NCBI RefSeq assembly: GCF_900114785.1
Contig: NZ_FOUG01000004.1
Span: 248,001-312,000, forward strand
Direction of reading: 5' to 3'
DNA length: 64,000 nucleotides
Origin: Variovorax sp. OV329
GTDB taxonomy: Bacteria > Pseudomonadota > Gammaproteobacteria > Burkholderiales > Burkholderiaceae_C
Made by a program: the position numbers and the translations under genes. The notes under the pieces were generated by a model, which was not told where the DNA came from, made no database searches, and worked only from the letters and a program-made list of their open reading frames with translations. Below are positions 1 to 64,000 of this stretch, piece after piece (within the stretch, counting starts at the first letter, position 1; each line of letters opens with the position of its first letter).

Positions 1-842
1 GCAAGACCGGTCAGTTCCACACGGAAAAGTGCCAGGAATACGCGAACGGCAAGAACTGCTTCGTCGCGGGCGTGAACCCGAAGAAGGCCGGCGAGTCGAT
101 CTTCAACATCCCGATCTTCGGCTCGGTGAAGGACGCTGCCCAGCAGACCGGCGCCACCGTGTCGGTGATCTACGTGCCGCCGGCAGGCGCTGCCGCCGCG
201 ATCTGGGAAGCCGTCGAGGCCGACCTGGACCTGGCCATCTGCATCACCGAAGGCATTCCGGTTCGCGACATGCTGGAAGTGCGCAACAAGATGAAAGCCA
301 AGGAAGCCAAGGGCGGCAAGAAGACGCTGCTGCTGGGCCCCAACTGCCCCGGCCTGATCACGCCCGACGAGATCAAGATCGGCATCATGCCCGGCCACAT
401 CCACCGCAAGGGCCGCATCGGCGTCGTGTCCCGCTCGGGCACGCTGACGTATGAAGCCGTGGCGCAACTCACCGAAATCGGCCTGGGCCAGTCCAGCGCC
501 GTGGGCATCGGCGGCGACCCGATCAACGGCCTGAAGCACATCGACGTGATGAAGGCCTTCAACGACGATCCGGACACCGACGCCGTGATCATGATCGGCG
601 AGATCGGCGGCCCCGACGAGGCCGACGCTGCCCGCTGGTGCAAGGACAACATGAAGAAGCCGGTCGTGGGCTTCATCGCCGGCGTCACCGCGCCTCCCGG
701 CAAGCGCATGGGCCACGCCGGCGCGCTGATCTCCGGCGGTGCCGACACGGCCGAGGCCAAGCTGGCCATCATGGAAGAGTGCGGGTTCACCATCACCCGC
801 AACTTCTCCGAGCTGGGCAAACTCCTGAAGTCGCGCCTGTAA
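1..842 (+). CDS. sucD: Succinyl-CoA ligase (ADP-forming) alpha subunit, 5' truncated
   Basis: The frame is open from base 3 to the TAA at 840-842, giving 279 residues. The first visible residues are KTGQFHTEKC, which lie near residue 15 of complete SucD (about 290-297 aa), so only the extreme N-terminus is outside the window. SucD with SucB (expected just upstream) converts succinyl-CoA, phosphate and ADP to succinate, CoA and ATP in the TCA cycle. The NCFVAGVNPKKAGE segment, the LLGPNCPG segment of the CoA-ligase domain and the HAGALI segment around the phosphohistidine (GHAGALISGG) are all visible. A factor-independent terminator follows, so this looks like the last gene of its operon. Confidence 0.97.
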   Translation, partial: KTGQFHTEKCQEYANGKNCFVAGVNPKKAGESIFNIPIFGSVKDAAQQTGATVSVIYVPPAGAAAAIWEAVEADLDLAICITEGIPVRDMLEVRNKMKAKEAKGGKKTLLLGPNCPGLITPDEIKIGIMPGHIHRKGRIGVVSRSGTLTYEAVAQLTEIGLGQSSAVGIGGDPINGLKHIDVMKAFNDDPDTDAVIMIGEIGGPDEADAARWCKDNMKKPVVGFIAGVTAPPGKRMGHAGALISGGADTAEAKLAIMEECGFTITRNFSELGKLLKSRL

Positions 843-865
843 TCAGGCTCGGCCTCGGCCTCGAC

Positions 866-901
866 AAGAGCGCTCGCACTGAAAGGTCGCGAGCGCTTTT
901 T
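866..901 (+). terminator. Rho-independent terminator after sucD
   Basis: AGCGCTCGC (869-877) pairs with GCGAGCGCT (889-897) across an 11-base loop. The stem can be extended by AA/TT outside, and the right arm runs into TTTTT (897-901). It separates sucD from the TerC-family gene. Confidence 0.85.
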
Positions 902-957
902 CGTTCGGCGCCCCGTTTCGATGTAAGCGCCAACCCAATCGCCCAGAAAGTGAGTGC

Positions 958-1647
958 ATGGAGCTGCTGCAGAGTCCGCTGTTCTGGATCGGCCTGGCGA
1001 AGATCATCTGGATCAACGTCATCCTGTCCGGCGACAACGCGGTCGTGATCGCGCTGTCGGCGCGCTCGCTGCCGTCGCACCAGCAGAAGAAGGCGGTGTT
1101 CCTGGGCTCGGCGGCCGCGGTGGTTCTGCGCGTTCTCCTGACGGTGGTAGCGGCCAGGCTGATGGCGCTGCGCTTCGTGCAGATCGTCGGCGGCCTGCTG
1201 CTGCTGTGGATCGGCGTGCAGCTGTTCGGCGGCGAAGAGGACGGTGGCGGTTCCGAGGACGAGAAGGCAGGTGGCCTGATGGCCGCCGTGCGCACCATCC
1301 TGCTGGCCGACCTGGTCATGAGCCTGGACAACGTCATTGCCGTAGCCGCCGCGGCGCAGGGCGACCTCGTGCTGCTGGTGCTGGGCCTGGCGCTGAGCAT
1401 CCCGCTGGTCATCTTCGGCAGCGCGCTCATGATCAGGCTCATGGAGCGCTTCCCCATCATCGTGCTGCTGGGCGCGGCGCTGATCGGCTGGGTGGCGGGC
1501 GAGACCATCGTGAGCGATGTCTCGCTGGGCGAGGTGCTGGCCGCCCGGCCGTGGCTGCATTACGCTGCCGCCGTGGTCTGTGCGATGCTCGTCGTCCTCC
1601 TCGGGCGTCACATGCAGGCCCGCTCCCGGCATTCCTCCACAAACTGA
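958..1647 (+). CDS. TerC/YjbE-family integral membrane protein, copy 1
   Basis: This 229-residue protein is almost entirely hydrophobic, with about seven membrane segments. It has the TerC-family signature twice: SGDNAVVIALSARSLP near residue 25 and a second acidic motif, MSLDNVIAVAAAAQG, near residue 120. The family is implicated in metal ion (especially manganese) efflux and in metalation of exported enzymes; the substrate here is not shown by the sequence. An acidic loop with GGEEDGGGSEDE sits mid-protein. The start ATG follows a weak GAAAGTGAG ribosome site. Unlike the second TerC gene at 43352-44092, there is no room for a yybP-ykoY riboswitch upstream, because the sucD terminator ends only 57 bases before the start. 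Confidence 0.9.
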   Translation: MELLQSPLFWIGLAKIIWINVILSGDNAVVIALSARSLPSHQQKKAVFLGSAAAVVLRVLLTVVAARLMALRFVQIVGGLLLLWIGVQLFGGEEDGGGSEDEKAGGLMAAVRTILLADLVMSLDNVIAVAAAAQGDLVLLVLGLALSIPLVIFGSALMIRLMERFPIIVLLGAALIGWVAGETIVSDVSLGEVLAARPWLHYAAAVVCAMLVVLLGRHMQARSRHSSTN

Positions 1648-1669
1648 GCCGAAGTAGCGAAGAAGTTCT

Positions 1670-2494
1670 ATGGCAAGCTCTGGAGACACCCTTATTCACA
1701 CCGGATCCGTCTTGCAGCAGCCCTGGGATTTCGTCGCGCTTTCCGATGCCGGACGCGTCCGCGCCAACAATGAAGATGCCGTCGCCTTCGACGCGCCACT
1801 GGGCCTGGCCCTGCTCGCCGACGGAATGGGCGGCTACAACGGCGGCGAAGTCGCCAGCGGCATGGCGATCGCGCTGCTGCAGGCCAACATCGGCCGCTGG
1901 CTCGCGCATGCCGGCTCCCAGGCCAACAGCCGGGGCGTGCGCCGTGCCATGCAGGCGGGTGTCGACGAGGCCAACCTGGCCATCCTCGAAGCCGGGGTTG
2001 CCAACGAGCAGCTGCAGGGCATGGGCACCACGCTCGTCCTGGCCGTGTTCGGGCCGCAACGCGTGGTGGTGGGACACATCGGCGATTCGCGCTGCTACCG
2101 GCTGCGCGGCCAGAACCTGGAGCAACTCACGCGCGACCATTCGCTCCTGCAGGAGCAACTCGACGCGGGCGTGATCACGCTCGAGCAGGCGGCCCGCTCC
2201 CCGATCCGCAACCTCGTGACCCGCGCCGTCGGCATCGAGCGCCAGGTTCTTCTTGAAATGCACGAGTACGAGTGCCGTCCCGGCGACCTGTATCTTTTGT
2301 GCTCCGACGGCCTCAGCGAGATGGTCCGCGACGAGGACCTTTTCACAGTTTTGTTACAAGATATCGAACTTTCTCAAAAAGCAACACTTTTGGTTTCACT
2401 TGCAAACGACAATGGCGGCAAGGACAACATTTCTGTTGTACTTGCGCAAGCCGCTGGAGTTTCAGTGCCTGGCGTTGTAGAAGAGCAGGTTTAG
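1670..2494 (+). CDS. PP2C-family Ser/Thr protein phosphatase (Stp/PrpC type)
   Basis: The 274-residue protein has the bacterial PP2C motifs in order: SDAG at 25-28, NNED at 33-36, ADGMGG at 50-55, GDSR at 138-141, DHS at 156-158, NLVTR at 181-185, SDGLS at 212-216 and GGKDN at 249-253. The metal-binding aspartates of these motifs are all present, so it should be an active soluble Mn2+/Mg2+-dependent phosphatase removing phosphate from Ser/Thr. It is followed by an FHA (phosphothreonine-binding) gene and a cyclase on the same strand, a layout that suggests phosphoprotein signalling, but no Hanks-type kinase is in the window. The last 50 or so codons (about 2340-2490) are unusually AT-rich compared with the rest of the gene. 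Confidence 0.95.
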   Translation: MASSGDTLIHTGSVLQQPWDFVALSDAGRVRANNEDAVAFDAPLGLALLADGMGGYNGGEVASGMAIALLQANIGRWLAHAGSQANSRGVRRAMQAGVDEANLAILEAGVANEQLQGMGTTLVLAVFGPQRVVVGHIGDSRCYRLRGQNLEQLTRDHSLLQEQLDAGVITLEQAARSPIRNLVTRAVGIERQVLLEMHEYECRPGDLYLLCSDGLSEMVRDEDLFTVLLQDIELSQKATLLVSLANDNGGKDNISVVLAQAAGVSVPGVVEEQV

Positions 2495-2496
2495 AG

Positions 2497-2531
2497 TTTC
2501 CGGCGACAGCCTTTCCTGAGTCGCCAGGAAA
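2497..2531 (+). other. Intergenic RNA hairpin between the PP2C and FHA genes
   Basis: TTTCC+GGCGAC (2497-2507) pairs with GTCGCC+A+GGAAA (2520-2531), an 11-bp stem with one bulged A and a 12-base loop. No T tract follows (CAACAAAAAC), so it is not a standard terminator. It could be an mRNA stabiliser or attenuator between the two cistrons. Confidence 0.5.
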
Positions 2532-2571
2532 CAACAAAAACTACTATCTCGTTGGAATTGAGGAGCGGGTC

Positions 2572-3228
2572 ATGCCCAGATTGATCGTCTCGATTGACGG
2601 AGTCGTCATCAAAGAGGTGACGCTCGCGAAGGACCGCACCACGCTCGGGCGGCGGCCTTACAACGACATCGTGATCGACAATCTCGCGGTCAGCGGCGAA
2701 CATGCCGTGCTGCACATGATCGGCGGCGATGTCTACATCGAGGACCTGCACAGTACCAACGGAACCTACGTCAACGCCACGGCCGTCAAGAAGCAGGCGC
2801 TGGAGCACCACGATCTCATCGAGGTCGGCAAGTACAAGATTCGCTACCTGGTGCGCGGCACCTCCAGCGAGCCGGTGGATTCCTCCTACGTCGGCGAGCC
2901 GCAGCTCACGCCTTCGGGCAACGTCCCCCTGTCGGTCGCACCCACGGCGCAGATGCCACTGCCAGGCGCCACGGGCGCAGCCGTGCTGCGCGTCCTCTCG
3001 GGCGCAGGCGCGGGCCGCGAAGTCGCGCTGCAGAAGGTGGTCACCACCATTGGCAAGCCGGGCGTGGCGGTCGCCGCGGTCACGCGGCGGCTGCAAGGCT
3101 ACGTGGTGGCGCCGGTGGACGGCGGCACCCTGCTCAACGGCGAGCCGCTGGGCGCCGAGGCCGTCGCGCTGCAGGACGGCGACACGCTCGAGCTGGGCGG
3201 CACCCGGATGCAGTTCGTCTACAGCTGA
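2572..3228 (+). CDS. FHA-domain protein with a divergent second FHA-like half
   Basis: The ATG at 2572 is preceded by a strong GAGGAG ribosome site and gives 218 residues. Residues 1-100 form a forkhead-associated domain: GRRPYNDIVI and SGEHA around residues 24-45, then LHSTNGTYVN, which are the conserved Gly-Arg, Ser-x-x-His and Asn residues that contact phosphothreonine. Residues about 130-218 have the same beta-sandwich rhythm (LLNGEPLGAEAVALQDGD) but lack the Gly-Arg and Ser-x-x-His residues, so this looks like a degenerate FHA repeat. It lies 77 bases after the PP2C gene and 12 bases before the cyclase gene. The likely role is to bind a phosphorylated partner, which is not identifiable here. 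Confidence 0.9.
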   Translation: MPRLIVSIDGVVIKEVTLAKDRTTLGRRPYNDIVIDNLAVSGEHAVLHMIGGDVYIEDLHSTNGTYVNATAVKKQALEHHDLIEVGKYKIRYLVRGTSSEPVDSSYVGEPQLTPSGNVPLSVAPTAQMPLPGATGAAVLRVLSGAGAGREVALQKVVTTIGKPGVAVAAVTRRLQGYVVAPVDGGTLLNGEPLGAEAVALQDGDTLELGGTRMQFVYS

Positions 3229-3240
3229 GCGAAAGGCACC

Positions 3241-5511
3241 ATGCCGGCCATGCTGAGGCACTGGCCGCGCATTCTCATCACCTTCGTTCCGGTGGTGCTG
3301 ATGCTGGTGTACGTGGGCGCCACCACGCGGCGGCCCATGATCGATGGGCTGGATCTCGCCATTTACGACTGGCGCCTGCGTCTTACCCTGCCCGAGCGCT
3401 TCGACCCCCGGATCGTCATCGTCGACATCGACGACACCAGCCTGCAGGCCGTGGGCCAATGGCCCTGGAGCCGGGAAAAGCTGGCCCGCATGACCACCGA
3501 ACTCATGGAGCGCCAGCAGGCGGCCGTGCTGGGCTTCGACATGGTGTTCGCCGAGGAGGACCGCAGCTCCGGCCTGGCGGCGCTGCGCGAACTGGCCAAG
3601 GGGCCGCTGCGCGACCAGCCATCCCTGCAGGCCGAACTGGACCGCCTCGCCCCATCGCTGGACAACGACGGCGGATTCGCACGTGCCATGCAGGGGCACC
3701 GCGTGGCACTTGGCTTCTACCTGACGCAAAGCGATGCGCCCCTGACCAAGGGACGTCTTCCACCACCGGTGCTTCCGCCCACCGCCCTGCCCGCGGGCGT
3801 CGGCATCTACACCACCCACTGGAACGGCTTCGGCGGCAACGTCGAAACACTGGCCAACGCGGCAGCGGGCGCCGGCTTCATCAACGCGGTGATCAGCGCG
3901 CGCAGCGACGGCCTTCTGCGTGCCGCGCCCTTGCTGGCCTACTACGAAGGCGCCGAAGGGCAGAACGGCTACTACGAATCGCTGAGCCTGGCGATGTTCA
4001 GGCTTGCCGCCGGTTATGACACCCTGAGCCCGGTTCTGGCGAACGCGCCCGGCAACATGGCGCCGCCGGTCGAGGCGCTGATGCTGCGCAAGCCCAATGC
4101 GCCCCCGATGCGCGTGCCACTGAGCCTGCGCACCAGCCTGCTCGTGCCCTTCATCGGCACCGGCGGGGCGCAGGCCGGCAACTTCAGGTACATCCCGGCC
4201 GTCGATGTTCTCTCCGGCGCCCTGCCACCCGGGGAGCTCAAGGACAAGATCGTGCTCATGGGCACCACGGCACCGGGCCTGCAGGATTTGCGTGCCACGC
4301 CGGTGAGCGCCAGCTTTCCGGGCGTCGAAGTGCATGCCAACGTCATCTCCGCCCTGCTCGACCGGCGTTTCATCATCGTGCCGGACTATGTGCCCGGCTA
4401 CGAGGTCGTCGTGCTGGCGCTCGTGGGCGTCATGCTGGCAGTGGGCCTGTCGCTGCTGCCGGCGCTGCAGGCCACGCTGTTCTTCGGCGCGGTGGGTGCG
4501 GCCGTCGTCGGGCTCAACACCTGGCTCTTCAAGGCGCACGGCCTCATGCTGCCGATGGGCTCCGCCCTCATCCTGATGGTCGTTGCCTTCGTGCTCAACA
4601 TCGGCTGGGGCTACTTCGTCGAGTCGAGCAAGCGCCGGGGCCTCGCCAAGCTTTTCGGCACCTACGTGCCGCCGCAACTGGTCGAGAAGATGCTCGAGGA
4701 GCCCGAGCGCTACAGCATGCGCGCGGAAAGCAAGGAGCTCACCGCCCTCTTCTGCGACCTGCGCGGCTTCACGCGCCTGTCGGAGGGACTGGCGCCGCTG
4801 GAGCTGCAGGGCTTCCTGAACGACATCTTCAGTCGCCTCACGGAAATCATCAGCTGGCATGGCGGCACGGTGGACAAGTACATGGGGGACAGCGTCATGG
4901 CTTTCTGGGGCGCGCCGGTCGACAACCCGCAGCATGCGAGCCACGCCGTGCGCGCCGCGCTGGAAATGAAAGCCTCCATGGAAGCGCTTTGTGACTCCAA
5001 TCGTGCATCGGGATTGCCTGAAGTGAGCGTTGGCATCGGGTTGAATACCGGTCTCATGAGCGTGGGCGACATGGGCTCGGCCCTGCGCCGCAGCTACACC
5101 GTCATTGGCGATGCGGTGAACCTTGCCTCGCGGCTGGAGGGGGTGAGCTCGGTCTATGGGGTGGCCATCGTGGCCAGCGAGGCGACGGCCAGCGCCGCCA
5201 GCGAATATGCGTGGCAGGAATTGGACCTCGTGTGCGTCAAGGGACGGCAACAAGCCGTCACCATCTTCACGCCACTGGGGCTGCGCGACAAGCTACAACC
5301 CGTCGACGCCGAGATGCTCGAGCGCTGGCGCGCTATCCTGTCGGGCTATCGCGCGCAGCAGGCGGCACAAGTAAAACCTTTGCTGGACGACCTCCTGGCG
5401 CAGGATGCCAAAAAAGTCCTTTACCGCCTGTATGCGGAACGTTTAGCCTCGATGACGTCGCACCCATTCGACCCAGAGTGGGACGGCGCCACCCGGTTCG
5501 AATCCAAGTAG
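3241..5511 (+). CDS. CHASE2-domain class III adenylate/guanylate cyclase
   Basis: This 756-residue membrane protein has an N-terminal membrane segment (about 7-25), a large extracytoplasmic CHASE2 sensor domain (about 35-380), three closely spaced membrane segments (about 383-460) and a cytoplasmic class III nucleotide cyclase domain (about 490-680). The cyclase keeps the metal-binding aspartate in ALFCDLRGFTRLS (near 505), the KYMGDSVMAFWGAP segment (near 545) with the second aspartate, and the DAVNLASRLEG segment (near 624) with the transition-state Asn and Arg. CHASE2 cyclases sense unknown external signals. The lysine in DKYMGD favours ATP over GTP as substrate, but product specificity needs an assay. 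A candidate cyclic-nucleotide phosphodiesterase gene starts 36 bases downstream. Confidence 0.95.
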   Translation: MPAMLRHWPRILITFVPVVLMLVYVGATTRRPMIDGLDLAIYDWRLRLTLPERFDPRIVIVDIDDTSLQAVGQWPWSREKLARMTTELMERQQAAVLGFDMVFAEEDRSSGLAALRELAKGPLRDQPSLQAELDRLAPSLDNDGGFARAMQGHRVALGFYLTQSDAPLTKGRLPPPVLPPTALPAGVGIYTTHWNGFGGNVETLANAAAGAGFINAVISARSDGLLRAAPLLAYYEGAEGQNGYYESLSLAMFRLAAGYDTLSPVLANAPGNMAPPVEALMLRKPNAPPMRVPLSLRTSLLVPFIGTGGAQAGNFRYIPAVDVLSGALPPGELKDKIVLMGTTAPGLQDLRATPVSASFPGVEVHANVISALLDRRFIIVPDYVPGYEVVVLALVGVMLAVGLSLLPALQATLFFGAVGAAVVGLNTWLFKAHGLMLPMGSALILMVVAFVLNIGWGYFVESSKRRGLAKLFGTYVPPQLVEKMLEEPERYSMRAESKELTALFCDLRGFTRLSEGLAPLELQGFLNDIFSRLTEIISWHGGTVDKYMGDSVMAFWGAPVDNPQHASHAVRAALEMKASMEALCDSNRASGLPEVSVGIGLNTGLMSVGDMGSALRRSYTVIGDAVNLASRLEGVSSVYGVAIVASEATASAASEYAWQELDLVCVKGRQQAVTIFTPLGLRDKLQPVDAEMLERWRAILSGYRAQQAAQVKPLLDDLLAQDAKKVLYRLYAERLASMTSHPFDPEWDGATRFESK

Positions 5512-5547
5512 TCCTCTCAAAGCAGATAGAAAAAAGGGCGCAGCCAA

Positions 5548-6330
5548 ATGCAGGTGCGTGTGTTGGGGTGCTCCGGCGCCATTGCCAAGGATTGCCGGAC
5601 GACATCCTTTCTCATCGATCACGATCTTTTGGTCGACGCGGGCACGGGCGTGGGCGACCTTTCGCTGCGCGAGATGATCGAGATCGACGACGTGCTGCTC
5701 ACGCATTCGCATCTGGACCACATCGCCGCCCTGCCCCTGATGCTCGACGCCGTGGCCAGCCGGCGCAGCAAGCCGCTGCGCGTGCATGCCTTGCCGGAGA
5801 CGATTGCGGCGCTGCGCACCCACGTCTTCAACAACGTGATCTGGCCCGACTTCGCGGCCATCCCGAGCCGTGACGCGCCCTTCGTCGTGTTCCACGAAAT
5901 CACCATCGGCCAGACCTTGCGGCTGGGCACTCAGAACGCGAAGAACATCGAGGTGCTGCCCGCCTTTCACACCGTGCCAGCCTGCGGCTTTGCCGTCAGC
6001 TGCGCCAACGGCAGCCGCCAGTGGGTTTTCAGCGGCGACACCGAGCGCAACCAGCATTTCTGGAACCGCGTCAACCAGCTCGACGTGGGCGCACTGGTCA
6101 TCGAAACGGCGTTCAGCAACCGCGAACAGGCCCTGGCCCAACGCAGCCGCCACCTGTCTCCCGCCACCTTGCTCGAAGAGCTGGGCCGCATCGAGGCCGA
6201 CAAGCACTATCCGATCTACATCACGCACACGAAGCCGGCCGAGACGGCGGAGATCATGAGCCAGATCGGCGGCAGCGTGGCCCAGCACGACATCCGTTGG
6301 CTGGAAGCCGACGACATCCTGGTCCTGTGA
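5548..6330 (+). CDS. Metallo-beta-lactamase-fold protein, candidate class II 3',5'-cyclic-nucleotide phosphodiesterase
   Basis: This 260-residue soluble protein has the metal-binding motif THSHLDHIAALPL at 52-64 (His53, His55, Asp57, His58), a further His at about 141 (AFHTVPACGF), FSGDTERN with Asp164, and a C-terminal THTKPAET histidine. HxHLDHI followed by a small-residue/hydrophobic run is very close to the signature of class II cAMP phosphodiesterases (CpdP, yeast PDE1), which belong to this fold. RNase Z and other family members carry related HxHxDH motifs, so the assignment rests on the motif plus the cyclase gene immediately upstream. If correct, the two adjacent genes make and break the same messenger. 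No signal peptide is visible. Confidence 0.8.
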   Translation: MQVRVLGCSGAIAKDCRTTSFLIDHDLLVDAGTGVGDLSLREMIEIDDVLLTHSHLDHIAALPLMLDAVASRRSKPLRVHALPETIAALRTHVFNNVIWPDFAAIPSRDAPFVVFHEITIGQTLRLGTQNAKNIEVLPAFHTVPACGFAVSCANGSRQWVFSGDTERNQHFWNRVNQLDVGALVIETAFSNREQALAQRSRHLSPATLLEELGRIEADKHYPIYITHTKPAETAEIMSQIGGSVAQHDIRWLEADDILVL

Positions 6331-6354
6331 TCCGACAATTCGCGCCCCGGGTTG

Positions 6355-6430
6355 ACAAGTTTGGTCACCCGGGTCGACAGAGTTGTAACGGGAAATGTCA
6401 CCAGCTGTAACCGGAACGTGAACAAGTTTG
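6355..6430 (+). promoter_or_regulatory. Repeated elements upstream of the pilA sigma-54 promoter, candidate activator sites
   Basis: AGTTGTAACGGGAA (6381-6394) and AGCTGTAACCGGAA (6403-6416) are 12/14 identical and 22 bases apart, two helical turns. ACAAGTTTG occurs at 6355-6363 and 6422-6430. Such an array 35-110 bases upstream of a sigma-54 promoter is where an enhancer-binding protein such as PilR would be expected; the protein itself is not encoded in the window. Confidence 0.5.
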
Positions 6431-6464
6431 CACTTAAAGCCGCCTCCAAACGCGATAGCGGGGC

Positions 6465-6480
6465 TGGCACAGATGGTGCG
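6465..6480 (+). promoter_or_regulatory. Sigma-54 (RpoN) promoter of pilA
   Basis: TGGCAC (6465-6470), five bases, then GTGCG (6476-6480). The GG and GC dinucleotides are separated by exactly ten bases, as in the -24/-12 consensus. Transcription would begin near 6491, about 60 bases before the pilA ATG. RpoN control of pilA is established in Pseudomonas and other proteobacteria. Confidence 0.8.
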
Positions 6481-6552
6481 GTTACATGATCGGCTCCGGG
6501 GAGGTTCCCGGGCTTAGCTTCCAACTAAACTGAACCAACCTGGAGTTTTGAA

Positions 6553-7026
6553 ATGAACCGTCGTTCCATCGCACGCAATGTGCAAAAGGGTTTCACCCTG
6601 ATTGAATTGATGATCGTTGTGGCGATCATCGGTATTCTGGCTGCCGTGGCTCTGCCGGCTTATCAGGACTACACGGTCCGTGCCCGCGTGTCTGAAGCCC
6701 TGGTTCTCGCGTCCGGCGCAAAGGCAACGATTTCTGAGAACGCAGCGAATACCGCATCGCAACTCAACGTTGGCGTGGACTCGATCTCGGTCGGCAGTGG
6801 CAATACCAAGAACGTTGACAGCATGACGGTTGATGGCGCCAACGGTGCTATCACGATGGTCACTAGCGCTTCGGCTGGTACGGTCACGTTGGTTCTGACG
6901 CCGAGTAGCGGTGCCGGGCCGTTGGCCGCAAACACGGTTCCTAGCGGCTCGATCAGCTGGAAGTGCACTGTTGCTGATGCGACGAAATACAAGTTCGTTC
7001 CTGCGGAATGCCGCAAGGCCACCTAA
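6553..7026 (+). CDS. pilA: Type IV major pilin
   Basis: The 157-residue prepilin begins with a 13-residue basic leader ending in Gly, followed by the type IVa signature [20 protein letters not shown]. PilD would cleave after Gly13 and methylate Phe1, leaving a 144-residue subunit with Glu5 intact. The pair of cysteines near the C-terminus (SWKC...AECRKAT) forms the usual D-loop disulfide. The ribosome site is TGGAG at 6541-6545. Transcription is predicted from the sigma-54 promoter upstream and ends at the hairpin directly after the stop. The next gene encodes a candidate glycan transferase, which makes this pilin a probable glycosylation target. The mature chain ends in Thr rather than the C-terminal Ser used by TfpO-type pilin glycosylation in Pseudomonas 1244. 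Confidence 0.97.
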
Positions 7027-7044
7027 GCGCCTTAGCGAAGTGAC

Positions 7045-7070
7045 AAAGCCGCCTGAGGGCGGCTTTTTTC
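7045..7070 (+). terminator. Rho-independent terminator after pilA
   Basis: AAAGCCGCC (7045-7053) and GGCGGCTTT (7058-7066) form a perfect 9-bp stem with a TGAG loop, followed by a run of six T (7064-7069). It lies 26 bases before the next start codon, so that gene is uncoupled from most pilA transcription. Confidence 0.95.
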
Positions 7071-7095
7071 TTCACATTCTCGAAGTACTGAATCG

Positions 7096-8832
7096 ATGAG
7101 TCGGCTGTCCCAGATTTCGCTTGCGCCGGTTTGGGTGGCGCTCGCCGCCGCGCTGATCGCATTGTGTTGGTTGCTCCCCAATCATTCGGACCCGTGGACT
7201 TCATTTCATTCCGACGCTTGGCTTGCTGCAGTGCTGGCGATCATTGGACTGGTGGTCTTGGTGCGGGGCCGGCAGGACTTCGCCTGGCATGGGCTGGTGC
7301 TGCCGGTCGCGCTCTTTCTGCCGTTGCCCTTCCTGCAGAATGCTTTTGGCCTTCTGCCATTCGCCGGTCAAGCCTGGACCGCGACCGCCTACATCCTCGC
7401 TTTGTTGTTGGCCATGCTGATCGGTCAGCAATGGCAAGCGTGGCGGCCGAACTGGATGGGCGACATTCTGTTCTCGGGTATCGGCATCGCCGCGTTGGCG
7501 TCGGTGGCACTGCAGATTCAGCAATGGCTGGGCTCGGCGGATGCACAAACCTTGAATATCTGGGCTGTCGGCTCGAACGGCGTGCGTCCTGCCGCTAACC
7601 TGGCCCAGGCCAATCAACTCGCAACCTTGTTGCTCTGGGGGCTGCTCGCGTGCGGATGGGGCGTGTGGCGCAAGCAGTTGGGGGCTGCAGTGGCCACGCT
7701 TGCGGCCGCGTTCCTCTTGCTTGGTCTGGCAATGACGCAGTCCCGATCGGGGATGCTCGGCTTGTTCGTCATGATTCTGGGTGGATGGTGGTGGCGTCGG
7801 CTATGGGCGGCAAAGAACGTGGCCTGGCATGTGGGGGGCTTGACAGTCTTCTATGCCTTGGCCGTGATGGCGCTGCCAACCCTTCGCCGGGTGCTGCTGC
7901 TCGATGCGCCCGGCTCGATGGTTCGCGGCCTCGGCTATGAGTTGCGCCCCGAGTTGTGGCGTACCCTGATCGATGCGGCATGGCAGAGGCCCTGGTTCGG
8001 CTATGGCTGGCAGCAAGTGTTCCCGGCCCAAGTGGCGGCGACAGAGCGGCATGCCCCGCTGCACCATCCCTTCATGCAGTCGCACAACCTGTTCCTCGAC
8101 TTCGTCCTGTGGTTTGGAATCCCTCTGGGCTTGCTGTTGACGGGCTGCATCCTGGCTTGGCTGATTGCCGCTGCGCGCCGGGTGCGCGGGCCGGCGGACG
8201 CTCTGTTCTTCTTGTTCGTGCTGGTGATCGGGGTGCACGCGATGCTGGAGTTTCCGTTGCACTACGGCTACTTCCTATTGCCGACCGGACTGGTGCTGGG
8301 AGCCTTGAACTGGCGCCTGAAGATTTGGCCACTAGCGCTGCCATCGCTATTGACTGGACGCCCCATGCTGCTCGGGATCTGGTGCGTCGGGGCCGCACTA
8401 CTCGGACTAATAGCACGCGACTACTTCCAGGTGGAGGAGCGCTACGTCAGCCTGCAGTTGGAACGGTCCCAGATTCAGGGCAGCCACCCGGCGGAGCCGC
8501 CAGACGTGCTTCTTTTGACGCAACTCCGAGAAGCACAGCGCTTCATGAAATACCAGCCCACCGCCGGAGTTGGCGTAGATGAGCTCCAGTGGGCGCGAGA
8601 CGCAATGCTCGTATGGCCCAGTTCCCGAAGTTTCATGACACTGGCGATAGTGATGGGCCTGAACCACCGCCCCTACGAGGCGCGCGAATGGCTGGTCAAG
8701 ATGTGCTCCATCGTCCCGCGGGACCAATGCGAAGCGGGCCCGGCCAGATGGGCGCAGGCGCAAAAACTGCATCCGGAACTGACCGCCATCGAATGGCCCC
8801 TCGGCGCTGCGGTGCCGAAGCCGCTTCCGTAG
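7096..8832 (+). CDS. Wzy_C/PglL-type membrane glycan ligase, probable pilin O-oligosaccharyltransferase
   Basis: This 578-residue protein has about eleven membrane segments in its first 450 residues and a soluble C-terminal tail. The large periplasmic loop contains HHPFMQSHNLFLDFVLWFGI (around residues 315-335), matching the H-x-x-x-L-x-x-x-x-x-x-G signature of the O-antigen ligase/Wzy superfamily; NLAQANQLATLLLW earlier in the chain resembles the PglL subgroup. Members join lipid-linked glycans to lipid A or to proteins. Its place next to pilA and in front of a glycan synthesis cluster favours transfer to pilin (as PilO/TfpO or PglL do). O-antigen polymerase or ligase activity cannot be excluded, because no other Wzy or WaaL candidate is in the window. 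The ATG at 7096 has only a poor ribosome site. Confidence 0.8.
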   Translation: MSRLSQISLAPVWVALAAALIALCWLLPNHSDPWTSFHSDAWLAAVLAIIGLVVLVRGRQDFAWHGLVLPVALFLPLPFLQNAFGLLPFAGQAWTATAYILALLLAMLIGQQWQAWRPNWMGDILFSGIGIAALASVALQIQQWLGSADAQTLNIWAVGSNGVRPAANLAQANQLATLLLWGLLACGWGVWRKQLGAAVATLAAAFLLLGLAMTQSRSGMLGLFVMILGGWWWRRLWAAKNVAWHVGGLTVFYALAVMALPTLRRVLLLDAPGSMVRGLGYELRPELWRTLIDAAWQRPWFGYGWQQVFPAQVAATERHAPLHHPFMQSHNLFLDFVLWFGIPLGLLLTGCILAWLIAAARRVRGPADALFFLFVLVIGVHAMLEFPLHYGYFLLPTGLVLGALNWRLKIWPLALPSLLTGRPMLLGIWCVGAALLGLIARDYFQVEERYVSLQLERSQIQGSHPAEPPDVLLLTQLREAQRFMKYQPTAGVGVDELQWARDAMLVWPSSRSFMTLAIVMGLNHRPYEAREWLVKMCSIVPRDQCEAGPARWAQAQKLHPELTAIEWPLGAAVPKPLP

Positions 8833-8848
8833 TGCTCGTGACCTAGGC

Positions 8849-10809
8849 GTGCCGTGGCGGTGTAATCCCAACGAAGTCAGCAAAAAAGTGCAAGAGACTA
8901 TCCTCGCCTGGCCCCGTTCCCGCAAGCAGCTTGTCGTGCTTGGGCTGGATTTCTGTCTGGCGCTGATCGCGACCTGGCTCGCCTTCACGTTGCGGCTCGA
9001 TACCTGGCATCGGCCTGTGGGGATGGAGTGGGCCGTGTATGTCATCGCACCGGTCCTGGCCATCCCAGTCTTCGTGAAGTTCGGTCTCTATCGAGCGATC
9101 TTTCGCTACACCGGCCTCTCCGCGATCCTTGCAACCGGAAAGGCCGTCGCGACGTATGGCCTCCTCTTTCTTCCGGCGGTGATCGTGCTGTACCTGTGGG
9201 AAGGCATACCCCGCAGCCTGAGCGTTCTCCAGCCGCTGCTTCTGCTCCTGTTCGTCACCGGCAGCCGGGCGTTGGCCTGGCATTGGCTGGCCGCCAGCAT
9301 CACCCGAACCACGAGCCGCCTGCTGATCTACGGTGCGGGGAGCGCCGGCGCACAGACGGCCGCCGCCCTTGGCAACGCGCTGCAGTACACCTTGCTGGGC
9401 TTCATCGACGACGATGCGCGCAAGGCGGGCCGCACCATCAACCGCCTGCCGGTCATGGCTCCCACCGAAGTGCAGAGCTTTGTCGGCAAGTTCGCTGTCA
9501 CCGACATCCTGCTGGCACTGCCCAGCGCCAGTCGCCAAAGGCGCAACGAAATCATCGAGCATTTGTCCGCGCTGCCGGTCCGTATTCGCACATTGCCGGG
9601 CTTGGCAGACCTGGCCAGTGGCCGGGTCACCGTGCAGGACTTTCGAGACCTTGACGTCGAAGATTTGCTGGGCCGCCCGGCCGTCGCGCCTGATGCGGAG
9701 TTGCTGGGACGCAAGCTTGCGAACAAAGTCGTGCTGGTCACGGGTGCAGGCGGAAGCATCGGCAGCGAGCTGTGCCGCCAGATCGTGCTGCAGGGGCCGA
9801 GCCGGATCCTGCTCGTGGACCACAGCGAGTTCGCGCTGTATCGAATCCACCAGGAACTCGAGCTTCTCATTGGACGCGGCCGCCTCGCGGTACGCACCGT
9901 TCCCCTGCTCGCGAACGTGTGCAACTTCGATCGCATCTCGGATATTTGCCAGACGTACAAGCCCGCCTCGATCTATCACGCTGCCGCCTACAAGCACGTG
10001 CCCATCGTCGAATCCAACCCGGGCGAAGGCGTGCTCAACAACGTCTTCGGAACGCTCAGCGTGGCGCGCGCGGCCCTGGCTGCCAACGTCGATCACTTCG
10101 TCTTGATCTCCACCGACAAGGCGGTCCGTCCGACCAACGTGATGGGCGCCACAAAACGCGTCGCAGAGCTGGTGCTGCAGGCGTTGGCAGGCTGCGGCGA
10201 GGCATTGCTCGACGAGATCCGCAGGGCGGACGGCAGCGCTTCCCTTCCGGCCACCCGTCTGTCGATGGTGCGCTTCGGCAACGTCCTGGGATCGAGCGGG
10301 AGCGTCGTGCCGCTCTTCCGTTCCCAGATTGCAGAGAAGGGGCCGGTCACTGTGACTCACCCCGAAGTGACGCGCTACTTCATGACGATCCCGGAAGCCG
10401 CCCAACTGGTTCTGCACGCGGGCGCCATGGCGGAGAACGGCGACTTGTTCGTTCTCGACATGGGTTCGCCGGTGAAGATCCTCGATCTCGCAAAACGGAT
10501 GATCGCCCTGGCTGGATTGACCATCCGCAGCGAGACGCGTCCCACCGGCGACATCGACATCGTATTCACCGGGCTGCGCCCTGGTGAAAAACTGTATGAG
10601 GAGCTGCTCATCGGTGAGAATCCGCTTCCCACCAGCCATCCCCGCATCATCCGCGCCCGAGAAGACTTCATGGCCTGGCCCGAACTCAAGGTTCACCTGC
10701 AGACATTGATGAGCGCTGCGCGCGACGACAACAGTGCGGCAATGAAGAGTCTCTTGCGCCAGCTGGCGCCGGGGTACTCGCCAGACGCGGCATTGACTGA
10801 AAAAACCCC

Positions 10810-10813
<4 letters not shown>
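8849..10813 (+). CDS. Membrane-bound UDP-sugar 4,6-dehydratase of the FlaA1/WbpM/PglF group
   Basis: This 654-residue protein has four N-terminal membrane segments (about 20-130) and two Rossmann regions. The first has YGAGSAGAQ near 161; the second has the NAD(P)-binding TGAGGSIGSE near 297. The active-site region reads STDKAVRPTNVMGATKR, with Met in place of the usual SDR tyrosine, as is normal for this long family. Characterised members convert UDP-GlcNAc to UDP-2-acetamido-2,6-dideoxy-4-hexulose, the precursor of QuiNAc, FucNAc and bacillosamine. The start is a GTG at 8849; a second in-frame GTG at 8888 would remove 13 residues, and neither has a convincing ribosome site. It overlaps the next gene by ATGA. 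Confidence 0.92.
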
Positions 10814-13634
<2,821 letters not shown>

Positions 13635-13638
<4 letters not shown>

Positions 13639-14741
13639 AGGAGAAGATGGAGTTCGTCGATCTCAAGGCGCAGTACCGGTCACTCAAGGCCGGGATTGAC
13701 GAGCGGATTCACCGGGTGCTGGACCATGGCCAGTACATCATGGGCCCCGAGGTCCGCGAGCTGGAAGAAAAGCTGGCGGCTTATACGGGTGCTCGGCACT
13801 GCATCACCGTGGCCAGCGGGACCGAGGCGTTGCTCATCGCGCTGATGGCGATCGACCTCGAGCCGGGCGACGAGGTCATCACCACACCGTTCACTTTCGC
13901 AGCCACCGCCGAGATGATCGTGTTGCTGGGCGGTGTGCCGGTGTTCGTGGACATCGAACCAGACACCTGCAATATCGACGCGAGCCTGATCGAGGCCAAG
14001 GTGACATCACGCACGCGCGCCGTCATGCCCGTGAGCTTGTACGGCCAATGCGCGGACATGGACGTCATCAATGCCATTGCTGCGCGGCATGGACTGGCCG
14101 TCATCGAAGACGCCGCGCAGAGTTTCGGCGCCGCCTACAAAGGCCGCAAGAGCTGCAACCTGAGCACCATCGGCTGCACGAGCTTCTTTCCCAGCAAGCC
14201 GCTGGGCTGCTATGGCGATGGGGGGGCGATGTTCACCAACGATGATGCGCTGGCGCAGGCGTGTCGCGAGATCCGGGTGCATGGGCAGAGCGCGAGGTAC
14301 ACGCACACGCGCGTGGGCGTCGGTGGTCGCATGGATACGCTGCAGTGCGCGGTGGTGTTGGCCAAACTGGATCGCTTCGAATGGGAGCTGCAGCGCCGTA
14401 GCGAGCTCGGCGCCCGATACGGGATGCTGCTGGCCGGCACGGGTGTCGAACCGCTTGCGGTGCGGACCGGCCGCGAATGCGTGTGGGGCCAGTACACCGT
14501 GTTCGTCGACGATCGGGCGGCTCTTCAGGCGTCACTTATCGAGCAGGGTATTCCGACTGCCGTCCACTACCCCCGGCCATTGCATCTGCAACCGGCCTAC
14601 GCTCAATTCGGCAGCGACGATGGGTGTCCGCTGAGCGTGCGGGCCAGTCAGCGGGTGATGAGCCTGCCCATGAGCGCCGACTTGAGGGACGCGGAGCAGG
14701 ACCGCGTCGTGAAAGCCTTGGTCGACTCCATTCGGCCATGA
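13635..14741 (+). CDS. wlbC: UDP-3-keto-GlcNAcA aminotransferase, DegT/DnrJ/EryC1/StrS family (WlbC/WbpE)
   Basis: This is a 368-residue PLP enzyme if read from the GTG at 13635, which overlaps the previous stop as GTGA. An ATG at 13647 (MEFVDLKAQ) fits the family N-terminus better, but its AAGGAG ribosome site sits only 3 bases away, so both starts are kept open. The family features are GQYIMGPEV near the N-terminus, [18 protein letters not shown] and [10 protein letters not shown], where Lys188 is the PLP-binding residue. It should use glutamate to aminate the 3-keto product of WlbA. Order and coupling with wlbA and wlbB support the assignment over other sugar aminotransferases. Confidence 0.92.
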
Positions 14742-14799
14742 GCCCTGGGTCTGCGCACGTGCACGCCCCATCCTTACGCCCACGACCCACCTGAGCGAG

Positions 14800-16296
14800 A
14801 TGGCTTCGACCCTGCGCGTAGACACGTTGGCTTACGGCTCGGCCATGCTGGTCGATCGGCTGTTGGGCTTTTTCTTGCTACCCCTGCTCACGCGTGCCAT
14901 CGTGCCGGCCGACTATGGTGCGTGGACGCAGACGGCCGTGGCCGCCGGTGTGCTGATGCCGTTGGTCTTGTTTGCTTCGTCGACTGCCGTAGTGCGCTAC
15001 TTCTCGGCTGCGGTGAGCGCGCACGATCGCCGGCGAGCCTTTGCCCAGCTTGGCGGTGTGGCCCTGTTGCTGTTCGCGCTTTGCATTGCATTCGTATGGG
15101 CTTTCTCGACCCCGCTGGCCTCTCTTGTCTACGGAGGGCCGGAATACAGGGGCCTGATGCCGGCGCTGCTGGTCCTCCTGGCAGCGGACGCCGTCACCGA
15201 GTTCAGCGTCGCCTGGTTGCGGGCAGCCGGACACATCGGGAGGGTGGCCATTGCGTTGGTGATGCGCAGCGCGGTGCGCTACGGGGCTGTGCTGCTGCTG
15301 GTGAGTGGTGCTGCCCTGCCGCTGGTCGACTGGCTCGTTCGCTATGCGGCTTCGCAGCTTGCCCTGGCGATGGGCGTGCTGGGTGCGACGCTTTGGGTGT
15401 TGTGGCGCACGCCCTCCCCCGCCCGCCCCGTGGCATCGCCGTCGCTGCGTGAACTGCTGGCCTTCTCCGCACCGCTGGTGGCCCTTGCGCTGTTCACGTC
15501 CTTGAATGGACTTCTAGATCGCTTCGTGCTGGTGCAGTTGCTGGGGCTCGACGATGTGGCTGTGTACGCCGCCGCTGTGTCCTTGTGCGCCATTCCCGCA
15601 GCCTTCTATAGCGTGCTGGGCTTCACCTTGTTTCCTGTGCTGGCGCGACATTGGCAGGCGCCCCGCCTCGATGAGGCGTCGCGCCTGATGACGTTGGCGT
15701 TGCGCGTCTTCCTGTTCTTGTGCATCCCGGTCGCCGCACTCCTGGCCGTTGCGGGCCAGTGGGTGTTGCCCCTGCTGACCACTGGCGCCTATGTTGCGCC
15801 GACGGCAGTGTTCTTCTTGCTCGGGCTGTCTGTCAGTGCCGCGGGGACCTATCAGATTCTTCTGTACGCTCTTCTTCTTGACGGGCGAAGCCGCCAGGTC
15901 CTGGGAATCATCGTTCTGGCGACGGTCATCAACCTGACGCTGAATCTGTGGCTCGCACGCGGCTTGGGCGTGGTGGGCGCTGCCGCTGCGGCGGCGGTAT
16001 CGAACCTGGTCATGGTCGGCGTGTCCGCGAGGCTGGTGGGCCGTGTGCTGCACTGGAATTTTCCTTGGTCGTGGCTGTGGACGACCGTGGGTCACGCTGT
16101 GCTGGCCATGCTGCCGTTGGGTCTGCTTTTGGCATGGGGCGAACTGTCGCTGCCGCTGGCGGCAGCAGCAACGACGTTCGGCGCGCTGGTCTACCTGGCG
16201 CTGGACTGGCGTCGCGCAGAATCGATCTTCCGAATTGCGGTCGGCCGCTTGGCCTTGCACGAGAAATCACCCGATGAATCTTCACGCCTTCGATAA
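14800..16296 (+). CDS. Oligosaccharide flippase of the MOP/Wzx family
   Basis: This 498-residue protein has about fourteen predicted membrane helices and no soluble domain. The N-terminus (TLAYGSAMLVDRLLGFFLLPLLTR) and the central LNGLLDRFVLVQLLGLDDVAVYA region are typical of polysaccharide flippases that move undecaprenyl-linked glycan to the periplasmic face. No ABC-type exporter is present in the cluster, so this is the only candidate for export of the glycan made by the surrounding genes. It starts 58 bases after wlbC, the longest gap inside the cluster, and its 3' end overlaps the following methyltransferase by 23 bases. Confidence 0.9.
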   Translation: MASTLRVDTLAYGSAMLVDRLLGFFLLPLLTRAIVPADYGAWTQTAVAAGVLMPLVLFASSTAVVRYFSAAVSAHDRRRAFAQLGGVALLLFALCIAFVWAFSTPLASLVYGGPEYRGLMPALLVLLAADAVTEFSVAWLRAAGHIGRVAIALVMRSAVRYGAVLLLVSGAALPLVDWLVRYAASQLALAMGVLGATLWVLWRTPSPARPVASPSLRELLAFSAPLVALALFTSLNGLLDRFVLVQLLGLDDVAVYAAAVSLCAIPAAFYSVLGFTLFPVLARHWQAPRLDEASRLMTLALRVFLFLCIPVAALLAVAGQWVLPLLTTGAYVAPTAVFFLLGLSVSAAGTYQILLYALLLDGRSRQVLGIIVLATVINLTLNLWLARGLGVVGAAAAAAVSNLVMVGVSARLVGRVLHWNFPWSWLWTTVGHAVLAMLPLGLLLAWGELSLPLAAAATTFGALVYLALDWRRAESIFRIAVGRLALHEKSPDESSRLR

Positions 16297-16948
16297 GCAG
16301 TTCGACATCACTCATCGCGACCATATGGCTGGTCTGGACATGGTGACCTGGTTGCGCCACTACCACGTGGTTCGCGACCTGCTTGCCAGTGCACCCGAGT
16401 GCGTTCTGGAGATCGGCTCGGGTGACGGCGTGGTGCGCCGCTGCGCGCAGCCCTTTGTGCCGGCCTATTCGGTATTCGACATCAACGCCCGGCTCCAGCC
16501 CGACTACGTGGGCGACCTGAAGGTGGGCGATATCAGCCTGACAGGCCGCTTCGATGCCGTGGTCGCCACGGAGGTCATGGAGCACCTGCCCTTTGCCGAC
16601 CTCCCGGCATGCCTGGCCAATCTGAGTGGGTGGTTGAAGCCTGGCGGCAGAGCCTTCGTGTCGCTGCCGCATCGAAAGAGCAGCGTCGCTGTGCTGTCGC
16701 CGCGACAGAAGCTGAGGACCTGGCGTTTTCCGAACGGTCTGTTGAGCCTGAGCGAAGCGTACAACCGCTTCGTGCGCGGCCGCATCTGGATCGACCCCAA
16801 CCATTGCTGGGAAATCGGCGACGGCCATGTGACGCGGGCCGATGTGGAGCGGCTGTTTGCTCGGGCAGGACTGACCTCGACCAAGTACTTGGCACTGCCC
16901 TACTGTGACTACTGGGTGCTGTCCAAAGCAGGACCGGATTCCGCGTGA
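16274..16948 (+). CDS. Class I SAM-dependent methyltransferase
   Basis: The ATG at 16274 gives 224 residues and overlaps the flippase gene by 23 bases. The SAM-binding motif VLEIGSGDG lies near residue 43, followed by AVVATEVMEHLPFADLPACL and GWLKPGGRAFVSLPH, the usual order in the Methyltransf_11/25 fold. The substrate cannot be read from the sequence, but its position in the glycan cluster suggests a sugar or a glycan end. It is a different subtype from the two related methyltransferases at 18278-18967 and 22363-23070. It overlaps the next gene by GTGA. Confidence 0.88.
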   Translation: MNLHAFDKQFDITHRDHMAGLDMVTWLRHYHVVRDLLASAPECVLEIGSGDGVVRRCAQPFVPAYSVFDINARLQPDYVGDLKVGDISLTGRFDAVVATEVMEHLPFADLPACLANLSGWLKPGGRAFVSLPHRKSSVAVLSPRQKLRTWRFPNGLLSLSEAYNRFVRGRIWIDPNHCWEIGDGHVTRADVERLFARAGLTSTKYLALPYCDYWVLSKAGPDSA

Positions 16949-18291
16949 GCGAGCGAGCCGCAATGCGGGTACTGATGCTTGCATACTTCTATCCACCCCT
17001 TGGCGGCGCGGGAGTGCAGCGCTCGCTCAAGTTCAGCAAGTATCTGCCCGAGTTCGGCATCACGCCCAGCATCATCAGCGCGGACAGCAGTGCCTATACA
17101 CAGGACAGCAGTCTTCTTGCGGAAGTGCCAGCGGGGTTAGAGGTGCTCCGCTTGCGGCATACGCCGATGATGGCACGACTGCTATCGCTGGCGCGTCGGC
17201 ACGCTCGCGCACGGGCACCAACTGCGACGCCTGGAGCCGTTAAATCTGGCGGAGGTCCCGCGGCGGGGCGTTGGCGTGACCGGGCGCTCCGAGTAGTTGG
17301 CGCACTGCAGTTTCCTGATGACAAGGTTGCGTGGTCGCGCCAGGTTGTGCCCGCGGCGCAGAGCCTGATGCGCCGGGCGCCGATCGACCTTGTGTATTCG
17401 AGCGCACCGCCAGTGTCGGCGCATCTTGCCGCGATGAAGGTGGCGCGTCGGGCACGGGTGCCATGGGTGGCGGACTTTCGCGACCTCTGGACGGAGAATC
17501 CCGACTACAGCGCACCTCACTGGCGGCGCGTGCTTGACCGCCGCCTCGAAAGTCGACTACTGGCCGCCGCAGATGGCATCGTTACCGTGTCCGAGCAGAT
17601 GGCAGCCACGTTGGCCGGACGGGTCAGGCCGGGTGTGCCAGTGCTAAGCATACCCAACGGATACGACGAGGCCGACTTCGCGGATGCAACTGCGCGCGAG
17701 CGTTCGCCTGGAGAATTCCGCATCGTGCATGCCGGTACCTTCTATGGCAATCGGTCGCCGGACAGTTTCCTCCGCGGTGTGGAGCAGTTGTTCCAGAACG
17801 AGCCGCAGGCGCGCCAGCGCTTACGTATCCGGCTCGTCGGCAATGTGGGCTCGCGCTTTGAATCTCTTTTGTCATCCTTCGAAAGTCGACTGCCTGGTGT
17901 GTTGGAGCGCACGGGCTACGTCGAGCACCACCGGGCGCTTGCGGAGATCCTGGCCGCTGATGCATTGCTGCTGGTGATTGGCGGGGACAGCGAGGGTGCC
18001 GCCGGCGTGATGACCGGCAAGCTCTTCGAGTATCTGCGCGCTGGCCGGCCCATCCTGCTACTGGGTGCGCCTAGTGGTGAAGCAGCGCAGCTGCTTCGAA
18101 AGACCGGCGCTGGCGATGCGCTAGACCACAACGAGCCCTCGCAGGTCGCTGCGCTGCTGTCCCGCTGGATGGCCGGTGCCGCGCCGCGTCCCGTGCCGGA
18201 ATCCGCTGCTGCCTACGAGCGCCGAGCGCTCGCCGGGCGGCTTGGGGAGTTCCTGGGCGCCGTGCATGATCGCTTCCATGGACGAAATTGA
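16945..18291 (+). CDS. GT4-family glycosyltransferase
   Basis: The GTG at 16945 overlaps the preceding stop; an ATG at 16963 (MRVLMLAYFYPPLGGAG) is an alternative. The roughly 442-448 residue protein has the N-terminal GT-B loop YFYPPLGGAGVQRSLKF, a VADFRDLWTENPDY segment and the C-terminal nucleotide-sugar site GKLFEYLRAGRPILLLG. GT4 enzymes are retaining transferases acting at the inner membrane; donor and acceptor are unknown. It is one of three GT4 enzymes in the cluster, each presumably adding one residue of the oligosaccharide. Its 3' end overlaps the next gene by 14 bases. Confidence 0.9.
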   Translation: MSERAAMRVLMLAYFYPPLGGAGVQRSLKFSKYLPEFGITPSIISADSSAYTQDSSLLAEVPAGLEVLRLRHTPMMARLLSLARRHARARAPTATPGAVKSGGGPAAGRWRDRALRVVGALQFPDDKVAWSRQVVPAAQSLMRRAPIDLVYSSAPPVSAHLAAMKVARRARVPWVADFRDLWTENPDYSAPHWRRVLDRRLESRLLAAADGIVTVSEQMAATLAGRVRPGVPVLSIPNGYDEADFADATARERSPGEFRIVHAGTFYGNRSPDSFLRGVEQLFQNEPQARQRLRIRLVGNVGSRFESLLSSFESRLPGVLERTGYVEHHRALAEILAADALLLVIGGDSEGAAGVMTGKLFEYLRAGRPILLLGAPSGEAAQLLRKTGAGDALDHNEPSQVAALLSRWMAGAAPRPVPESAAAYERRALAGRLGEFLGAVHDRFHGRN

Positions 18292-18967
18292 ACGCATCCA
18301 GCGGCGCTACGAAGAGCGCGACGCGAGCGCTGCGCTGACCGGCTTCTGGTCGCTGGGCAGCCCAGCAGTTCTGCATGCCGCGCAGGAGCGCGAGCGCGTT
18401 GTCCTGGCCGCGCTGAAGGCACGCGCCATCGACCTGCGCGCGCTGCGCGTACTTGACGTCGGCTGCGGTCTCGGGGTCGAGTTCCCGAACTACCTGCGCT
18501 GGGGTTCGGCAGCGGCGAATCTAGTGGGCGTCGATCTGAGCCATGCGCGCTTGCTTCATGCCGCACGCCGCTTCGGCGTTCCGGTGGTGCAAGCCTCGGG
18601 CGCAGCATTGCCATTCGCGGATGCCAGCTTCGATCTCGTGGTGCAGAACGTGGTGTTCAGTTCGATCGTGGACGACTCGATGCGCCGAAAAACAGCTGCC
18701 GAGATGCTGCGCGTGCTGCGGCCCGGTGGCCATTTGCTGTGGTACGACGCCTTCCGCACCCGCTCGAGCGATCCGCACTTTCGTACTGTGCCGCGCGCCG
18801 AGATATGCGGTCTGTTCGAAAGCGTCGACTGGTCGTTCGACACGCTGACCAGTGATCTGGGTATCACCGTCCGTGCGCAGCGCTGGCTGGGCGATTGGTC
18901 GCTGCCGCTGCTCGATGGTTGCCGGGTGCTGCGAACTCATCTGCTCGGGCTTGGGGTCAAGCGATGA
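18278..18967 (+). CDS. SAM-dependent methyltransferase, paralogue A
   Basis: The ATG at 18278 (MDEIERIQRRYEER) gives 229 residues; an upstream in-frame start would lie deep inside the glycosyltransferase gene. Motif I is VLDVGCGLGV near residue 60, followed by VGVDLSHARL. The segment VVQNVVFSSIVDDSMR, then LRPGGHLLWYDAFRTRSSD, is shared nearly motif for motif with the methyltransferase at 22363-23070, so the two are paralogues within one cluster. The sugar position methylated is unknown. It is coupled to the next gene by ATGA. Confidence 0.87.
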   Translation: MDEIERIQRRYEERDASAALTGFWSLGSPAVLHAAQERERVVLAALKARAIDLRALRVLDVGCGLGVEFPNYLRWGSAAANLVGVDLSHARLLHAARRFGVPVVQASGAALPFADASFDLVVQNVVFSSIVDDSMRRKTAAEMLRVLRPGGHLLWYDAFRTRSSDPHFRTVPRAEICGLFESVDWSFDTLTSDLGITVRAQRWLGDWSLPLLDGCRVLRTHLLGLGVKR

Positions 18968-20052
18968 CTCTGCACCTTTGTCTGATCGGCGACGCTGCGA
19001 GCATCCACCTGAGGCGCTGGGCTGAGGCCATGGTCGAGCGCGGCTTTCGCGTCAGCGTAGTCAGCACGACGGCGCAGGAGATCGAAGGCGCGCGCGTCAT
19101 CGCGATGGGACCGGTACGGCACGGCCATCAATGGTTCCTGAGGCTGCCTGCGCTGCGTCGCGTCATTCGTGCACTGGCGCCCGACATCGTGCACGCGCAC
19201 TACATCACCAGCTACGGCATGTGGGGCGCTGCCTGTGGACGTCGGCCGCTGGTGTTGACAGCCTGGGGTACCGACATTCTCGTGACGCCGCATCGCAACA
19301 CCGTGTTGAAAGCGCTGACGGGCTGGACGCTGGCGCGTGCCGCGCTCATCACGGCGGACTCTCGTGACGTGCTTGCCGAGATCCGTGGATACAAGCCCCG
19401 CGCCGATCTGGAGGAAATCTTCTGGGGTGCCGATACGGAACGCTTCCGCCCGCGCGAACGCTTGCGGGGTCCAGGCTTCCACATCGCGAGCCTGCGTGCC
19501 TGGGAGCCCAACTACTGCATCGACGTGGTGGTGCGCGCCTTCGCGCAGTTCGTCGAGGAGCGCCCGGCCAGCGGTGCGATGCTGCACTTGTTTGGCGGGG
19601 GCAGCCAGGCGGCGATGTTGCGCGAGCTGGCTTCACATCTGGGAGTCACCGGCCAGGTGATGTGGCACGGCTGGCTTGCGCCGGAGGTTCTGGCCGAACG
19701 TCTTGCGGCATGTGATCTGTCGGTGACCGTGCCGGAGAGCGACGCAACGTCGGTGTCGCTCCTCGAGTCCATGGCCTGTGGCCTGCCGGTCATCGCTTCC
19801 GATCTTCCCGCCAACCGGCAGTGGGTTGACGCGGGCGGTGGCCATCTTGTGGCGGCCGGCGACGCAGGCGCCTTGGCCATGGCGATGTGCACCGAGTTCG
19901 ACGACGCATCGATGCGTCGTCGACAGGGAGCGTTCAACCGCATGCGAATCGAAGAACTGGGCTCAACCCGAAGTCAGATGGATCGCATGGCCGAGCTGTA
20001 CCGCGCGATTCGGAGCGCGCCTTTGCAGACAGTAGCTCTCACCAACACATGA
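18964..20052 (+). CDS. GT4-family glycosyltransferase
   Basis: The ATG at 18964 overlaps the previous stop (ATGA) and gives 362 residues. The N-terminal domain has LHLCLIGDAASIHLRRW and PDIVHAHYITSYGMWG; the C-terminal nucleotide-sugar domain has VPESDATSVSLLESMACGLP, the E-x7-E motif region of GT4. It is soluble or peripheral. Members with this N-terminus are common in O-antigen and capsule loci, but specificity is not predictable. It overlaps the WbpI-like epimerase gene by ATGA. Confidence 0.9.
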   Translation: MTLHLCLIGDAASIHLRRWAEAMVERGFRVSVVSTTAQEIEGARVIAMGPVRHGHQWFLRLPALRRVIRALAPDIVHAHYITSYGMWGAACGRRPLVLTAWGTDILVTPHRNTVLKALTGWTLARAALITADSRDVLAEIRGYKPRADLEEIFWGADTERFRPRERLRGPGFHIASLRAWEPNYCIDVVVRAFAQFVEERPASGAMLHLFGGGSQAAMLRELASHLGVTGQVMWHGWLAPEVLAERLAACDLSVTVPESDATSVSLLESMACGLPVIASDLPANRQWVDAGGGHLVAAGDAGALAMAMCTEFDDASMRRRQGAFNRMRIEELGSTRSQMDRMAELYRAIRSAPLQTVALTNT

Positions 20053-21140
20053 ACGTCATCACCATCGTCGGAGCGCGCCCCCAGTTCATCAAGGCTGCTG
20101 CCTTGAGTGCCGAACTGCGGCGATCCACGGGCATACAAGAGCGCTTGCTCCATACCGGTCAGCACTTCGACGAAAACATGTCGAATGTCTTCTTTCGAGA
20201 GCTTGGGATCCCCGCTCCAGATTGGAACCTCGGCATCAGCGGCGGCCTCCACGGCGCGATGACCGGAGCCCAGCTTGCTGGCATCGAGAAAGTGCTGGCG
20301 AGCGAGAAGCCGGATGCCGTCCTCCTGTACGGCGACACCAATTCGACGCTGGCCGGCGCGTTGGCTGCCGCAAAGCTGCACATTCCCGTGGCACATGTCG
20401 AAGCAGGCCTGCGCTCGTTCAATCGGCGCATGCCCGAGGAAGTCAACCGTGTGCTGACCGATCACGTGTCGCATTGGTTGTTCGCGCCGACGGCGATGGC
20501 CGTGGCCAACCTGGAGCGCGAGGGCATCGCTGGTGGGCAGGTCCACCAGGTGGGAGACGTGATGTACGACGCTGCGCTGTACTTCTGCGCAGTGGCGTCC
20601 GCTCGAGGCGAGCGCCCGTTGGCGCTTCGTGCACTTGCTGGGCGTCCGTTCGTGGTGGCGACCATTCACCGTGCGGAGAATACGGACGACCCGGCGCGCC
20701 TTCGCGCGATCGCGAGTGCGTTGATGGCCCTGTCCGGCGAGATCGATGTGGTCTTCCCGTGCCATCCGCGCACGAGAGACGTGCTTTCGCGACTCGGCCT
20801 GGACGTCAAATCCGCAAGAGGGCTGCACTACGTCGAGCCGCTGGGCTATCTCGACATGATCGAGATGGAGCAATCGGCGCAGATGGTGGTCACTGATTCA
20901 GGCGGTGTCCAGAAAGAGGCCTTCTTCTTTTCCAAGCCGTGCGTGACCCTGCGCGATGAGACCGAATGGGTGGAGCTGGTCGAATCGGGCTGGAACAGGC
21001 TGGCACCGCCGACGTCGTCCGACAGCTTGCTCAGCGCTTTTCGTACTGCGCTAGGCACGACAGGGGCCCCGATCCAGCCTTACGGGGAAGGAGATGCTGC
21101 AGACCGCATTGCTCGAATACTCTCAGGTGCGGGTGCATGA
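20049..21140 (+). CDS. wbpI: UDP-GlcNAc(3NAc)A 2-epimerase (WbpI/WlbD type)
   Basis: The ATG at 20049 gives 363 residues, the expected length for WecB/WbpI enzymes. The non-hydrolysing 2-epimerase motifs are VGARPQFIKAAAL at the N-terminus, HTGQHFDENMS, YGDTNSTLAG, HVEAGLRSFNRRMPEE and VTDSGGVQKEA. The GGLHGAMTGAQL segment and overall wording match WbpI more closely than WecB. With TviB, WlbA, WlbC and WlbB upstream it would complete UDP-ManNAc(3NAc)A synthesis. It is separated from those genes by five others, unlike the compact wbp/wlb loci. It overlaps both neighbours by ATGA. Confidence 0.9.
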   Translation: MNVITIVGARPQFIKAAALSAELRRSTGIQERLLHTGQHFDENMSNVFFRELGIPAPDWNLGISGGLHGAMTGAQLAGIEKVLASEKPDAVLLYGDTNSTLAGALAAAKLHIPVAHVEAGLRSFNRRMPEEVNRVLTDHVSHWLFAPTAMAVANLEREGIAGGQVHQVGDVMYDAALYFCAVASARGERPLALRALAGRPFVVATIHRAENTDDPARLRAIASALMALSGEIDVVFPCHPRTRDVLSRLGLDVKSARGLHYVEPLGYLDMIEMEQSAQMVVTDSGGVQKEAFFFSKPCVTLRDETEWVELVESGWNRLAPPTSSDSLLSAFRTALGTTGAPIQPYGEGDAADRIARILSGAGA

Positions 21141-22366
21141 GGATTCTGCTAATCAATCACTATGCCGGCTCGTTGGCGCATGGCATGGAGTACCGACCCT
21201 ACTACCTGGCCAGGGAATGGGTGCGGCAGGGCCACGATGTGCAGATCGTTGCAGCAACACAGTCGCACGTGCGTACTGTCCAGCCGCGGGCGTCCGGCGG
21301 GGCGATGCGCGAGGAGGTCGACGGCATCGACTATCTGTGGCTTTCCACGCCGTCTTATCAGGGAAACGGCGTGGGGCGCGTGCTCAACATCGCTTCCTTT
21401 TGCTGTCGCCTCGCGCTGAACGCGCGGCGAATTGCGAGCGAGTTTCGGCCGGACGTGGTGGTCGCATCGAGTACCTATCCGATGGACATCTGGCCGGCTT
21501 CCCTTCTGGCGCGTGCAGCCCATGCCAAGCTGGTCCATGAAATTCACGACCTATGGCCGCTGTCACCCATCGAGTTGGGCGGCATGTCGCCCCATCATCC
21601 ATTCATCCGCCTCTGCCAGGCCGCGGAGAACTTTGCATGCCGGCATGCCGATGTGGTCGTCTCGATGCTGCCACGCGTTCAAGAGCACTTGAGTGCGCAT
21701 GGCTTGGACCTGCGAAAGCTTCACATCGTGCCGAACGGTGTGCTCACTGAAGAATGGGAGCGCCCCGGCGAGCCCCTGGACCCGGAACTGGCCGGGCACA
21801 TTGCCGATGCCCGTGGACGCGGATGCTTCGTCGTGGCGTACGCAGGAGCCCACGGCATCGCCAATGCACTCGATTCCCTCCTTGACGCGGCCAAGTGCCT
21901 CGCGAATTCGCCCTTCGCCTTCGTGCTGGTGGGAGATGGACCCGAGCGCGCCCGGCTTTTGCGACGCGTGGAAGACGAATCACTGGCCAACGTCCGCATG
22001 TTCGGTCCGATTGCCAAGAAACAGATTCCCAGTCTGCTGGCACGTGTCGATGCGGGCTACATCGGATTGCAGCGCGAACCCATCTTTCGTTTTGGCATTG
22101 CGCCCAACAAGCTGATGGACTACATGATGGCTGGTTGCCCCGTGCTGAGCGCCATCGAGGCCGGAAATGACCCCGTGAGCGAGGCAGGGTGCGGCGTGAC
22201 GGTCCAGGCGGAGTCGCCGCTGGCCATTGCCGAGGGGCTTCGCTATCTGGCAAGCCTCTCCCCCGATGAGCGTGCTGCCATGGGAACACGCGGCCGGACA
22301 TTTGTTCGGGAGCACCACACGTGGCCCGTGCTCGCCGATCGTTTCGTTGCGGCGGTTTCATCATGA
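21137..22366 (+). CDS. GT4-family glycosyltransferase, WbuB-like
   Basis: The ATG at 21137 overlaps the epimerase stop and gives 409 residues. The N-terminus RILLINHYAGSLAHGMEYRP followed by YYLAREWVRQGHDV is the hallmark of WbuB-like GT4 enzymes, which transfer aminosugars such as FucNAc in O-antigen loci. It also has HEIHDLWPLSPIELGG and the C-terminal PNKLMDYMMAGCPVL donor site. A 2-acetamido-sugar donor is plausible given the pathways in the cluster. It is coupled to the next gene by ATGA. Confidence 0.9.
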   Translation: MRILLINHYAGSLAHGMEYRPYYLAREWVRQGHDVQIVAATQSHVRTVQPRASGGAMREEVDGIDYLWLSTPSYQGNGVGRVLNIASFCCRLALNARRIASEFRPDVVVASSTYPMDIWPASLLARAAHAKLVHEIHDLWPLSPIELGGMSPHHPFIRLCQAAENFACRHADVVVSMLPRVQEHLSAHGLDLRKLHIVPNGVLTEEWERPGEPLDPELAGHIADARGRGCFVVAYAGAHGIANALDSLLDAAKCLANSPFAFVLVGDGPERARLLRRVEDESLANVRMFGPIAKKQIPSLLARVDAGYIGLQREPIFRFGIAPNKLMDYMMAGCPVLSAIEAGNDPVSEAGCGVTVQAESPLAIAEGLRYLASLSPDERAAMGTRGRTFVREHHTWPVLADRFVAAVSS

Positions 22367-23070
22367 GTGAAGATCCAGCAGAACTCGCGTCCATACGGGA
22401 GCGCTACCTGCGTCGCCAGGCGCCCTCGGCGGACCGGCGCTATCACATGCTCAATCCTGCGGTCTGGCAATCCGTGCAAGAGCGGCAGCGGGCCATGCTT
22501 CGTCTTCTGGCTCGAGAGGCGGCGCGAAGTGATCTCTCCAAGCTGCGATTGGTGGAGGTGGGGTGCGGGAGCGGGGGCAATCTGCTGGAGCTTCTCAGGT
22601 TCGGATTCGATGCCACCAATCTAGAGGGCCTCGAGTTGCTGGAAGACCGCTTTCTCCAGGCGAAGCATGCCCTGCCCGCGGAGCTCAAATTGGCGTTGGG
22701 CGACGCCAGCGCGGCAGAACTTCCGGCCGGGAGCTTCGATATCGTGTTCCAGTCCACCGTGTTCTCCTCGCTGCTCGACGACGCTTTCCAGCAGCGCCTG
22801 GCCGATGCGATGTGGCGCTGGGTCAAGCCGGGCGGGGGCGTTCTCTGGTATGACTTCACCGTGAACAACCCGCGCAATTCCGATGTGCGCGGCGTACCGA
22901 TGCGTCGGGTCCGTGCGCTTTTTCCCCAAGGGCGTGTCCAGTTCGAGCGCGTCACCCTGGCACCGCCGATCGCGCGGGCGGTTACGCGGCTGCATCCCTC
23001 GCTCTACACTTTGTTCAACGCCTTTTCACCGCTTCGCACGCACGTCCTCGCGTGGATTTCCAAACCCTGA
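22363..23070 (+). CDS. SAM-dependent methyltransferase, paralogue B
   Basis: The ATG at 22363 gives 235 residues. Motif I reads LVEVGCGSGGNLLELLRFG near residue 57, with VFQSTVFSSLLDDAFQQR and VKPGGGVLWYDFTVNNP further on. These segments align with paralogue A at 18278-18967 (Q-x-x-VFSS-x-x-DD, PGG-x-LWYD, then R-x-x-LF). The shared layout and spacing indicate an old duplication inside the cluster followed by divergence, presumably to methylate two different sugars or positions. It overlaps the previous gene by ATGA and ends 9 bases before the aminotransferase. Confidence 0.87.
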   Translation: MSEDPAELASIRERYLRRQAPSADRRYHMLNPAVWQSVQERQRAMLRLLAREAARSDLSKLRLVEVGCGSGGNLLELLRFGFDATNLEGLELLEDRFLQAKHALPAELKLALGDASAAELPAGSFDIVFQSTVFSSLLDDAFQQRLADAMWRWVKPGGGVLWYDFTVNNPRNSDVRGVPMRRVRALFPQGRVQFERVTLAPPIARAVTRLHPSLYTLFNAFSPLRTHVLAWISKP

Positions 23071-23079
23071 AACTCGAAC

Positions 23080-24243
23080 ATGTCGACACCCCCGGAGTTC
23101 CTGCCATTCGCCTTGCCCGATACGGGCGAGGAAGAGATTGCCGAAGTCACTGCGGCGATCCGCTCGGGCTGGGTGACGACCGGCCCGAGAACAAAACGCT
23201 TCGAGGAGGAGTTCGCCCAGTTCCTCGGAGACCCGTCGTTGCATTGCATGGCGGTCAACTCGGCCACGGCGGGTCTGCACCTTGCGCTCGAAGCGCTGGG
23301 CATCGGCCCCGGCGATGAAGTCATCACCACAACGCACACGTTCACAGCCACTGCCGAAGTCGTTCGCTATCTGGGGGCTGATGTCGTTCTGGTTGACGCC
23401 GACCCGGCGACGCTGTGCATCGACGTGCGAAAGATCGAAGCGGCGATTTCGCCCAGGACCAAGGCAATCATTCCCGTGCACTATGCCGGGCTGGCCGCGG
23501 ATATGCCGGCGTTGCTGGCGTTGGCAAGTGCGCATGGATTGAAGGTTGTCGAGGATGCCGCGCATGCGTTGCCCACCACCTGCCAGGGCCAGTTGATCGG
23601 AACCTTGCAGTCCGAAGCGACGGTATTCAGCTTCTACGCGAACAAGACCATGACGACCGGCGAAGGTGGCATGGTCGTCACGCGGAATCCGGAGTTGGCT
23701 GCACGCATCAAGACCATGCGATTGCACGGGATCAACCGTGATGCGTTCGACAGATTTCGGTCGAGAACGCCTGCCTGGTACTACGAGGTCGTTGCGCCGG
23801 GCTTCAAGTACAACTTGACAGATATAGCGGCAGCGATGGGGTCCGCGCAGCTTGCCAAGCTTCCGCGGTTCCTGGCGCGGCGGCAGCATTTGGCGTCACG
23901 CTACAAGGACGGGCTTTCTTCATTGCCTCTGGTGCTGCCTGTGGATGCGCCGCCTGATGACGTGCACGCGTGGCACCTGTATGTGATCCGCCTGGATCCG
24001 TCGGCTCGCTTGACTCGCGACGACCTTATTCAAGAATTGTCGGACCGCGGGATCGGCACCAGCGTTCACTATGTGCCATTGCACCGACAGCCCTATTGGC
24101 GTGATCGCTATGGGTTGCGGCCGGAGATGTTCCCCTGTTCCGAATCGGCCTACCAGTCGATGGTGAGCATTCCTCTGTTCACTGCCATGCGTGATTCGGA
24201 TCAAGACAGGGTCATCCATGCACTGCATGAAATTCTGGATTGA
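23080..24243 (+). CDS. Sugar aminotransferase of the DegT/DnrJ/EryC1/StrS family, ArnB-like
   Basis: This 387-residue PLP enzyme has [18 protein letters not shown] at the N-terminus, [45 protein letters not shown] and [15 protein letters not shown], with PLP-binding Lys189. The wording is close to ArnB, but the whole family shares these features. It probably aminates a 4-keto sugar, and the FlaA1/WbpM-type dehydratase at the other end of the cluster could supply UDP-4-keto-6-deoxy-GlcNAc. No cognate N-acetyltransferase is adjacent. It is coupled to the next gene by a TTGA overlap. Confidence 0.9.
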
Positions 24244-24848
24244 AGGTGCTCAAGCGGTGCTTTGATCTGACGCTTGCCTGCGGCGCGCTGCTGGTACTTG
24301 CGCCGGTGATGCTGCTTGCCGCGTTGTGGATCAAGATGGATTCCCGCGGGCCGGTGCTGTTTCGCCAGGATCGTGTTGGCTTGAATGGCCGGTTGTTTGC
24401 CATCCTCAAGTTCCGGACCATGGTGGCTGACTCCGAGCCGGCGCGCCCGTCCGGCATCACGGTAGGTGCCGATCCGCGCATTACTCGTGCAGGATCATTG
24501 CTGCGCAAGTACAAGCTGGATGAACTGCCCCAGTTCATCAACGTGCTGCGAGGGGACATGAGCGTGGTCGGTCCTCGGCCCGAAGTGCCGCAGTACGTCG
24601 CGACGTACCCTCCGGAAACGAGGGATCAAGTCTTGAGTGTCCGTCCTGGCATCACTGACTTGGCCTCGATCGCCTATCGAAACGAGAGCGAGCTGCTCGG
24701 CAGCGCTGAAAACCCGGAGGCTTTCTACGTCCAGGAGATTCTTCCGAAGAAGCTCGACTTCTGCTTGCAATACGTTGCCACGCGAAGCCTCTGGCTGGAC
24801 ATGACCATCATCTGGCGCACGGTCCTGGTGATACTCAGTCGCCGGTGA
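24240..24848 (+). CDS. Initiating phosphoglycosyltransferase (bacterial sugar transferase, PglC size)
   Basis: This 202-residue protein is read from a TTG that overlaps the preceding stop. It has an N-terminal re-entrant membrane helix ([21 protein letters not shown]), then [18 protein letters not shown] and [19 protein letters not shown], the core of monotopic phosphoglycosyltransferases. The short form without the four extra helices of WbaP is the size of PglC, which adds phospho-bacillosamine to undecaprenyl phosphate. It would start glycan assembly, after which the three GT4 enzymes extend the chain. It is the last gene of the plus-strand cluster. Confidence 0.92.
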
Positions 24849-24859
24849 GTAGCGGCGAC
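24838..24859. terminator. Weak hairpin between convergent glycan and pilus operons
   Basis: GTCGCCG (24838-24844) and CGGCGAC (24853-24859) form a 7-bp stem over the stop codon of the sugar transferase. There is no T tract on either strand, so termination is uncertain. It is the only inverted repeat seen in the 24-base gap between convergent genes. Confidence 0.3.
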
Positions 24860-24872
24860 CCCGGACGAGGCG

Positions 24873-25631
24873 TTACTGCAGTGGCTTCGTCACCAGGTCC
24901 ACCGCGGGGAACGAGGCTTCAAAGCTTGCTTCGATTCGCAGTCTCGACTTGACCGGCCGGCCATCGATCTGCCCGGGTTCGAACTGCGCACCCTTGAACG
25001 CCGCCCGCGCGGCTTCCTGGAGCGCAGGCGAAAGCGCAGGCTCGCCAGACTCGATGTGCTGAACTCGGCCTTCCTCGTCGATGAACAACGAGAGGACCCC
25101 GGTCTGCCGGGTCGCGATCACTTCGCCTGCAGGCGTTTCGAGAACGATGGCCGTGATGGGCTTGGGCCCGATGCTGAGCTGTGGCCTGGGCACGTAGTCA
25201 CCCCGCTCACCCGGTTGCGGCAGCGGAGCTGCTGCCGCCGGATTGGGTTCCGGCTTCGGCGATGCTTCTGATGCTCTGGCGATCGGTGCCGCTTCCGGTG
25301 CCGACGTCCGTCGTGCAGGGCTTGGAGCGGGCAAGCTCGCCCGGGGAAGGCTGGTGGACGGAAGAGTTGTGGAGTCGACGGGCGCCCGCTCCGGGATTTC
25401 CGGGCGCGCCATAGCCGCAGGCACGAGTCTCAATTGCAGGGAACGCGCGCCCGAGGCGTCGGTTGCACCGGCCGGGCGACGCTGTGGGGCACTTTCAAGC
25501 GTGAGCAATGCCGCATGCATCGCGATCGAAAGCGCTGCGCAAGCCGCCAGCACTGGCCACTGGCGCTCCATGCCGGGCAACTCACGCAGGGACGGCCCAC
25601 CGGCCAAGATCCCCTGCGTAGCCATGTGCAT
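24873..25631 (-). CDS. TonB-like protein at the end of the minor-pilin operon
   Basis: Reading from the ATG at 25631, which overlaps the pilY1 stop as TGATG, gives 252 residues. There is one membrane segment (WPVLAACAALSIAMHAALLTL, about 25-45), a long Pro/Ala/Ser-rich stretch (about 75-150) that could span the periplasm, and a C-terminal domain with GVLSLFIDEEGRVQHIESGE and a following helix and strand as in TonB C-termini. TonB proteins transmit inner-membrane energy to outer-membrane receptors. No exbB, exbD or TonB-dependent receptor is nearby, so its partner may be a pilus-related component. The coupling to pilY1 implies co-expression. Confidence 0.75.
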   Translation of the reverse strand: MHMATQGILAGGPSLRELPGMERQWPVLAACAALSIAMHAALLTLESAPQRRPAGATDASGARSLQLRLVPAAMARPEIPERAPVDSTTLPSTSLPRASLPAPSPARRTSAPEAAPIARASEASPKPEPNPAAAAPLPQPGERGDYVPRPQLSIGPKPITAIVLETPAGEVIATRQTGVLSLFIDEEGRVQHIESGEPALSPALQEAARAAFKGAQFEPGQIDGRPVKSRLRIEASFEASFPAVDLVTKPLQ

Positions 25632-28600
25632 CAGTCCGCCAACTCTCGCCAGGAGTTCCGGTGGGGGACGCCAGCGCCGCCGCCACCGCCCGGCGGGCGT
25701 TCGGCGCGAATCGAGCCGTCGCTGTTCTGGCGCAGGATCCGGGTCTCTCCGTTCTCGAGCTTGACCCAGCTCTGACCCACGATCAGCGAATTGGCACTCC
25801 ACAGTTCGCCTGCGGGGTTGTCCAGGGCGTTGCCGTTCGAGGCGTTCAAGTAGTAGCGCCAGGACGACCCGCCCGAACTGCAGGCATCCCCGCTCGGGAT
25901 TGCCGTAGCCAGCGACAGTGTGCCGAACTGCAGGGCCATGTCGGTGTTCACACGCTCACCCGTGTGCGGCAAGTCGACCCACCAACCGTCCTGCGTGGCC
26001 CAGTTCACCTGGTTGCTGGAGATCGACGCGCTGTTTCCGGTCACGGTAAAAGTCTGTCGGACCATGGTGTTGCTTGCGCGCGCGTCACCCAGCCCCGTGT
26101 TGGTCAGGGGGTCCTTCACCGCGTAGATGCTCTGCTGTGTGCTGTCCTCGACGTCAGCGGTGCCCAGGTAGCGGCCCGTAGCGACGATGACGACGGACTT
26201 GCCAGAAATCTCGATGGTCTCGGGACGGACCGTGATCGGCTGCGGCGTCGAAGCGTCGATCTGGAACGTGGCGAGCTTCAAGGCCTGCTGGTGGGGCTCG
26301 ACCAGATTGTCAACGTCGAAGCGCCACAGGTTGCCCTTGAGGTCGCCACCATAAAAGCGCTTGGACGTATTGTTTGAACTGTCTTCGATCCAGGCGTTGA
26401 TCTTCGCCATTCCGATCGGATCGCTGGTCGTTCCGGCGGTCGTCGGAATGTCGAGCAGCCTTTCGCCAGTGTTGGCGTTGATGACGAACAGGTGTCCCTT
26501 GCCGTCGCCGCCACTGACGTTGTTGTTGTAGCCGGAGCCGAAGACCACCACCCATGTGCCGTCAGCGCGCTTGGTGACGATCGGATTGCCGAAGGTCAGG
26601 CCAAGGTTCGAGTCCTTGAATTCCCACAAGGCCTTCGGGTCCTCGGGATTCGTGACATCGAGGGCGTAGTAGGAGCGCCCGCCTTTGTTCATGCCGCCGA
26701 CCAGAATGGTCTTCCAGGTGGTGCCTACCCGGATGTCGGCGATGACCGGGGCGCCGTCGACGAAGTAGCGGTGCCTGGATTCGTAGCCCTTGTCGGCAAG
26801 GCGGTACATCTCCGGCATCGCGTCCGCAGGCACGTAGGCCCACAACTCGGTGCCGCCATCGGCGGTTGCCCCTGAGAAGGCATGCAGCATGCCGTCGTTC
26901 GCAGCGACGTACAGCACGGGCTTGCGCGTGCGGTTGCTGGTCACGAACTGGCTGTAACCGGTGTCGGAATAGGTGAAGGGGGGCGAACTGACATAGATCG
27001 GTGCGCCGTTGATGATGTCGCCTAGTACGCCAGCACGCGCGCGGTACAGCGGTTGCGTGGTGCTGTCCGCAGCACTGGCGGATTCGAAGGTCCGCACGCC
27101 GCGAAGGAAGTTCACCAGGTTGCTTCCGGTGTTGGCGAGGTTGGCCTCGGCAGTCGAGAGATTCGCGCACTGCGTGGGAATCATCGATTTCGAACACAGG
27201 TTCGTGAAGTTGCCCCCGTAGCCGTCGGTGTTCAGGTTGTCCCAGTTGAAGGCGCGCAAGGCCACCGTCGCGGGCTGCTTGTAGTAGATCTTTCGATTTG
27301 CCGGCACGGTCTGCGTGGTCAGCTTGCTCTGCGCCGACCAGATCTCGCGCGTGCCGATCTCGCCGGTGTCTCCATTCAGGGAGAACGCCTGCAGATCTCC
27401 GATCCATTTCTTGGTCGTGTAGCTGGCCTTGTAGACTTGGTTGTTGTCGCCGGCAACCAGTTCCAGCGCGCTGGTGGCTGCTGCCGCTGCCGCACCATCC
27501 TTTTCCTCGATCGTGCTGACCACGCTGTTGATGGCCTCGCTCAGGGCGCTGGCGTTGAGCGCGGAGTAGTACTGGCCGCGACCGTTCACGGCGGCATGCC
27601 AGAGGTCGTCGATGTTCGTGGCGCCTCGGTCGGAGCCAGGGACAGGCCAATTGGCCGTTCCGGCCTTCAGGTTCGCATAGTCCCCCGCTGACTGGGTCAG
27701 GTAGTTGCGGTCGTAGGCCAGGGTTCCGTTCACGCCCAGGCCGATCGTGAACGTGGTCATGTGCTGGTGAGGCGCAGTGTCCAGGCCGCTCGACGGCACG
27801 TTGTTGCTGCAGACGTTCTGTTGGGTGCCGGATGCCGTCGAACTGCAGTTGTTCAGCGCGGTCGTGCGCAGGTCGGTCTTGTAGTAGTACTCCGCCACGT
27901 CAGCCAGCGAATCGGTAGCGCCCCCCGTCGTTTCAACCGATTCGGTCGAAGCACCGCCAAAGCTCGTCCCCGCGACCGAAGACACAGCCTTGCCGTCGAC
28001 GGTTGCCGTGCCTTGCGAGCAGTTGTTGGATGCGCCGCCATCGTTTGTCCAGGCGCCCGAGACGAACACCTGCGGCTGGGTATCCACGGAATAGCGGTTG
28101 GTGTTGTTGCGTCGGCACGAACCCAGAATCCCGACGGTGTAGTAGTTGCGAGAAACCTTGGTCGTTGTCGCCGTGCCGTCGTACATCGGGCGATCCTCGG
28201 TGCCGTCCTGGTTCCCCACGTTGGTGGTGCCATCGAGCTTGTCCGGGCCGTAGCTTGAGGACTCCGATCCGGTGTTCCAGTAGCCGTCCGTGGAGAGCAG
28301 CGTGTAGTTGCGCTGGCACGAGTACTGGACGGGATCTGTCTGGCCAGTGAACTGCTTGGCGTAGTAGCGACCTGCCTTCGAGAGAGCGGCTCGCAGCGGC
28401 GTACTGCCGTTCGCGGTCGCAGCATAGAGCTTGCTGTAGAGGGTCGTCTTCTGCGACGGGGTGAAATCCGCGACGTCCTGAAATCCGTCCCCGTTCGTCG
28501 CGGTTGTCGTGTTGATGGTGGTGAAACCCACGCGGTAGTTGTCGTTCAGCGCGTTGAAGGCGCGGCCGACGGCCGTGCGCATCAGGAATGTGCGCTTGCG

Positions 28601-29536
28601 ATAGAAGGAGTACCAGTTGGCGTATTTCTGCTTGAGGGCTGTGTCTTGGTCCCGGATGTAGACCTTGGTGAAGACGCCGCTGCCGGGCGAACTGCCGATG
28701 TCACTCATGCACTCCTGGTAGAAGGTCGTGCCGGTGTTGACGCCCCCGTCGCTGCCGTAGGTCCAGCCCATCGCGGTTTGCCGCGTGGTCGCCGTGTAGG
28801 TGTAGTAGTAGCGGGAGCCAACCGTCACCGTCTGTGCGATTGTCCAGCTGTTGTACGTGTTGCTACCGCTGGATGCGCTGACCGTCATGGTCAAGGTCCC
28901 TGTGGAGGAGTTCCAGCCGGTCACCGTGCCGGACATGAATCTGCCGGTGTTGCTAGTCGATGTTGCCGTCACCGTGCTGCCGACGACGAAGGTGTCCGTC
29001 GCGTTCGTGCCGGAGACCACGAACGATTTCGTGCCGCTGCTGGTGACGGAGTTGCTGGAACTGCTCGAGCGGGTCGTCGTCACCTGTTCGGTGGCGCTCA
29101 GATCCACCGAGCCGGTGCCTGCGAAGCCGTCTGACTTGGCTGCTGTGAAGCTGGCCGCGACGAAGGACGTGCCGTCCGCATTAAGCGGCGGATCATATGG
29201 CAGCGTCGGGTCGAACGCCGTGCCGTTGCATTGGGATGACCAGTAGCCGTACTTTCCAGTGTACGGCTCGTCCGTCGCGTTCTGCGAGCGGCCCAACTGG
29301 TCCGGCATGTAGCTCCAGTTCATCGAGCCGGAGTCATCCAGCACGAAGAGCATGTTCGGCTTGGCCCTGAACTCGGCGGATCGCGTGATCAGCGGTTCAT
29401 CCAGGATGAACGTGTCGGCGCTGGCCACGGTGGCCCAGCTGGCCAGGCAGGCCGCCAGGCTGCTCGCGAGCGCGACGCCGGTCGAGCCGTGCCGAAGCGC
29501 CTGGCCCGATTTCTTCTTCTTGAGTTTTTCTTGCAT
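25631..29536 (-). CDS. pilY1: PilY1-family type IV pilus tip adhesin, copy A
   Basis: The ATG at 29536 has an AGGAG site 9 bases upstream and gives 1301 residues; an earlier in-frame ATG at 29569 lacks one. There is a signal peptide of about 40 residues, then a von Willebrand A-like MIDAS segment MLFVLDDSGSMNW (Asp67-Ser71). The C-terminal PilY1 beta-propeller begins around PVLYVAANDGMLHAF. Residues about 150-240 are a Ser/Thr-rich insertion not seen in copy B that reads like a phage tail-fibre module. The loop matching the calcium site of Pseudomonas PilY1 is DSSNNTSKR and has lost most of its acidic ligands. PilY1 promotes pilus assembly and surface attachment. Confidence 0.93.
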   Translation of the reverse strand: MQEKLKKKKSGQALRHGSTGVALASSLAACLASWATVASADTFILDEPLITRSAEFRAKPNMLFVLDDSGSMNWSYMPDQLGRSQNATDEPYTGKYGYWSSQCNGTAFDPTLPYDPPLNADGTSFVAASFTAAKSDGFAGTGSVDLSATEQVTTTRSSSSSNSVTSSGTKSFVVSGTNATDTFVVGSTVTATSTSNTGRFMSGTVTGWNSSTGTLTMTVSASSGSNTYNSWTIAQTVTVGSRYYYTYTATTRQTAMGWTYGSDGGVNTGTTFYQECMSDIGSSPGSGVFTKVYIRDQDTALKQKYANWYSFYRKRTFLMRTAVGRAFNALNDNYRVGFTTINTTTATNGDGFQDVADFTPSQKTTLYSKLYAATANGSTPLRAALSKAGRYYAKQFTGQTDPVQYSCQRNYTLLSTDGYWNTGSESSSYGPDKLDGTTNVGNQDGTEDRPMYDGTATTTKVSRNYYTVGILGSCRRNNTNRYSVDTQPQVFVSGAWTNDGGASNNCSQGTATVDGKAVSSVAGTSFGGASTESVETTGGATDSLADVAEYYYKTDLRTTALNNCSSTASGTQQNVCSNNVPSSGLDTAPHQHMTTFTIGLGVNGTLAYDRNYLTQSAGDYANLKAGTANWPVPGSDRGATNIDDLWHAAVNGRGQYYSALNASALSEAINSVVSTIEEKDGAAAAAATSALELVAGDNNQVYKASYTTKKWIGDLQAFSLNGDTGEIGTREIWSAQSKLTTQTVPANRKIYYKQPATVALRAFNWDNLNTDGYGGNFTNLCSKSMIPTQCANLSTAEANLANTGSNLVNFLRGVRTFESASAADSTTQPLYRARAGVLGDIINGAPIYVSSPPFTYSDTGYSQFVTSNRTRKPVLYVAANDGMLHAFSGATADGGTELWAYVPADAMPEMYRLADKGYESRHRYFVDGAPVIADIRVGTTWKTILVGGMNKGGRSYYALDVTNPEDPKALWEFKDSNLGLTFGNPIVTKRADGTWVVVFGSGYNNNVSGGDGKGHLFVINANTGERLLDIPTTAGTTSDPIGMAKINAWIEDSSNNTSKRFYGGDLKGNLWRFDVDNLVEPHQQALKLATFQIDASTPQPITVRPETIEISGKSVVIVATGRYLGTADVEDSTQQSIYAVKDPLTNTGLGDARASNTMVRQTFTVTGNSASISSNQVNWATQDGWWVDLPHTGERVNTDMALQFGTLSLATAIPSGDACSSGGSSWRYYLNASNGNALDNPAGELWSANSLIVGQSWVKLENGETRILRQNSDGSIRAERPPGGGGGAGVPHRNSWRELAD

Positions 29537-29568
29537 GGCTGAGGACTCCTGGTGCTGCACGGCGCGCA

Positions 29569-30246
29569 CTATTGGAAATGCATGATGGTTTCGATGAAGG
29601 CGGTCGTGTTGCGGGCGCCGAGCACGCGAACGACGATGCGGTAGTAGGGGCCGGTCGCCGCTTCGAAGCGCTTCCCGCCGTAGCCGAGGGAGCCTCGTCC
29701 AGACGCGCCGCTTCCGCTTGTCAAGGGTTTGGCGCAGCTGTTGTTGATCTCGTCATTCGAGTCGCCCGCCACGTCGCACAGACGGAAAATGACGTAGCGG
29801 GTCCGGTTCCCGTTGATCGTTCCGCCGTCGGCGGTCAGCAAAGCGCAGCTGGCGAACGTGCCTCCGGGCGCGAAGTTGCATTCCGTGTCTCCGTCCCAGT
29901 CGATCAGCTTGCGTGAGTTGTTGGTGACCTGCTGCTGCCCCGTGACGTCCACAGGCGTCACGGTGGAGTTCGCGTTGCGCTCCTTGGTGCTGGCGTAGTA
30001 GCCGCTGTTGGCAAGGTCGGCGTCCAGTGTCGCGGCGTTGGTCTTGAGCCATTCGATCGCCCGGCGCGTCGCCTGGTCGCCTGCGACTGCCGCGTCTTGC
30101 TTGAAGCCAATGTTCCCCATCACGAGCGCACCCGTGTCGATGTTGCGTACCAGTCCTAGCGTGGCCAGCGACAGCGCAACCAATGCAAGGAGCGCAAACA
30201 GGAGGGACACGCCGCGCTGATCGCGGCTTGGGCTGATGTGGTTCAT
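29569..30246 (-). CDS. pilX: PilX-type minor pilin, copy A
   Basis: The ATG at 30246 overlaps the pilW stop (ATGA) and gives 225 residues. The N-terminus has the class III-like pilin signal RGVSLLFALLALVALSL, then GNIGFKQDAAVAGDQATRRA, a region conserved in PilX proteins. The soluble domain ends YYRIVVRVLGARNTTAFIET, as in the PilX-like proteins encoded upstream of pilY1 genes. It is expected to be a minor subunit priming the pilus together with PilV, PilW and FimT. The same family member in copy B is 215 residues. Confidence 0.9.
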   Translation of the reverse strand: MNHISPSRDQRGVSLLFALLALVALSLATLGLVRNIDTGALVMGNIGFKQDAAVAGDQATRRAIEWLKTNAATLDADLANSGYYASTKERNANSTVTPVDVTGQQQVTNNSRKLIDWDGDTECNFAPGGTFASCALLTADGGTINGNRTRYVIFRLCDVAGDSNDEINNSCAKPLTSGSGASGRGSLGYGGKRFEAATGPYYRIVVRVLGARNTTAFIETIMHFQ

Positions 30247-31418
30247 GGGGCGGCTGTCGCAGAGTTCCAAAGCACGTTTCGCAACGGGACGATGGTGTCG
30301 TAGACCTTGTAGCGGTAATGCTTCCATTCGGGGACGTGGTCGATCTTGATGCGCAGGCATTTGCTTGTTCCGCAGTTTTCGGTTCCTGCAATGGCGGAGC
30401 CTGCCCCGACATCCCACAAGGGCGCGGACTGGGTGACTTCGTCCTTTTCGTATTGCCCGCTGCGTGCCACTACCGCGAGGCGAATCGACAGGACCTGCTG
30501 CCACTCCAAGGCGTTAGCAGGCGTGGTGGTGTCGTAGGTGTCGACTTGCCCATCTAGGGTCGTGTCCTTCCCGTACATCGCCTGCAGGTTCACGATCTGG
30601 GGGTAGAGCGCGGTGGACGCACTGGCGGCGGCGCCTGCGGTGCGGGACATGGCAATGAGGTTGAATGCGCCGTCGACCGAGTACGTGTTGTGGGCCATGG
30701 TGCCGAGGTTCAGCAGGTAGCTGTTCTTCTCGTACCTGTCAGGGAAGAGCTCACTGTGATTCCAGGCGCTCGTCCCGGAGGTATGCGGCACGCGCTTCGG
30801 CCCCAGCGTCGTGTCCGTTCCGGGCGCTGCAGCCCCGTCGTCCGTCACGCTGAAGACAGTGCACCAGTTGGTCGAACTCCACGCATTGTCCGCAGGAACA
30901 ACAATCATCAGATCGCCTGCGGCGGCGCCGAATGACGACTTGACGATGAAGAAGTCATTCGTCTTGAGATGCGGGCTCATGACCAACATCGGCGCAGAGA
31001 ACGAGGACTTGCGGCCCTGCATGATGGTGAGCGTGTCCGGCATGCCGTTCGCGCCGTCCGTGATCACTACGGGCGCGAGCACGGGATTGAACGCGACCCC
31101 AGGGGTTTCCTCCGGTACGCCCGGCTCCTTGTACTCGCCCTTGATCGGGCAACCCATGGCACCGGGGTCGTTGATGGCGCCGTAGCCGGACATCTGGATC
31201 TCACGCTGGATCGTGTAGAGCGATAGCGAGCCATTCACCTGCGCATCGGTGCCCATGGTGAGAGTCCGCTTCTTGCTATCCGTGAGGACGACCACCTGAG
31301 TGATGACCAGGGTGGTCAGCAGGCCCAGCGCCAGGGCGATCATGAGCTCGACGAGGGTGAAGCCTCTTGCGGGGAACGCACGCATATCGGGAAGGCGAAA
31401 GGGAAGTGTCGTTTGCAT
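30243..31418 (-). CDS. pilW: PilW-type minor pilin, copy A
   Basis: This 391-residue protein starts at 31418, one base after the pilV stop; an internal Met at residue 12 is possible. The prepilin site is RGFTLVELMIALALGLLTTL, with Glu5 present. The soluble part contains PilW-type NGSLSLYTIQREIQMSGYG and a C-terminal HYRYKVYDTIVPLRNVLWN, which is also nearly identical at the end of copy B (RYRSFETVVPLRNVLW). It is predicted to belong to the pilus-tip initiation complex. Confidence 0.9.
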   Translation of the reverse strand: MQTTLPFRLPDMRAFPARGFTLVELMIALALGLLTTLVITQVVVLTDSKKRTLTMGTDAQVNGSLSLYTIQREIQMSGYGAINDPGAMGCPIKGEYKEPGVPEETPGVAFNPVLAPVVITDGANGMPDTLTIMQGRKSSFSAPMLVMSPHLKTNDFFIVKSSFGAAAGDLMIVVPADNAWSSTNWCTVFSVTDDGAAAPGTDTTLGPKRVPHTSGTSAWNHSELFPDRYEKNSYLLNLGTMAHNTYSVDGAFNLIAMSRTAGAAASASTALYPQIVNLQAMYGKDTTLDGQVDTYDTTTPANALEWQQVLSIRLAVVARSGQYEKDEVTQSAPLWDVGAGSAIAGTENCGTSKCLRIKIDHVPEWKHYRYKVYDTIVPLRNVLWNSATAAP

Positions 31419-31419
31419 G

Positions 31420-31872
31420 TCAGCCCGCCGCCTTGGAGAGGATGGTGGTGAGGGTCTGGTACTTGTGGCTCCCCCCCTTGGGCGTGGTCCACGTGAGCGT
31501 TATGGAAACGTCGCCCGAGGCTTCATCGACCGTGATTGCGGCGCCGCCGCTCGGCAGGATCTTGGCGACCTTCGCGCGCCACTCGGTGCAGCTGGCGGCG
31601 CTGCAGTTGGCGTCGCCGGCGTAGCCCGTCAGGTTGTTCATGTCGGACCACATGCGGCCGACAGCTTCAGTGGCGAGGTAAGCCGCATCCGCGCGGATCT
31701 TGGAATCCGTCTGGGTGGCGGTCATCACGCCGTGCAGTCCGATCAGTCCAAGGAGGCCAAGCATGAAGATCAGCAGCGCGACCAAGACTTCGAGCAGCGC
31801 CATGCCACGGATGTGCGCCCGTGCGTGACTGGCGCGCGAAGTGACTGGACGGTGTGTGGCAATTGCGCTCAT
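31420..31872 (-). CDS. pilV: PilV-type minor pilin, copy A
   Basis: The ATG at 31872 overlaps the fimT stop (ATGA) and gives 150 residues. It has a long basic leader of about 24 residues ending in RG, then MALLEVLVALLIFMLGLLGL, the PilV signature with Met at mature position 1 and Glu5 in place. GLHGVMTATQTDSKIRADAAYLA follows, as in PilV proteins. The downstream pilW begins one base after its stop. The role is as a minor pilin in pilus initiation. Confidence 0.9.
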   Translation of the reverse strand: MSAIATHRPVTSRASHARAHIRGMALLEVLVALLIFMLGLLGLIGLHGVMTATQTDSKIRADAAYLATEAVGRMWSDMNNLTGYAGDANCSAASCTEWRAKVAKILPSGGAAITVDEASGDVSITLTWTTPKGGSHKYQTLTTILSKAAG

Positions 31873-32492
31873 GGCGTCGGGTTGCTGGTGCATTTGCGTG
31901 GGTCGTTGCCGTCGGTGATCTTGGGATCGCACATGCGGACGGCGCCTGCTGAGGTGATCTCGACCCAAAGGTTGCGATAGGTCGCATTGGGGTCGGTGCC
32001 GGTGACCTGGATCTGCGCGATGGGCGTGGTGTTCGTCACTCGTCCGAAGCCGTTGAAGGTGACGGTATTAGCGGCGGTCGCGCCGTCGGCCTGCAGCCCG
32101 CTGACCGCGACCCGGCCGCCGGCATCGTTCAACGTGCGCGTAGCAGTAATCTGGAGTGCACCCACATTGGATGGGGCGGTGGCGCATCTCAGCGCTGGAG
32201 AGCTGGCGGCGACGACCCACGACCCGCTGGTGCTGGACAGTGCGCAGCTGTTGTCCATCGCGCCTGGGTTGGTCAGTGAAACCAGGTAGAACGACATCGC
32301 CTGGTTCCGCCGTACGGCCTCGGCTCTGGCCATCTGCAAGCCTTCCTGCAGCGCCTGTGCGGTGTTGCGGATGCGCGTGTTGTCCATCCACGTGCCGATG
32401 CTGGGCCCGGCGGCCATCAGAATCATCCCGAGGACCGCGAGGGTGACGACAATCTCGATGATTGAGAAGCCGCGTTGCCGTTGCATGCGCAT
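31869..32492 (-). CDS. fimT: FimT/GspH-type minor pilin, copy A
   Basis: Starting at the ATG at 32492 (MRMQRQRG) gives 207 residues; the next ATG, at 32486, is also possible. The prepilin motif is GFSIIEIVVTLAVLGMILMA, followed by QEGLQMARAEAVRRNQAMSF, the conserved helix of GspH/FimT proteins. The soluble domain ends with RMCDPKITDGNDPRKC. It lies 16 bases after pilE copy A and overlaps pilV by ATGA. Confidence 0.9.
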   Translation of the reverse strand: MRMQRQRGFSIIEIVVTLAVLGMILMAAGPSIGTWMDNTRIRNTAQALQEGLQMARAEAVRRNQAMSFYLVSLTNPGAMDNSCALSSTSGSWVVAASSPALRCATAPSNVGALQITATRTLNDAGGRVAVSGLQADGATAANTVTFNGFGRVTNTTPIAQIQVTGTDPNATYRNLWVEITSAGAVRMCDPKITDGNDPRKCTSNPTP

Positions 32493-32508
32493 GATGGGCG
32501 GCACCTCG

Positions 32509-32994
32509 TCAGCAGGTGGCGTCTCGGGTGAGCCAGCAGTCTTGCGCAACAGCGTTCCCCCTGAACCGCGTCGTCCTCCGCGAGCCTAGTTGGTTGACGG
32601 TGTAGGTATGGCCAACCGCTTGGCCACTGTTGCCTATGGCGGTGAGGGTGTAAGTCTGGGCGTTGTTGGCAGCGACGCATTCGTAGCGAAAATGAGCCGT
32701 CGCCGTGAAGTCATGCCAGCTATTGGCGGTTGCGTCGTCCGCGCAGGTCGCGCCGGCGCCGTAATTGCGGTTGTCCTGGTAGTACTGCTCCATCTTCATC
32801 CGGAAATCCGCGAGCGCGCTGAACGCCTCCGGCAACTGGCCACGACGAACGTAGTCGGAGTAGGCGGGCACGCCGATGGAAGCCAGGATCGCGATGATCG
32901 CGACCACGATCATGACTTCGATCAGGGTGAAACCGCGCGAATGCTGGCCGCGTCGGAGGCTCGCTTTGGCAGGGGCATGGATGGAGCAGAGCAT
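32509..32994 (-). CDS. pilE: PilE-type minor pilin, copy A
   Basis: The first ATG, at 32994, gives 161 residues. It has a basic leader and then GFTLIEVMIVVAIIAILASI, followed by PAYSDYVRRGQLPEAFSALA and MEQYYQDNRNYG, the wording typical of PilE minor pilins of beta- and gammaproteobacteria. Paired cysteines occur in the C-terminal half. It is the first gene of the distal minor-pilin operon; its promoter should lie in 32995-33178, where I see no strong consensus. Confidence 0.9.
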   Translation of the reverse strand: MLCSIHAPAKASLRRGQHSRGFTLIEVMIVVAIIAILASIGVPAYSDYVRRGQLPEAFSALADFRMKMEQYYQDNRNYGAGATCADDATANSWHDFTATAHFRYECVAANNAQTYTLTAIGNSGQAVGHTYTVNQLGSRRTTRFRGNAVAQDCWLTRDATC

Positions 32995-33000
32995 AGGCAA

Positions 33001-33178
33001 GGTCTTGCAAATTGATACAAATGACTGTTACACATGAGTGACGTTTGGAAACAACCGTCTATCGACGGATTCGGACCGCCGATCGGCGAGATGCCGGCAG
33101 ATGTGAACTAATGCGTTCGGGGCGCCGCTCGCAGCGTTCGGTGCCGGCTGGCGCCCCGTGCGGGAAACGCTGGTGCGG
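33001..33178 (-). other. Spacer between the two minor-pilin operons
   Basis: This 178-base spacer follows pilY1 copy B and precedes pilE copy A on the minus strand. It is more AT-rich near pilE. I see no good sigma-54 motif, no hairpin followed by T and no small gene. It presumably contains the promoter of the distal operon. Confidence 0.4.
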
Positions 33179-36100
33179 TCAGTCGCGGGCGACTTCGCGC
33201 CACATCACGCGCGTCGGTGCAGTGGAAGCGGGCACCTGTACTCCGAAGGTGCGTGTCCCACCCTCCGAGGTTCTCACCAGAATCTTGGTGCCCCCGCCCG
33301 GCAGCCCGATCGGCTGCACCCGGCTCGCCAGCACATCCCCCACATACCGGCTCGCCAGCATGGGAATGGCGCCACCGTTGCTGTAGTTCAGGAAGTACAG
33401 GTTGCTGCTGCCCCCCGGCTTGCACGGATCAGCCGAAGGCGTGTTGGTCGTAAAACTCAGCACCCCACCAAACAGCACCGGGCTGGTGGCGCTCCGCTCA
33501 CCCGACGGCGAAGGCGCGAAATCCAGCACCCACCCCCGCTTGGTGGCGAAGTTCACCGGGTTGGTCGTGATGTTGATCTCGCCGTTGGGCGCCGGCGTGG
33601 CGCTCTGGGCCACCAGTTGGCCGCGCAGCGGCGCAGCGATGGGCGCGCCGGACATGTCGTCCATCAGGCCGTAGAAGGACTGCTGCTGCGTCGCGCTGGC
33701 GCTGGCACCGGGTGCGCCCGGCACGTCGCTGGGGCCCAGGTAGCGGCCGGTGCCCACGTACACGACGCGCTTGCCGTTCACCACGCCCAGCTCGGGCGCG
33801 GCGGTGACGGGCTGGGGCACGCCGCTCTTGTCGACCAGGGTGGCCAGCAGGGTGACGTTCCAGCTTCCGGTGGTCGCGCCCGACAGGTCGAATCTCCACA
33901 CGTTGCCCAGCAGGTCGCCGCCGTAGACGAAGTCCACCGTGTCGTCGCTGCCGGGGTTGACCAGGAAGGCGCTCATGCGCGCCAGGCCGCTGGGAGTGGT
34001 GGGCGTGCCGGCGCTGGTCTGCAGGTCGCGCACGACCTGGCCGTTGGCGGTGTCCAGCACGAACAGGTGGCCTTGCCCGTCGCCGCCCGTGCCGTCGCCA
34101 TTGTTGTAGCCCGAACTCACCAGCGTGACCCAGCCGGCCGCGCGCGTCTTCACGTTCAGCGGCACGCCGTAGCTGAAGCCGATGTTGTTGCGCGTGGTGG
34201 CGCTGGTGCCCGCGTTCGGAAACTCCCACAGCAGCTTGGCGGCCACCTCGGCGTCGTTGCCGGCGGCGGGGTCGGTCACGTTCAGCGCGTAATAGCCGCG
34301 CCCGCCCTTGGCCAAGCCGCCCACCAGGAGCGTCGCCCATCGAGGCGAGGGCGGCGCGGGCTGGTTGAGCGCGGTGTTGGACAAATCCACATCGGTGGCC
34401 GTCGGCGTGCCATCCACATAGAAGCGGTGCTGGAACAGCCCCTGCTGGGTCAGGCCCACCAGTGCGCTGGTGCCCGGCCGCGCACTCGACAGCGGCGCAT
34501 CGACCAGCGCGCCCGGCACGTAGGCCCACAGCTCCTCGCCGCTCGCGGCATCGAAGGCGTGCAGCATGCCGTCGTTGGCGCCCTGGTAGACCACCTTGGC
34601 ACGGCTGGCCGCCGGGCCGGTCTTGAAGTCGCCATAGCCCGGGTCGGTGTAGTTGGCGCGCGGCGCGGTGACGTAGACCGGCTCGGCATCCACCACGTCG
34701 CCCAGCACATGGGCGCGGCCGCGGTAGGGCCGCGAGGTGCTGCCGGCGACGGCCTCGCCGCTGCGGTCGCCGCGAAGGTAGGCGATCACCGCGGCGTTGT
34801 CCGATGGGCCGGGCGGCACGCCGGGCGAGTTCAGGCGCGCGGCCTTGCCTGCGCCCAGGCCCGTCGCGGTGAAGGGCACCCCGGCTGTGCCGTTGAAGCT
34901 GGCGACGTAGCGATTGGCCGACGGCTTCGCATCCAGCCGCGCCTGCGCCGACCACAGCGGCGTGGCCGACAGCACGCCGGTCTGCAGGTCGACCGGAAAT
35001 GCCTCCAGGTCGCCGAACCAGGCACCCGAGTTGAAGCTGGCGGCAAATGCCAGGTTGTTGCCGGGCAGCAGGCTGGGGTTGCTCACCGACACCGCGCTCG
35101 CCGAGCCGGTGCGGTTGACGATGTCGTCCAGGATGCTGCCCAGCGAGGTGCGCAGGCGCTCCGGGTCGGAGGAATTGAAGTACTGCCCGTGGCCGTTCAG
35201 TGCCGCATGCCAGAGGTCGTCGATGGCGGTGGCCGTGCCGGGCTGCGGCACGGGCCAGGTGCTACCGGCGGCCGGGGGCGCGCTCAGGGTGCCGGTGGCG
35301 CCAAGGCCGATGCTGTACGTGACCATGTGCTGCCAGGTGGCCGGATCGCCCGGCGTGGCCTGCACCTTGCCCGCCGAGTTGCCGGTCATGTCGCGGATCC
35401 AGTAGCGCATGGCGACGTCGGCCAGCGAGTCAGAGGTGCCTGTGCCATCGAAGAAGGGCGCAGGAAAGTCCTGCCCGGCCACCAGTGGCACGCCGGCGAT
35501 CGGGTCGTTGCGGGCAGCGCCGGTCGCCGGGTCGGCGTACACGTTGGCGGGCAGGTCGGGCACCGTACGGTCGGTGTCGCCCACCGACACACTGCCGCGC
35601 GAGGTCCAGTAGCCGTCGGTGGACAGGATGGTGTAGTTGGGCGTGCAGCTCAGGGGAACCGTGTCGCTGCGCGACGCGGCACCGGCCGCGCCGGGCATGC
35701 TGCCGCTGGTGTAGTAGCGGCCCGCGCGGTCCAGCGCCGGCACCAGGGGCGTGCCACCCGTCGGGCGGATGCCGTAGAGCTGGTCGTACCAGCGCTGCTT
35801 CTGGGCGCTGTCGAAATCGGCCAGCGGCACGAAGTTGGCGCCGCTGTCGTTGTCCTGGCCCGCGTTGTTGTTGATGGTCGAGAAGCCCACGCGCGACTTC
35901 GCGTCCAGCGCGGAGAAAGCCAGGCCCAGCGCGGTCTTGGCGCTCTGCATGCGGGTGCGGTAGTAGCTGAACCAGTTGGCGAAGTTCTGGCTCTCCTGCG
36001 CAAAGCTGCAGCTCGTGGCCGACGCGTTGCCGCAGTCGGTGCGCGTCGCGGCCTTGGGGTAGGTGCTGGTGCTGCTGCGGATCTCGACGCGGTCGTAGTT

Positions 36101-36769
36101 GCTGTCCGAGTCCTGCGCCGCGCTGCCGTCCTCGGTGCCGACGCCGCGCCAGCGGTAGAAGAAGGAATAGCGCTGGTACTCGGTGTTGCGCACCACGTCG
36201 GGCGCGTTGGCGCAACTGCCGTTTTGCGTGAAGTCGCCGGCGTTGAAACGCGGAAGGGCTGGTGGCGTCGAGCTGCTCCAGCACGCTTCGGTCAGGTCGA
36301 GCAGCCGCGCATCCAGGTAGGCATCGATGCGTGCCGCGGCGGGCAGGCTGTCGCCCATGGCGGACAGGAAGCCCGGCGCGCCGCCGTCGAACTCCACCGG
36401 CGCCAGGTAGGTAATGGCGGGGTTGTAGTACTGCCGGTTGTAGCTGGGCGAATAGTAGGCGCGCCGGTTCTTCGCGCCGGTGGTGCTCCGCATGCCGGGC
36501 GACTGCCCCGCGCGCACCGCGTCGTCGTAGGGCGAGGTGTATTCGCCGTGCGCGTCGCTCCCGGTGATGGAGCCCCAGCCCATGCTGCCGGAGTTGTCCA
36601 GCGTGAACAGCACGTTCGGCTTGACGCCGGTCTGCACCAGCAGCGGCACGTCGGCCAAGTCGGTCGATGCCGCGTGCGCCCGGAGCGGCTGCAGCAGCAT
36701 CGCGCCCGATGCGATCAGGACGATGGCTCGCTGGAGGGCCTTGCGCCTGGCGGTCGATTCCTGCTGCAT
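33179..36769 (-). CDS. pilY1: PilY1-family type IV pilus tip adhesin, copy B
   Basis: The ATG at 36769 has an AGGAG site 7 bases upstream and gives 1196 residues. A signal peptide ends near LQPLRAHA, then comes the MIDAS-like NVLFTLDNSGSMGWGS and, after a tip-domain region of about 550 residues, the PilY1 propeller with VVYQGANDGMLHAF and ELWAYVPGALV. The calcium-site equivalent reads NPGSDDTVDFVYGGD, which retains more acidic residues than copy A. It lacks the Ser/Thr-rich insertion of copy A. It is the last gene of the proximal minor-pilin operon. Confidence 0.93.
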   Translation of the reverse strand: MQQESTARRKALQRAIVLIASGAMLLQPLRAHAASTDLADVPLLVQTGVKPNVLFTLDNSGSMGWGSITGSDAHGEYTSPYDDAVRAGQSPGMRSTTGAKNRRAYYSPSYNRQYYNPAITYLAPVEFDGGAPGFLSAMGDSLPAAARIDAYLDARLLDLTEACWSSSTPPALPRFNAGDFTQNGSCANAPDVVRNTEYQRYSFFYRWRGVGTEDGSAAQDSDSNYDRVEIRSSTSTYPKAATRTDCGNASATSCSFAQESQNFANWFSYYRTRMQSAKTALGLAFSALDAKSRVGFSTINNNAGQDNDSGANFVPLADFDSAQKQRWYDQLYGIRPTGGTPLVPALDRAGRYYTSGSMPGAAGAASRSDTVPLSCTPNYTILSTDGYWTSRGSVSVGDTDRTVPDLPANVYADPATGAARNDPIAGVPLVAGQDFPAPFFDGTGTSDSLADVAMRYWIRDMTGNSAGKVQATPGDPATWQHMVTYSIGLGATGTLSAPPAAGSTWPVPQPGTATAIDDLWHAALNGHGQYFNSSDPERLRTSLGSILDDIVNRTGSASAVSVSNPSLLPGNNLAFAASFNSGAWFGDLEAFPVDLQTGVLSATPLWSAQARLDAKPSANRYVASFNGTAGVPFTATGLGAGKAARLNSPGVPPGPSDNAAVIAYLRGDRSGEAVAGSTSRPYRGRAHVLGDVVDAEPVYVTAPRANYTDPGYGDFKTGPAASRAKVVYQGANDGMLHAFDAASGEELWAYVPGALVDAPLSSARPGTSALVGLTQQGLFQHRFYVDGTPTATDVDLSNTALNQPAPPSPRWATLLVGGLAKGGRGYYALNVTDPAAGNDAEVAAKLLWEFPNAGTSATTRNNIGFSYGVPLNVKTRAAGWVTLVSSGYNNGDGTGGDGQGHLFVLDTANGQVVRDLQTSAGTPTTPSGLARMSAFLVNPGSDDTVDFVYGGDLLGNVWRFDLSGATTGSWNVTLLATLVDKSGVPQPVTAAPELGVVNGKRVVYVGTGRYLGPSDVPGAPGASASATQQQSFYGLMDDMSGAPIAAPLRGQLVAQSATPAPNGEINITTNPVNFATKRGWVLDFAPSPSGERSATSPVLFGGVLSFTTNTPSADPCKPGGSSNLYFLNYSNGGAIPMLASRYVGDVLASRVQPIGLPGGGTKILVRTSEGGTRTFGVQVPASTAPTRVMWREVARD

Positions 36770-36791
36770 GAGGGCGCTCCTGGTCCGTCCA

Positions 36792-37439
36792 TCAGCCAAA
36801 TGGCAACTCCACCACCGTCTGCACCGTGCTCGCGGTGTTGCGCGGCCCCTGCACACGCACCGTCACCCGGTAGTGGATGGTGGGCCGCAGCGGCGAGACG
36901 CCGCCGGCGCCGCCGAACACATGCGTGGTCTGCGCATGGCTGCTGTTGTCGGCGCCCGCCCCGCCGGCGCTGGCGAAGGGCGCACCCGACACGCACTTGG
37001 CCGCCAGCGTCGCAGCCGCCTCGCCCGGCGTGGGCACGACTGTGCACAAGCGCTCGATGACGTACTGCACGCGGTAGCTCGCCGCGTCGGTGCAGGAGAC
37101 CGGGGTCGCTGTGCCGGTGGCGCCCCAGCACGGCACGCTGGACCAGTCGACCGTGCTGGGCACGCCGTTCGCATCCACCGCCTGCATCAGGCGGTAATAC
37201 TTGCCCGGCACGTCCGCGTCGGCAGATGCCAGGGCAGGCAGTTCGCTGAAGGCGCGCTCGGCGCCGGTGTCGGCGGCGCCGGTGGTCGCCTGCTTGAAGG
37301 CCAGGTTGCCGGCGATCACGCCGGCGGTGTCCGAGGTGCGCAGCAGGGCCAGCGCCGCCAGCGACAGGATCAGCAGCGCGATCAGCGCGATGTAGACGAT
37401 GAAGCCGCGCTGGGCGGCATGGGAGGGTGCGCGTCTCAT
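36792..37439 (-). CDS. pilX: PilX-type minor pilin, copy B
   Basis: The ATG at 37439 overlaps the pilW stop (ATGA) and gives 215 residues. The N-terminus reads RGFIVYIALIALLILSLAAL, then DTAGVIAGNLAFKQATTGAA, paralleling GNIGFKQDAAVAG in copy A. The C-terminus HYRVTVRVQGPRNTASTVQT also matches copy A. The divergence of the two copies is large enough that recent duplication is unlikely. Confidence 0.9.
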   Translation of the reverse strand: MRRAPSHAAQRGFIVYIALIALLILSLAALALLRTSDTAGVIAGNLAFKQATTGAADTGAERAFSELPALASADADVPGKYYRLMQAVDANGVPSTVDWSSVPCWGATGTATPVSCTDAASYRVQYVIERLCTVVPTPGEAAATLAAKCVSGAPFASAGGAGADNSSHAQTTHVFGGAGGVSPLRPTIHYRVTVRVQGPRNTASTVQTVVELPFG

Positions 37440-38593
37440 GACAGGTTCGCCCACAGCACGTTGCGCAGCGGCACCACCGTCTCGAAGCTGCGATATCGGT
37501 AGCAGCGCCAGTCGGGGTCGCTGCTCAGGTCGATGGCCGGGCCGTCCGGCCAGGTCGCGGGTGCGGTGCTGGTGATGTTGCAGGTTCCGGTGGCCGGGTC
37601 GGGCCTTTCCCGCAGCGGGCTGCGCACCACCACCGCGAGCCGGATCGCCTTGATGCGCTTGGCATCGGCAGGCGTGGGCAGCGCCCAGTTGCCCGCCGGG
37701 CCCAGCGTGGCGCTCACCCACTGTGTCACCACCTGGCTGCCCGCGTCGCTGATGCCGTAGCGCGCCTTCAGCCCCACCACGTGGCTTGCCACCTGCACCA
37801 GCGCGCCGTTGCTGAAGCGGTCCTGCGCCATCAGCGACCCGTTGGCCACCCGGTAGCTGCGTTGCATGAGCGCGCCCGCGTCGTGGATGCGCGGGTTGGT
37901 GTCGAAGACGGCCGGCCAGGCCAGCGCGCCCATGGCACCGTCCGGGGGGTTGTAGTTGGCCTGCGATGCCGTGCCCGCGACCGGGTCGTGCGAGAGGATC
38001 ACTGTATCCGGGCTCGCGGGATTGGCCACGCTGGCGGTGATGCGCACCAGCGCGCAGTCGTTGCGGTCGTCGGTCAGCCAGGCGAAGCCCCCGACCGTGG
38101 ACTGTCCCACCGCGCTCACCGGATAGAGCTTGGCCGGGTCGCCGTTGGGCACGGCGGTCACGGTCTGCAGGAGCGGATTGCGCACGTTGGCGCGCACCGA
38201 ACTGCCCCACAGCACCACGATGCCGTCCGATGCGCCGGGGGCGCTGCCTCCGTCCACGATGCGAACCGGCGCGCCGGTGAAATCGGGCACCGCGCCGCTG
38301 CCCGATCCATCGTCGTAGTAGCTGAAGTAGCGCGCGCAAGGCATCACGTCGGCGGTGGGCATGCCCCAGCCGGCGGCGCGCACGTCGCGCTCGATGGTGG
38401 ACAGGCTGAACATGCCGTTCTGCTGGATGTCGGCGCCGGCGGTGGTGGTGCGCTTCAGCGCCTCGTTGGTCGACACCACCTGGTAGATGATGATCGCCAC
38501 CACCAGGCCCACGACCATGCCCACCATGATCTCGACCAGGCTGAAGCCCCGGTGGCAGGCGGCGCGGTAGTGGTGGATGCGTTGCGCGTGCAT
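37436..38593 (-). CDS. pilW: PilW-type minor pilin, copy B
   Basis: This 385-residue protein starts at 38593, 13 bases after pilV. The prepilin site is RGFSLVEIMVGMVVGLVVAI. The body has GMFSLSTIERDVRAAGWGM and ends RSFETVVPLRNVLWANLS, matching PilW copy A in position and wording. It is predicted to be a tip-complex minor pilin. Confidence 0.9.
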   Translation of the reverse strand: MHAQRIHHYRAACHRGFSLVEIMVGMVVGLVVAIIIYQVVSTNEALKRTTTAGADIQQNGMFSLSTIERDVRAAGWGMPTADVMPCARYFSYYDDGSGSGAVPDFTGAPVRIVDGGSAPGASDGIVVLWGSSVRANVRNPLLQTVTAVPNGDPAKLYPVSAVGQSTVGGFAWLTDDRNDCALVRITASVANPASPDTVILSHDPVAGTASQANYNPPDGAMGALAWPAVFDTNPRIHDAGALMQRSYRVANGSLMAQDRFSNGALVQVASHVVGLKARYGISDAGSQVVTQWVSATLGPAGNWALPTPADAKRIKAIRLAVVVRSPLRERPDPATGTCNITSTAPATWPDGPAIDLSSDPDWRCYRYRSFETVVPLRNVLWANLS

Positions 38594-38606
38594 GGCATGT
38601 GCCCGT

Positions 38607-39077
38607 TCAGCCCTGGATCTGCGTCGTCAGGGTGAAGTTGTGCGGCGCGGCGTCCTGCGGGGCCTGCCAGCACAGGGTGAGGGAGACGGTGTTGTCCGCG
38701 CTCACGAGGATCTTCTGCCGCAACTGCGCGGCGCCGGGCAGGGCGCCCGGGTTGTCGGCGCTGCCCAGGCTGTCCAGCCATTCGTTCACCGCCGGGTTGG
38801 CGCTGCTGTTGCTGCCTGACGGGCAAGTGCTCGTGACGTCGGCATTGAGCGCATAGGTGGGCACGTTGTAGCGGTCCACCCACATGCGGCCCACCAGTTG
38901 GTTGGCGAACAGGCTGGCCTTGGCGCGGTAGTCGGCGTCGCGCACCGCCCGGATGGCGGTGGCCTGCAGCCCCACGATGCCCAGGATGGCGAAGGAGAAG
39001 ATGGCGATGGCCACCAGCGCCTCGATCAGCATCACGCCGCGCTGGGTCCGCGAAGGGGCATGGCGGCGGCGATTCAT
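38607..39077 (-). CDS. pilV: PilV-type minor pilin, copy B
   Basis: The ATG at 39077 overlaps the fimT stop (ATGA) and gives 156 residues. The leader ends TQRG and is followed by VMLIEALVAIAIFSFAILGI, then GLQATAIRAVRDADYRAKAS, parallel to copy A but with a normal short leader of about 14 residues. The role is as a minor pilin of the proximal operon. Confidence 0.9.
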   Translation of the reverse strand: MNRRRHAPSRTQRGVMLIEALVAIAIFSFAILGIVGLQATAIRAVRDADYRAKASLFANQLVGRMWVDRYNVPTYALNADVTSTCPSGSNSSANPAVNEWLDSLGSADNPGALPGAAQLRQKILVSADNTVSLTLCWQAPQDAAPHNFTLTTQIQG

Positions 39078-39655
39078 GCGCACCCCTGCGGGTTGATGGC
39101 AATGGACAGCGCCGGGTCGCACAGCCGGATGTCGCCGCCGGGGTCGAGCACGATGCGCAGCGGCCGTGTCTGGCCCGGGCCGGTGACGTCGATCTGCCGC
39201 ACCGCTGTTCCGATGCTCAGCCGCCCGATGCCGGTGAAGGCGATGTTCGCCGGGAGGCCGGCACCGGGCGCCGCGCTCGCCGCGCCGGCCGTGCTGCCCA
39301 CGCCGGCACGGGCCAGCGAACTGCTGGAGTCCTCCTGGCGCGCCTGCACCACCTGGTCGAACACCGTCGGCGTCTCCGGCAGGGCCACCAGCACCGACCA
39401 GTCGGTGCCGCCCGGCACGGCGGCGCCATGCAGCGTGTTGTGCAGCCGGAACTCCACCACCTCGTTGCGACGGATCGATTCGGCGCGCGCCAGCTGCAGG
39501 CCGCTCATCACCGATTCGGCCGACGCGCGGATCTGGCCGTTCTGGATGAAGCTGGAGAAGCTCGGATAGGCCAGCGTGGCCAGGATGCCGACCAGCACCA
39601 CGGTCACCATCAGTTCCACCAGCGTGAAGCCGGCGGCGCGCCGGCGCGGGCTCAG
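39074..39655 (-). CDS. fimT: FimT/GspH-type minor pilin, copy B, probable CTG start
   Basis: The mature part is unmistakable: AAGFTLVELMVTVVLVGILA, then VMSGLQLARAESIRRNEVVE, ending DIRLCDPALSIAINPQGCA. No ATG, GTG or TTG lies in this frame for at least 30 codons upstream of the prepilin site. The only codon in the expected place is CTG at 39655-39653, overlapping the pilE stop as CTGA, exactly where the other junctions have ATGA. That gives 193 residues with a nine-residue leader LSPRRRAAG. Initiation at CTG, helped by coupling to pilE, is the simplest reading; a point mutation of the start is the alternative. Confidence 0.82.
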   Translation of the reverse strand: MSPRRRAAGFTLVELMVTVVLVGILATLAYPSFSSFIQNGQIRASAESVMSGLQLARAESIRRNEVVEFRLHNTLHGAAVPGGTDWSVLVALPETPTVFDQVVQARQEDSSSSLARAGVGSTAGAASAAPGAGLPANIAFTGIGRLSIGTAVRQIDVTGPGQTRPLRIVLDPGGDIRLCDPALSIAINPQGCA

Positions 39656-40113
39656 GGCTTGCGCAGCACCCAGGTGCCCTGCACGCCGCTGAAGTTCCAG
39701 GCGCAGCCGGTGCAGGTGCTGCTGCGGTTGCCCAGCTGGTCGATGCTGTAGGCCAGCCCTGTCACCAGCCGCTGCGCACCCGTGGCCGTGGCGGTGTAGG
39801 CCTGGCCGCCGCCCGAGATGCTGCAGCTGTAGCTGAAATACTCCGTCTCCGGGGTCGTCGGCACCGGCACCGCGCAGGCCGCGCCGTTCGCATAGCTGCG
39901 GTTGTCGTGGTAGTACTGCTCCATCTTCGCCCGGTAGGCCAGCAACGTTCCCGGCGCCTCCTGCGCATGCCCGCGGCGCAGGTAGTCGGTGTAGCTGGGG
40001 TAGGCGATCGTCGACAGGAGCGCCACGATGGCGACCACGATCATCACTTCGACCAGCGTGAAGCCGCGGCTCGCTGCCGCAGCCCGACCGAAGCACCTGG
40101 AAACAACTGCCAT
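39652..40113 (-). CDS. pilE: PilE-type minor pilin, copy B
   Basis: The ATG at 40113, with AAGGGA upstream, gives 153 residues. The leader ends ASRG and is followed by FTLVEVMIVVAIVALLSTIA, then PSYTDYLRRGHAQEAPGTLL and MEQYYHDNRSYANG, the same layout as copy A. The C-terminal cysteine-rich end is STCTGCAWNFSG. It is the first gene of the proximal operon; its stop overlaps the putative CTG start of fimT. Confidence 0.9.
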   Translation of the reverse strand: MAVVSRCFGRAAAASRGFTLVEVMIVVAIVALLSTIAYPSYTDYLRRGHAQEAPGTLLAYRAKMEQYYHDNRSYANGAACAVPVPTTPETEYFSYSCSISGGGQAYTATATGAQRLVTGLAYSIDQLGNRSSTCTGCAWNFSGVQGTWVLRKP

Positions 40114-40170
40114 GCGTCGACATCCCTTGGGGGCGTTGCGAGCGCCATGCACTGACGATTCGCAAAGAAT

Positions 40171-40190
40171 GTCACTGCAGCACCCGTGAC
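40171..40190. promoter_or_regulatory. Inverted repeat upstream of pilE copy B
   Basis: GTCAC (40171-40175) and GTGAC (40186-40190) are inverted with a 10-base spacer, 58-77 bases upstream of pilE copy B. It could be an operator. The spacing does not fit a CRP/Vfr site (TGTGA-N6-TCACA), and no sigma-70 or sigma-54 promoter with good match was found beside it. Confidence 0.25.
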
Positions 40191-40270
40191 TCAACCGCCA
40201 CTCGGCGAGGGGAGGGGCCCGTTCGTCAGGTGTCGTTGACGTGCGCCCGCTCGAGGGGCCCGGCATCGCT

Positions 40271-40765
40271 TCAGTCGGCGACGAAACTGCCCGACTTGCC
40301 GCCATGCTTTTCCAGCACGCGCACGCCGGTGATGGTCATGCCGCGGTCCACCGCCTTGACCATGTCGTACACCGTGAGCAGGGCGACCTGCACGGCGGTG
40401 AGGGCCTCCATTTCTACCCCGGTGGGCCCCACGGTTTCCACCGTGGCCATGCACAGCACCTGCGGCAGCGAGCCGGCCGCCTCGTCGCCGGGCTGGGTCG
40501 CGAATTCGATCGCCACGCGGGTCAGCGCCAGGGGGTGGCACAGGGGAATCAGGTCGCTGGTCTTCTTGGCCGCCTGGATGCCCGCGATGCGGGCGACGCC
40601 CAGAACATCGCCCTTCTTGGCGCTGCCCGATTCGATCAGGGCAAGGGTATCGGGCAACATCTCGATGCGGCCGGTGGCAATGGCTATGCGGTGGGTGGCG
40701 GGCTTGGCCGCGACGTCGACCATGTGGGCCTGGCCGTGTTCGTCAAAGTGGGTGAGGGAACTCAT
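40271..40765 (-). CDS. moaC: Cyclic pyranopterin monophosphate synthase
   Basis: The ATG at 40765 gives 164 residues, close to the 161 of E. coli MoaC. The sequence carries [15 protein letters not shown] at the N-terminus, [18 protein letters not shown]-type active-site residues ([13 protein letters not shown]) and [19 protein letters not shown], all diagnostic of MoaC. It converts the MoaA product to cyclic pyranopterin monophosphate in molybdenum cofactor synthesis. It is divergent from the M48 peptidase gene, with 76 bases between starts. No other moa gene is nearby. Confidence 0.97.
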
Positions 40766-40841
40766 GGATGCGGGATGGACACGAAAGTCGATCATACGTT
40801 CCGCAAGGCGGACACTCCCGCCGATGGGCGATGATCCGAAC

Positions 40842-42419
40842 ATGCCGCGCACGACCTTGATTTCCTGCTGCAAGACCCTGCTGGCCGCATTGCTGGTGCT
40901 CGCCCAGCTGCTGCTGCCGCCCGTGGCGCGCGCCCAGCTTCCCGGCATGGGCGACGGCGGCGAGATGACCATCTCGGCCGAGCGCCAGCTCGGTGATCGC
41001 ATCGGCCGTGAGCTGTACCGCGACAACGCCTACATCGACGACCCGGTGCTGCAGGAATACGTGCAGTCCATCTTCCAGAAGCTGATGGCTGCCGCCCGCA
41101 CCCGCGGCGAGCTCTCACCCGAGATGGAGGAGCGCTTTGCCTGGCGCGTGGTGCTGATGCGCGACCGCGACATCAACGCCTTCGCGCTGCCCGGCGGCTA
41201 CATGGGCATCAACCTGGGCCTGATCGCGGTGGTGGGCAGCCGCGACGAGCTGGCCACCGTGATGGGCCACGAGCTCTCGCACATCACCCAGCGCCATATC
41301 GCGCGCATGCTGGACAAGCAGTCGCGCCAGACGCCCTGGATGCTGGCCGGCATGATCCTGGGTGCCATTGCCGCCAGCCGCAGCGGTGGCCGCAGCGGCG
41401 GCGACCTGGGCCAGGCCATGATCATGGGCACCCAGGCCTACGCCATGAACTCGCAGCTGAGCTTCTCCCGCGACATGGAGCGCGAGGCCGACCGCGTGGG
41501 CTTCGGCGTCATGACGCAGGCAGGCTACGCGCCCCAGGGTGCGGCCGCGATGTTCGAGAAGCTGCAGTACGCCTCGCGCCTGAACGACAACGGCTCCTAT
41601 CCCTACCTTCGCAGCCACCCGCTGACCTCCGAGCGCATTGCAGACATGCAGGCCCGCTCCCAGCTCGGCGCGGGCAACCATGCCGCGCTTCCGCTGGTCA
41701 TGGACCACGCCATGATCTCGGCCCGCGCCCGCGTGCTGGCGCGCGGCGGCGTGGACCAGCTTCGGCTGTGGGTCGACGCGGCGGGCAGCACCGACTTCGA
41801 CAAGGGCTCGCCCGCGCAGCAGGCCGGCACCCTGTATGCGGCGTCCCTGTCGGCGGCGCAGCTGCGCGACTTCGAGCAGGCTCGAGCGCTGGCCGCACGG
41901 CTGGTGACCCGCACGAACGGCGATGCGTCCGCCTCTCGCCTGGCACGCCTGCTGTCGGCGGAAGTGGAACTGATCGCCGGAACGCCCGCCCGCGCCACCC
42001 CCTGGATCGACACCAAGGCCAAGGAACGCCCAGAGCAGTTCCAGGCCGCACAGTGGGCGGTGGCGACCCGGCAGACCCCGGCGCAGCAGGCCCCGGTCGT
42101 GCAGGGCCTGCGCGACCGGGTGGCGCGCGACCCGCGCGACGCCGGCGCCTGGCGCCTGCTGTCCAACCTGTACAACGCGCAGAACGAGCCCTTGCGCGCG
42201 CTGCGCGCCGAGGCCGAGTCCAACGTGGCCATGCTCGACTACCCGGCCGCGCGCGACCGCTTCAAGGCCGCCCAGGACCTGGCGCGGCAGATGGCCGAAG
42301 GCAAGCCGGGGCTGCCGCCGCTGGATCACTACGAGGCGTCGATCATCGACAGCCGCGAGCGCGAGATCGAGGGCTTGATCCGCCAGCAGATGCAGGACGA
42401 GCGCGGCCAGCCCCGATGA
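40842..42419 (+). CDS. M48-family periplasmic metalloprotease with C-terminal TPRs (BepA/YfgC-like)
   Basis: The ATG at 40842 gives 525 residues with a clear signal peptide ending PPVARA; an ATG at 40824 is also in frame. The zinc motif is [11 protein letters not shown] (His143, Glu144, His147), and the third ligand is Glu213 in [25 protein letters not shown] upstream is conserved in the BepA/LoiP group. The C-terminal half (about 300-525) is Ala-rich and helical, like the TPR region of BepA. BepA acts in the periplasm on outer-membrane protein assembly (LptD, BamA). Gly-rich [12 protein letters not shown] links the active site to the next helix. Confidence 0.92.
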
Positions 42420-42440
42420 GGCCGGCCCGACGGGCGAAGC

Positions 42441-42788
42441 TCAGCCGGGTGACTTGGACAGCGCCGCGTCGATGATCAGCCCCAGGGCCGAATAGATCAG
42501 CGAGCCCAGCAGGGCGGCCCAGAAGCCGTTCACGTGAAAGCCGCTGAGCAGGCCCGAGGCGGACCAGAACATCAGCGCGTTGATCACGAAGAGGAAGAGG
42601 CCCAGCGTGACGATGCTCACCGGCAGGGTGAGGATCACGAGCACCGGCCTGAGCACCGCGTTAAGCAGGCCGATGACCGCCGCCGCGATCAGGGCCGAGG
42701 TGAAGCTGCTGACCTGCACGCCGCTGTAGACGTAGGCCACCGCGAGCAGCGCGACGGCGCTGAGGAGCCACTTGAGGATGAGTCGCAT
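42441..42788 (-). CDS. Four-helix membrane protein of the phage holin IV / YvlD family
   Basis: This 115-residue, almost wholly hydrophobic protein has four membrane helices, with LLNAVLRPVLVILTLPVSIV in the middle, which is the diagnostic segment of the PF04020 family. Despite the family name, members in proteobacterial chromosomes are not linked to phage and their role is unknown. It is convergent with the BepA-like gene (21-base gap), with no clear terminator between them. Confidence 0.85.
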   Translation of the reverse strand: MRLILKWLLSAVALLAVAYVYSGVQVSSFTSALIAAAVIGLLNAVLRPVLVILTLPVSIVTLGLFLFVINALMFWSASGLLSGFHVNGFWAALLGSLIYSALGLIIDAALSKSPG

Positions 42789-42841
42789 CGGCGCAGGATA
42801 GCACCGGTGCGTGAGCGGCCGGCGTCAGCCGGCCGGGCGCT

Positions 42842-43327
42842 TCACTCGCCGAACTGCAGCGCCAGCACGAAGAGGGCGCCGATGCCTCCCATGCCGCCCA
42901 GCGCGCCTTTCCAGCGCGCCGGTGCGGAGGCGGAAGGGCTGGCTGCCGGCGCCGGCGCCAATGGCTCCAGCGGCACGCCCACCTTGGGCCGGCGGGCATC
43001 GACCACCGTGGCGGCCGCGCCGTGGCGCAGCTTGAGTTCGCGGGTCAGCTCGTTCAGCGGGCCCTTGGCCAGCACCGGCGTGACCTGGCTGCCGGCCAGG
43101 CTCAGCAGGGGCACGATCTGCTCCTGCGTCTTGGCGAACCACTTGGCACGCCAGTTCTCGCGCGCGCTGTGGCTCACCCACTTGCTGATGCGGTGCGTCA
43201 TGCGCGGCGCACAGGCGACCAGCACCCAGTGCACCTCGCCGGTCGGCGCCGGGTCGGTCGGCACGTGCTGCCTCAGCTGATCGCGGGCGTAGGCTGCATC
43301 GTCGACGAACAGGATGATGGTTTCCAA
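42842..43327 (-). CDS. Conserved hypothetical protein with a C-terminal membrane anchor
   Basis: The only suitable start is TTG at 43327, with GAAAG upstream, giving 161 residues. The N-terminal half (ETIILFVDDAAYARDQL, then VHWVLVACAPRMTHRISKWV) looks like an alpha/beta domain reminiscent of universal-stress-type folds, though no nucleotide-binding motif is seen. A Pro/Ala/Ser-rich linker follows, then a C-terminal membrane helix (GALGGMGGIGALFVLALQFG). I do not recognise a function. It lies 24 bases downstream of terC copy 2 on the same strand and may be co-transcribed. Confidence 0.7.
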   Translation of the reverse strand: METIILFVDDAAYARDQLRQHVPTDPAPTGEVHWVLVACAPRMTHRISKWVSHSARENWRAKWFAKTQEQIVPLLSLAGSQVTPVLAKGPLNELTRELKLRHGAAATVVDARRPKVGVPLEPLAPAPAASPSASAPARWKGALGGMGGIGALFVLALQFGE

Positions 43328-43351
43328 GGCGTTCTTTCGTTGGCGTGGGGA

Positions 43352-44092
43352 TCAATGCTCGCGCGACGGCTCCTGCGCGGCGGCAGCGGCGATCTGGGCG
43401 GGCTCTTCACGCTGCGGCTTCCTGCGCGTGGCCAGCCAGGCCAGACCCAGAACCAGCACGATACAGCCAGCTTCCACTGCGTAGCGCACCATCGTGGCAG
43501 GGTTTTCCTTGGTGCCGAACACGTCGGACAGCCAGGGCTCGGACACGATCATCTTGGCAGCCGTGAAGGCCAGCACCGCGGCGCCGATGTACATGATGGC
43601 CGGGAAGCGGTCCACCAGCTTGAGCACCATGGAGCTGCCGAACACCACGATCGGCACGCTGATCAGCAGGCCGATCACCACCAGGTCGAAGGCGCCGTGG
43701 GCCGCACCGGCCACGCCCAGCACGTTGTCCACACCCATCAGCGCGTCGGCCACGATGATGGTCTTCATGGCGCCCCAGAAGGTGGTGGCGCCCACGCCGT
43801 GTTCTTCATGGTCGCCGCCGTCGGCGATGAGCTTGTAGGCGATCCACAGCAGGCCCAGGCCACCCACCAGCAGGAGCCCGGGGACCTTGAGCAGCCAGAC
43901 GACGCCGATGGTCATCACGGAGCGCACGACGATCGCGCCGACCGTGCCCCAGACGATGGCCTTTTTCTGGAGATGCTTGGGAAGGCTGCGTGCGGCCAGG
44001 GCGATGACGATGGCGTTGTCGCCGGCCAGCACCAGGTCGATGAGGATGATGGCCAGAAGGGCAGACCACCAGGGGGCGCTCATGAATTCCAT
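43352..44092 (-). CDS. TerC-family membrane protein, copy 2, under a Mn2+ riboswitch
   Basis: The ATG at 44092, with GGAG 9 bases upstream, gives 246 residues; longer in-frame readings run back into the leader RNA. About seven membrane helices carry the two acidic family motifs, LAGDNAIVIALAARSLP near 22 and MGVDNVLGVAGAAHGA near 115. A cytoplasmic DGGDHEEHGVG segment could bind metal. The yybP-ykoY riboswitch in the leader makes manganese export the likely role, as for Alx/MntX-type TerC proteins. Confidence 0.93.
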   Translation of the reverse strand: MEFMSAPWWSALLAIILIDLVLAGDNAIVIALAARSLPKHLQKKAIVWGTVGAIVVRSVMTIGVVWLLKVPGLLLVGGLGLLWIAYKLIADGGDHEEHGVGATTFWGAMKTIIVADALMGVDNVLGVAGAAHGAFDLVVIGLLISVPIVVFGSSMVLKLVDRFPAIMYIGAAVLAFTAAKMIVSEPWLSDVFGTKENPATMVRYAVEAGCIVLVLGLAWLATRRKPQREEPAQIAAAAAQEPSREH

Positions 44093-44169
44093 GAAAGAAA
44101 ACTCCGTTTGTAGTGACTTGACGAGATGCTTTTCGGTTCTGCGCCGGGTCGACTGGAGTGATCGCCGTA

Positions 44170-44197
44170 AAGCCACCGGATGAAAATTCGGTGGCTT
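44170..44197 (-). promoter_or_regulatory. Expression-platform hairpin between riboswitch and terC copy 2
   Basis: On the minus strand AAGCCACCG (44197-44189) pairs with CGGTGGCTT (44178-44170) in a perfect 9-bp stem with a 10-base loop, 78 bases before the start codon. Only TTTA follows, so it is a poor terminator on its own. It may be the switching element of the leader. Confidence 0.5.
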
Positions 44198-44239
44198 CGA
44201 AAGGGCAGCACTTCGACCAAACCTGGCGCAGGTTCAAAT

Positions 44240-44373
44240 CGAAGGTCTCGCTCGGTCTCCCGCCAATGTGCGGCCAACCCAGCAGGCCGGGAGCGCAACG
44301 CTCCGTATTGACGACCTGCCGATATCCGTTGCCTTCATGCTCGAAGGCCCCGGACGGGAGCTACTCCCCTTCG
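44240..44373 (-). ncRNA. yybP-ykoY (Mn2+) riboswitch aptamer upstream of terC copy 2
   Basis: Read on the minus strand, the segment opens with CGAAGGGGAGTAGC and closes with GGCGGGAGACCGAGCGAGAC then CTTCG. GGGGAGTAG and the later CCGAGCGAGACC are the two conserved internal-loop regions of this class, and TCGTCAATACGG between them is also typical. CGAAGG (44373-44368) pairs with CCTTCG (44245-44240) to form P1. The length of 134 bases is ordinary for the family. The next gene on this strand encodes a TerC protein, the classic yybP-ykoY target. Confidence 0.88.
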
Positions 44374-44382
44374 GAAGAATGG

Positions 44383-44411
44383 ATTAGAGCATCGGAAAAG
44401 CGGGCGCGCAA
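44383..44411 (-). promoter_or_regulatory. Candidate sigma-70 promoter of the riboswitch-terC unit
   Basis: On the minus strand a -10 element TCTAAT (44388-44383; five of six match TATAAT) has a weak -35 TTGCGC (44411-44406) with a 17-base spacer. Transcription would begin near 44376, three bases before the first paired base of the riboswitch, which supports the assignment. The rest of the gap, 44412-44548, shows no feature I can support. Confidence 0.5.
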
Positions 44412-44548
44412 GAAATAAAATCAGCCGGATTCAAGAAAAAGGCTTTCGAAACCCGCGCCAGCACTGGCATTGCCGCTATTGATTCAGGAGCAACAAGTTT
44501 CGGGGCAGCCGCTCGACTTATCATTCGCGCCCAGCTTTTCTTCTCCAC

Positions 44549-44986
44549 ATGGCCGCCATCCACATCACCGACATCGAGGCCGCCATCAATTACTGGCGCG
44601 AGCGCAAACCCTCGCCCGACGGCGTCACCCTGGCCGCGGAGATCCGCGCATTGGCCGAGGTGTACGCGCTCATGGTCTTCCACCACGAGGACGAGGCCGA
44701 CGAATCCGGCTTTCCCGCCAAGGCCTGGGAGGCCTGGGAGACCTGGTACCACACCACCCCCGACACGCCCTGCATCGCCATCTGCTCCACCAGCCAGGGC
44801 GACGACGAATGCAAGGGTTGCGGCCGCAGCTTCGACGAAGTCCAGCACTGGCCCGCCATGTCGCCCACCGAGAAGCGCGCCACCTGGCGGCGCATCACCA
44901 TGGAAGACACGGCCTGGCGCTTCAACCGATATGCCGAGCGAGCGCGCGAGTCCGACCGGCTGGGCGCCCAGCCGTCCCCGGACTGA
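44549..44986 (+). CDS. DUF3717-DUF1289 fusion protein
   Basis: This 145-residue protein joins two small domains. Residues 1-60 (HITDIEAAINYWRERKPSPD then LAEVYALMVFHH) match the DUF3717 family of Burkholderiales. Residues about 70-115 (PDTPCIAICSTSQGDDECKG then CGRSFDEVQHW) have the four-cysteine pattern of DUF1289, a probable metal- or Fe-S-binding module. Neither domain has a known function. It is soluble and starts 457 bases from terC copy 2 in the opposite direction; DUF2007 follows after 10 bases, likely in the same transcript. Confidence 0.8.
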   Translation: MAAIHITDIEAAINYWRERKPSPDGVTLAAEIRALAEVYALMVFHHEDEADESGFPAKAWEAWETWYHTTPDTPCIAICSTSQGDDECKGCGRSFDEVQHWPAMSPTEKRATWRRITMEDTAWRFNRYAERARESDRLGAQPSPD

Positions 44987-44996
44987 AGGGCATCCC

Positions 44997-45302
44997 GTGC
45001 GGCGACTGGACCAAGCTCCCAACCTGGCGATCGCTACGCTCTGGGCGGATGCGCTGCGCAGCCAGGGCATTGCCGCCTCGGTGCAGCGCGAGTTCCTTGC
45101 GGCCGCGGCCGGCCAGCTGCCGCCCGACCAGTGCCTGCCGGAAATCTGGATCGACGATGACGAGCACCTGCCGCAGGCCGAGGCGCTGCTGGCCGAACTG
45201 CGCCAGCCGCCCCAGCACCGCTGGCAATGCGCATGCGGCGAACTGGTGGAGGGCGGCTTCGAGCAATGCTGGCACTGCGGCGCCATGATGCCCGCCGACT
45301 GA
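44997..45302 (+). CDS. DUF2007-domain protein with C-terminal zinc ribbon
   Basis: The GTG at 44997 with GAAGGG 7 bases upstream gives 101 residues beginning VRRLDQAPNLAIATLWADAL, the normal start of DUF2007 proteins. These are small proteins sometimes described as signal-transducing, related to PII folds, with no proven role. Residues 75-100 add a zinc-ribbon-like end: CACGELVEGG then CWHCGAMMP, with C-x-C and C-x-x-C pairs. No membrane segment is present. Confidence 0.78.
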   Translation: MRRLDQAPNLAIATLWADALRSQGIAASVQREFLAAAAGQLPPDQCLPEIWIDDDEHLPQAEALLAELRQPPQHRWQCACGELVEGGFEQCWHCGAMMPAD

Positions 45303-45315
45303 GGCAGGCGCCGGA

Positions 45316-45876
45316 TTACTTCCAGCGCAGCGGTTCGACGTCGATGCTGCGCTGGCCGTTGCCCAGCATCAGCACGCCTTCCTGGATCGTGGCCTGCAGC
45401 TGCATGCTGCGCTCGGCCAGCTGGCCCAGGGCCTGCGCGGTTTCGCTGGGCACGCGCCAGACCTGCAGGTTGGACAGGCGCGTGAGCTTGGTCTCGATGC
45501 CGCGCCACCACACTTCGGCCGAGTGGCTGAAGGCGTAGAGCAGCACCTCGTCGGCCTTGCGGCAGGCCTTGGTGAGCGGCGTCTCCTCGGGCTGGCCGAC
45601 CTCGATCCACACCCGCATGCGCTCGGTGAAGTCGCGCAGGAAGACGTCCGGGTCGTCCGGATTCGACAGGCCCGCGCCGAAGCCCAGCGTGCCGTCGCCC
45701 GCGCACACGCTCTGCAGCTTGTGCGCGTTGAAGGCCATGGCCACCAGGCGCAGCATCATCCGCTCGTCGGTCTCGCTGGGGTGGCGGGCCAGGGTCAGCG
45801 CATGGTCCGCGTAGTAGGCATTGTCGATGTCGGCGACTGCGAGGTTCGCCTTGAAGATGGTGGACTTGAGGGCCAT
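45316..45876 (-). CDS. yaeQ: YaeQ family protein
   Basis: The ATG at 45876 gives 186 residues against 181 in E. coli. The sequence begins MALKSTIFKANLAVADID and carries RHPSETDERMMLRLVAMAFN, diagnostic of YaeQ, a PD-(D/E)xK-nuclease-like fold. Genetic work in enterics tied YaeQ to suppression of RfaH loss, but its biochemical role is unsettled. It sits downstream of purB on the same strand, with a terminator-like hairpin in between. Confidence 0.93.
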   Translation of the reverse strand: MALKSTIFKANLAVADIDNAYYADHALTLARHPSETDERMMLRLVAMAFNAHKLQSVCAGDGTLGFGAGLSNPDDPDVFLRDFTERMRVWIEVGQPEETPLTKACRKADEVLLYAFSHSAEVWWRGIETKLTRLSNLQVWRVPSETAQALGQLAERSMQLQATIQEGVLMLGNGQRSIDVEPLRWK

Positions 45877-45904
45877 GGGGCGGCAGGGCGTGGCGCCCAA
45901 AATG

Positions 45905-45944
45905 AAAAAGGGAGGAGGGCGCGCGGGCTTTCGCTCGGCGCGCC
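45905..45944 (-). terminator. Terminator-like hairpin after purB
   Basis: On the minus strand GGCGCGC (45944-45938) pairs with GCGCGCC (45924-45918) around a 13-base loop, followed after a C/T-rich stretch by CTTTTTC at 45910-45904. The gap between stem and T run weakens it. It would separate purB from yaeQ. Confidence 0.5.
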
Positions 45945-45958
45945 GCCGTGCAGCTGGC

Positions 45959-47359
<1,401 letters not shown>

Positions 47360-47438
47360 TTAAGTTGCGGGCCCGGCATCCGGCGTTCCCCCTAGAATCA
47401 AAGCGCTAAAGAGACGTACCGGAGAGAAGAGAACCCGC

Positions 47439-48053
47439 ATGAAACTGATCGGATCCACCGCCAGCCCCTATGTACGCAAAGTCCGCGTCGTGATGGCCGA
47501 AAAGCGCCTGGACTACCAGTTCATCCTCGAAGACGTCTGGTCCGACGAGACCACCATCGGCCACTCCAACCCGCTGGGCAAGGTGCCATGCCTGGTCATG
47601 GAGGGGTCCGAGGCCATGTTCGACTCGCGCGTCATCGTCGAGTACCTGGACACCCTGTCGCCGGTGGGCAAGCTCATTCCCTCCCAGGGCCGCGAGCGCG
47701 CCGAGGTCAAGACCTGGGAAGCCCTGGCCGACGGCGTGATGGACGCCGGCATCCTCTGGCGAATGGAAGCCACCTGGCCCAAGCGGGCCGACGGCGAGCG
47801 CAGCCAAGCCTGGATCGACCGCCAGCGCGCCAAGGTGCTGGGCGGCATCGGCGCCATGTCCAAGGGATTGGGCGACAAGCCCTTTTGCAGCGGCATCCAC
47901 CTGAGCCTCTCGGACATCGCCGTGGGCTGCGCCCTGGGCTGGGTCTCGTTCCGCTTCCCGCAGATCGACTGGCGCGAGGAATACCCGAACCTCGGCCGCC
48001 TCCACGACAAGCTGCTGCAGCGCCCCAGCTTCGCCGACACCCAGCCGAGCTGA
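47439..48053 (+). CDS. Glutathione S-transferase family protein (YibF-like)
   Basis: This 204-residue cytosolic protein has an N-terminal thioredoxin-like domain (KLIGSTASPYVRKVRVVMAE, then LGKVPCL with the cis-Pro and DSRVIVEYLD with the glutathione-binding Ser) and an all-helical C-terminal domain (LSLSDIAVGCALGWVSFRF). By length and N-terminus it resembles E. coli YibF. Substrate is unknown. A GGAGAGAAGAG ribosome site precedes the ATG, and TAGAAT at 47393-47398 could be its -10 element, without a good -35. A strong terminator follows. Confidence 0.93.
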   Translation: MKLIGSTASPYVRKVRVVMAEKRLDYQFILEDVWSDETTIGHSNPLGKVPCLVMEGSEAMFDSRVIVEYLDTLSPVGKLIPSQGRERAEVKTWEALADGVMDAGILWRMEATWPKRADGERSQAWIDRQRAKVLGGIGAMSKGLGDKPFCSGIHLSLSDIAVGCALGWVSFRFPQIDWREEYPNLGRLHDKLLQRPSFADTQPS

Positions 48054-48074
48054 AGCCGTCCGCACGCAAAAAGC

Positions 48075-48099
48075 AAAAGGCGCCGCAAGGCGCCTTTTT
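48075..48099 (+). terminator. Rho-independent terminator after the GST gene
   Basis: AAAAGGCGCC (48075-48084) and GGCGCCTTTT (48089-48098) form a perfect 10-bp stem with a GCAA loop and five T at 48095-48099. The A/T symmetry means it could also end minus-strand transcripts coming from the glutathione peroxidase gene. Confidence 0.93.
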
Positions 48100-48100
48100 C

Positions 48101-48356
48101 ATTGCCGGCCTATGGAAGGCCATGGATACAAAAGTGCCGCGAAGCGCCCCGAAACGAAGGAGGGAGGGAGGGAGGAGGAGAAGAGTCGCCTCAGGATTTC
48201 GACCGGGCGAAAATGGCCCAGAAGACTTCGCGGCACGAAAACCGTGCGCAGACTTGCTGCTTGCTAGTATGAGGCAGCAATCTTTTGACGGTTCCCGATT
48301 GGCTGGTAAGCAATTGATACTTGATTGTCAGTTGGCGAATGCTTACTTGCATCCGG
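48101..48356. other. Gene-free convergent spacer with a polypurine tract and two inverted repeats
   Basis: This 256-base spacer between the GST terminator and the end of the glutathione peroxidase gene contains a 30-base all-purine run (48156-48185) with three GGGA units flanked by GG. It is followed by an AT-richer stretch with two inverted repeats: TTGCTGC (48254-48260) with GCAGCAA (48274-48280), and GTAAGCA (48306-48312) with TGCTTAC (48340-48346). I see no coding potential. Confidence 0.6.
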
Positions 48357-48974
48357 TTACTGTGGATTCGCGGCAAGCTGCTTCTGCAAGGTGGCCAGCA
48401 GGTCGCGGTCATCCGGCTCGGTCAGGCTGGAATAGGCCGCTACCACCTTGCCGTCGCGGCCCACCATGTACTTGTAGAAGTTCCACTTGGGCGTGGTGCC
48501 GGTCTGGCGCGCCAATGCCTGGAACAGCGGGTTGGCGTCGCGCCCTCGGACGGACGATTTGACGAACATCGGAAACTTCACGCCGAAGGTGTTCTCGCAG
48601 AAATCCGCCACTTCCTTGTTGCTGCCCGACTCCTGCGAGAAGTCGTTGGACGGAAAGCCCAGCACCACCAGGCCCTTGGCGCGGTATTTCCGGTCCAGGG
48701 CTTCCAGCCCCTCGTATTGACGGGTGAAGCCGCAGAAGCTGGCGGTGTTCACCACCAGCAGCACCTTGCCGGCGTACTGACACAGCGACTGCGGCTTCTC
48801 GTCCTGCAACCGGTCGTAGCTTTGGCGCAGCAGCGGCGGGCAGCCGGCGGGGTAGGCTGCCGACGAGGCGGCCGGGTTGGCAGGCGAGGCAGGCTGCTGG
48901 CCATGAGCCAGGCCTGCGACGCCGGCCAGCCCCACCAGGGAGGCGGCGAGGAAAAGGCGAAATGAAGATCTCAT
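48357..48974 (-). CDS. Exported glutathione peroxidase family protein
   Basis: This 205-residue protein has a signal peptide (about 1-25, ending AHG) and a GPx fold. The peroxidatic cysteine is Cys81 in NTASFCGFTRQYEGL, and a second Cys in VADFCENTFGVKFPMF could be the resolving residue. Trp and Asn of the catalytic tetrad are present in PKWNFYKYM. The usual Gln of the N-Q-F motif is Asp here (GFPSNDF). It probably uses thioredoxin-like donors to reduce hydroperoxides in the periplasm. The ATG at 48974 has an AGGAG site. Confidence 0.9.
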   Translation of the reverse strand: MRSSFRLFLAASLVGLAGVAGLAHGQQPASPANPAASSAAYPAGCPPLLRQSYDRLQDEKPQSLCQYAGKVLLVVNTASFCGFTRQYEGLEALDRKYRAKGLVVLGFPSNDFSQESGSNKEVADFCENTFGVKFPMFVKSSVRGRDANPLFQALARQTGTTPKWNFYKYMVGRDGKVVAAYSSLTEPDDRDLLATLQKQLAANPQ

Positions 48975-49081
48975 GACTGTGTCTCCTGCCCGTCATGCGC
49001 AATGCACCTCAAATTCGGGTGCCCTCTGCAGGCGGGACAAATGCGGCAGTTTAGAATCCGTTGGCTTAAGAAAGAACCAAA

Positions 49082-49939
49082 ATGCTGTACCCGGAACTCT
49101 TCAGGCAACTCGAATCCGTCCGTTGGGACATGGATCGGGATATCCCCTGGCAGTCCTTCGACGCCAGCCGCCTGACCGAAGAGCAGGCCCAGACCATCAA
49201 GATGAACGCCATCACCGAGTGGGCGGCGCTGCCGGCCACCGAGATGTTCCTGCGCGACAACCGGCACGACAGCGATTTTTCCGCTTTCATGTCCATCTGG
49301 TTCTTCGAGGAGCAAAAGCACTCGCTGGTCCTGATGGAATACCTCAAGCGCTTCGCCCCGCAGCATGCGCCCACCGAGCAGGAATTGCACGAGGTGCGCT
49401 TTGACTTCGACCCGGCCCCGCCGCTGGAAACGTTGATGCTGCACTTCTGCGGCGAGATCCGCCTGAACCACTGGTACCGCCGGGCGGCCGAATGGCACAC
49501 CGAGCCGGTCATCAAGCACATCTACACCACGCTGAGCCAGGACGAAGCCCGCCACGGCGGCGCTTACCTGCGCTACATGAAGCGCGCCATGGAGAAGTTC
49601 GGCGACGAGGCCCGCGCCGCCTTCACCAAGGTGGGCGTGCTCATGGCCAGCGCCCGCCGCACGGCCCAGGCGCTGCACCCGACCAACCTGCACGTCAACA
49701 AGGCGCTGTTCCCCAACGACACGATCCAGAGCCGCATGCCCGACCCCGACTGGCTCGAGCACTGGCTGGACAAGCAGATCAAGTTCGATGCTGTGTGGGA
49801 AACCAAGGTCGGCGACCGCATCCTGCACAACCTGAGCCTGCTGATGAACCGCAGCTTCAAGACGGTGCAGGAACTCAATCGCTACCGCAAGGAGATCACG
49901 GCGAACCTGGCGCCGAAGACGGCCTACCAGGGCGCCTGA
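49082..49939 (+). CDS. Ferritin-like diiron protein, acyl-ACP-desaturase-related
   Basis: This 285-residue soluble helical protein carries two metal motifs spaced as in ribonucleotide-reductase/desaturase four-helix bundles: SIWFFEEQKHS (E-E-x-x-H, near 76-80) and LSQDEARHGG (D-E-x-x-H, Asp154). These are the patterns of soluble acyl-ACP desaturases and related diiron oxygenases. The overall chain is shorter than plant desaturases. The substrate is not known. It stands alone upstream of the ECF41 sigma gene, whose promoter begins 21 bases after its stop. Confidence 0.85.
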   Translation: MLYPELFRQLESVRWDMDRDIPWQSFDASRLTEEQAQTIKMNAITEWAALPATEMFLRDNRHDSDFSAFMSIWFFEEQKHSLVLMEYLKRFAPQHAPTEQELHEVRFDFDPAPPLETLMLHFCGEIRLNHWYRRAAEWHTEPVIKHIYTTLSQDEARHGGAYLRYMKRAMEKFGDEARAAFTKVGVLMASARRTAQALHPTNLHVNKALFPNDTIQSRMPDPDWLEHWLDKQIKFDAVWETKVGDRILHNLSLLMNRSFKTVQELNRYRKEITANLAPKTAYQGA

Positions 49940-49959
49940 TCGCCCGGGGCTTCGTGCCC

Positions 49960-49986
49960 TGTCACAAAGCGGCATCCCCGGACGTC
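49960..49986 (+). promoter_or_regulatory. ECF41-type promoter of the sigma factor gene (autoregulation)
   Basis: TGTCACA (49960-49966), sixteen bases, CGTC (49983-49986). This is an exact match to the known ECF41 promoter pattern TGTCACA-N16-CGTC. The -10 lies only 8 bases before the start codon, so the transcript would be nearly leaderless. Confidence 0.85.
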
Positions 49987-49994
49987 TTGCACGC

Positions 49995-50864
49995 ATGGAT
50001 GCCGCCACCCAGACCTTCGATCGCCTGCGCCCACGCCTGATGGGCATCGCCTACCGCATGCTTGGCTCCGTCGCCGAGGCGGAGGAAGTGGTGCAGGACG
50101 CCTGGCTGCGCTGGCACGAAAGCGCCACCGACGCGCTGCAGAGTGCCGAGGCCTGGCTGGTCTCGGTGGTCACCCGGCTGTCCATCGACCGGCTGCGCGC
50201 GGCCAAGGTGAGGCGCGAACACTACGTCGGCACCTGGCTGCCCGAACCCCTGGTGAGCGACTCGCCGGATTCGCCCGAGCAGCTGCTCGAGCGCGCCGAC
50301 AACCTGTCGGTCGCCTTTCTCGCGCTCATGGAACGCCTCACGCCCGAGGCGCGCGCCGCCTTCCTGCTGCGCGAGGTCTTCGACGCGGAGTACGACGAGG
50401 TCGCGCGCGTGCTGGTCAAGAGCGAGGCCGCCTGCCGCCAGCTGGTGCACCGCGCGAAAGAGCAGCTGCGCGACGAGCGCCCGCGCTTTCCGGTCGACCG
50501 CGCGACGCACGAGCGCCTGCTGCAAAGCTTCGCGCAGGCCGCGATGAAGGGCGACCTCAAGGAGATCAAGGCCCTGCTGTCCGAGCAGGTCGAGCTGGTG
50601 GGCGACGGCGGCGGCAAGGTGCCCAACTTCGGCAAGGTGCTGCGCGGGCGCGACCGGCTGGCGCACCTCTACTACGCGGTGGCGCGGCGCGCCGAAGGCT
50701 CGCTGCAGATGGTGCTGGCCGAGGTCAACGGCGTGCCCGGCCTGCTGCGCTACGTGGACGGCGTGCTCGAATCCGTGCAGTCCTTCGAGACCGACGGGCA
50801 GCGCATCCTGCGCATCCACTCGCAGCGAAACCCGGACAAGTTGCTGCACGTCCGGCCGCTCTGA
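49995..50864 (+). CDS. ECF41-family RNA polymerase sigma factor (SigJ type)
   Basis: This 289-residue protein has a sigma-2 region (FDRLRPRLMGIAYRMLGSVA, then EVVQDAWLRW), a sigma-4 region around residues 110-165 (LMERLTPEARAAFLLREVFD) and a C-terminal SnoaL-like domain (about 175-285). The C-terminal domain carries the two ECF41 hallmarks, DGGGK (VGDGGGKVPNF) and NPDKL near the end, which regulate the sigma factor in cis without an anti-sigma protein. The partner gene downstream encodes a carboxymuconolactone-decarboxylase family protein, the commonest ECF41 neighbour, and both genes have an identical type of promoter. Confidence 0.95.
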   Translation: MDAATQTFDRLRPRLMGIAYRMLGSVAEAEEVVQDAWLRWHESATDALQSAEAWLVSVVTRLSIDRLRAAKVRREHYVGTWLPEPLVSDSPDSPEQLLERADNLSVAFLALMERLTPEARAAFLLREVFDAEYDEVARVLVKSEAACRQLVHRAKEQLRDERPRFPVDRATHERLLQSFAQAAMKGDLKEIKALLSEQVELVGDGGGKVPNFGKVLRGRDRLAHLYYAVARRAEGSLQMVLAEVNGVPGLLRYVDGVLESVQSFETDGQRILRIHSQRNPDKLLHVRPL

Positions 50865-50874
50865 GCCGGCCCGT

Positions 50875-50901
50875 TGTCACAACGCGCACCGCTGGGCCGT
50901 C
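50875..50901 (+). promoter_or_regulatory. ECF41-type promoter of the carboxymuconolactone-decarboxylase gene
   Basis: TGTCACA (50875-50881), sixteen bases, CGTC (50898-50901), the same motif and spacing as at 49960-49986. It lies 33 bases before the ATG at 50935, leaving a short leader with its own AAAGGA ribosome site. Confidence 0.87.
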
Positions 50902-50934
50902 TTGTGGATGTCAACGAAAGAAAGGACATCCATC

Positions 50935-51411
50935 ATGACCAACGAGATCAACACCAAGGCACGCCTGCCCTGGAACCAGCTGGCCCCGCAGGCCTACAAG
51001 GCCATGGGCGGCGTGGCCGCGGCCCTGGCGGATTCGACGCTGGGGAAGAAGCTCATCGACCTGGTACAGCTGCGCGTGTCGCAGATCAACGGCTGCGCCT
51101 ACTGCGTGGACATGCACGCGCGCGACCTGCTCAAGATGGGCGAGGACCTGCAGCGCGTCAACAGCCTGAGCACCTGGCACGAGGTGGGCCTGTACGACGC
51201 GCGCGAGCGCGCCGCGCTGCAGTGGGCCGAGAGCCTCACCCAGGTGGCCGACACCCACGCACCCGACGCCGACTTCGAGCAGCTGAAGGCGCACTTCGAC
51301 GACCGCGAGATCGCCGAGCTGAGCCTGGTGGTGTCGCTGATGAACGCCTGGAACCGCATGGGCGTGGGCATGCGCATGCCCGTGGTGCCCAGGGCGCTGC
51401 AGCCCGCCTGA
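50935..51411 (+). CDS. Carboxymuconolactone decarboxylase/AhpD-family protein
   Basis: The ATG at 50935 with AAAGGA 9 bases upstream gives 158 residues. The CMD/AhpD motif QINGCAYCVDMHARDLLK carries Cys54 and Cys57 (C-x-x-C) and the conserved His. Members reduce peroxides or act on small cyclic acids; the substrate of ECF41-linked members is unresolved. It is the predicted regulon member of the adjacent sigma factor. It is convergent with rlpA, with 15 bases between stops. Confidence 0.93.
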   Translation: MTNEINTKARLPWNQLAPQAYKAMGGVAAALADSTLGKKLIDLVQLRVSQINGCAYCVDMHARDLLKMGEDLQRVNSLSTWHEVGLYDARERAALQWAESLTQVADTHAPDADFEQLKAHFDDREIAELSLVVSLMNAWNRMGVGMRMPVVPRALQPA

Positions 51412-51426
51412 GCGCGCCGTACGCTT

Positions 51427-52539
51427 TCAGCGGCGCTCGAGCACCATCGGCGAAAGCTGCAGGCTGGCACGCAGCTGGTCGGCCGTGCCCTGGGCTGCCT
51501 CGCGCGACGCGAAGGGCCCGGCCTGCACGCGGTAGAGGCCGCGCTCGTTGAACACCTTGAGCTGCGGGCCGAGCGAGGGCAGGCCGCGCGAGGCCTGCTC
51601 GCGCAGGCCGCTGGCACCGGACGGCTGGCTGAAGGCACCCAGCTGCACCCAGAAGCCGGTGCTCGGCAAGTCGCCGGCCGCGCCGGCTTGCGCCGAGGAC
51701 GCGGCGACGGGTGGGAGCGGTGCGAGCGCTGGCAGGGCCGTGGCCTCTGGCTGCGCTGCGGCCACCACGGGCGCCGTCGACACCGCAGGCACCACCATTG
51801 CGCCAGGCACGGCGACCGCGTTGGCGCTCGCGGCGCCTGCACTCGAAGGCATCGGCGCCCCGGTCGACGCGGAAACGGCCCCGTCGTACGCGGCGGCGGA
51901 ACCGGCACTTGCCACAGGGGCCGGCTGCGCGGGCAGGGGCCGCGGCGCGACGGCGAACACGCTGTCCTGCGATCCGTTGCGCTGCCAGTTGCCGGCGCGG
52001 ATGTCGTCGTTGGTGAGCCGCTCGATTTCCACCGGCGCCACGCCGCGCAGCAAATCAAGCTTGTAGGCGGCGGCGTAGCTCAGGTCGATGATGCGGCCGT
52101 CGTGGAAGGGGCCGCGGTCATTCACCCGCACGATGGCCTCGCGCCCGTTGGCCGGGTTGCGCACGCGCACGTAGCTGGGCAGCGGCAGCGTCTTGTGCGC
52201 CGCCGTCATCGCATACATGTCGTAGGGCTCGCCGCTGGCGGTGGACTGGGCGTGGAACTTGGTGCCGTACCAGGAGGCCAGTCCCGCTTCGCGAAACGGT
52301 CGGTCGTCGGTGATGGGCACGTAGCTGCGGCCGAGCACCGTGTAGGGCTTGGCGGTGCCGCCGCCGCTGCGCACCGGCTCGACCCGCGGCGTGGCGTCCT
52401 GCAATTGGGAAAGATCGGCCGGCGGCTGCGAAGGCCCGCCGTCGCGTCCGCCGCGCGGGCCGCTGGCGCAGCCGGCGAGAAGCACACCCAGCGCGAGCGC
52501 GAATCCCGCGGCCGCACCGAGTGCGCGCCCTTCAGCCAA
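51427..52539 (-). CDS. rlpA: Septal ring lytic transglycosylase RlpA-family lipoprotein
   Basis: The protein is read from a TTG at 52539 that overlaps the glnE stop and gives 370 residues beginning with a lipoprotein signal and lipobox LLAGC. The double-psi beta-barrel follows: LASWYGTKFHAQSTASGE with catalytic residues His and further on VNDRGPFHDGRIIDLSYAAA. An Ala/Pro-rich linker (about 200-290) leads to a C-terminal SPOR domain (FWVQLGAFSQPSGASGL, then YRVQAGPFASREAAQ) that binds denuded septal peptidoglycan. No ATG or GTG lies before the signal sequence in a plausible place, which supports the TTG. Confidence 0.93.
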   Translation of the reverse strand: MAEGRALGAAAGFALALGVLLAGCASGPRGGRDGGPSQPPADLSQLQDATPRVEPVRSGGGTAKPYTVLGRSYVPITDDRPFREAGLASWYGTKFHAQSTASGEPYDMYAMTAAHKTLPLPSYVRVRNPANGREAIVRVNDRGPFHDGRIIDLSYAAAYKLDLLRGVAPVEIERLTNDDIRAGNWQRNGSQDSVFAVAPRPLPAQPAPVASAGSAAAYDGAVSASTGAPMPSSAGAASANAVAVPGAMVVPAVSTAPVVAAAQPEATALPALAPLPPVAASSAQAGAAGDLPSTGFWVQLGAFSQPSGASGLREQASRGLPSLGPQLKVFNERGLYRVQAGPFASREAAQGTADQLRASLQLSPMVLERR

Positions 52540-55315
52540 ACACGGCCTTCCACAGGGCCAGCATGGCCGCCCGCTCGCTCGCCGCTGCGGCCAGCGGCAG
52601 CTGCGTCGATTCCTCGTTGAGCCGCAGGCGGTGCTGCATGCGGCGCAGCTCGCGGTAGGCCGCGCCCGCCTGCCGGCCCACGCCGGCGGGCAGCAGGCCC
52701 GCCTGCTCGGCACGCTGCAGCAGCGCGATGTTGCCCACGTTGGGAACGAGCGATGGATGGCTCGCGGACTGCGACAGCACCAGGAACTGCACCGCGAACT
52801 CCGCGTCCACCATCCCGCCGGGGCTGTGCTTGACGTCGAAGCGATCGGCTTTCACCGGCCGCGCATCGCGCACCTTCTGGCGCATCGCCACGATCTCGGC
52901 CTTGAGCGAATCGACGTCGCGCGGCGCGGTGATGACGGCCTCGCGCACCTTGTCGAAGCGCTCGCCTAGCTGCGGATCGCCCAGCACGAAGCGGGCGCGT
53001 GTCATGGCCTGGTGCTCCCAGGTCCACGCGGTGTTGCTGCCGCGGCCCAGCTGGTACTTCTCGTAGGCCTCGAAGCTGGTGGTCAGCAGGCCGGAGTTGC
53101 CGTTGGGCCGCAGCGCGGTGTCGATCTCGAAGAGATCGCCCTCGCGCAGCTTCACCGTGAGCCAGTTGATGAGCTTGCGCACGAAGGCCGGGTAGACCTC
53201 GGGGGCGCGCTCGTCCTCGTCGTCGTAGACGAAGACGATGTCCAGGTCGCTGCCGTAGCCCAGCTCCTTCCCGCCCAGCTTGCCGTAGCCGATGATGGCG
53301 AACTGCGGCGATTCGCGGTGGCGGCTCTTCAGATGCTCCCAGCACCAGCGTGCCGTGACGCGCAGCACCGCATCGGCCAGGGCGCTGAGGTCGTCGGCCA
53401 CCTCCTCCACCGTGATGCGGCCTTCGACGTCGCGCGCCAGCGTGCGGAACACCTCGGCATGGTGGGCGCGGCGCAGCATGTTCATCTGCTCTTCCTCGTC
53501 GGCCTCGTTGGTGCTGTGCAGGGCGCTGCGGCGCTGCTCCAGCTCGGCCTCGAACTCGGCGGCGTTGAAGCGGCTGGTCAGCATCTCGTCGCTGGCCAGC
53601 TCGTCGATCACGCCGGGGTGCTTGATGAGATAGCGCGCCGGCCACTTGGCCGCGCCCAGGATGCGCAGCAGCCGCTCCTGCACCGCGGGCCGCTCCACCA
53701 GCAAGGCCAGGTAGCTCTCGCGCCGGAACAGCGGCTCGAGCCAGTCGGCCCAGCGCAGCGCAGCGTCCACGTGGTTGGGCGTCTGGCCCTCGGCGTCGCC
53801 GTCGGGCTCGGCCAGCCACTGGCCGGTGCGGCGCACCAGTTGGCGCAGCCGTGCCTGCCCTTCCTCGCGCATGGCCAGCACGCGCGGGTGGGTGCACCAG
53901 GGCTTGACGCGCTCGGCGAAGGCCGGCGGCAGCTCGTCGAGCAGCTCCGCCAGGTCTTCGGGCGCGGGCGCGCTCTGCCTGCCGCTGCTGCAGCGCTTGC
54001 CGCTGCACTTGCCGTTGCTCTTCTCGTTGCCGCCCAGCAGCTTGTCGAACTCCTGCGCCACGAACTCGCGGTGCGTGTCCAGCTGGCTGAGGAAGTCGCA
54101 GCAGTCCATGTAGCCCAGGGTGGCGGAGATCCAGTGCTGGTCTTCGTCGCTGACTGGCAGCACGTGCGTCTGCTGGTCGTCCAGGTACTGGATGCGGTGT
54201 TCCACGCGGCGCAGGAACACGTAGGCCGCGGCCAGCGCGTCGGCGGTTGCCTGAGGCATGAGGCCGGCGGCTGTGAGTCGCTGCAGCGCGTCGAGCGTGG
54301 GGCGGGTGCGCAGCTCGGGGAACTGGCCGCCGCGCACCACCTGCAGCAGCTGCACGATGAACTCGATCTCGCGGATGCCGCCGCGCGAGAGCTTCACGTC
54401 GTTGGCCCGCTCGGGCCGGCCGGCGCTGCGGCGCGCGGCCTGGTCGCGGATCTGCCGGTGCAGCGTGCGCAGCGAATCGAACACGCTGTAGTCGAGGTAG
54501 CGCCTGAAAACGAAGGGCAGCACCACCGAGCGCAGGCCCTGGGCCGACGCGTCCTTGATGTGGGCCTGCGGCGCCACGATGCGGCTCTTGAGCCAGGCGA
54601 AGCGCTCCCACTCGCGGCCTTGCACCTGCAGGTACTCTTCGAGCGCGTCGAGCGACACCACCGGCGGGCCCGAGTTGCCATTGGGCCGCAATGCGAGGTC
54701 GACGCGGAACACGAAGCCGTGCTCGGTCGTGTCGCCCACCAGCGCATAGATGCGCTTGACCACCGCGGCGAAGAACTCCTGGTTGCTCACGCGGTTCATG
54801 CCGTGCGCGTTGCCCGACGTTTCGCCGCCCTGGTCGAACACGTAGATGAGGTCGATGTCGCTGGACACGTTGAGCTCGCGCGCGCCCAGCTTGCCCATGC
54901 CGATGATCCACAGGCGCGCCCGCTGCCCGTCGGCGCCCACGGGTGCGCCGTGCACCGCCTCGAGTTCTTCCTCGGCCTGGCGGCAGGCGACGTCGAGCGC
55001 GAACTCGGCCAGGTGCGTGACGGCGCAGGTCACCACCGACAGCGCGGCCTGCCCGTCGCAGTCCAGCGTGACCAGCCGCTCCATGACCAGCTGCCGTGCA
55101 ATGCGCAGCGCATCGCCCACCGCGTAGCCGCGCTCGCGCAGTGCCGCGTAGGCCTGCTCGATCTGGGGACGTTCGGGCGCGCCGGCCGGCAGCAGGGGCA
55201 GCTCGCCGGCGTAGCGCCGGCGCAGCCGCTGGACGAATCGGGAATAGGAGGACAGTGGCGGCGGCGCCTTGCGGGATGCGGATTCGGCGGAACCCGCGGG
55301 TGCGCCGCCGGTCAT
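52532..55315 (-). CDS. glnE: Bifunctional glutamine synthetase adenylyltransferase/deadenylase
   Basis: The ATG at 55315 gives 927 residues, close to 946 in E. coli GlnE. Two nucleotidyltransferase domains are present. The N-terminal deadenylase (GMGKLGARELNVSSDIDLIY) and the C-terminal adenylyltransferase (GYGKLGGKELGYGSDLDIVF) both have the GS-x-D-x-D active site. Each is followed by a GlnD PII-uridylyltransferase-type helical domain (KLSRGGIREIEFIVQLLQ; HSPGGMVDAEFAVQFLV). A linker near residue 440 has an odd Cys/Lys/Ser/Gly-rich patch (NEKSNGKCSGKRCSSGRQ). It modifies GlnA in response to PII. It is divergent from yhdP, with only 25 bases between start codons. Confidence 0.97.
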   Translation of the reverse strand: MTGGAPAGSAESASRKAPPPLSSYSRFVQRLRRRYAGELPLLPAGAPERPQIEQAYAALRERGYAVGDALRIARQLVMERLVTLDCDGQAALSVVTCAVTHLAEFALDVACRQAEEELEAVHGAPVGADGQRARLWIIGMGKLGARELNVSSDIDLIYVFDQGGETSGNAHGMNRVSNQEFFAAVVKRIYALVGDTTEHGFVFRVDLALRPNGNSGPPVVSLDALEEYLQVQGREWERFAWLKSRIVAPQAHIKDASAQGLRSVVLPFVFRRYLDYSVFDSLRTLHRQIRDQAARRSAGRPERANDVKLSRGGIREIEFIVQLLQVVRGGQFPELRTRPTLDALQRLTAAGLMPQATADALAAAYVFLRRVEHRIQYLDDQQTHVLPVSDEDQHWISATLGYMDCCDFLSQLDTHREFVAQEFDKLLGGNEKSNGKCSGKRCSSGRQSAPAPEDLAELLDELPPAFAERVKPWCTHPRVLAMREEGQARLRQLVRRTGQWLAEPDGDAEGQTPNHVDAALRWADWLEPLFRRESYLALLVERPAVQERLLRILGAAKWPARYLIKHPGVIDELASDEMLTSRFNAAEFEAELEQRRSALHSTNEADEEEQMNMLRRAHHAEVFRTLARDVEGRITVEEVADDLSALADAVLRVTARWCWEHLKSRHRESPQFAIIGYGKLGGKELGYGSDLDIVFVYDDEDERAPEVYPAFVRKLINWLTVKLREGDLFEIDTALRPNGNSGLLTTSFEAYEKYQLGRGSNTAWTWEHQAMTRARFVLGDPQLGERFDKVREAVITAPRDVDSLKAEIVAMRQKVRDARPVKADRFDVKHSPGGMVDAEFAVQFLVLSQSASHPSLVPNVGNIALLQRAEQAGLLPAGVGRQAGAAYRELRRMQHRLRLNEESTQLPLAAAASERAAMLALWKAVFG

Positions 55316-55340
55316 AATTCCAGGCACAGCGCGGTCCTCA

Positions 55341-58300
55341 ATGAATGTCACGGCGTCTCCCCCTTCGCATCTGCTCAAGATCACCGCTGTGACAGCGCGC
55401 TGGGCGCTGGGTCTGCTGGTGGCAGCATGGCTGTTGTTCGCACTTGTGGTCCTGGTCCTACACGCTTGGATTGTGCCGCGAATCGGCGAATACCGTGGGG
55501 TGCTGGAAGCCCAGGCCTCACGGTCCATCGGGGTAGAGGTTCGCATTGGTTCAATCCATGCGCAGGCTGAGGGTTTTCACGGTCTTTTGTTTCCCACCTT
55601 CGAGCTGCGCGATGTGGCGCTGCTCGACGCGCAGAAGCGCGAGGGACTCAAGCTCGCGCGCGTGGTCGCCACCGTCTCGCCGCGCTCGCTGTTCCGCCTG
55701 AGCTTCGAGCGGCTGTATGTCGAGCGGCCCGAGGTCGATGTGCGCCTGGATGCGCTGGGCAAGTTCCACGTGGCCGGCCTGTCGATGGGCACGTCCGAGA
55801 CCAGCGGCGAATCTCGATCGGCCGACTGGGTCTTCTCGCAGCGCGAGGTCGCGATCGAGGGTGGCACGGTACGCTGGACCGACGAGCGCCGCGGCGCGCC
55901 GCCGCTGGTGCTGACCGACGTCAACTTCTTCGCCCGCAACAGCGCCCGCCGCCATGCGCTGGGGCTGGACGCGACGCCGCCCGAGGGCTGGGGCGACCGC
56001 TTCTCGCTGCGCGGCCAGTTCCGCCAGCCGCTGCTGTCTACCCGCAGCGGCAACTGGCATGAATGGGACGGGCAGGTCTATGCGGACCTGCCGCGCATCG
56101 ACGTCAGCCGCATCGGCCGCTACGTGTCGCTGGACTTCAGCGTGCGCGAAGGCAATGGCGCGCTGCGTGTCTGGGGCGACGTGAGGAACGGGCAGCTCGT
56201 GGGCGGCACGCTGGACATGGGGCTGGACAGCGTGGACGTGACGCTGCAGCCCGCGCTGCAGCCCCTGGTACTGCGATCGCTCACCGGCCGCATCGCGCTG
56301 CGCCAGAGCCCGGACGACCGCACGGTGGAGCTGTCCACCACCAAGCTCGCCTTCGAGACGCGCGACGGCGTGATCTGGCCGGGCGGCAACCTGTGGCTGT
56401 CGCACACGCCTCCCACCGGCCGCGACGCGGGCCGTGGCGCCATCAAGGCCGACCGCCTGGACCTGGCCATGCTGGCGCAGATCGCAGACCGCCTGCCCCT
56501 GGGCGAGAAGCTTCACCAGGCGCTGGCGCGGCGCGCGCCGCAGGGCCTGGTGGACCGGCTGGATGCCGAATGGGACGGGCCCCTGGAGTCTCCGCGCCGC
56601 TACCAGGCACGCGGCCGTCTGAGCAAGTTCGCCGTGGCCTCGGAGCCAGCGGCCCAGGCCGACCACGCGGGCGCACCGGGCCTCTCGGGCGCCACCATCG
56701 ACTTCGACGCCACGCAGGCGGGCGGCTCGGCCAGCATCGGGATCGCACGCGGCACGCTGGATTTCCCGGGCGTGTTCGAAGACCCGCTGGTGCCCATCGA
56801 CGAACTCACCACCCGTGCCACCTGGAAGATCGACGGCCCGCGCGTCCAGGTGCAGCTGGCCGGCCTGCGCTTCGCCAATGCCGACGCCCAGGGCGACGCG
56901 CGCCTGTCCTGGCAGACCAGCGACCCGGCCACCTCCGCGAGCCATAGCCGCTTCCCCGGCGTGCTCGACCTCGAAGGCAAGCTGACCCGCGCCGACGGCA
57001 CCAAGGTGCATCGCTACCTGCCGCTGCACATCCCCAAGGAGACGCGCGACTACGTGCGCGACGCGGTGACCGCCGGCGTGGCCAGCACCGTGGACTTCAA
57101 GGTGAAGGGCGACCTGTGGGACATGCCCTTTCCCGAGGCGAAGCAGGGCGAGTTCCGCATTGCCGCCAAGCTGGCCGACGTGCACTACGCCTACGTGCCG
57201 CCGCCGCGTGCCGACCAGCGCCGCGGCACGGGTAGCGGCGTTGCTGCAAGCAGCAGCAGTAGCAGCAGCAGTGCAAGCGGCAACGGCGAGCCCGTCTGGC
57301 CTGCCCTGACCGCAACCAGCGGCGAGCTGATCTTCGAGCGCATCGGCATGAAGGTGCGCAATGCGCGCGGCCGCCTGGCCGGCGCGCCCGGCATCGAGAT
57401 GACGCGCGGCGAGGCCGAGATCGCCGACCTCATGCACCACGCGCCCGTGCTCAAGGTCAATGCGCAGGCGGCGGGCCCGCTGCCCGAGCTGCTGAAGGCG
57501 GCGACCCCATTGGCCGGCCCGGCGCGCGATTTCGCGTCGCAGGTGCGCGCCGGCGGCCGCGCCGACTACAAGCTGCAGCTGGAGATGCCGCTGTCGGCGA
57601 TGGACAAGACCAAGGTGCAGGCCAGCATCGGACTGCTCGACAACGAACTGCAGATCACGCCCGACACGCCGGCCTTCAGCCAGGCGCGCGGCCAGCTCAG
57701 CTTCACCGAGAACGGCTTCAGCCTGGCCAACGTGCGCGCCCGCGTGCTCGGTGGCGACACGCGCGTGGAGGGCAAGGGCCGCTACGGGGGCACGGGCCAC
57801 GACATGAGCTTTCGCGCGCAGGGCGTGATCACGGCAGAGGGCCTGCGCAGCCAGCGGGAGATGGGCTGGCTGGCCGACCTGGGCCGCAGGATGAGCGGCA
57901 GCACCGCCTACCAGCTGGACTGGGGCATGCGCGACGGCGTGGCCGAGATGGCGCTGTCAAGCAACCTGCAGGGCCTGGGCATGCAGCTGCCGTCCCCGCT
58001 GGCCAAGGCCGCCGAGGACAGCCTGGCCTTCTCGGTGGAGAAGAAGGTGGTGATGCGCGACGCGGCCACCCGGGGCAATGGGGCGCCGCGCATGCAGGAC
58101 CGCATCGGCATCGGCATGGGCCGCATCGCCACGGCGACCTGGCTGCGCGACATCTCGGGCGCGGAACCCAAGGTGATCAACGGCGGCATCGCCGTGGGGC
58201 TGCCCGCGGGCGAGAGCGTGGTGGCGCCCGAGAGCGGCGTGCTGGCCAATCTGAATTTCGGCAAGTTCGACATCGATGCCTGGCAGGCCCTGTTCAAGGA

Positions 58301-59465
58301 TGCCGCCGGCGCGGCGTCGGCAGCGGCACCGGGCACCGGCGGTGCGGCCGAGGCCGAAGCTTCTCCTTACCTCCCCAACGTGATCGCGCTGCGCGCGCAG
58401 GAGCTGCGCTTCGGCGGTCGGCGCCTGTCCAACATCGTGCTGGGCGGCAGCCGCGACGGACCGCTGTGGCGCGCCAACGTGGACTCGGACGAGCTCAGCG
58501 GCTATGTCGAATACAACCAGGCGCAGGCCGGCCGCGTCATGGCACGCCTGGCGCGCCTGAGGATCGCGCGCAGCGAAGCCAGCGAGGTCGAGTCGCTGCT
58601 GGACCAGCAGGCCAGCTCGCTGCCGGCGCTGGACATCGTGGTGGAAGACTTCGAGCTCTACGGGCGGCGCCTGGGCCGCGCCGAGGTCGAAGCCGTGAAC
58701 CGTGGCAGCGGCGGCACGCGCGAATGGCGGCTCAACCGCCTGAAACTCGTCACGCCCGAAGCCACCTTCGCCGCGCAGGGCAGCTGGGCCGCCCTGCGCG
58801 GCGAGACGGGGCGGCGCACCAGCATGAGCTTCAAGCTGGACATCGAAGATGCCGGCGCGCTGCTCAACCGCTTCGGCATGCAGGAGGTGCTGCGGCGCGG
58901 CCGCGGCTCGCTGGAAGGCGACGTGGCCTGGCGCGGCTCGCCCTTCTCCATCGACTACCCCAGCATGGACGGCAAGCTGCACCTGGACGTCGCGCAGGGC
59001 CAGTTCCTCAAGGCCGAGCCGGGCATTGCCAAGCTGCTGGGCGTGCTGAGCCTGCAGGCGCTGCCGCGCCGCTTCACGCTGGATTTCCGCGACATCTTCA
59101 GCCAGGGCTTCGCCTTCGACTTCATCCGCGGCGATGCCAGTATCGCCAAGGGCGTGGCCAGCACCAACAACCTGCAGATGAAGGGCGTGAACGCCGCCGT
59201 GCTCATGGACGGCTCGGCCGACCTCGCGCACGAGACCACCAACCTGCGCGTGGTGGTGGTGCCCGAGATCAACGCCGGCACCGCCGCCTTGGTGGCCACC
59301 GCCATCAACCCGGCCATCGGCCTGGCCACCTTCCTGGCCCAGTACGCGCTCAGCAAGCCGCTGTCGGCGGCGGCCACGCAGGAGTTCCAGATCGAGGGCA
59401 GCTGGGCCGACCCCAAGATCACCAAGGTGCCGCGCCGGCAGGCGCAGACGGAGAACAAGCCATGA
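55341..59465 (+). CDS. yhdP: AsmA-like envelope protein YhdP (DUF3971)
   Basis: The ATG at 55341 gives 1374 residues. One N-terminal membrane helix (WALGLLVAAWLLFALVVLVL, about 25-46) precedes a very long periplasmic chain typical of the AsmA/TamB/YhdP group. The C-terminal region ends with GTAALVATAINPAIGLATFL and FQIEGSWADPKITKVPRR, characteristic of YhdP. YhdP, with TamB and YdbH, moves phospholipid to the outer membrane through a hydrophobic groove. A tract of eight serines occurs near residue 640. It overlaps the nitrilase-family gene by ATGA. Confidence 0.95.
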   Translation: MNVTASPPSHLLKITAVTARWALGLLVAAWLLFALVVLVLHAWIVPRIGEYRGVLEAQASRSIGVEVRIGSIHAQAEGFHGLLFPTFELRDVALLDAQKREGLKLARVVATVSPRSLFRLSFERLYVERPEVDVRLDALGKFHVAGLSMGTSETSGESRSADWVFSQREVAIEGGTVRWTDERRGAPPLVLTDVNFFARNSARRHALGLDATPPEGWGDRFSLRGQFRQPLLSTRSGNWHEWDGQVYADLPRIDVSRIGRYVSLDFSVREGNGALRVWGDVRNGQLVGGTLDMGLDSVDVTLQPALQPLVLRSLTGRIALRQSPDDRTVELSTTKLAFETRDGVIWPGGNLWLSHTPPTGRDAGRGAIKADRLDLAMLAQIADRLPLGEKLHQALARRAPQGLVDRLDAEWDGPLESPRRYQARGRLSKFAVASEPAAQADHAGAPGLSGATIDFDATQAGGSASIGIARGTLDFPGVFEDPLVPIDELTTRATWKIDGPRVQVQLAGLRFANADAQGDARLSWQTSDPATSASHSRFPGVLDLEGKLTRADGTKVHRYLPLHIPKETRDYVRDAVTAGVASTVDFKVKGDLWDMPFPEAKQGEFRIAAKLADVHYAYVPPPRADQRRGTGSGVAASSSSSSSSASGNGEPVWPALTATSGELIFERIGMKVRNARGRLAGAPGIEMTRGEAEIADLMHHAPVLKVNAQAAGPLPELLKAATPLAGPARDFASQVRAGGRADYKLQLEMPLSAMDKTKVQASIGLLDNELQITPDTPAFSQARGQLSFTENGFSLANVRARVLGGDTRVEGKGRYGGTGHDMSFRAQGVITAEGLRSQREMGWLADLGRRMSGSTAYQLDWGMRDGVAEMALSSNLQGLGMQLPSPLAKAAEDSLAFSVEKKVVMRDAATRGNGAPRMQDRIGIGMGRIATATWLRDISGAEPKVINGGIAVGLPAGESVVAPESGVLANLNFGKFDIDAWQALFKDAAGAASAAAPGTGGAAEAEASPYLPNVIALRAQELRFGGRRLSNIVLGGSRDGPLWRANVDSDELSGYVEYNQAQAGRVMARLARLRIARSEASEVESLLDQQASSLPALDIVVEDFELYGRRLGRAEVEAVNRGSGGTREWRLNRLKLVTPEATFAAQGSWAALRGETGRRTSMSFKLDIEDAGALLNRFGMQEVLRRGRGSLEGDVAWRGSPFSIDYPSMDGKLHLDVAQGQFLKAEPGIAKLLGVLSLQALPRRFTLDFRDIFSQGFAFDFIRGDASIAKGVASTNNLQMKGVNAAVLMDGSADLAHETTNLRVVVVPEINAGTAALVATAINPAIGLATFLAQYALSKPLSAAATQEFQIEGSWADPKITKVPRRQAQTENKP
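57249..57272 (+). repeat. In-frame serine-codon microsatellite in yhdP
   Basis: AGCAGCAGCAGT is repeated exactly twice (57249-57260 and 57261-57272), encoding eight serines. Because the unit is a multiple of three, slippage would change only the length of the serine run and not the frame. Confidence 0.85.
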
Positions 59466-60277
59466 AAGTCGCAGCCATCCAGATGGTCTCGGCCGTCGCG
59501 CGCGAAGCCAACCTCGCGCGCGCGCACCGCCTGCTGGCCCAGGCGGCGGAGGCGGGCGCCGAGCTGGCGGTGCTGCCCGAGTACTTCTGCGTGATGGGCC
59601 AGCGCGACACCGACAAGCTCGCGCTGCGCGAGAGCGCCGAGGGCGGCATGGTGCAGGGCTTCCTGGGCGACGCGGCCCGCGAGTTCGGCATGTGGATCGT
59701 GGGCGGCACCCTGCCGCTGGAGAGCGAGGAGGAAGACCATGTCTTCAACAGCTCGCTGGCCTTCTCGCCCGAGGGCGAGTGCGTGGCGCGCTACGACAAG
59801 ATCCATCTCTTCTACTTCGACAACGGCGTGGAGCGCTACGACGAGCGCCGCGTCATCACGCCCGGCATCCATCCGGTTGTGTTCGAGCTGCCTTCGCGCG
59901 ACGGCCACACCTGGACCGTGGGGCTGAGCGTCTGCTATGACCTGCGCTTTCCGGAGCTCTACCGCGCATTGGCGCGCCACGGCGCCGAGCTGATGCTGGT
60001 GCCCAGCGCCTTCACCCGCACCACCGGCGCCGCGCACTGGGAGGCGCTGCTGCGCGCCCGCGCCATCGAGAACCTCTCGTGGGTGGTGGCGCCGGCGCAG
60101 GGCGGCGTGCACGAGAACGGCCGCCAGACCTGGGGCCACTCCATGGTCGTCGACCCCTGGGGCGCCGTGCTGGCACAGCAGGATGTGGGCGAGGGCGTGG
60201 TGCTGTGCGAGCTGGACGCCAACCAGATCGAGCGCGTCCGCCAGCAGCTGCCAGCACTGTCTCACCGGGTCCTGTAG
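59462..60277 (+). CDS. Carbon-nitrogen hydrolase of the Nit1/YbeM type (deaminated-glutathione amidase family)
   Basis: This 271-residue protein has the nitrilase-superfamily catalytic triad: Glu40 in LAVLPEYF, Lys113 in ARYDKIHLFYFD and Cys158 in GLSVCYDLRFPELYR. The DxGVERYDE-like loop (FDNGVERYDERRVI) and length match the Nit1 branch, whose known role is repair by hydrolysing deaminated glutathione. The specific substrate is inferred only from the branch. It is coupled to yhdP (ATGA), a pairing common in Burkholderiales. Confidence 0.9.
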   Translation: MKVAAIQMVSAVAREANLARAHRLLAQAAEAGAELAVLPEYFCVMGQRDTDKLALRESAEGGMVQGFLGDAAREFGMWIVGGTLPLESEEEDHVFNSSLAFSPEGECVARYDKIHLFYFDNGVERYDERRVITPGIHPVVFELPSRDGHTWTVGLSVCYDLRFPELYRALARHGAELMLVPSAFTRTTGAAHWEALLRARAIENLSWVVAPAQGGVHENGRQTWGHSMVVDPWGAVLAQQDVGEGVVLCELDANQIERVRQQLPALSHRVL

Positions 60278-60286
60278 CCGACCGAC

Positions 60287-62425
60287 GTGAGCACGCACCA
60301 GCCTTCACCCATCGCGCCGCTGCAAGCGGCCGACCACGACGACCTCGATGCGCTGGGCGTGCTGCCGGCGCACCTGGCACGGCCGCTCTCGCGGCTGCGT
60401 TCGGCCTGGCAGCGCTGGTTCCTGTGGGTGATCCTGGCGGCGCTGGTGCTGGCACTGGTGGGGACGGTGGTCTGGCTGGCAGGGCGGCACGAGGTGCAGC
60501 AGGTGCAGGAGCAGCTGGACCGCGACACCCTCGATGCCGTGGCCGACCTGCGCAACGGCCTGCAGCGCAATGCGCAGAGCCTGCGCGCCCTGCAGGCCGA
60601 GCCGCTGGTGCCGGCCCAGTGGGAGGAGCGGGCGCGCGAGCTGCTGCGCGCGCACCGCGAGTGGGTGCGCATCGAGTGGCGCGATCCCAGCATGCGCGTG
60701 ATGGCCTCGGCCGACACGCCCTACCGCGCGCCCATGTTCGAGAAGATCTCCCGCCTGTCGGTGGACCAGGCCGATGTCACCCTGGCCTGCACCAGCGCAC
60801 GCAAGCTCAGTGGCGCCGCCTACTCGCCCAGCCACTTCGTGCCGCTGGCCGAGGGCGGCGGCATGGAAGTGGTGGAGATGTGCCTGCAACTGGACAAGGG
60901 CGGCTACCTGGTAGCCGCCTATTCGCTGCGCGACACGCTGATCGAGCTGGTCACGCCCAGCCTGCGGCGCGGCCAGGAAGTGGCGCTGATGGAGGTGGAC
61001 GGCACCCGCCTGGCGGCCGTGGGCGCGCAGCGGCGCAGCGGCACGCGGGTGTTCAGCTCCCTGCAGCCCATCGACCTGCCGGGCTTTGCCGTGATGCTGC
61101 GCATCGACGGCTGGCGCGCCGAGCCCGACCTCTTTCCCAACGTGCTCACCGGCCTGGTCACGTTCATCTCGATCGCGCTGGTGTCGGTGCTGATCCTGCT
61201 GGCACGCGACACCAAGCGGCGCATCAAGGCCGAGCGCGACCTGGCCGATTCGCTGGCCTTCCGCAAGGCGATGGAAGACTCGGTGGTCACCGGCCTGCGC
61301 GCGCGCGACCTCGATGGGCGCATCACCTATGTGAACCCTGCCTTCTGCAAGATGGTGGGCTTCTCCGCCGAGGAGCTGATGGACAGCGACACCGCGCAGG
61401 CGCCCTACTGGCCCACCGAGCTGGCGCCCGAGTACCAGCAGCGCCATGCCGCGCGCCTGGCCGGCGGCATACCCTCGCGCGACGGCTTCGAGTCGGTTTT
61501 CATGCGCAAGGACGGCACGCGTTTCCCGGTGCTGATCTTCGAAGCGCCGCTCATCGTCGCCGACAAGGTGCAGACCGGCTGGATGAGCGCCTTCGTCGAC
61601 CTGAGCGAGCAACGACGCATCGAGGAGCAGACGCGCGCCGCGCAGGAGCGGCTGCAGGCCAGCGCGCGCCTGGCGACCGTGGGCGAGATGGCCTCGCTGC
61701 TCAGCCATGAGCTCACCCAGCCCCTGGCCGCCATTTCCAGCTATGCCAATGGCTCGCTCAACCTGCTGGAGCAGGACGATGCCGCGCAAGCGTCCGTGGC
61801 GGTGCAAAGCCAGGCCCTTGGCGACCTGCGCATGGCGCTGGCGCGCATTGCCGAGCAGGCCGGCCGCGCCGGCCGCGTGATCCGCAGCGTCCACGACGTC
61901 GTGCGCCGGCGCGAACGCACCCGCGAAAGCGTGCATGCGCAGGAATTGTTCGATGCGGTGCTGCCGCTGGTGCAGCTGCAGGCGCGCAAGCTGGGCGTGC
62001 GCATCGAGCTGCATGTGGCGCCCGGCCTGCCGCCCGTGCAGTGCGACCGCACGCTGGTCGAGCAGGTGCTGCTCAACCTGGCGCGCAATGCCATGCAGTC
62101 GATGGATCTGCCGCAGATCACACGCCGCGAACTGACCCTGCGCGCGTCACGCACACCGGCCAGCAAGGTGGCCGCCGGTGCGGAGGCCCGGCGCTGGGTC
62201 GAGTTCTCGGTGGCCGACGTGGGCCTGGGCATCGACACCGAGGTGGCCGAGCGCCTGTTCACGCCCTTCTTCACCACCCGCAGCGAAGGCATGGGGCTGG
62301 GCCTGAGCCTGTGCCGCACAGTGGTGGAGCAGCATGGGGGCGTGCTGGCCTACGAGCCCAACCGACCGCGCGGCACGCTCTTCCGATTCACCCTGCCGGC
62401 CGCGCAAGGCGCAACGGCCCCCTGA
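60287..62425 (+). CDS. Membrane PAS-domain sensor histidine kinase, DctS/FixL-like
   Basis: The GTG at 60287 gives 712 residues. A membrane helix at about 44-65, a periplasmic sensor region of about 220 residues, and a second helix at about 286-306 precede a PAS domain (LDGRITYVNPAFCKMVGFSA). The kinase core has the H-box SLLSHELTQPLAAISSYANG with His474, N-box NLARNAMQSM, and G-boxes VADVGLGID and GMGLGLSLCRTVVEQHGG. The SHELTQPLAAI wording is that of the FixL/DctS/TodS group. DctS senses C4-dicarboxylates in Rhodobacter; the ligand here is unproven. The response regulator follows after 17 bases. Confidence 0.93.
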   Translation: MSTHQPSPIAPLQAADHDDLDALGVLPAHLARPLSRLRSAWQRWFLWVILAALVLALVGTVVWLAGRHEVQQVQEQLDRDTLDAVADLRNGLQRNAQSLRALQAEPLVPAQWEERARELLRAHREWVRIEWRDPSMRVMASADTPYRAPMFEKISRLSVDQADVTLACTSARKLSGAAYSPSHFVPLAEGGGMEVVEMCLQLDKGGYLVAAYSLRDTLIELVTPSLRRGQEVALMEVDGTRLAAVGAQRRSGTRVFSSLQPIDLPGFAVMLRIDGWRAEPDLFPNVLTGLVTFISIALVSVLILLARDTKRRIKAERDLADSLAFRKAMEDSVVTGLRARDLDGRITYVNPAFCKMVGFSAEELMDSDTAQAPYWPTELAPEYQQRHAARLAGGIPSRDGFESVFMRKDGTRFPVLIFEAPLIVADKVQTGWMSAFVDLSEQRRIEEQTRAAQERLQASARLATVGEMASLLSHELTQPLAAISSYANGSLNLLEQDDAAQASVAVQSQALGDLRMALARIAEQAGRAGRVIRSVHDVVRRRERTRESVHAQELFDAVLPLVQLQARKLGVRIELHVAPGLPPVQCDRTLVEQVLLNLARNAMQSMDLPQITRRELTLRASRTPASKVAAGAEARRWVEFSVADVGLGIDTEVAERLFTPFFTTRSEGMGLGLSLCRTVVEQHGGVLAYEPNRPRGTLFRFTLPAAQGATAP

Positions 62426-62442
62426 ACGCCTGACTTCGAACC

Positions 62443-63087
62443 ATGCAACCCCTCATCGACGGCCTGATCTTCATCGTGGACGACGACGCCAGCGTGCGCG
62501 AGGCCCTGGCCTGGCTGCTGCGCTCGCGCCGCCTGCAGAGCGAGCATTTCGGCAGCGCCGAGGACTTCGAGGCGCGCCTGGCGGGCGAGGCGGCCCCGGC
62601 CACGCCCAGCCAACCTCGCTGCCTGCTGCTGGACGTGCGCATGCCCGGCACCAGCGGCCTGGTGCTCTACGAACGCCTGGCCGAACGTGGCTGGCTGGCC
62701 GCCATGCCGGTGATCTTTCTCACCGGCCATGCCGACGTGCCCACCGCGGTGGACCTGGTCAAGCGCGGCGCCTTCGACTTCTGCGAAAAGCCCTTTTCCG
62801 ACAACGCGCTGGTGGACCGGATCGAGCACGCATTGAGCGCCTCCTCGCGCGCGATCGCCCTGCAGGGCGAGCGCGCAGCCATCTCGGCGCGTGTGGCCGA
62901 GCTCACCGAGCGCGAGCGTCTGGTGATGCAGCGCGTGGTCGAGGGGCTGCCGAACAAGCTGATTGCCGATCAGCTGTGCATCAGCGTGCGCACGGTGGAA
63001 GTGCACCGTGCGCGCGTGTTCGAGAAGATGGATGTGAAGTCGGCCGTGGAGTTGGCCAACCTGCTGCGCGGTAGCTGGTCCGCTTAG
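62443..63087 (+). CDS. FixJ/DctR-family response regulator
   Basis: This 214-residue protein has a receiver domain with the acidic pocket IFIVDDDASVRE, phosphoacceptor Asp64 in LLLDVRMPGTSG, Thr in FLTGHAD and Lys in CEKPFSDNALV. The C-terminal LuxR/FixJ helix-turn-helix (about 150-210) reads LTERERLVMQRVVEGLPNK and IADQLCISVRTVEVHRARVF. It should bind DNA when phosphorylated by the upstream kinase. No dicarboxylate transporter gene is visible beside it, so the target is outside the window. Confidence 0.95.
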   Translation: MQPLIDGLIFIVDDDASVREALAWLLRSRRLQSEHFGSAEDFEARLAGEAAPATPSQPRCLLLDVRMPGTSGLVLYERLAERGWLAAMPVIFLTGHADVPTAVDLVKRGAFDFCEKPFSDNALVDRIEHALSASSRAIALQGERAAISARVAELTERERLVMQRVVEGLPNKLIADQLCISVRTVEVHRARVFEKMDVKSAVELANLLRGSWSA

Positions 63088-63088
63088 C

Positions 63089-63114
63089 CTGCCGCCGCCC
63101 GCGATGAGCGGCAG
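63089..63114. terminator. Possible bidirectional hairpin between convergent genes
   Basis: CTGCCGC (63089-63095) and GCGGCAG (63108-63114) form a 7-bp stem with a 12-base loop between the response regulator and the OmpA-domain gene. There is no T tract, so it is a weak call. Confidence 0.3.
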
Positions 63115-63130
63115 AGCCTGGCGAAATGCC

Positions 63131-63787
63131 TCAGCCTTGGGGTGGGCGCTCGCCGACGAAGATTTCCACGCGGCGGTTCTGCCCGCGGCCGGCGGGTGTG
63201 CTGTTGTCGGCGATCGGCTGGCGCGAGCCCATGCCGTCGATCTTGAAGGCGTTGGAGCGTACGCCGCGGGCGATCAGGTAGTCGCGCGTGCTGGCGGCGC
63301 GCTCGATCGACAGCGGGTTGTTGATGGCGTCGGTGCCGGTGTTGTCGGTGTGGCCGATGATGCGCACTTCGGCGTTCGGGTTGTTGCGCAGGCCCGAGGC
63401 GAACTGGTCCAGGATGGGCTGGAAGTTCGGCTTGATGGCGGCCTTGCCCGTGTCGAAGGACACGTCGCTGGGGATCTGCAGCTTCAGCTCGTTGTTGGCC
63501 GTCTGCGTCACCGCCACGCCGGTGCCCTGGGTGGCCTGCTCCATCTGCTTCTTCTGGTTCTCCATGCGCTGCGACCACATGTAGCCGCCCGCCGCACCGG
63601 CCAGCGCGCCGATGGCCGCACCCGCGCCGATGGCGCCGCGGTCACCGCCCGTCAGCGAGCCGATGGCCGCGCCGGCCAACGCGCCCGCGCCGGCACCCAT
63701 GCCGGTGGTCTTCTGGGTCTGGCTCATGTCGGCGCACCCGCCGATCAGGAAGGCTGCGGCGCAGGTGCTCAGAACGATCTTCTTCAT
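63131..63787 (-). CDS. OmpA-domain lipoprotein with glycine zipper (YiaD-like)
   Basis: This 218-residue protein has a lipoprotein signal ending LIGGC (Cys18) and a glycine-zipper segment (about 30-70: MGAGAGALAGAAIGSLTGGD, then GAIGAGAAIGALAGAAGGYM). The C-terminal OmpA domain has DVSFDTGKAAIKPNF, IIGHTDNTGTDAINNPLSIE and GRGQNRRVEIFV, with the Asp and Arg that bind diaminopimelate in peptidoglycan. It should tether the outer membrane to the cell wall. AGGAAA lies upstream of the ATG at 63787. Confidence 0.95.
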   Translation of the reverse strand: MKKIVLSTCAAAFLIGGCADMSQTQKTTGMGAGAGALAGAAIGSLTGGDRGAIGAGAAIGALAGAAGGYMWSQRMENQKKQMEQATQGTGVAVTQTANNELKLQIPSDVSFDTGKAAIKPNFQPILDQFASGLRNNPNAEVRIIGHTDNTGTDAINNPLSIERAASTRDYLIARGVRSNAFKIDGMGSRQPIADNSTPAGRGQNRRVEIFVGERPPQG

Positions 63788-63864
63788 ATGGTGTTTTCCT
63801 CTTGTGACAGAACTTTGGTTGCGCCGATTATGTTGAGCGAAACAGGGGTGCCCTGTCAGCGGAG

Positions 63865-64000
63865 CTAGCTGTTTCTCTTCGTTTCATCCGACGTGCTGTC
63901 AGTCTTGTCCTGCACGTCGGCCTCGGGCTCGCCGCCCTTGCGGCCCGAGAACATGGTCCACCACACGATGAGCACGAGCACCACGAGAGCGCCTAGCGCT
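63865..64000 (-). CDS. C-terminal end of an unidentified small membrane protein, truncated by the window
   Basis: On the minus strand the frame is open from the window edge to TAG at 63867-63865, giving 44 visible residues. They form a membrane helix (ALGALVVLVLIVWWTMF) followed by a charged tail (SGRKGGEPEADVQDKTDSTS, then DETKRNS). The layout suggests a short inner-membrane protein with an acidic cytoplasmic or periplasmic tail. I do not recognise it. It would be upstream of the OmpA-domain gene on the same strand. Confidence 0.6.
   Translation of the reverse strand, partial: ALGALVVLVLIVWWTMFSGRKGGEPEADVQDKTDSTSDETKRNS

Follow-up and report, generated by a model that had tools for sequence, protein, structure and literature searches.

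The source of specificity at the tip of PilY1 is an open question. Diversity of its N-terminal part has been noted in print, with two domain types named, and a 2026 comparison of 15 published PilY1s gives vWFA and DUF4114 as the sole conserved N-terminal domains or sequences identified (PMC13190605). The question arises at a pilY1 gene of Variovorax sp. OV329, here called copy A, for which the initial annotation proposed a tip domain holding a module like that of phage tail fibres. What is this module, how did it come to lie in a pilus adhesin and what might it do there? The window, the whole stretch of DNA that was analysed, is 64,000 nucleotides long. The preferred explanation, probable when taken as a whole, is a PilY1 tip adhesin with an inserted, most likely phage-derived contact arm. 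A phage-type module behind the MIDAS would be a defined, removable and testable part that links adhesion by pili to the stock of fibre parts found in phages, and it suggests that bacteria and phages share parts for surface contact. PilY1 adhesins themselves are already known; what is new here is a PilY1 adhesin bearing a phage-fibre module. The literature searched (titles and the beginnings of abstracts, with subscription papers and preprints mostly outside the search) held no report of a phage module in PilY1.

Copy A and its inserted domain

Copy A resembles the PilY1/PilC VWA tip adhesins in its C-terminal beta-propeller, its VWA fold with a MIDAS (DxSxS, present in a subset of the family) and its minor-pilin cluster, and differs from them in that its MIDAS loop holds an additional beta domain of the phage-fibre type. 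The features of the locus are as follows.

25631..29569, minus strand: pilY1 copy A, 1312 aa (ORF list and translation)
26102..27025, minus strand: PilY1 beta-propeller domain of copy A, residues 849-1156 (PF05567)
28817..29092, minus strand: whole inserted beta domain with six predicted strands, residues about 160-251 (two fold models)
28835..29056, minus strand: phage fibre module, profile envelope residues 172-245, aligned 174-244 (phage-only HMM and profile-profile comparison)
29324..29338, minus strand: MIDAS motif DDSGS, residues 78-82, after the first VWA strand (sequence)
29569..30504, minus strand: ORF in the pilX place, between pilW and pilY1, named by position only
30243..31418, minus strand: pilW of the copy A cluster (PF16074, E 2.1e-16)
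31420..33000, minus strand: three more minor-pilin ORFs of the copy A cluster, at 31420-31968, 31869-32549 and 32509-33000 (N_methyl, GspH and ComP_DUS matches)
33179..36856, minus strand: pilY1 copy B, without the module, for comparison (PF05567, E 1.4e-40)

The propeller matches the Pfam family T4P_PilY1 (PF05567) with E 6.8e-43 and 147.6 bits against a cut-off of 28.1, and copy A matches the solved PilY1 structure PDB 3hx6 with E 7e-53. Copy A is encoded with minor pilins, as pilW and other pilin-like ORFs lie upstream of it; the N_methyl match of the ORF at 31420-31968 falls below its cut-off, and the ORF in the pilX place gave no Pfam family above its cut-off. The start listed for copy A is GTG, and an ATG 11 codons downstream opens what looks by eye like a signal peptide. 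Copy B is 34% identical to copy A across the aligned part and has its own MIDAS loop of 200 residues, unlike the 233-residue loop of copy A. Since it holds a different loop at the place of the module, copy B is not usable as an empty-site comparison. Copy B also has pilin-like genes of its own, and the two minor-pilin/pilY1 clusters adjoin on the same strand (25631-33000 and 33179-40305), each with pilW-like and ComP-like pilin ORFs.

Both peptides quoted in the initial annotation, GRFMSGTVTGWNSSTGTLTM (residues 209-228, window positions 28886-28945, minus strand) and SASSGSNTYNSWTI (residues 231-244, 28838-28879, minus strand), are present in copy A and lie within residues 209-244. The span that it gave corresponds to residues 161-248 and agrees with the domain at about 160-251 in the fold models. 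The module was also said to come shortly after the MIDAS; it does follow the MIDAS, but the closeness has to be taken loosely since the domain begins about 80 residues past DDSGS.

An AlphaFold2 model of residues 50-846, built on a PilY1-only alignment of 33 rows (mean pLDDT 85.6), has a VWA domain in which the aligned parts span model residue 19 (protein residue 68) to about 650. The ten best solved matches of this model include the pilus adhesins Mfa5 (Z 17.9, rmsd 3.6, 197 residues aligned), PilB of S. sanguinis (Z 16.7, rmsd 3.5, 221 aligned) and SpaC (Z 16.6, rmsd 3.5, 201 aligned), and VWA chains of unrelated proteins reach similar Z. The first long helix of the model follows ANW, at residue 317, and with the MIDAS at residues 78-82 this sets the module in the loop that leads from the MIDAS strand to the first VWA helix. 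From this topology, the module is predicted to stand around the MIDAS.

A second AlphaFold2 model, of the module itself, used an alignment of 49 rows with phage rows included and has six strands (mean pLDDT 77.2, pTM 0.65). The same six strands appear, within one residue, in the model from the PilY1-only alignment, where they run over copy A residues 160-170, 179-186, 199-204, 211-220, 225-234 and 242-251.

Relationship to phage fibre modules

Searches of PHROGs, named phages and the PDB with the copy A segment as a single sequence gave weak matches or none, so that the case for homology required profiles. The best match of the copy A segment to PHROGs had an E of only 0.39, a PDB sequence search gave E 0.4 and worse, and tblastn against named phages gave no match at E 10, perhaps because of the BLAST low-complexity filter. 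Against PHROGs, the phage form of the module reached E 0.015 at best, and a Burkholderiales prophage module gave no tblastn match to named phages at E 1e-3. Neither form of the module matched a Pfam family (the Pfam list of copy A at E<=1 holds the propeller only), which makes the module a candidate new domain family.

The entry into the viral sequences came from the 70-residue copy A segment alone, which found two viral contigs among 153 candidate stretches, both with the same 584-aa collagen-like fibre protein. This protein carries Pfam Collagen and Phage_fiber_2, and as a whole it matches tail-fibre PHROGs. A search with its module showed 445 of 506 candidate viral stretches to be relatives, of which 79 loci were kept, and among named phages it returned six records, one of them a gene of Synechococcus phage Ssp-JY42 annotated as fiber protein.

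The phage-only profile was made from 79 domains of viral loci. Controls matter here because the viral seed was itself found using the window's segment. Among 2324 sequences the profile matches copy A residues 174-244 with 29.4 bits (iE 9.2e-8), 19.2 bits having already been taken off as bias correction. Shuffling the copy A stretch 2000 times gave 7.9 bits at best (best domain listed), and the best among the 317 other ORFs of the window reached 4.7 bits for a domain and 5.8 for a whole sequence. The reversed stretch is not listed at E<=100; nor is copy B, from which the module had been said to be absent. Four PilY1s of the same genus match the profile with 30.9, 18.9, 13.8 and 11.2 bits. When a PilY1-only profile (20 rows) was compared with a phage-only profile (26 rows), the match had a probability of 98.4% and an E of 1e-14. 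The resemblance to phage fibre proteins, which the initial annotation had drawn from a motif, is thus borne out by a significant match in sequence profiles and in a viral structure library.

That library was BFVD, which holds viral proteins only. The module model gave 22 matches in it at E<=1e-3, comprising 13 named collagen triple helix repeat, two tail fiber protein, one glycine-rich, five uncharacterized and one without a name; 20 of the 22 come from uncultured Caudovirales phages. The best two had TM 0.70 and 0.71 with an rmsd of 1.4 over about 80 columns (BFVD E 1.9e-6 for the match with TM 0.70). As the module model used phage rows, the BFVD match is not wholly independent of the sequence match. 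By these models, the copy A module has the same predicted fold as the phage modules. A fold search of the PDB with the module model found no solved structure at E<=1e-3, and the best match of a second PDB comparison, a JBD30 baseplate chain (Z 7.9, followed by many ATPase and helicase chains), lies in a range rated common. No known solved fold is claimed for the module, nor is any rejected.

Copy A thus shares with collagen-like phage tail fibres a module of about 70 residues by sequence profile, its predicted fold and a closing GSGTYSSW-like motif. It differs in that its module sits in a bacterial VWA loop, and PilY1 modules are longer and more varied. Pfam found no collagen-like Gly-x-y repeats in copy A. 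Judged by its sequence, copy A is a relative of the fibre module and not itself a tail fibre. An extra two-cysteine loop, perhaps disulfide-bound, can be seen by eye in the modules of L095, L098, L100, L101, L105, L108, L109, L110, L113, L173, L174 and L208.

Insertion and patchy distribution among PilY1 proteins

The state of the module place was compared in copy A and 64 named PilY1 loci, 65 proteins in all. The stretch that separates the anchors QCNG and NWYSYY is 111-128 aa long in 22 of them and 188-257 aa long in 29; one (L103) was mis-cut and 13 yielded no segment. The phage-only profile gave at least 10 bits in 19 of the 65, 5.1 bits or less in the 22 with the short segment and less than 10 bits in the remaining 24. 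A PilY1 profile iterated on the same 65 proteins matched 26 at E<1e-3, with L104 at 0.033, a count that is by its nature circular and is of use only for setting the limits of the module. Inserts of like length in L096 and L099 are unmatched by the profile. Other material also enters the loop, as in L142 (Acidovorax sp. MR-S7), where 257 aa lie between the anchors and the insert is unmatched by the module profiles.

The clearest empty site is found in a pair of Variovorax proteins, that of V. paradoxus ISL-3 (L094) with the module and that of Variovorax BIN51 (L116) without it. They are identical at 865 of 1233 aligned residues (70%), with a single clean gap spanning the module, and are sisters in a quick tree with support 100. 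Homology of the module to a phage fibre domain and its insertion into PilY1 are, taken together, nearly certain. A search for insertion scars turned up short, imperfect repeats only, and nothing usable. The GC content of the copy A module (0.614, against 0.629 for the gene) lies inside the gene's own range and gives no sign of recent arrival; foreign composition was dropped as such a sign.

The distribution of the module is patchy. Among 101 genomes of the genus (the window's own counted), the PilY1-module profile finds it in nine, all in open frames of 1230-1567 aa, while the phage-only profile finds it in three, one of these in a 434-aa ORF unlike PilY1. In the sample of the order, 257 of 399 genomes have PilY1 at E<=1e-3, and at least five of the 257 carry the module in it (G000, G188, G482, G336 and G301). 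The phage-only and PilY1 profiles each gave 17 matches in 15 genomes of this sample. For the phage-only profile, 13 of these lie in frames of 212-900 aa, three in PilY1 and one in a 2347-aa frame (L169) that is marginal (E 5.7e-4) and has a repetitive look; for the PilY1-only profile, 14 lie in other frames of 212-900 aa and three in PilY1s. In the class, three genomes out of 369, one of them the source of the window, have a match at E<=1e-5. The segment is therefore not a general part of PilY1, which together with the significant phage match leaves the initial annotation standing on both of the points that could have overturned it.

A second PilY1 subfamily, marked by a DLDGDG motif and 1648-1669 aa long (L173:2821-7764, L174:2362-7368, L208 and L210), has the module as well, at a different place. 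As read from the alignment, it lies there between LTPF-like and TGxxxCNATx stretches, further on than in copy A. L208 is the weakest match of the subfamily (12.1 bits in part; 2.4e-5 with the PilY1 profile). The members L212 and L216 are without the module at that place, and the stretch in L209 is unmatched by the profiles. In the main group the place also varies with respect to the host NL-x-YYxY stretch; the module comes after NL in copy A and its kin (nine rows) and before it in another set (12 rows of the tree), as read by eye, with six further rows too diverged to place.

A patchy distribution could also arise without repeated acquisition if the module were ancestral to the VWA-PilY1s of the Burkholderiales and had been lost many times, a reading judged less likely than not. 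On the quick tree, which holds 61 PilY1s (L108, L133, L151 and L152 of the 65 were dropped) with rows cut behind the insert and 12 rows unlabelled, presence and absence need seven changes, at least six of them forced by starred branches. The division into gains and losses depends on their weights, with eight gains at one extreme, a single gain with seven losses at the other, and two gains and five losses at equal weights; in this count nine outlying PilY1s with no match were taken as lacking the module and three unlabelled rows were dropped. An ancestral module, with one gain and seven losses, comes out once a gain is weighted as heavily as two losses or more. It is also compatible with the tree of the modules, which has too few columns to prove or disprove repeated capture from phages and in which a single clade is not rejected, either for the PilY1 modules as a whole (p-AU 0.745) or for those of the VWA type (0.83). 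As that tree leaves one PilY1 clade possible, repeated insertion rests on position, and it is position that speaks against the ancestral reading, both in the two neighbouring places relative to the NL-YYxY stretch and in the different place in the second subfamily. Passage of the module from one PilY1 to another is possible. A recent capture by L094, whose module grouped with a prophage module (support 87, unstarred), was considered and dropped, because a tree holding the VWA-type modules together fits better. In L133 (Ramlibacter terrae) the pilY1 match runs over four open frames; the gene may be broken or the sequence faulty.

Proposed role and probable origin of the module

In published pilus models of Myxococcus xanthus, PilY1 is at the tip with its N-terminal domain outermost (PMC13190605). 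V. paradoxus EPS has three homologs of pilY1, and swarming and biofilm phenotypes are described for one of them (PMC3283707). A report on PilB of S. sanguinis describes two arms that protrude beside the MIDAS, which the authors liken to RrgA (PMC8179133). Copy A resembles such VWA pilus adhesins in its VWA fold, and its module may be an extra element near the MIDAS as the arms of PilB and RrgA are, a likeness drawn from the VWA fold match to PilB and from topology.

The proposed scheme is that copy A, a member of the PilY1 family whose N-terminal VWA domain bears a MIDAS, would act as an adhesin at the tip of a type IV pilus. A small beta domain has entered its VWA domain, in the loop that leads from the MIDAS strand to the first helix, and is homologous to one found often in the collagen-like tail fibres of phages and in Burkholderiales proteins of prophage type. 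Phages or prophages would be its source. Its arrival in copy A probably lies long ago, because the module has diverged and its composition matches that of the gene. At the pilus tip, the module may form an arm beside the MIDAS through which contact with a surface ligand is gained or changed. The VWA domain and the propeller would go on in their normal roles. Phage fibres bind surface structures, and the ligand would most likely be a glycan of the cell surface or the matrix, of the kind bound by phage fibres.

A function in contact is given about an even chance. From the MIDAS loop, a compact beta domain could readily reach whatever the pilus meets. Module length ranges more widely in PilY1 (73-108 aa, n 25) than in viruses (62-83 aa, n 104), and some PilY1 modules have cysteine-bounded loops, features that fit a contact surface weakly and argue, as weakly, against the module being a rigid spacer or folding aid. 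Such a spacer, homologous to the phage module but lengthening the MIDAS loop and altering tip reach or mechanics without touching a ligand, is the less likely role. It would fit the arrangement in the phages, where 54 of the 61 viral parent ORFs with a strong domain have runs of at least six Gly-x-y triplets and the module lies between collagen-like runs in most of the examples inspected, so that it may be a spacer there too. It would also fit the unrelated loops at the same place in copy B and L142, which indicate that the loop tolerates varied filling.

The preferred reading of the module as a contact arm admits a bolder extension, in which tail-fibre modules of phages are exchangeable contact cassettes that pilus tips have captured again and again, and pili thus bind what phages bind, i.e., surface glycans of their own kind or of neighbours. 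This extension is judged improbable. If it were true, the module could serve contact between kin, gripping of the matrix or even rivalry with phages for the same receptor.

Transfer from phages to PilY1 is the likely direction, and is held with slightly more confidence than the explanation as a whole. The reverse, in which an old bacterial surface domain was taken up by phages, is unlikely. It draws on the unsettled rooting of the module tree, in which the PilY1 modules may be one clade at the p-AU values given above. It has to contend with the abundance of the module in the candidate viral stretches (445 of 506, in samplings of viruses and PilY1s that are not comparable), with the preponderance of frames of 212-900 aa over PilY1s in the order matches of the phage profile (13 to three of 17), and with the nine unmatched PilY1s outside the main group, which were counted as devoid of the module. 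The PilY1 and phage modules could also share an older source. Convergence of a low-complexity Ser/Thr/Gly beta stretch on a fibre-like sequence, which the strong composition bias and the empty or weak direct searches of PHROGs and named phages would fit, is rejected as very improbable, given shuffles below 8 bits, the low scores of the 22 empty-site PilY1s, a match over the full length of the module, the profile-profile E and the recurrence of the same six strands from a PilY1-only alignment.

The preferred source, a phage or prophage, can be set beside the genomic context of ten match places in the order sample. By reading, two of these are PilY1 and eight are not. A PHROGs scan of four of the eight placed tape-measure genes near the module gene in three (L175, L177 and L178), with no tape-measure gene among the ORFs scanned at the fourth, L172. 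The four module proteins themselves gave no PHROG match at E<=1e-4. L172 belongs to a Variovorax genome, in which the module lies in a 434-aa ORF unlike PilY1 (L172:5937-7238).
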